Assembly (NCBI GenBank): GCA_022925895.1
Contig: JAKSYS010000731.1
Location: 1-29,534, forward strand
Direction of reading: 5' to 3'
Source: Fragilaria crotonensis
Taxonomy: Eukaryota; Bacillariophyta; Fragilariophyceae; Fragilariales; Fragilariaceae
Length of the DNA stretch: 29,534 nucleotides
The notes under the pieces are model-generated. The model made no database searches and was not told the origin of the DNA. It was given only the letters and a program-made list of their open reading frames with translations. Shown one piece after another: positions 1-29,534 of this stretch. Within the stretch, counting starts at the first letter, position 1; each line of letters begins with the position of its first letter. The translations under genes were made by a program, and so were the position numbers.

Positions 1-1260
1 GCGTTTTTCGAGAAGTTATGTTTAGTCGAAAATTTCGGGTACCAATATTTTTAACATAGTAATGGGACGACCTAGCTTTGCCCGTGTTGTCAAACCAAAA
101 AAATCCTGAAAACAATTGGTGGCATCAAAGATGATGCAAATGAAGGCAACAACAATGGTAAAATTGAGTCCATTTGCCAAATATAGCTCCCTAAAACAAT
201 CATCTAGATGACTGCAATTCTAAAATGCGTTAATGGAAGGTGTGTATGTTGTTCACTTGCAATCCAGAGTATACAAGAATTGCCTCACGGTACCAATGGA
301 GGAACTCCTCCCCATTCAATCAAAAGGATCCACAACCAAAACCTCATACCCGATCCTTCAATCATCAAACTTCCAAAAGGCATTCCAACTCGGTGAAAAA
401 CGACCTCCTCTCAATGGTCGGCATCACCGTTCTTACTCAACAGAATGAGGTCCGGCTGGTAGTCTGCGCTTCCCCTGGCCAGGTCTTTTCCGACGACGAC
501 GAGCGGTCCACAGTTGGTACAAATGACTACTCGCTCATGCATGCCATTTCCTCGTCCTCCAGCATGACCACCACAGAATGAGCTGCTCTCCACCGCGACC
601 GAGTCACAACGTTCATCATCCGCGGTGACAAGGCGCGATGATAAACTGCGAAAAATAGCAGTACAAAATGTTAATTCGTTTGCAACTTGACATCAAAACT
701 CACATCAAAGTGGCAGCTTCAGATGACAGTCTCAACCTGAAACTCACCATTCTGACAACATCTTAATTCATGTACAACTTCTGCTGTTGCCCTGCTTTGG
801 ATCATAAGTCATCATAATCCTTGCTTTGCCGAGCCTTTTGCTTGGTTGATATTCAAAGTATGAGCAATTGTTTTCAGGAAAATTGTCAAGCTTGAACAAA
901 AATCTACGACATCCGCTCGCCATATCTTTCGATAAACCATTGGTACGTCGGAACACCCAACACAACATCTCTACCCAATACAGTTATCTTCCAGTTTGAT
1001 AGGTGGCTAAAGAGAAGTCTTAGTGTATGAATACATCGATAACGGATGGAATCTGGAGTCGTCCCATTACTCCTGAAAACAATTCGTCCCGATACTGTGC
1101 TTAAACTAGTACTACAATTCCATCCGATGGTTTTACCCGTTTTGTCTTGTGAATCCTTGTGACTCGCACGAACTCACGTTGCTACTCCCGTGTGCATCGC
1201 GCTCGCTAGCCCTGCTGTCGCGGCAGGTTATGAGCAGAGTCTACGATGAGGTGGTGAAAT
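1..1260. other. No supportable gene
   Basis: I see only short open frames of 60-113 codons in overlapping frames on both strands, none with a recognisable motif or convincing codon continuity. The reading frame of the next feature is closed by a TGA at 1255-1257, so the retroelement relic does not extend into this stretch in frame. It may contain older repeat-derived sequence, but nothing can be named. Confidence 0.5.
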
Positions 1261-2547
1261 ATGTTATGGGACTCCAATCTGTATCGCAGCGACCCCTCGC
1301 TACCAAGGGGCTCCGCTGACAATGAGCGTCATATCTCGGTACACTTTCCAAACCATTTGTTCCCCAGCACCGAGGTTGCAAACTCGGCTCTCTACTACGA
1401 GGTCAAGCCCGATTGGTATACGGCAACGATCCCATCCCAGGCAGTCCCAACGGATATCCAGGGACGTCATATTTTGACAGCGCAGCGTTCGACGAGCTCC
1501 TTCGCAAGTATCCCGAGTCCAGCCACCTCTTTCACAGAATGGATACAACTGCTGCCTCCGGCTGAACGTCGCCTTATCTCATCCCACTATTTCAAGGACT
1601 GCGATGCAGAAGAGGCACTACTCCAATACCTCCAGATTCCCTGTGCTATGCTCATTGGTACAGATGGGGGCAAAAGTCACCACAGCGGATCCTTCTCCTG
1701 GATACTCTGCTCTCCAGGACTCGAACAGCTGGTTCTTAACGCTGGCCCAGTGGATGGATGGCACCGATGTCAAAGCTCGCTTCGCAGTGAAGCCGCGGCC
1801 GATACCTCACTCATTCTCTATGTGGACGAACTCGCCACATATCACCAAGTTGAAATCTCATGCACTTTTCAATTGTACGTGGATAGCACCAGCGCGATCA
1901 GCAACGTGAAGATGCTTCGAGACCTCATACCCAAACGTCGGTTCCCCAACCATGCTGACATACTGTCTACAATGAGCTCTGCCCACTATGTCCTTGAACA
2001 TGTTCGGTTCACCCACGTGCATAGCCATCAAGATCAGACGACTGCCTTTGATGATCTTCCCTTTCCAGCGCAATTAAATGTGCTCTGTGACAAAATGGCC
2101 ACTAATCAAATGCAGCGGCAAGCGCTCCATGAAGAGGAGCGCACCCTCTCGGTGCCGCTGCTCGCTCGGACCCTGGAAGTGGCAGTCCAGTACGAAAAAC
2201 AAGTGATTTCATCGCATTATGTGACACGACTTCGAGAGTGTATCAGTTTAACTGATCATCGCGCCTTTCTCCAAAGAAAGTACAAATGGTCAGACCAAAC
2301 GTGGTCATTCATCGCATGGGATGCATTTATGACCTGTGCCAGGAAACCAACTCTTACGAACCCGGTCACCCGGTCCAAGATTGTTCACAACTGGCTTCAC
2401 CTTGGTACGCAACGCGCTAAATTCGGGACAGGACCAAGTTTGTCTGAGTTCCACAGTTCGAATTACTTAGAATCGTTGGAGATAATGTTTCATTTTAGAT
2501 CGATAACACTTTCACGAGTGTCATCCTGGTCAAGAGCCTTCATTTAA
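1261..2547 (+). pseudogene. LINE-type retroelement relic, RNase H domain
   Basis: This 428-codon open frame encodes an RNase H-fold domain of the kind found downstream of the reverse transcriptase in diatom non-LTR elements. The acidic residues are visible in order: D135 in LIGTDGG, E177 in RSEAAA, D208 in LYVDST and D277 in LCDKMA. A HVHSHQD motif sits near residue 254 and the LPFPAQLN motif just before the last Asp. The C-terminal part (around residue 375, KIVHNWLHLGTQR) resembles the tail that normally precedes a Cys/His knuckle, but the cysteines are absent. No reverse transcriptase palm domain (no YxDD) precedes it and the frame is closed directly upstream, so I read this as a 5'-truncated, inactive copy. 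The ATG is simply the first in the open frame and need not be a real start. The RNase H call is solid from the spaced motifs; the LINE origin is inferred from family knowledge. Confidence 0.65.
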
Positions 2548-2732
2548 CCTACGAACTCCTTTGATATATTTCACGTGAATTGTAGACTGACGGATTTGCT
2601 CTATCGGAGTGTATCAAAATCACAATACACCTGGTCGCTACTCAGTTGTCGTTTCATGTCATGAAACACACCTGTTTTTCAGCAATCCAGAAACCTCCTA
2701 TTAGTACCACGTATTCTATAATTCGTTGCGCG

Positions 2733-5700
2733 ATGATGCGCCACACTACGACAGGTACAGCGTTGCTGTTCCTTGCATTGACTGCAGCGAGTTGTGCTGA
2801 TGTGAGTGCCGACTATTTTCAGTCACGACTCTAATGACAGATTACCTGGGTTTTGGTGTTCGAGCTGTGACGCCGATGAGAGATGAGACACACACAAGCC
2901 TCATCATGAGTGTAACGCTTGTTTATTTTGACGATTGTCCAACATGTTCAACTGGTCAAGGTGTCAATACGAACATGGATCGCTCTGTCCTCCCCAATTT
3001 AATGACTAACCGTTCATTCGTGTCCCACCTCCAAGGCTGCTGCTACTGCCGAGTTGCCTGTGAAATACGTTTACGATAAATGTCCCGAGGGAGCCGACCC
3101 TGACGACTGTCCAGTGCCCCGCTTCAAACCATGTCTTGCTTCCTGAGGAATCCGAGTGTGGGAAGGGGAAAGATCGCAGGATGATGCTAAGCAAATCGGA
3201 ACTGGCGGAGCGACACCTGCAACTCTTCGGTGGCCCTAAACCACTTCCGAAGCAATTCGAGATTAATGACGATGACACGCCAGCCACTCCCGTACAATAA
3301 ACCGTGCTACAGTCCTACCAGGAATGATCTTGCCGAATCCTGGACCAAGTGGGTGGCTGACGAAGATGCGTCCGTGGTCCTGGATCTTAGTTTTCCATTC
3401 GAATTCTTCGGATCAACATACAACACTACCTACATCAACGACAACGGATTTATCACCTTCAGGAACACCTTTCGCAACACCTACCAGCCAGTTTCCCTTC
3501 CTTCTGGTTTGACGACTCCCATGATTGCTCCTTTCTGGGCTGACGGCGAGGTTGCTGGAAACGGTGGGCGAGGAAACATCTGGTACAAGGACTTTGGTGA
3601 TAAGCTTTCAGTTATTTGGGACGAGGTTGGTTACTATGCCGAGGCTGATACAAAGGCTACGACCCACAACTCCTTCCAGCTTGTCATCTCCAAGGCCCAG
3701 GACTTGACGGAGGATATGAATAACATTTGCTTCTGTTACCTCGACATGGGGTGGACTCACGGTGACAAGGACGGCGTCAATGGCTTTGAAAAAAACCCAC
3801 GCGTTGGTCGGAGTCGGGCTGCGACGGTCGGGATAACGAGAGGTTTGGCTGGTAAGTTGCGGTCCAACCCCTGAACTGTCGTTTGGTTCACATGGGTCTG
3901 CAAAATGCTAACGTTCAAGCCAACCGTTTTTTATTCCTCGCCCTTTTCCAAGATCCCTTCGGCACCACATCGTATGCACAGATCGGTCGTTTCAACACCA
4001 GCGGAACTATCTTCAACGGAGTTAGAGTTCCAAGCGGAGTTGATTGGCTGGATTTCTTGGGATCTATCCAGATCCTGAACGCCCGTATGGGTTTCTGCTT
4101 CAACTCTGGTCCCAACATGCCTCCTGTCTTTAAGGGCGGCCCAACGGATGGAATCATGAGAATCCCGTGCGGAAGCAACCTTAAGGAATACAAGGTACGT
4201 CAGTGTGTGCATTTTTGACACCGTCATGATCGACACCTTGTTGTTCTTCGTAGAATGCTAACAATGGCTGAACGTCAATGCCTGTTGAACAGGTCTACTT
4301 TGGGGCTCCGGAATTTGATCAGACTCTGACTTGGGAAATCCTTGAAGAACCAGATGTAACACCAATCGGGTTTTGGCCTCTATTGACGGTGATGGTTCTC
4401 CTTCTGATACGATTGGACTGCGCTTTGAGTGGCTCACTGTTGACTTTGGTACCTATGGAGGGAAAACATTCGATTTCACGTTTCAAATCTGTGATAGCGT
4501 CAATCCTCCTGCTTGCGTCACGCGAACCATCTCATTTGTTTTGGAGAGTGCGGAACTGCCAATGGCGGCACCTGTATCCTGGAGAAGTGCACTCCCATAA
4601 AGGATACTGCATGCGCTGCGGACGTTGGCCCTAAGTGCACTCCCTGGCTTTCTGATCAACATTGCGAAGCTCCATTTGCCTTCCCAGCAATGCTTGTCTC
4701 CGGTCGCTATCCAATCATCAGGGATTCTCTCCGTGGCAACTTCGACGTACTTGGCGAAGATGGTTGGTGGTTCCACTACACTGACGATCGCGCTGGTGCC
4801 TATACCTTCACGCGCGACATGGGCGAAGCTGCCCCCGACCCCCGAGCTTTTGTGTTGTCTCACTTCGGTGAATCAGCTTCTGTGATCTGCTGGTGACCCG
4901 TCGTCGTCTTTGTGCTTCGGCAGTGCTCTGGCTTGGACCACTCCAGTCGTTATTCGGGCCGAGGGTCACCACGGCGGAACAGGCGTGTTCGTCTTGCCAT
5001 CCGGTCTGGACATCTCAGGCGGTCCAACTCCGGAGTGGGCAGTTGGCGCTGGTTCGATCAACCTGACTCAGATTCGCAACTATTTAAACAGTCTCAGTCC
5101 TACTCCGACGAAGATCCTTGTTGAGAAGTTTGTTGCGGGCTCAGGATCTGGAGCAACGGCAACCCTTCCTAACGAATACAAGTTCCAAGTGTTCGTTGGA
5201 AAGATCGGTTCGATTTCGGCATTCCTTAATCCTGGCAAGCCTTGTGCGTGTTACGGGGAGCAGTACAGTGAAAACTGGAAGTGTCTTCACAAGTATGGCT
5301 GCTTCAAGGATCAATTGCCCTTCGGCAAGAAGACCGGCAAATGCTACACGATCGACTTTGCAGATGGCGTTGAAAAATCCAAAACAACCTCAGTAAGGGG
5401 CTTGGACTTGTGCGGTCCAGCTCCTCCACCCAAAACGTGCCTCTTTAACAAGATGAAGGCCATTGCCAAAGCGTTGTCTGCCAAGCTCGGAGTGTACGTA
5501 CGCATCGACATGTTTGTGACGGACAAGAATGAGATCTACATGCAGGAATACACCTTCAACAACCACTTGGGAGGTACAAAACACTGTGCTGCCAAAAAGG
5601 ATGACGTGACTGGATGCATCGACTCGTGTTTCCTAGGAAATCTGTAGTCCGAGAATGGGGGTGATCCCGAAATGGGTTGCCCCAAGACTGCACGGCCCTC

Positions 5701-5797
5701 TGTCTTTGACGCAGGATACGGATCCCTCTCCGACGCGGCGCAATGCAGTGCTGCCATGGGACAGGCACCAATAACGGCTCTTCCGGCATGTTTCTAG
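2733..5797 (+). pseudogene. NIDO/ATP-grasp secreted protein, degenerate upstream copy
   Basis: This is a diverged tandem duplicate of the gene at 7407-10659, in the same orientation, with introns in the same three places. Inferred exons are 2733-2801 (signal peptide, TALLFLALTAASCA), 3036-3851, 3953-4194 and 4293-5797; intron borders are GTGAGT, GTAAGT and GTACGT donors with AG acceptors. Exon 3 is intact and has exactly the same length (242 nt) as in the other copy. Compared with that copy, the frame is lost near 3148 and 3285 (each fits one extra base), 4374 (one base missing), 4540 and 4830. In-frame stops occur at 4883-4885 (TGA where the paralogue has Gly) and 5645-5647 (TAG where the paralogue has Trp). 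The NIDO core (IAPFWAD, NSFQLVIS, CYLDMGWTHGD) and the ATP-grasp motifs (GHHGGTGVFVLPSG, EYKFQVFVGKIG, YVRIDMFV) are still readable. Some frameshifts could be sequencing errors, but the two substitutions to stop argue for a true pseudogene. Confidence 0.8.
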
Positions 5798-6204
5798 ACA
5801 AAAGGAATTTCCGTTTCGACGAGGGTGATGTCATTCACCAACGATATCAGATCAATCTCTGTGTATCTACAATGTTGTTGGGCTCGCATTATGGGGGTGA
5901 TGACACTACAACGATGAACCAGTAGTGTAATGCTGGTCAGCATTCATATTTTGTGTCATCCTAGTAGTATGGTTCATAGGAACTACCGGTATCAGCGCTC
6001 AGCGCTACTTGATGATTCAGCGCATGATGTGAGTGTTTGAAGCACCTTTGTCTTGCCGCATCGCATTTGCGTATCCAAACAAAATATAATTAGTTACGGT
6101 CAAGATTGCTTGCCTTCCTCGTCATCTATTCTCACCGGAAGGAATCGCTTACATCACATACAGTACATGACCTATCGTATTAAGTGGTGCTCCAGTAGGT
6201 GGTA

Positions 6205-6256
6205 GCGTAGTACAGTACTCGGACTACTCGGAGTACTCCTAGTTCCGAGTACTCCT
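6205..6256. repeat. GAGTACTC palindrome cluster
   Basis: AGTACT occurs at about 6214, 6232 and 6248, inside GGAGTACTCC/CGAGTACTCC contexts, within about 50 bases. Similar clusters recur in other non-coding parts of the window (7746-7760, 11880-11970, 12115-12140, 25798-25850) but hardly at all in the exons. It looks like a genome-wide intergenic motif rather than a site specific to this gene. Confidence 0.5.
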
Positions 6257-6723
6257 TATTGTGGAACTGCATTTCCGGAAATACAATTTTTGATCTGTAC
6301 GACCAGCTCAGATGTTGTGTGTTGTAGTTGCGGGTACTCGTGCTATAGCACCGATAACCTGCAACCTACTGTACTCGCATCATGCAAGAGAAGAAGGTAA
6401 AACGACGTGATTTTCAGCATCGACTGCGATCTCGCGATCTTGGGGCTTGCAAAATCCTGCAGAGGGGCTGGATAATGTAATGGTATCCTGTATCCTGATT
6501 CCCGATCTGTTACGAGTCGCGACTCCCGACTCAACAAGATAGACAAATGGGAATTTGCGATAGGAGCCCGAAGCCACCCAACGGAATATCTCTGAAGCAA
6601 CAGTAACAGATTTACGCGAAGGATCGCGTAATCGTGCCTAGTAGAGTGTCCATTATGTCTCATGTGTTTTCTTTTGACTAGTAGTCTGGTACGGTACAAT
6701 TGTATTGAGATAGGACGCGGATC

Positions 6724-6879
6724 CGATTAGAATGCAAGGAAATGATGGCGCAAGCCGTACCAATCAGCATTCCCTCCATATGTTACTGTCTTACTGGAGT
6801 ACTGTATCACCGTAGGTAGTACGTGAAAGGGTCAGTACTGTGACGTCATCCTTGACGTCATTTCCTTGCATTCTAATCG
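6724..6879. mobile_element. MITE-like element with perfect 22-bp inverted repeats
   Basis: The 22 bases at 6724-6745 (starting CGATTAGAATGCAAGG) are repeated exactly in reverse complement at 6858-6879, leaving a 112-base centre. Such a match at this distance is not expected by chance. The size, non-coding centre and terminal inverted repeats fit a miniature inverted-repeat element, or a large potential hairpin. I see no clear target-site duplication directly outside the arms, so the mobile-element reading is an inference. The right arm overlaps the second TGACGTCA box, so the element may have brought regulatory sites to the downstream gene. Confidence 0.55.
6841..6860. promoter_or_regulatory. 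Two TGACGTCA (CRE/bZIP) boxes
   Basis: TGACGTCA occurs at 6841-6848 and again at 6853-6860, a 12-base spacing, about 550 bases upstream of the start codon at 7407. This palindrome is the classical cAMP-response element bound by bZIP proteins. In Phaeodactylum, TGACGT-type elements are known to mediate CO2/cAMP repression of a carbonic-anhydrase promoter. The match is exact; a role at this gene is inference. Single copies of the 8-mer also occur near 19038 and at 29376-29383. Confidence 0.4.
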
Positions 6880-7406
6880 AAACTGGTATTCGTAAGACAT
6901 TAAGCCTATTCTTGTTCTACTTACAATTTACTTGACGATAAAAGTACCTTTTATTGGTTGTGATTCGAATTGCATCTGCCCTTGTTCGTCGAGACGTCAC
7001 ATAACGGATTCTAAATAAGAAGTTTTCTGTAGACTATCCCAGTCCTGAGGTCCGAGTAGTATTGCAAAGTTAGGGTTCCGACAACTCATTCGGGAATGGA
7101 AATGGACAAAATTGAAGACACTGTCGGACGGAGCGTATAAATGGATTCGCATCCTATCAATGATAAATACCAAAAACAAACCAGGCGAAAGTCGTTTTCA
7201 TAAAGGAGGGCACAAGATGCATCCATTTTAAGTGTACAATCACGAGTTCATTTAGTATCGTGGTTTTTGGTCCGGCGTATCCAGTCATTTTCAAGGTAGG
7301 GGGAGGCGTACATGGAGTACAGTTTTTGCACTACAAGCTGAAAACGTGCTGCACACTTTTCGACGACTAGGGATTCCACTATCGGGCACTCACCAAGTTT
7401 GTACTG

Positions 7407-10400
7407 ATGACAATGAGCATGAAGCTTCATTTCGCCTTGAGCGTCATCTCTGTCATCGCTTTGGCTGTTGGAGCCAATGTGGACAGCACAGCTGTAAGAC
7501 ATATGCCTTTCGTTGAAAACTGTTTGAATTGTTCAATTTTGATGGTATTGAGTATAGCGTCAATTTGTTAGTTGTCGCTGGCGCGATGACGACTACCGCA
7601 ACGCAACGCTTCCACTTTACTCAAGCGCATTGTTTACGAGAACAAACGTATATTCTCTCGAGATTGGGCCAGAGGTTTCAGGTTACAAAGGAAGCAGTTC
7701 GATGGCTTCGCTAATGTGAAAAACGACCAGTGTACATGTTACCCAAGTACGGAGTACTGGAGTTTACTTGTTTGCTATTTGATCACGAGTTATGGAATAC
7801 AATTGCTCCGTTTTGCTTTATAGGTTTTCTGCCGGTAGACCATCGCCCTTCTGCATGTCCTGCACTCCGTACACAAACCTAACACAATTCTTCTTTTGCA
7901 GGAACGCAAACTTCAAACAGTGCCTCAATTCAAGTATGTTGCATGTCCTGCGAAAGCTGATCCAGCGGATTGTCCCGTCCCGAATTATGCTCCGTGCAGT
8001 CCTGAGGAAACGGCTTGCGACGAACCAAAAGTTCGCCGACAGTTGGCTCCTGAAGTAGAAGAGGCGCGTCGCCTTCAACTCTTTGGTGGTACTAAACCAG
8101 TTCCGAAGCAGTTTGAGATTCTTGACGATGATGAGCCTTTCCCCTACGATCAGCCTTGCTACAGCCCCTCCAGAAATGATCTTACCGATTCCTGGACGAA
8201 GTGGGTTGCTGCTGAGGATGAGTCTGTGGAAGTTAATCTCAAATTCAATTTTTCGTTCTTTGGATCCACGTACAACAAGACTTTTGTCAGCGATAACGGA
8301 TTCCTCTCTTTCAGAAACACATTCAGAGATAATTACCAACCAGCATCCTTGCCATCTGGTTTGTCAACTCCCATCATCGCTCCATTCTGGGCCGACGCCG
8401 AGGTTGCTGGAAACGGTGGGATCGGTAACATTTGGTTCAAGGACTTTGGTGACAAATTCGCAGTCATTTGGGACGAAGTCGGTTATTTCTCTGACACCAC
8501 ACCCAAGTCGCACAACTCCTTCCAGGTAGTCATCTCCAACAAGCAGGATTTCCCAGACATTAATAACATTTGCTTTTGCTACCTTGACATGGGATGGACT
8601 CACGGCGATCGAGATGGAGTTAATGGCTTTGAAATTGTCCCACGCGTTGGTGCTAGTCGCGCTGCCACAGTCGGAATTTCAAGGGGGTTTGCTGGTAAGT
8701 GTGCTAAGTGTAACAGAACATTCTGACATTCGCATCGTCGCCGATGTTATCGAGTCTCTACCAATTTGTGATTCTGCAATCCCTCTCACACGTTTGCTTG
8801 AACGTTGCTGTTCTTGTCTGCTGCAGATCCCTTTGGCACCACGACGTATGCCCAGATCGGACGCTTCAACACCAGCGGAACTATTCATAACGGAGTAAGG
8901 GTTCCAAGTGGAGTCGATTGGCTAGATTTCCTCGGTTCTACCAAGATCCTCAATGCCCGCACCGGGTTCTGCTTCAACTCTGGTCAAAATATGCCTCCTG
9001 TCTTCAAGGCAGGCCCCACGAATGGTACCATCACGATCCCTTGTGGTAGCGAGCTCGATGAGTACAAGGTATGGCCTTCAAAATGATCTTCGCCTGCCTT
9101 TTTTTGTCTTTCCAAACCTCCACTCTCCTCGGATCTTTTCCTTACCATTTGCTTCCTGCCATTGCCTCTTCCAGGTGTATTTTGGAGCTCCTGAGTTTGA
9201 TCAAACTCTGACATGGGAGGTTCTCTCCGAGCCTGCGGTGACCCCACCTGGCTTTATTGCCACCGTTGACGGCGATGGAATCCCAGATGATACCGTTGGT
9301 ATCCGCTTCCAGTACCTTAACCCTGACTTTGCCACGTACGGCGGCCAATGGTTCAATTTCACCTTCAAGGCGTGCGACAATGTCAACCCCCCAGCCTGCA
9401 CCATCGCAACCGTCGCTATCCAAATTGGGGTTTGTGGGGCTGTTGACTGCGATCCAGAAAAATGTGTCCCAATCACTGACAGCCAGTGTGTTGCCGATGT
9501 TGGTCCAGTTTGCACTCCGTTCCTGTCTGGCGAGCACTGTGACCCTCAGTACTCCTTCCCAATGCTGATCTCTGCTCGTTACCCCAACATCAAGGAGTCC
9601 TTACGCGGTCCCACGGATGTCCTCGGAGACGCAGGCTGGTGGTACCATTACACGGATGACCGTGCTGGAGGCTACTCGTTTACTCGTGCGAGTGGCGAGG
9701 CCGCACCACCGCTTCTCTGCTGTGTGACTACTGTGGACCAACTTTTGGGACCCGTTGGTAACCCTTCGTTATCGTCGTGCTTCGATGGTACTCCGGCCTG
9801 GACAAGTCCGGTTGTCATTCGTGCTGAGGGTCACCACGGCGGAACGGGTGTGTTCGTCTTGCCATCTGGCTTGAACATATCCGGCGGTCCTACTCCCGAG
9901 TTGGCGGTCGGCGCTGGTTCCATCACCCTGGCTCAGATTCGCACTTATTTGAACAGTCTCACTCCCACTCCAACCAAGATCCTGGTGGAGACGTTCATCG
10001 CAGGCTCGGGATCAGGAGCAACTGCCACCCTTCCTAACGAGTACAAGTTCCACATGTTCAATGGAAAGATCGGTTCGATTTCTGCATTCCTGAACCCTGG
10101 CAAGCCGTGCGCCTGTTACGGAGAGTACGACGAAGACTGGCAATGCCTCCACAAGTACGGGTGCTTCAAGACTCAAATGCCGTTCGGTACTATGCATGAT
10201 TCCTGCTACGAGGTTGACTTCCCTGACGTTGGTGGACCAGTTGTAACCACCTCTGTGAAGGGCTTTGACTTGTGTGGCCCTGTCCCTTCGCCTCCACCTT
10301 GTCTCTTCAACAAGATGAAGGCCATTGCCAAAAAGCTGTCGTTGCTGATTGGGGTGTACGTACGCATCGACATGTTTGTTACGGCCAACAATGAGATCTA

Positions 10401-10659
10401 CGTGCAGGAGTACACATTCAACCATCTTGGTGGCACCAAGCACTGCGCATCGAGACTTGATTTCGATTGCGTTGATTCATGCATCCTCGGACGTTATTGG
10501 TACGATGCGGGAACCACCAATGAACAGCGCGCTCAGGGAGGTCCCAACAAACCCAGACCCTCTGCGTTCCCTGCCAACTACGGCAGCTTGTCGGATTCAG
10601 CCCAATGCACAAGTGCCTTGGCGTACTCGCCACTCCTTGCCGTCAAGGCATGCAGCTGA
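7407..10659 (+). CDS. Secreted NIDO-domain/TupA-like ATP-grasp fusion protein
   Basis: Four exons, 7407-7493, 7902-8694, 8827-9068 and 9175-10659 (intron phases 0, 1, 0; donors GTAAGA, GTAAGT, GTATGG), give 868 residues with no break. ATGs at 7407, 7413 and 7419 are in frame; the first is taken. Residues 1-22 form a signal peptide (LHFALSVISVIALAVGA). A NIDO domain spans about 145-293 (FFGSTYN, IAPFWAD, NSFQVVIS, FCYLDMGWTHGD, RAATVGISRG). Residues about 345-460 (NMPPVF...DGDG...) look like an Ig/cadherin-type beta domain. A six-cysteine module follows (C461-C496), then an ATP-grasp-like domain at about 509-794: GHHGGTGVFVL (glycine-rich nucleotide loop), KILVETF, EYKFHMFNGKIGSI, RIDMFV and EIYVQEYTFNHLGG, matching the motif order of TupA-like ATP-grasp proteins. 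At least six N-glycosylation sequons support passage through the secretory route. The substrate is unknown: ATP-grasp enzymes form acid-amine or acid-thiol bonds, but activity outside the cytosol would be unusual. The degenerate duplicate lies upstream. Confidence 0.85.
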
Positions 10660-10989
10660 GGTGTAGACGCCAAACGCATGTTGTGACATTATACGCAGCT
10701 TGCTTAGATTAAATGGGAAGATAATGCTGCATCCGCGCACTAGTTTAAAGATTACATTTGCATAAGTTACACAGGGATACTGTAGCAGTACTGAGATTGG
10801 ATCATGTCGAAAAGCGTGTCACAACGTTTGTGGCGAGAAACTGCGGAGTGTTGCCTTCGAAAGGCATGCTTGTGTACTACTAGTAGAGGTGATGGAAAAG
10901 GAACTATGTTTCAAAGCGTATTTCCGACGTATTTGCAATCTGTAGGGACACATGAGCGAGGAGCCAACCACGTTGGAGTTCATGTTTAC

Positions 10990-11700
10990 CTACTGTGTCG
11001 TCGAAGTTGCTTTCGTCTTCTTCTTTTTCCCCTCAGCCGCTCGAAAATCTTTCAGCGACTTTTGTACGGATGCGACTTGTGCGTTAGGAACCTTTTTTGT
11101 CTTGTGCTTGCGACGCAAATGAAGGTTTTTCATCATCGCAGCTGGACTGGTACTAAGTGCACTACCGGCAGCAGTCGCATTCGATGCCAAAGGAGCCTGC
11201 TCCAGCTCCTCATTCCCAGCATCGCGAGGGGTCGCGTTCTCGATATGGACAGGCGTATCAAGAACATCTCGCGTCTGGGGTATTAATTTGTCGGACTCAA
11301 TAATTGGCGAGACCGGAATACTCTCGAAGGCTTCTTGAGCACCCTGGTGTTTGACTTCTACGGAGTCTCCCTGTGCAGTCGGCAATATTGTCTCCGTGGT
11401 TTCCAAGGTCTCGGTCAATATCAATGGCTCTGGAACAATATGATCAACATTGTGCTCTGATTCGACACGAACGGGAGTCTCTGTCAATAGCAACTCTTCC
11501 AGCGAGCTTGAAGCTGAGCTCTTCGTCGTAACATCGTCCTTGTCGGAAATGAGAACAGTCACCTCGTCGCTGTCGTGATTCTCCTTCGTGCTTCTCTCAT
11601 CCTTTTTTGTACTGAATACGTACATTAAAAATCCAGTCGCCACTAGGGCAGCTGCCGTTGTCAAGAGATATGACTTGTTCGTTCGTCCCATGTTACTCAT
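10990..11700 (-). CDS. Hypothetical single-pass membrane protein
   Basis: An uninterrupted 236-codon frame. After a short basic start (MSNMGRTNKS) there is one hydrophobic stretch at about residues 11-29 (YLLTTAAALVATGFLMYVF), best read as an N-terminal signal anchor. Residues 35-180 are acidic and rich in Ser, Thr, Glu and Val, so probably disordered. The last 40 residues are strongly basic (LRRKHKTKK and AEGKKKKTK). I recognise no domain. It converges tail-to-tail with the NIDO/ATP-grasp gene, 330 bases away. The length, composition and membrane anchor favour a real gene, but an unsupported frame remains possible. Confidence 0.55.
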   Translation of the reverse strand: MSNMGRTNKSYLLTTAAALVATGFLMYVFSTKKDERSTKENHDSDEVTVLISDKDDVTTKSSASSSLEELLLTETPVRVESEHNVDHIVPEPLILTETLETTETILPTAQGDSVEVKHQGAQEAFESIPVSPIIESDKLIPQTRDVLDTPVHIENATPRDAGNEELEQAPLASNATAAGSALSTSPAAMMKNLHLRRKHKTKKVPNAQVASVQKSLKDFRAAEGKKKKTKATSTTQ

Positions 11701-12940
11701 CCTTTATTATTTGATGCGGTTGATGTTGTGTGGACATCAGCGTGCAATTTGCGGCCTTCAACGAATCTGAAATCTGAATCACCCCGTCAATCCGGGATCC
11801 GGGATTGCATTCGTGGTTGTTTGGGTATTGGTATGTCATATGTGTCGCTATCATATCATACCAGGCATACCAGTGCACTCGTACTCGGAGTGCAAGTACT
11901 CATTTGCTACTAGTACTACGACTCGAGTATTGTAACTTTTACAAGTATGATACTGTACTCTGGTACTCCAGTACTGATTGTTCTTGGAGTAGACCGCCTA
12001 CTTGTACCGCCTACCGCCTTTGTCGTCATATGTCATATGTCATCATACATCATACAGATCATACATCATCTACTGTCATACACGGTTGTTATTCTTACAA
12101 AGTTCCAAGGGGAGTACGCCAGACGCCAGTACTCAGAGTACTGGGGAAGTCCACTATACACCATACACCATACTAGTAAACCAGTACATCAATGCAGCAA
12201 ACTTGTATGACATATGCATACCAGCATACCAGTATGATAGTGCGTAGACTCTACCGGTAGTACTAGAACTGCATTTGCAATATTTACAGGGAACAAGTAC
12301 GGAGTATGATCATGAACGTAGAACATCATACTTGTATCGGTCCAATTAGGTACCGGTAGTAGTTTAAGTTCGGAGTGTCTGCAGCTGCCGGCGAGCAGCA
12401 GGACAGACACAGTATGCATACTCAATCGTGGCTTACAAAGCCTGCCGTGACAAACGCAAAGCATGTTTCCCTCGACGCAATGATTTAAAAGGTTGCAAAT
12501 CATACGGAATCGGGTCTAAGCGATGGTTGGAATCCATAGAGACCATTGGATGAGATTTGAGATTATCAGGCAAAGTCGTATTCATTATAATGAATCTCAT
12601 CAGTAGAATCTATCACATCGACTCGCAGTTCTAAACTCTTCTTTAATATGATGAGCACCGATGGCTTTCGGATTGATTACTGGGTCACGTTATTTCATGG
12701 TGCTGGCCTGAGGGGACAAGCTATTCCAAACTCCAGCAGCGTAAGCTTAAAGAGGCATACAGTCCCGGTCCAGCACTAACAGAACATATGTCGACTAAAG
12801 CCCACAGATATACAACTCAGTCTTTGTATTACATCAAAGCATAAAACGTAAACCAGTCGCTGATTTCGCTCTAGTATATATTTATCCTTTTTACCACACG
12901 AACATGGCTCGGACGTGCACCACGTTCGTTTGTAGCATTA
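11701..12940. other. Intergenic, rich in GTAC palindromes and CATA/TCATAC runs
   Basis: No gene is supported. The part at 11880-11970 is dense in AGTACT, GTACTC and CAAGTA motifs. The part at 12025-12095 is a loose repeat of TCATA, CATATG and CATCA words, and CATAC-type words continue to 12235. A 16-base perfect palindrome lies at 12580-12595 (ATTCATTATAATGAAT), with a 9-base inverted pair at 12549-12557 and 12593-12601 around it. The upstream regulatory region of the minus-strand membrane protein should be at its left edge. Confidence 0.55.
12025..12095. repeat. Degenerate TCATA/CATCA simple repeat
   Basis: The stretch is made almost entirely of the words TCATATG, CATCATAC and ATCATAC in irregular order. 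It is a low-complexity tract with no exact period, probably arising by slippage. Confidence 0.5.
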
Positions 12941-13594
12941 TCACGCTGCATGACTCACTACTGCCAATGGCTTACGATCTCGAAATAGTTCCTCCATAGA
13001 CATTTCCTCCTCGACAGGTTCAATCATTTCCTTGTGTTGGCTTCTGCCATTGGCAGCATCAACAATTCCAGCAACTTCGGCCAAGCGTATTGCCCGTTCA
13101 AAAGGTGTGAGCTTTCGAGCCCGGTAGTGTCGACTGTAGACTTCATCTTCACCCTCGACATTTTCAATTTTTGATTGAGGGTTGAACATCCAGTCCAGTG
13201 TGATTGGAAGTCCCCCTTCGCAATCGTGATCGCCAATGGTTATGGCGTAAGACCTGGTTTCCACAGTAGAGAATGAGACCTTTGTCGGACGAGTAGTTTT
13301 AGTTGTTTCTGCGTGACATTCCGTTTGTTGTCGCTTCTTCCCAGGTTCTATTGAGAAGCTATACGGTTGGGCGGAGCGGGCAACGCGTGGAATTTCTTCT
13401 TCTTCCCATGACGACCCTTCGTCGATACCAGTTTGTTGTAAGAGATATCTGAGGTCGTCGGTGATCATGCTAAGCTCAAAGCTTGACATCTCGAGGCTTG
13501 ACGTCATGTCAAACGAAGACGAGGAGAAAAACGATTCGTCAATTGAAAAATCGCTAATGCTGTCCTCCAGCTGCTCCTGTGATAGATGTCTCAT
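12941..13594 (-). CDS. Diatom-specific protein with VSFSTVE/ITIGDH motif
   Basis: A 217-codon intronless frame. The N-terminal 60 residues are acidic and Ser/Phe-rich (DFSIDESFFSSSSFDM). Around residues 103-132 the sequence VSFSTVETRSYAITIGDH, followed shortly by GLPITLDW, matches a short conserved block that I know from many diatom proteins (pattern VSFs.V..reY.itlGDhP....G.PltidW). No function is established for that block. A Lys/Arg-rich segment (YRARKLTPFERAIRLAEVAGI) follows. There is no signal peptide or membrane segment, so it is probably soluble in the cytosol or nucleus. In this copy the usual Pro after GDH is replaced by Asp (GDHDC). The start is the first ATG of the frame. Confidence 0.75.
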   Translation of the reverse strand: MRHLSQEQLEDSISDFSIDESFFSSSSFDMTSSLEMSSFELSMITDDLRYLLQQTGIDEGSSWEEEEIPRVARSAQPYSFSIEPGKKRQQTECHAETTKTTRPTKVSFSTVETRSYAITIGDHDCEGGLPITLDWMFNPQSKIENVEGEDEVYSRHYRARKLTPFERAIRLAEVAGIVDAANGRSQHKEMIEPVEEEMSMEELFRDRKPLAVVSHAA

Positions 13595-14747
13595 GTTTCA
13601 AGAAGCTCTAGAAATGAGTTATGATTTCAACTGAATGACAGGAAGAAAGTGGCCTTCGTGGTCGAGGGCTAGCAGGAGCAGGTAAGGTGGGTGTGAGCTC
13701 CTCGAATATGTACCTGCGTGAAATCGACGTAACAAATATACATATGCAGAGTTATAACGCTGCACGCTGCAAATAAGAATCAACTGGAAGTCTGACGGGG
13801 CCTTTCACAAGTACACACAGAAATTAGGTGCAAACGCACATATTGTTGAACAGGTGTGAAAATGGTATAGAGGGTACTTGTACCCACCAGATACATCTTC
13901 TACGCACTTGAGTCGTATGACGTATGAATAATATATATCTAATCGTGTTCTACGCCTGTGCGTGGGCAGTTGTTCAACTTCGAAACATGGATACCACGAG
14001 TATGAAGCTCCAAGAAAGTCATCTTACGCGATTGCATCGACACCGATTCAAGTTCTGATAATGTACATATATCGAAAGAGTCACAACTTCACAAACGTCG
14101 GCATCTGAGACTTGGAACGAATTCCTATCCTACAGGTACCTGGTACTTGAGAACTTAAGACTCTTACAATTAAAAGGCAGAAAACTACATAGATATGCGG
14201 AGTTCTGAATGGAAGTTGTATTCGTATTATAACATAAAATCACACTGCTCGAACGCCCGAGGTTGCTGTAACTTGAAGCATGACGACCCTATACTTCGAT
14301 ACTCAGAGACTCAGAGCTTTGCGTTGAGGTTGTACTCGTAATACGACATCAACTTCACAGCTCGAAAGCGCTGAAAGTGTCGTCATATCCCGGGGTAAAG
14401 TGCGAGAACGGAAAGTACGACACAAGCACATTACCAGAATTCCCCCATGCCGAGAGCTTAACACTTATTCGAGTGTCTGAACTCCACAGGTTCAAGGTGC
14501 ACCACGACATTTAGGTCCGAACCTGATTGCCACTTCACACAATATTTATGGAACTAGAATAGCTATCTGGTATAATTAAGTAGCAAAGATTTGTATAGAG
14601 ATAGTAAATCGTTGCCCTACTGAATGACAGAATTTGAATTCGATGCAACGACGAATACAATTAACTGGCTACGACAAGAGGACTTCCTATTGATTTCACA
14701 TAGGGAGTGTTTGCTAGTAGGACGACTAAAGAGCTAAACGGTAAACG
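13595..14747. other. Intergenic, weak tandem similarity near 14211-14370
   Basis: No open frame worth reporting. Two segments about 115 bases apart, starting near 14211 and 14326, share a diverged pattern (GAAGTTGTATTCGTA / GAGGTTGTACTCGTA, each followed about 25 bases later by CTCGAA). This suggests an old tandem duplication. Confidence 0.4.
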
Positions 14748-14961
14748 GGAGCCCGTCAATGTCCCCTTTTCGAGCCGGTCAAATGATCTAAATAAATCGA
14801 CTTCGTGAAATTAACCAAGATATCAGCCAACCATGTACTTTTTATGGGATAAAAAATATACCTCCAGAATCTCATCTCCGGATGGTATTCGTAGAGACAG
14901 TGATGTAGAACCTACTCAAAAAAAGATTGACCGGCTCGAAAAGGGGACACAGACGGGCTCC
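14748..14961. mobile_element. MITE-like element with 35-bp inverted repeats
   Basis: Bases 14748-14782 (start GGAGCCCGTC, end CGAGCCGGTCAA) return as reverse complement at 14927-14961 with only two adjacent mismatches out of 35. The 144-base interior has no convincing gene. The near-identical arms and small size fit a miniature inverted-repeat transposon. I see no obvious target-site duplication, and no transposase with matching ends is visible in the window. Confidence 0.6.
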
Positions 14962-15216
14962 ACAAACTCTACTATGCATACCTGGTACCGTAGTCGACTC
15001 CTGAGTGGATGGAGTAGCATGATAGCTAGTAGCAAGCACTGTAACCACTTCCTACTAATGTACCAGGAAGGTCCGGCCATACCTAGGGAATCGTGAATAA
15101 GACGAAAACACGTGATACCCTGGAGGTGAAAATCGCATCCATTCTGAGTCTTGGTGACGCAACGTGAAGCATAGGCTGGCGCTATTATCATGTGAATGGT
15201 GCAAAGTGCAAAATTA

Positions 15217-15515
15217 CTGACGGTCAGTGAAAAATTGCTGACGGTCAGTAAAAATTTACTTACGGTCAGTAAAAAATTTGCTGACGGTCAGTAAAAAATT
15301 GCTGACGGTCAGAAAGAAATTGCTGACGGTCAGAAGAAATTACTGACGTAAGAACATACCATGTGTCCACGAAAGCTTCTTAAAGACAAATCAGATTTAC
15401 TGACGGTCAGCAATTATTTACTGACGGTCAGCAATTTTTTGCTGACGGTCAGTAAATATTTACTGTCGGTCAGCAATTTTTTACTGACGGTCAGCAATTT
15501 TTTACTTACGAGGAG
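15217..15515. repeat. 21-bp-phased array of the palindrome CTGACGGTCAG
   Basis: The 11-mer CTGAC-G-GTCAG (an odd palindrome with a central G) or a close variant starts at 15217, 15238, 15259, 15281, 15302, 15323 and (degenerate) 15343 in block 1. In block 2 it starts at 15400, 15421, 15442, 15463, 15484 and (degenerate) 15505. The period is 21 bases with one 22 and one 20. Spacers are A/T tracts: mainly TAAAAAATTG in block 1 and mainly CAATTTTTTA, its reverse complement, in block 2. A 50-base non-repeat segment separates the blocks. This is not a CRISPR: the repeat is too short, spacers are not unique, and the genome is eukaryotic. It could be a transposase or transcription-factor binding array at the edge of the Harbinger-like element. 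Confidence 0.85.
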
Positions 15516-15517
15516 AA

Positions 15518-15653
15518 AACCTTGCCGGCTCGTTTGCATCGACCAATCGAGCTACAAATCTCGCAATACATACAATTTGGAAAATCTCTGACGCATATCT
15601 GACGACGGTCACAAACTTAACGGCTGAAACGTGCTTGGGCCGGACCTTCCAGA
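15518..15653 (+). repeat. Dispersed ~135-bp repeat, left copy
   Basis: This directly follows the phased array. Its start (AACCTTGCCGGCTCG) and its end (33 bases from 15621) match 20352-20366 and 20454-20486 with one mismatch each. The two ends are 103 and 102 bases apart in the two copies, so they are homologous units in the same orientation; the middle is strongly diverged. It is probably a fragment of a repeated element family. Confidence 0.65.
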
Positions 15654-15910
15654 TGACTATCTCATACCATAGTGGCGTAGCGGCTCTGACAACTCCAGAC
15701 TCCAGGATGTAGGGCAATACGGGCGAAGTCGTGAATAGAGGAGATGCGCGCCCGTCGGGAGGGAAACAAGTTCCGATCGAGGTCTGGCTGGCACAAAATT
15801 GGATGTGCCGGCGTGGTGGTGACACGGCTGACGTCTGTAAAAAAATTGCTTTCAGGGAAAAAATTTGCTTACGGAATGAAATTGCTCACGGCCGATCCTT
15901 ACGGTAAACA

Positions 15911-16077
15911 AACTTGCACCCCAAAACAAGACTTGCAGCGAGTTTCTTTTTTCCAGTCCTTATGTGAGAAAACTGATCCACAAAAATTGCTGCAAGTTTT
16001 GAGGCACCGGGTTACTTCCTCAATTTCCACACAACTTGCTGCAAGTTATGTGGGGTCCGGGTTTCAACAAAACTTGC
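15911..16077. repeat. Left cluster of AACTTGC/GCAAGTT motifs
   Basis: The 7-mer AACTTGC occurs at 15911-15917, 16033-16039 and 16071-16077, and its complement GCAAGTT at 15992-15998 and 16041-16047. The pair AACTTGC-T-GCAAGTT at 16033-16047 forms a perfect odd palindrome. TGCAAGTTATGTGG here recurs at the other side of the element near 20069. Repeated short motifs inside both ends are typical transposase-binding subterminal repeats; that role is inferred. Confidence 0.4.
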
Positions 16078-16198
16078 AACAGGCAACCAAGAAAGATATC
16101 ATCTCAAAATGACGCATTGTTGCTGCCAACACCTTGACGTAGGGCTATTGCTTGCGCAAGTGACATTTGTTGACTTCTGATTCATCTTACATATCAAG

Positions 16199-17945
16199 AT
16201 GAGCAGGAGATTCACTGAATCACTGAAGAAGAAGATTACTGTGGTGAACCAGGTCATTTTTAAAACAAGCAGAGATTTGGGACCAAGCGATCCATGCCCA
16301 ATTGACGAATCTGACTGTTACAATGAAGAAGGTTCTTTCAATCTTATTCAGTATGAAGAATACATCAAACGAGAGGAAGAGGAGGCTGTCTTCAAGAGAA
16401 ATGTTCGCTTTCTCACGTTGCTGGTGCAGTTGTTTGAATATTCCAGAAGAAGGAGAAAGGCAAAGGCTGTTCGTCGACATATACTAAAACCCCCCGTGAA
16501 GCGAGCTCGAATCCGCCATCCAAAATTCTTTACGGATCCAGCAACTGGGGTTCTTCACTCAGTCACACCAAGAGTTAGTCTTTGGTGGATTCTATACATT
16601 CAAGATCCAAAACCTGAGAATGCTCAGTGGTCCAAGACATTCAGAAGGCGACTTCGATTGCCGTATGAATCGTATCTCAAGTTGCTTCAGATGGTCAACG
16701 ATGAAAAAGATGATCCTAGTGATTGCTTTTTCCGATGGTTAGAGTCTGGAGTCTCAAACAGGAAAGTCAGTCCTATAGAGCTCTTAGTGTTGGGCTGTTT
16801 GCGCTATCTTGGTAGGGGTTGGACATTCGATGATATTGAGGAGTCGACATTCATTAACAAGGACGTCCAATGGGTTTTCTTTCACAAGTTTGTGGAGTTT
16901 GGAGCCACGAAACTCTACCGAAAGTACGTGTCGGCGCCATCAACTTTGGAAGAATTACGAGACTGTGAGTCGGAGTATCAGAGCGCTGGTTTCCCGGGTT
17001 GCTTGCATTGGAAGTACCGATGCAACACACGTTCCACTGGAGAAGGTTTCATATGGCTTGAGGCAGGCTCATCTTGGATACAAAATGTCGACTACCACTC
17101 GTACCTATAACTTGACCGTTAATCACCGTCGCAAGATCTTGCACACTACAGCAGGGCACCCAGGTTGGTCGAATGACAAAACGCTTGTACGCTTTGACTC
17201 CTTTATGAATCAACTCAGAGATGGTGAGTTCAACTCCTCCATGTCGTTCGTCTTGTCGACTAAAGATGGAAGAGACGTCACTATGAAAGGTGCATACATC
17301 ATCGTTGACAACGGTTACCATAATTGATCAACTACAGTGCCGCCTCTCAAAAATTCGATGAATCGAGCTGAGATCAGATTTTCACAATGGTCAGAGTCTT
17401 CGCGAAAGGACGTCGAGTGCACCTTCGGAATTCTGAAAGGTCGGTGGAGAGTCCTAAAACAGGTATAAGAATGCACAATACTGAAATTGCCGACAACATT
17501 TGGATGACGTATTGTGCGCTTCACAACATGCTACTTGACGTTGATGGACTAAGTGTTGGGTGGAACAATGGAGTGCCATCGCAATGGGAGTTGGACGATG
17601 GCAAATTTGATGAAAGTGATCTTCCTGATTCTATCCGTCCTCGGCTGATTAACCCAAGCAAATGAAGTATTACGAGCCTGTACATACGATGGGAGCTCGT
17701 TTGGATACCAGCATGAACAAGGGGATATGAATGATGGCGAGAATTGCGACGAAAATATTGAAAGCGAAGTTCAATTTAGCGATGTCGTTGGAGACCGGAC
17801 TGCAGTAAGTGAGATTTCATTGAAGGTACTTCGATCAATTCTTATTGGGCATATTGATGTTTCCTTCCAAAACAACAAGGTTGTATGGCCGACAAGACTT
17901 GCATTGAAACCTCGACATGTTCCAAGGACAGTGATTGACAAGTAA
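16199..17945 (+). pseudogene. PIF/Harbinger-type DDE transposase, decayed
   Basis: The reading frame starts with MSRRFTESLKKK. The catalytic triad is readable across frames: D1 in IGSTDATHV (codon 17019), D2 in IVDNGYH (17307) and E in VECTFGILKGRW (17415), a DD36E arrangement typical of Harbinger transposases. The region ahead of it (SPIELLVLGCLRYLGRGWTFDDI) is the helix-turn-helix part of the DDE_4 family. Lesions: a 4-base tandem duplication TTGC-TTGC at 16999-17006; TGA at 17325-17327 where Trp is expected; a missing base in the A run near 17457; and one extra base near 17660. After the last lesion the frame runs to TAA at 17943-17945. The element is therefore non-autonomous in this copy, though the triad itself is intact. 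Confidence 0.8.
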
Positions 17946-17999
17946 AATCGTAGTTAAGACCAGTACGACATCTTCCTAATTATAATTAGTTCAACTTCA

Positions 18000-19871
18000 T
18001 CAAAGAATTGCAGTAGAACCGCCATAATCTTCGTCGTCGGATTCTTCGTAACATGCGGCGCGAAACTTTTCTTGCTTGTTGACGCTTTCGGCGTCAAAAC
18101 AGTCTTGACACCACCATGACATTTCCAATTTCCTCTTCTCCGAGCAACAAATGGTGCAGACGTATTGCTTGCATTTGTGGCACTTGTAAGTAGTGTTGAC
18201 GGAGCATTCAGCACAGACCAGCCAGGTCCATTCGTTGTGTTGTTGGAGAAGTCTCCACATGTGATTGTGCTACCGCTGTCGTCGGTGGCTGAAATGCAAC
18301 AGCAACAACAGACATCGGAGGTTCTGTAGAAAAATCATTCTCCTCTTCAACGTTGGGATGCTTGTCAACAACTTTCACTTGTTTGTTGTGATGCTCCATA
18401 ATGTTGTTCTCATCGAGTTTGCGTTGGTGCTGCCTGAGCATCGCATTTCGTCTTTCAATTTCCTCTTCTTGTATTTTCTTCAAATTTGTCTCAAGCAGCA
18501 AAATACGTCGTTCGTGCTCATCCATAATTTGTTTCACCTCATTGGCTGCTCGTCCTTCCTTCAGTCGGCAGTAATCCGAATGCAACCGGTCACTTTTCCG
18601 AGTCAGGGAGGCAATCTCATCCCTCACCATACAAATCTCAATGCTTCTCTGTTTCTGAAGTTCTTTTTCCAAAAACTCGTACTGAAACAACTCCATTGTC
18701 TGCGTCATAAATAAAAAGCTTTTCTCATCGGCGGCGGTGTCTTCTGTTGGAGTTGGAGATGCGAGTCCGCTAGATGCCAGCCAGTCCGCTAGATTCTGAA
18801 ACCTGTCGCTTCCTTCCAGAACGAGAACGCGACACAGACGTTTCCAAAACTTCACAAGGTTTCTTCATTCCTCCTGATTTCATTGCTCTGCGCGAATTGA
18901 TATTTCTTCCAAATGCTGTGTCAGTTTTTGCTTCCGTAAACAGCGAGGACTTCATCATCGCACCGTCTTGGATCGGGAGGTGACCCCAAAGAGACCATGC
19001 GAGAAATCCCTTGAAAAAGTAATTGTGAGGGACCGGTGCTGTGACGTCAGATTCATCAGCACCTTGTAGGATTGCGCTATCCGTAGACGTTGATGTAGAT
19101 TCCCTTTGTTCAATGTTGTTATTATTTCTGTTACTACCGGTTTCGGCATGAGACGTGATTAGTCTTCATATGGTGTGCCGCAGCAATGCTTTTAAAACAA
19201 ATAACCGCCCATGTGACTTACCTACTACAGCTGTTGCCTCCTCACGGAACATGGCACCAAGACACCAATTAAGATAGTCATCATAATTTGTTCCGGAAGG
19301 GATCGATGCAAAGTCTTTGTATGGCGATTGACTCGACATCACGAGTGCTTGCATCTTCTTATAATTCATCAGCACTTCCTTTGCGAGTTGAACCATTGTC
19401 CTCCCAGTAATAGGGGATTCATTGGTGAGTGACTTCTGGTAAAGCAGCCTCTTCTCAATTGAGGTATCTCCCACAAAAATGTGGATATTTCCTTGTCGGT
19501 GTAAATTTGGAGGAACTGTGAGAGTGGCCTCCAAAGTGGCGCTGAGATCAACTGCAGAAAGAGACCTTCCACCAGGCCCAGCAGATGCATACAATCCTTT
19601 GAACTTGTTCAGTCCAAGAAGAAATTGATCTGCATAACAGACAAATATCGTCGTCATCGTTGTCTCCAAAGCAAAGCTTCATCATGAGCTTTTCCATTAC
19701 AGGTTCAGTCATGGCAACACCGCCACCCGCAATCGAAGGCGAATCATAACAGGCAAAAGCGATGAGAGATTGAAACTCCATGAGGAGCTTCTTGCTGACA
19801 TTTGTCCCACCTGTACGACTCGCCTTCTTCGTTTTCCCAGTATGTGGCAATGATGGAGGTGGCTCCGACAT
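18000..19871 (-). pseudogene. Harbinger-associated accessory gene with coiled coil and zinc-binding tail, decayed
   Basis: Reading leftward from the ATG at 19871 (MSEPPPSLPHTGKTKKASR), fragments in successive frames build one protein. There is an N-terminal domain (KLLMEFQSLIAFACYDSPSIAGGG) and a middle domain (LSATLEATLTVPPNLHRQG... IPSGTNYDDYLNWCLGAMF). A probable intron begins with GTAAGT near 19222. A Ser/Thr-rich linker follows, then a coiled coil of about 100 residues at roughly 18390-18700 (FLEKELQKQR, ILLLETNLKKIQEEEIERR). The Cys-rich tail is CAECS-CHKCK-CTICC-CQDC, probably a treble-clef or B-box-like zinc site. The frame is lost near 19640, at 18764-18794 and near 18250. It lies 54 bases from the transposase stop, tail-to-tail. 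Harbinger elements usually carry a second DNA-binding protein; this could be its diatom counterpart, but no Myb/SANT motif is seen and the family is not one I recognise. Confidence 0.5.
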
Positions 19872-20069
19872 GGTGCAATGAAGTAAATAACAAAGTGATG
19901 CCAAACTCCAAGGGTCATTTTGCGCACTGCTCGTAGTGCTCTTACTATGTTCTACTGAAAAGAATAAAGGATATACATGCGTTGATAATTTAGATATTAG
20001 TATGGTAAGATTTGTTTGGTTTAAAAAACGCAAGGAAGGGTTTCCACAAAACCTACAACGAAAGTTGAT

Positions 20070-20091
20070 GCAAGTTATGTGGAAGCAAGTT
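20070..20091. repeat. Right cluster of GCAAGTT motifs
   Basis: GCAAGTT occurs at 20070-20076 and 20085-20091, and the surrounding bases (TGCAAGTTATGTGG) match the left cluster near 16040. This probably marks the right subterminal region of the Harbinger-like element. Confidence 0.35.
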
Positions 20092-20213
20092 TTGTTTCCC
20101 TTAAGGCTCGGTCTCGCAAATTTATTGTCAGCAGATATTTGCTTACAAAATTTGCTTTCGGGGACTGTGTTTTCTACGTAAAGACATACCAATTTTCAAA
20201 CACCTAAACAAAA

Positions 20214-20345
20214 TTTACTTACACCAGCAAAGAAAAATTGCTTACAAAAATCAAATTTGCTTACAGAAAAAGTTTGCTTACAAAATTTGCTTCCCGGCAT
20301 GATTTGCTTACTGATTTTGCTTACTGTCAAGAAATTTGCTTACAA
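20214..20345. repeat. Irregular array of TTTGCTTAC units
   Basis: CTTAC (seven times) or CTTCC (once), usually preceded by A/T-rich TTTG, starts at about 20218, 20241, 20260, 20277, 20290, 20307, 20320 and 20339. Spacings are 13-23, so unlike the left array it is not phased. It occupies the same position relative to the ~135-bp dispersed repeat as the left array does, and the last left unit (TTTACTTACG) is of the same type, so the two arrays are probably related. Confidence 0.55.
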
Positions 20346-20351
20346 TGAAGC

Positions 20352-20486
20352 AACCTTGGCGGCTCGGATGGATCATTACAATTGCTAAAATTCTCGCATG
20401 ATCAAGCAAATCGGAGCAAGGCTGGCGCGCAAACTCAACTGCCCCAAACGGTACGGCTGAAACGTGCATGGGCCGGACCTTCCAGA
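20352..20486 (+). repeat. Dispersed ~135-bp repeat, right copy
   Basis: This is the counterpart of 15518-15653, in the same orientation, about 4.8 kb away. The terminal 33 bases differ at one position. Together with the arrays that precede both copies, it flanks the transposase pair. Confidence 0.65.
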
Positions 20487-21737
20487 TTCCAGACTACCCC
20501 GCATAGAATACCACGGTACTGTATGAATCACCAGCATTAATGAGGCATTAGTACTGCACTGCTACTAGATTTGGATTTAGGCTCCCTTTCTTATCATATA
20601 GTAGTTATCAATAAAAGCATTGATAATCTTGGTAAACGAAGTTCACTATCCATGTACAGAATATATATGGTCTATTGCAGCATCAGATGCCAAGCCTCCT
20701 CGGTTTGCAGTGATGGTATCTGATGATTCTTGGAAGGTTGGATGGATTAGGTACATCCTGGCCTGGGAATCCCAAACTTGGAGCACTGTCACAGCATTCT
20801 GGTGGTGAATATTGACACATGCAATTAAAAGTCCCTGCGCATCATTCTTGCAAGCATCAACCAATATGTGGGCCTTGAAGATCCTATTGTTGGCAAAGTT
20901 GTTTTGACTTAAATGTCATGCAATTTGCCACAGGACTTCATGTGTTGTTAATTTTATTGTCTCCTCTGCCAACACTGTCTTTTGATTGTATACAAACCCA
21001 ATCTACAGTCTGCAAACACATATTCAACTTTTTGCTTTGTGGTCAGGAAACCCATCACCTGAGCAATGAGCAAGCGGGTTGCAACAACAGCCACTTGATT
21101 GAGAAATGAATTGTCTTGCTTGATATCTGGTGTCCTGTGTTGCAACTCTTTCCATCAACAGTGTGTCTTCATTGCTTTGTGTGCATACAAGGCAACCATC
21201 TAGGAAGAAGGTCGCGTTGTGCAAGATGCTTGGGGAGAATACCTGTCTTTGGTACCTCTTGAATTTGTGTATGGGTAGTTGTCCATGCATTTCATACCAA
21301 ACAACCCAGCACAATGATACGGCATGAGGCCTCTGCAATACAAGAAGTGCTCTTCATTGTTCCTTGGAATAATTCTTGACATGGTCCTTCCTCCTCTTCC
21401 CTTTTTTCTTCGTCAATCATATCTACTAATTGCCAAATACATTTTTTACGTTTAGCTATTTAGTAGCTACAGTTCAATGTTTTACACACATGGTACATTA
21501 TTAGGGTAATAGTAAAAGTTAAACTTGTATAGTAGTAACCTTACCCTTGTTGAAATTGTGGTGAAGGGTAATTACTTCACCCTGCCAAGGCCCACTAGTA
21601 GAGTGGTACTACTAGCTACTTAGACTCGAATCCTGCCACGACCGCCACTCTTGCACCTACCGGCCTGCTGTACTCCGTGTACTCATACATCAATACAGTT
21701 GCCCTATAGTAAAGCATGACAATGTGTGACCTACCAT
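20487..21737. other. Intergenic, possible decayed minus-strand coding remnant
   Basis: No intact gene. On the minus strand between about 21382 and 20646, short frames separated by stops and shifts read like protein (for example HFLYCRGLMPYHCAGLFGMKC and RLLIAQVMGFLTTKQKVEYVF). This suggests an old, heavily mutated coding sequence, perhaps another transposon. I cannot name the family. The segment 21540-21740 ahead of the OGDH stop shows nothing further. Confidence 0.3.
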
Positions 21738-22563
21738 CTAACTTTCTGAATCCTTCGCGGGGCCAAAGACACCATCCAGAATGCGCTGATATTCGGCTTG
21801 ATGGACCTTTCCCATGCCCGTCGCGGGAGCAGCGCTCACCTGTCGACCGACGTAACGAACTCTCTTCTCGTTCTTGTTGATCTCGCGCGTCGCTGTCATG
21901 ACTCGTGGGTTGACGTAGGCAAAGGCACCCATATTCTTCGGCTCCTGCTGCGCCCAAACGATTTCCGCATTTGGGTATTTGACAGCGCTTTCAGCAACTC
22001 GATCAAAGGCAAACGGAGCAATTTGTTCGAGACGAACCAATGCAACATTGGTTATGCCACGTCGTTCTCTCTCCGTCAGCAACTCGTAGTAAATCTGCCC
22101 CGTGCAAAAGACGAGGGTTGTAACTTTCTCTGCATTTTGGACTATAACTTCATCAGTCTCATCCAAGACACGGTGAAATGTTGTTCCTGGAGCCATATCC
22201 TCCAACTTAGACACGCAGCGCTTGTTTCGGAGCAAATTCTTGGGCGATGCGACGATCAGTGGCTTGCGAAAGTCGCGATGAATCTGACGCCTCAAGCAGT
22301 GGAAGTAGTTCGCAGGCGTCGTGCAATTGACAATCTGCATGTTCGTCTTTTGGATCTGCATGCGCTCATCTTGAGCCATGGGAGGAACAAAATGTGGATC
22401 CTCGTCAACTTGCTGCAAGAATCGCTCGAGACGGCAAGAGGAATGTTCTGCACCTTGACCATCATATCCGTGAGGCAAAAGCATGACTAGACCAGACTGA
22501 CGGAGCCATTTGTCTTCTCCAGCGCTGATGAATTGGTCGATCATTGTTTGCGCGCCGTTCACA

Positions 22564-22594
<31 letters not shown>

Positions 22595-25153
22595 ATGCGT
22601 TGGGATTCTCCAGTGAGTATCCATGTTCAAAACCCAACACACCGAATTCGGATAGAATGGAGTTACGACAGGTGAATCCAGCTTGGTGGTCTGGTTTCAT
22701 TTGCTCAATGGGAGAGCTGGGATCCACCGACTTCGCAATATGATTGAGCGGAGCATACTCCAACTCGGTCTCTTGATCCTTGACCACTGCATGACGATGA
22801 GAAAAAGTACCTCGTTGGACGTCTTGACCAGTAATTCGCACGTGGTTTCCTTCTAGGAGAAGACTTCCAAACGCAAGCGCTTCCGCTGTTCCCCAGTCTA
22901 TGCCTTCGCCTTGTTCCGCCATTTCGCGTCGAGCTTGGAAAATCTTAGCCATTTGACGATGCAGCTTGAAATCTGGGGGGACGGTGCCGGCAACGATCCC
23001 AATCTTGCGCAAGATTTCAGTGTTGACGCCAGTGGGGCGAATTCTAGACATTTGTCTTGGCGACCTGAACGACTTCCACTTGGATGATAGCCAATCGTCT
23101 TCTTTCCTCTTGTAGGTCTTAGCGGCCTGCAAGTCGCTCTCGTAGGAATCCAAGGCGAACTGGCGGACTTCAGCGCATTCTTCCTTAGTCATGTCACCAG
23201 ATTCGATGAGACGCTTCTCAAAGACGTCAATGGTCGAAGGGTGCGACGAAATCTTACGATAAAGCTGAGGTTGCGTAAAGGCGGGTTGATCAATTCGTTG
23301 TGCCCATTACGTCGGTAGCAGACCATATCGATAATGACATCTGTGCCCCATTCATGACGATATTCCACTGCCGTTTCGAGGGCTGTCGAAACTGCAAGAG
23401 GGTCGTCTCCGTTGCAATGAAAGATAGGGCAGTTGAAGGCCTTCCCAATGTCAGACAGTAAGGCGTAGAACGAGAATGAATAGGGTTGGTTGTGAAGCCA
23501 ATTTGGTTGTTTACAATAACATGGATAGTCCCACCAACATTAAAATCGTCGACACCTGCCATCTGCATGGTTTCGTACACGATCCCCTGACCGGCAAACG
23601 CCGCGTCACCGTGTAACAGAATGGGCACGACATTGCGGACATCTTCTGGTCTGTACGTAGAACAAAGAGCAGTTGTTGTGTGAATCTGACGTTGCTATTG
23701 ATCGTTGCTTGCCGTGCGATTCAAGACTTGAGTCACCCTGCCTAAAGACACGTACCTGTTGCCACAGTAATATTGTTTTGCTCGAGCCTTACCCACAACC
23801 ACAGCATTGACGCATTCTAAATGACTTGGATTTGCCACCAAACTCAAATGAATTTTGCGTCCATCTGGATACGTCCTATCCATGCTCGATCCAAGATGGT
23901 ACTTGACATCACCGCTGACTGCCCACTCACCATCCGTCTTGAAATGCTCCGACAACTCATAATGTGTTCCCATGAATTCACTGAAGATCAGTGGCATGGG
24001 CTTGCGCATGACATTTGCCAAAATGTTCAAACGTCCTCGATGAGGCATGCCAATGACGAACGAATGGGCACCCAATTCGCTCGCCCGATCAATGGCATCT
24101 TTAAGTGCCGGAACGATGGCTTCACCACCATCCAAACCGAAACGTTTGGTGGTATTAAATTTCTGCGCCAAAAGTTTTCAAAGGTATCGGCGAAACAGAG
24201 GCGTTCGTAAATGTGCTGTTTCTTCTCTTGATCGTAAAAGAGCCAATGCGGTTTCTCGATGCGTTCTCGCATCCAATTAACCTTGTGCGGATCCCCAATG
24301 TGCATATATTCGACCCCAAGAGTGCCACAATATGTCTTGCGAAGTTCCTTGAGGATGAGGCGGAGAGTGGATTTCTGATTGGCCGACGCCAATTCTTCGA
24401 GATACCCCTTGTTGCCGCCGGTACTGGTGCCTTTGAAGTTGAGAGGGCGGTCCAAATCGATCTCTGAGAAGCCGTGGTGCTCGATTCCAAGCTGTTCTGG
24501 ATAACCGTCCTTATCGAGGTTGGCAACGTTTGATGGACGGAAGGGAAAGGAATCGCGAGTATGAATGCCCAGAGGATCAAGTTGGGCAGCCAAATGTCCA
24601 TGAACTTGATAGGCGCGGATCAAGTGCGAGATCCCAAGAGAATCTGAGGGTGCAGCGTCCTGTATCACGAGAGATGTGGAATGTGTGTAAGTGATGGGAT
24701 GTTACTAGAAAGTTGAAAGTGCGACCTATTGCAACGAACGTACCGCAACTTTCTGGCCGCGGCAGCAGTAGTAGGGTTTTGATAATCGGTCTCTTGAAAG
24801 GCCACGCCGTGCTCAAGATTATCGAAATACTTCTTCCAACTAGCGTGTACTGACGACGGATCCTGCTGATATTGTTCAAACATTTGTTCCGCGTAAACGG
24901 ACGAGGTTCCATTGAGGAAAGATTCTTGAACTCGTTCATGCGATTGCGACGCCGTGGAGAAGACTCGTCGACCCTGCGATCGTGTGTGTGATTGCATTGT
25001 ACGAGTAGTATTCGTACGGGACGTACCAGCGACTGTATTCACAAAGCTGCCACTGTTCATGGTTGACATGAATTTGCTCTTCTGCGAACAACATAGCACT
25101 TGCTGTTGCCACTGGCGGAATGCGGTCCGCAACAAAGCCGATTGAGGAGGCAT
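21738..25153 (-). CDS. OGDH: 2-oxoglutarate dehydrogenase E1 component, mitochondrial
   Basis: This thiamine-diphosphate enzyme decarboxylates 2-oxoglutarate and passes succinyl groups to the E2 subunit in the mitochondrial TCA cycle. Exons: 25153 to about 24740, 24659-23756 and 23650-21738, giving about 1077 residues. The first 70 residues are rich in Arg, Ser, Thr and Gln with few acids, fitting a transit peptide. Motifs follow in family order: [109 protein letters not shown]...[10 protein letters not shown] (diphosphate and Mg site); [13 protein letters not shown]. Intron 2 is clean (GTACGT...ACAG). The frame is broken by single missing bases at 24170-24173 (A4 instead of A5), about 23455 and about 23291, and the intron 1 phase does not fit its best donor. 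With no stop substitutions and all motifs kept, I favour sequencing or assembly errors over a pseudogene. Confidence 0.9.
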
Positions 25154-25253
25154 GTTGAGAGATCAAAAGCGTTGGATAGTGTCGCTGTGGTGTCGGAGTC
25201 AGTCGCCTGTGTGATGGAATTCTTGACCAACAGGTATGATCTCTGATGCACAA

Positions 25254-26141
25254 GAGTCCTCGGAGTACTCAGGTATGATGTAATTGACCAGGTACCTTAA
25301 TAGTACCTTCGAGATAGACTACTCGAGGTGCTGTTCTATCGCACAAATGACAAATGTGTATCTGGACCGAGTCGTCGCCGAAACTGCATGGGATATGGGA
25401 TATGGGAGACAGCCATATGGGAGACAGCAATAACTGCGCAAACTGAATCCAGAAATCCATCAGTTGATGGGAAGTTCCCAGAAGAAAATCAATGATTCCT
25501 GCAGATGGTCCGTCACCAATGGCCCTCAATCCCAGGTTCTCTATGAACAGCGCACGAGTTCGGGCACTTGAGATTGATTTAGCTGTGATGCGCCTGGTTT
25601 CATGGTACCCAATAGTGATTATACGAGGATTGAGATGACCAGTGGTTCTGTAGTTGACTACAGTAATGAATGGGGCTTCGTCTACCGTAGACGAAGCCCC
25701 ATTTAAATTTTTGCAGTCAACTCGGCTGGGTGCAAAACTAGGCCGTTTCCATTTTTCGGTCATCCTCGGTCATAATTCCCTTGGTCGCTATTGTGGGACG
25801 AGTACTCCAATACTCCGGTACCATGCATTGGAGTACTCCAGTACCAGTTGTTTTTGCCTAGAGACTAGAGTAAGTCGTAGGGCTGGTACCTGGTACAGCT
25901 GGTTTTTCGTTGAAGCGTCCGAACGTAGGTTGTGTACAATTCGTACCATGCACGCATATTATTTCCATATCCTTTATCAAGTTTTAGTAGCAGCTGTCTC
26001 CTGCGACCATAAAAATCCATCTCTGTCGACATGATGATCACACCTCGTCCTCCTCGTTTCTTGTCTTTGCTTCTTTGAGTGCACTGTTGACGAAGCCACG
26101 ATCGAAGTCCAATGCACACCTGTGAGACTTGAACAATTTCA
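25254..26141. other. Intergenic with hairpin and GTAC motifs
   Basis: Open frames here (up to 164 codons on the minus strand) show no recognisable motif and overlap a perfect hairpin, so I do not call them genes. GAGTACTCC/GGTACC motifs cluster at 25250-25310 and 25798-25850. The upstream region of the OGDH gene lies at the left edge. Confidence 0.5.
25653..25721. repeat. Perfect 16-bp hairpin with outer stem
   Basis: AATGGGGCTTCGTCTA (25669-25684) and its exact reverse complement (25688-25703) are separated by only CCG. Outside lies a second inverted pair, GTTGACT (25653-25659) and AGTCAAC (25715-25721). The structure could extrude as a cruciform or fold in RNA. It may be the collapsed ends of an inverted-repeat element, or an RNA hairpin; there is no run of T that would suggest a simple terminator. 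Confidence 0.7.
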
Positions 26142-29100
26142 TCAGGCGTTGATTTCGGAGTACAGAAGTCCTTGATCTTCTGTTATACTTGTGGCGATGA
26201 AGTTGTGGGTACGACCTTGCTGCCTCATTCTCTGCTGACTCTCAAAAGATGATGGTAAGTACAAATATATGCGCGTGCTCGAAGCAAACTTTCCCATCCT
26301 TTCTTTGGTCAACTCCTTGATTGAACACGTTGAATCTCTCACAAGTTGTTTGAAATTCTCTCGTCCCCTCTTTTGAGATACAGGAACCCGTCGGTAGAAA
26401 GCCTTTGCGTGACCCCAGCAAAATTCAATGCCTTCCCCTGCTAATTCGGCATGGAACTTTGGTGTTAGAAGTACCGTGATGCCCAGCTGAGATCCAAGGT
26501 ACTGAAGTGCCGTTTCCTCATCCTTGAAATCAGCACACTCTGCGATGAGATGGCGTAGGGAATACCGTAAGTCAATCTTCCCTGAAATTGTGTCTTTCTT
26601 TCCGTCGACAGTGTATTTATCTAACTCACTTGGATCAATCAGTCCTCTTTCCCACAGAACTTGTAGCATGCCTTTAGATTTTCCTTCCCATCCAGATAGG
26701 ATTTTGTCGACTTCTTTGTGAGTTTCGATTGAATTGTTTCTTGCCAATTCCTGAAGTTCGGCTTTAGTGTACCCGTGTTTTTGTTGGAGCGTCACACCCT
26801 TTTCGTTGAGCTCTTCAAGAAGGGTCTTTGTTTTTTCAATTGGCTTGCTTCTTTTCCCCATTATTCGATCATGACGTTGTAAGTCACGTTGCTCTGGTGT
26901 CAATACCATGGGCCACAGTCGTCAGTATTGAATACCATTGACTGTGTGTCTCCGATGCCCAGGGTTGGTGAGTGTGTGCCCAGATAACCCTCTTGTGACA
27001 TTATGACTGTGTCTCTCATCTGCTGTTTTGATCCTCCAAAGTTCTTTTGCATGTTGATCGCACTGAGTGCACCATCACGTTTGCGAGCGTGTCCCTGAGA
27101 ATGATCGAACAAAATACAAAATCGAAGCTTGGATATAGGATTCGTAGGCAATCAACCACATCCTCAAGCTGAAGACTCATGTGGTATGAATTCCAATAAC
27201 CCTGATTATTGATTCCGATGAACAAGTATTTTACGAAGGGGGATTCCAACAAAATCGGCTTCCTCGTTGTTCCCAAGATTTCCATCGCAGCTGTTGTATC
27301 GAGGTAATTTCCACCGCCGAGAGCTGCTGTTTGCCTTGCCATATTCACTCTTTGTAACTCATCCTCTGTCATCTGCCTGCCAAAGCCGAATTCGCGTGAC
27401 ACGAACGCAGAAAGCATATACCCATCGCCCTCCGACTTGGGCAGAAGTGGCACTTGTCCTTTGGCCCAACCCATTGTTTGGAGGACAGTAGATACTGCGC
27501 GAAGACAGACTCATCTTGACCAATAATCATCAAGGGCCTGACTGATGATGACACTCGTATGCTTGTTTTTGCTTCAACATCTCGCGCTGCCTCTTCTCCC
27601 TTTTGATTCTTGATATGCAATTCTTCCAATAGTCAACGTGAAACTCAACCCGAGTCTCATCAGATATAATATCATAGTAATGATGTCCGAAATCTGTGTC
27701 TAAGGTCTTGATCGTAGCAGCTTCACTGAGTGGAAGCTGAATCCAACGCCGACAACGTGGCTCAAGCACGGTAAGGTAGTTCTTGCAGAATGCATTTCGA
27801 TGTGCGACAACATCTTCACGTTCATGGCCATCGACGTAGAAGCTCTTCCTTCTCGTATCATACTTGAATCCGAGTAATCGCATCCAGCGCCATGCTGTTG
27901 TGAAGCTCATGTTTTTAAGTCTATGTGCGCGAAGGAATAGCGCAATATCATCCTCATCTTGATCGACATCGACAGGATTGCTAGTAGGATTAATGGCTGT
28001 AGTACTTGTACTCAATGTTGACGTTTCTGCAGTATCTTCGTCTACTACCGATTCACGTTTCCACAACGCAGCCAGCCTTGGGATTACAGACGAATGAACG
28101 AATTGATAGACTGCTTCAATTGAAAGATGTGACAAGTTCTCGACGCCAAATGCAACAATCTGCTCCTTTGCGCATGGAAACACTTCGAGAACTCGAGGAA
28201 GAGGTCGTTTCCCACACTGAACAGACAAGTTTGGGTTTGGGAAGCATTCAAAATTACGGAACACAATGTTCCAATTTGCGATGGTTTTATAGAAGGTTGC
28301 TTGCGTCATACCAACAGTGTTCAATACCTTACAAGATTCAGTGCAACAGTCTTGCCACGTCCATTCATTCATTTTTGCAAGAGCCAATCGGTACGCATAA
28401 CAAAGAAACGTCGCCCTTTGCCTGACAGCGCATATCTCAGCTTTGGTACACACGTTGTCGATATCTCTACCTTGCACAACATTCCTCCAATTATTTTTCT
28501 TCCTCATGAACGCTTTGAAGCAGTACAATCCTTCTCTGAAGTGCTTCCATTGGAGTTTCAGAATCGAAATCAGTATCATTCCCATCCTCGCAATTCGTTG
28601 TCCCATGTTTCTTTGGTGGTTTGAACACTCGGTATGCCTCTGGGCTACATGGCCAGTAACTTGAGCTAGAAGCATCAGCAGCAATCATTACAGCGGCCGC
28701 ACCAGTATCTCCTATCCTTGCTCGTTTGCTCGGTGATTGCTCAACAATGTCTCCGATCCTTCCTCCCGTTGTAGCCTCCGTGTTGACAGGTGTAGTTATC
28801 ATTGTGTCGAGAGCGGGTCTTGATCTTGTGCTTGGAATGACTAGCACATTTGCGGCTGCTTCCATTACTTTTTCGTTCCATGCACTGTTAAGTGGACATG
28901 GGTACCGTATCTGCCTTGATTTCTCTGTGAAGTAGTAATAGAATGTGTTCTTGTATGTGACTCTGAACACTCCTGTTGTGTTTGATCCATCAAATCGGTG
29001 CATCAATTCTCCGAAAGAAGCCGACTTGGACATCCCTGTATTGAACCTTCTTACATCAATGACGCCAAGGGACGCATTGACATCAAATCTCCCTAAAGCT

Positions 29101-29216
29101 TCAGCCCAAGTTGATGCAGGAAGCCAGCAATTTGACAATCTCGGACCATACGTGATGTCTGTTCGAAGTAGCATGACGGCATCAGTCAAAATAGCATATT
29201 TACCTTTGTCAACCAT
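26142..29216 (-). pseudogene. DDE-type transposase of a diatom-common family, decayed
   Basis: Fragments reading leftward from ATG 29216 make one long protein. The N-terminal 240 residues hold no known motif. A helical DNA-binding part follows (LPRVLEVFPCAKEQIVAFG), then SFTTAWRWMRLLGFKYDTRRKSFYVDGHERED, then the catalytic core: D in IIGQDES (codon about 27514), D in FDHSQGH (27105), and the likely E in TPKFHAELAGEGIEFCWGHAK (26425). The insert between the second D and E is about 225 residues and contains GWEGKSKGMLQVLWERGL. The block order matches transposase-like proteins that are abundant in diatom genomes; the core resembles the Tc1/IS630 fold, but the superfamily is uncertain because of the long insert. 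The frame is lost near 28495, 27625, 27460, 27112 and 26903; the last three fit single missing bases. No terminal repeats could be assigned. Confidence 0.65.
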
Positions 29217-29219
29217 TGT

Positions 29220-29294
29220 ATCTATAGATTTATCACCAACAGTAGGTTCACTGAGTTACATAGGAAGGTGACTGCAGGAGGTAAATCTATAGAT
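29220..29294. repeat. 13-bp inverted repeat upstream of the transposase
   Basis: ATCTATAGATTTA (29220-29232) returns as reverse complement at 29282-29294. Each arm contains the palindrome ATCTATAGAT. It sits immediately ahead of the start codon at 29216 and could be an operator-like site or part of the element's end. Confidence 0.4.
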
Positions 29295-29534
29295 TAGAAT
29301 GGAAATGTTGCAAACGACGGCTTGAAAATCTCATTGTGGAAGCCTTGCTTCCAACACGACAAAGTCCCGCCCTCGTGACGTCATATTGGCAGTGAAATCG
29401 GTCTAGCGTAGAATTAATACTGGGACGTGCGCCCGGATTTTAGAACAGAAAACCAGCTGTAGTATGCATAGTGTCGAACGTCGAAACCCAAACACACGGT
29501 ACCAGTACCAGGTAAGAGAATTGTATACATATAT
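29295..29534. other. Non-coding right edge with one TGACGTCA box
   Basis: No gene is seen. TGACGTCA at 29376-29383 lies about 160 bases upstream of the minus-strand transposase start. The last 40 bases contain GGTACC/CCAGTACC motifs of the type seen in other spacers. Confidence 0.4.

Follow-up and report, generated by a model that had tools for sequence, protein, structure and literature searches.

ATP-grasp ligases usually work in the cytosol, and NIDO is a domain of the adhesion type. The two make an unusual combination, since such enzymes normally stay intracellular, and a protein joining NIDO to ATP-grasp was not met in the open literature surveyed. A secreted eukaryotic ATP-grasp protein already has a precedent, on another branch and with another partner, in C7orf58 of animals. 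According to the accessible part of its description, C7orf58 is a secreted TTL-like ATP-grasp domain fused to a PC-esterase and was predicted to modify surface polymers (PMC2824669). The gene presented here is like C7orf58 in that a putatively secreted eukaryotic ATP-grasp domain is joined to other domains, whereas the same text places C7orf58 nearest to the tubulin-tyrosine ligases and not to TupA, gives it an esterase and not NIDO as partner, and treats it as animal-specific (PMC2824669).

The TupA-like amide ligases (PF14305) are the second system of comparison. One of them is Cj1438 of Campylobacter jejuni, whose TupA-like C-terminal domain uses ATP to attach serinol-P or ethanolamine-P by an amide bond to capsular glucuronic acid, as stated in the available text of PMC11800379; its placement in the family was taken from that text and not from an alignment made here. 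For the ATP-grasp superfamily as a whole, the accessible sections of PMC4431377 describe two ATP sites, one before the RAGNYA domain and one where RAGNYA strand 2 ends, each with a positive charge that is "typically" a lysine. An acidic residue lies in strand 4 of the kinase-like domain, and the N of the last-strand ExN motif is sometimes swapped for another polar residue (PMC4431377).

The window, i.e. the whole stretch of 29,534 nucleotides that was analysed, carries on its plus strand, as it does all features given coordinates below, a gene with four predicted exons. Spliced at GT..AG borders the exons gave a single open frame of 868 residues ending with a TGA stop at 10657-10659, in agreement with the spliced protein proposed in an earlier note on this DNA. 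The exon borders were derived from the sequence alone. Exon 1 (7407..7493) contained the start codon and encoded a hydrophobic leader at the N-terminus (residues 1-29); a GTAAGA donor follows the exon. Exon 2 (7902..8694) encoded a pro-region and the NIDO domain, and exon 3 (8827..9068) continued the putative extracellular region and had no Pfam match. Exon 4 (9175..10659) encoded a linker, a six-cysteine stretch, the ATP-grasp domain and a C-terminal tail up to the stop, all in one open frame.

Over the whole 868-residue protein the NIDO profile PF06119 matched with 46.2 bits and E 7.1e-12 in two stretches (cut-off 25 bits), which bears out the NIDO domain named in the earlier note and places the protein among the NIDO-domain proteins. 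The best stretch covered residues 155-208 (8277..8438, converted from residue numbers). No other domain, the linker included, was found above the cut-off in the Pfam scan of the protein. The protein contained 32 cysteines, six of them at residues 461-496 (9433..9540, also converted from residue numbers), and six sequons, at residues 145, 154, 308, 359, 435 and 608; both the six-cysteine module and the N-glycosylation sites noted before were thus present. Since the 494 codons of exon 4 formed one uninterrupted frame, the linker and the ATP-grasp part should lie on one mRNA, barring an unseen intron. The NIDO domain is joined to them through the predicted splicing only.

A decayed tandem copy of the gene was detected by tblastn within the window at 2733..5794. 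Its parts follow the order seen in the gene (leader, NIDO, linker, six-cysteine stretch, ATP-grasp domain), and the reading frame of its leader began at 2733. Its NIDO piece also scored above the cut-off (PF06119, E 2.9e-15), and its aligned ATP-grasp piece was 75% identical to the gene. The frame of the copy shifts at several points and is broken by two or more in-frame stops; individual frame changes may be sequencing errors. With one of two copies decayed, the function of the gene can be lost. The copy also bears on the possibility that an adhesion gene had been wrongly joined to a separate ATP-grasp gene, a concern that arises from exon borders read off the DNA letters only. We regard such an artefact as highly unlikely, because the copy repeats the arrangement of the parts and is interrupted at matching positions, and because the linker, the six-cysteine part and the ATP-grasp domain share one open exon.

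Substitution rates between the two copies were calculated for four segments. For the ATP-grasp part (232 codons) dN/dS was 0.128 with NG86 and 0.141 with YN00. The NG86 values for the NIDO exon and exon 3 were 0.098 and 0.108; the NIDO exon gave no YN00 value and the linker/cysteine segment no computable dS. All these values are rough, because dS was near or above 1, and the selection they record acted before the tandem copy was lost, as that copy has itself decayed.

In 19-residue stretches the hydropathy of the protein peaked at residues 7-25, with a mean Kyte-Doolittle value of 2.03, which fits the signal peptide proposed earlier. From the hydrophobic leader, the cysteines and the sequons we infer that the protein would be exported or secreted. 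The ATP-grasp domain itself contained 13 cysteines in 288 residues (4.5%), compared to 1.9% in 24 TupA sequences with two to six cysteines each, and all 11 of the 11 cysteines that could be compared were kept in the ATP-grasp part of the tandem copy. A Cys-rich insert in the domain had no counterpart in the TupA sequences aligned here. Cysteines this abundant and conserved fit an oxidising compartment. Taking together the layout shared with the tandem copy, the 11 retained cysteines and the dN/dS of about 0.13, we concluded that the ATP-grasp domain is, as judged from the two copies, under purifying selection and disulfide-adapted.

A second, marginal hydrophobic stretch lay at residues 448-466, with a mean of 1.66, which is about the usual Kyte-Doolittle limit for a membrane span. 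The protein could on this ground be a type I membrane protein with NIDO outside, a span at residues 448-466 and the ATP-grasp domain in the ATP-rich cytosol. This topology is very improbable, as the stretch is flanked by cysteines and followed by acidic residues instead of a basic stop, and the matching piece of the tandem copy contains an arginine and reaches a hydropathy maximum of only 0.91. The domain behind the supposed span is moreover the Cys-rich one with the conserved cysteines, and it carries the sequon at residue 608.

The C-terminal third had been read in the earlier note as a TupA-like ATP-grasp domain, and the five motifs quoted there were all found, all within exon 4. The Pfam profile that had been suggested as a check stayed under its gathering cut-off of 25 bits: PF14305 scored 15.6 bits on exon 4, 17.5 on 9799-10656 and 16.2 on the tandem copy, and on the whole 868-residue protein no match was obtained at E up to 10. 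The region is therefore a divergent relative and not a member of PF14305. Among the NCBIfam models, the D-Ala-D-Ser ligase VanC matched the tandem copy with E 1.9e-4 and a related model matched the gene with E 0.19.

Bacterial TupA domains were gathered with a degenerate DNA pattern, which gave 22 loci. Six of these (L003, L009, L015, L016, L020 and L022) were dropped by eye as non-TupA and 16 were kept, all of which match PF14305. The HMM built from the 16 domains scored 34.4 bits on the piece of the gene and likewise 34.4 on that of the tandem copy, each score being summed over two stretches that lie collinearly (before correction, 20.5 + 11.8 for the gene and 24.6 + 7.7 for the copy). The best of 4000 shuffled controls reached 5.4 bits, and when the HMM was run on the 289 ORFs of at least 50 residues in the window, the ORFs of the two genes scored 34.4 and 32.9 bits and the next one 2.6. 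A comparison with TupA by hhalign gave a probability of 97.2% and E 3.8e-11 over 135 columns, which took in the hinge, the strands of YKF..FNGK and the final pair of strands. BLASTP against one single TupA, from Salisediminibacterium, gave E 1e-6 for that comparison. The significant matches left out the strand-2/loop region VVIRAEGHHGGTGV, whose pairing with FVIKCNHGxG came from multiple alignment only and was identical in all six alignments made. The gene shares with the TupA-like ligases a collinear set of motifs (KIIIE, DYKF..FNGK, RVDxY and ExTF), the metal Asp and Glu, and profile similarity.

A reverse search over 194 genomes, with a profile built from the gene and the tandem copy together, returned one match (E 9.6e-4), whose translation carried the TupA motifs RVDLY..IYFGELTF; the test is weak, since a known TupA gene in genome G004 was missed by it. 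No direct relatives of the gene were found in phages, plasmids, viral_contigs and PHROGs, where three pieces were searched, and in genome_contigs none of seven pattern matches was confirmed. A sequence search of the PDB with the gene found no ATP-grasp chain; its own profile gave only two matches, both to unrelated proteins (E 0.38 and E 1.5), and a profile of TupA alone just Fis1 chains (E 0.5-0.8). With the profile of alignment A4, described below, nine weak matches were obtained, with PurK as the best (E 0.042), D-Ala-D-Ala ligases at 0.17-0.48 and two sulfotransferases at 0.2.

For structure prediction five alignments, A3 to A7, were made before one was folded, and A4 was picked because it paired the TDDR motif of the gene with the ADK of TupA. 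A4 had 27 rows: one for the gene, two for pieces of its tandem copy, the shorter piece partly misaligned, and 24 TupA rows, of which 15 were bacterial (L023 left out) and nine viral, taken from 19 viral loci. The AlphaFold model from A4 had a pLDDT of 71.2 and a pTM of 0.74, although pLDDT fell below 50 in the Cys-rich insert and beyond the last strand; the gene sequence alone gave a pLDDT of 31. Searched against the PDB with Foldseek the model returned 749 matches at E up to 10, 197 of them at E up to 0.001. The best 50 of the 749 were without exception ATP-grasp proteins, most of them D-Ala-D-Ala ligases or peptide ligases of the ATP-grasp type. Among the matches listed, the best had E 1.1e-6 and a probability of 1.00, and TM-scores were modest, 0.35-0.45, with rmsd values of 5.6-11. 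In a viral structure library the second match was named TupA-like ATPgrasp.

The structure check that the earlier note had named, and on which it had made its reading depend, accordingly returned an ATP-grasp fold, from a model whose alignment contained TupA sequences. As a consequence of that alignment the fold and homology evidence are not independent, and the model supports an ATP-grasp fold rather than independently proving it. On the TupA HMM, hhalign, the model and Foldseek we placed the domain, including its Cys-rich insert, at residues 532-819 (9646..10509). These comparisons make the C-terminal third a divergent member of the ATP-grasp superfamily whose nearest relatives are the TupA-like amide ligases, and the family assignment made earlier stands. 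The D-Ala-D-Ala/D-Ala-D-Ser ligases supplied the best fold matches and the weak profile match to the tandem copy, but identity was only about 9-15% among the fold matches listed. These enzymes are cytosolic and have ExN, not ExT, in the last strand.

The active-site residues were located by alignment. Asp773 (10369..10371, in RIDMF), which corresponds to the acidic residue in strand 4 of the kinase-like domain, was D in 24/24 TupA rows of A4 and likewise throughout the other alignments, and Glu786 (10408..10410, in QEYTF) was E in the same 24 rows and in every row elsewhere. Both are predicted metal ligands, so the search for Mg-binding acidic residues called for earlier was positive. Thr788, two residues past Glu786, was also T in 24/24 TupA rows of A4, which makes the last-strand motif the variant ExT, and the hinge Glu was identical to that of 23 of the 24.

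The strand-2 position that carries the ATP-contacting lysine was different. Lys was present in every TupA row of the six alignments, whereas the gene had Arg590 (9820..9822) and the tandem copy Arg as well. Arg590 still supplies the positive charge that the superfamily description expects where RAGNYA strand 2 ends. For the other ATP lysine, Arg537 in TDDR stood opposite the Lys of ADK in A4 (24/24 rows) and not in A3, A5, A6, A7 or the TupA-HMM alignment, so that this second site may be lost. The tandem copy has TDDR as well, in its other piece, and the pairing of TDDR with ADK is not an independent finding, as A4 was chosen for that pairing. About 15 residues before the hinge, around a nearly invariant TupA Glu, were missing in the gene. 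Given the identical Asp, Glu and Thr, the exchange of Lys for Arg and the absent stretch, metal binding looks kept and the nucleotide and substrate contacts look altered. The gene differs from the TupA-like ligases in its score below the Pfam cut-off, its strand-2 Arg, the missing pre-hinge stretch and the Cys-rich insert.

The partner domains also differ. Here the ATP-grasp domain lies behind a leader and NIDO, whereas six of the eight bacterial TupA ORFs scanned carried glycosyltransferase domains above the Pfam cut-off; L023 was just below it and L007 had none. The eight ORFs were half of the set of 16, and seven of them were picked for length.

We consider a secreted ATP-dependent amide ligase for wall or surface polymers, with the NIDO half as a tether, to be the most likely reading, and we hold it tentatively. 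The gene product would be a secreted, disulfide-rich protein whose front half, NIDO and linker, forms an extracellular adhesion or scaffold part. The C-terminal domain would bind Mg-ATP in the secretory pathway, ATP being present there, and would hold it via Asp773 and Glu786, with Arg590 and perhaps Arg537 replacing the usual lysines. A carboxylate, supplied for example by an acidic side chain or by a uronic acid in a glycan of wall or mucilage, would be activated as an acyl phosphate and then joined to an amine, and the NIDO half would keep the enzyme or its product in the matrix. For the ATP-grasp domain we infer ATP binding, catalysis and a glycan substrate. Location alone would be no bar to catalysis, since ATP-using kinases of the Golgi lumen exist, FAM20C being one. 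The intact metal motif of D, E and T, the TupA homology and the dN/dS of 0.13-0.14 argue for a ligase, and arginine can satisfy the positive charge that the superfamily requires at ATP sites. Cj1438 and the glycosyltransferase domains of the bacterial TupA ORFs supply the analogy for the substrate, and the many conserved cysteines fit a site outside the cytosol. The exchange of the strand-2 Lys, the possible loss of the second ATP lysine, the absent TupA stretch of about 15 residues, the significant matches that leave out the strand-2 and loop region, the PF14305 score below the cut-off, the dependence of the model on TupA sequences, the modest TM-scores, the negative PDB search by sequence and the decay of one of two copies argue against it. 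A re-check of Arg537 made the role of that residue less certain and left our estimate as it was, because the estimate is based on Arg590, the absent stretch and the metal site.

The main rival, which we take as a real possibility, is a pseudoenzyme: an ATP-grasp fold, stiffened by disulfides, that has lost catalysis and gives an adhesion protein a module for binding ligands or glycans, or one with a purely structural role. The change of the strand-2 ATP lysine to arginine, the other ATP lysine that could not be securely located, the loss of the conserved TupA stretch, the large Cys-rich insert and the adhesion-type NIDO partner would all fit such a protein. The teleost and mollusc versions of C7orf58 were judged active-site-disrupted in the available part of PMC2824669. 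What speaks for the ligase over the pseudoenzyme is the metal site, in which Asp773, Glu786 and Thr788 are identical to 24/24 TupA rows, together with an arginine that retains the charge required in the superfamily description. The dN/dS of about 0.13 points the same way, though selection on a binding module would look alike. The same residues would also serve an extracellular sensor or scavenger that binds ATP or another nucleotide and performs no ligation, and an extracellular site would expose the domain to released ATP. This role is improbable, as it has no specific support and no such role appeared in the accessible parts of the ATP-grasp literature surveyed.

It is possible, with considerable doubt, that the gene represents a second, independent eukaryotic line of secreted ATP-grasp enzymes: a TupA-derived amidoligase of bacterial or viral source, tethered to a NIDO adhesion part, that would use secretory-pathway ATP to amidate polymers of wall or mucilage, with Arg for the strand-2 Lys. 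If true, the matrix polysaccharides of a microbial eukaryote would probably be modified with peptides or amides, given a secreted relative of the amidoligases that act on bacterial capsules, a chemistry that the available part of the 2010 description of C7orf58 only suggested, and for animals (PMC2824669). The tandem duplicate and the conserved cysteines make the gene a defined target for expression and assay.

Another gene was seen in the same window. It is 2-oxoglutarate dehydrogenase-like, lies on the minus strand in pieces, and its N-terminal domain matched PF16078 with E 1.6e-19. The style of the genes may point to a heterokont alga such as a diatom. With this gene and the predicted GT..AG introns, the window looks eukaryotic.

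A second copy of the NIDO/ATP-grasp gene was found in tandem at 2733-5794 on the forward strand, where the homologous reading frame was interrupted by several frame changes and in-frame stops. We concluded that this copy is apparently a decayed duplicate of the gene, in which single frame changes could be sequencing errors.

When the predicted fold of the ATP-grasp domain was compared with the viral structure library, the top match was A0A481YV41 from Marseillevirus LCMAC103 (617 residues, E 7.5e-10). This protein is annotated as an HNH endonuclease, and it may contain an unannotated ATP-grasp domain. TupA-like domains were also encoded on 11 viral contigs, with nearly equal scores and an identity of approx. 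25-27% to the bacterial query; these loci are possibly phage-borne glycan amidation genes.

Elsewhere in the window, three ORFs were assigned by eye and gave no Pfam match at E 0.01: a long ORF resembling a retroelement ribonuclease H region (1258-2547, forward strand), a long ORF resembling a DDE-type transposase (16181-17110, forward strand), and a short ORF with paired CxxC motifs resembling a FYVE/PHD-type zinc finger (17957-18334, reverse strand). A 2-oxoglutarate dehydrogenase E1-like gene of several exons was located at 21738-25162 on the reverse strand, with the Pfam N-terminal domain PF16078. Its piece at 21741-23306 (reverse strand) shared 44.8-48.6% identity with the 8 plasmid matches listed of 72.
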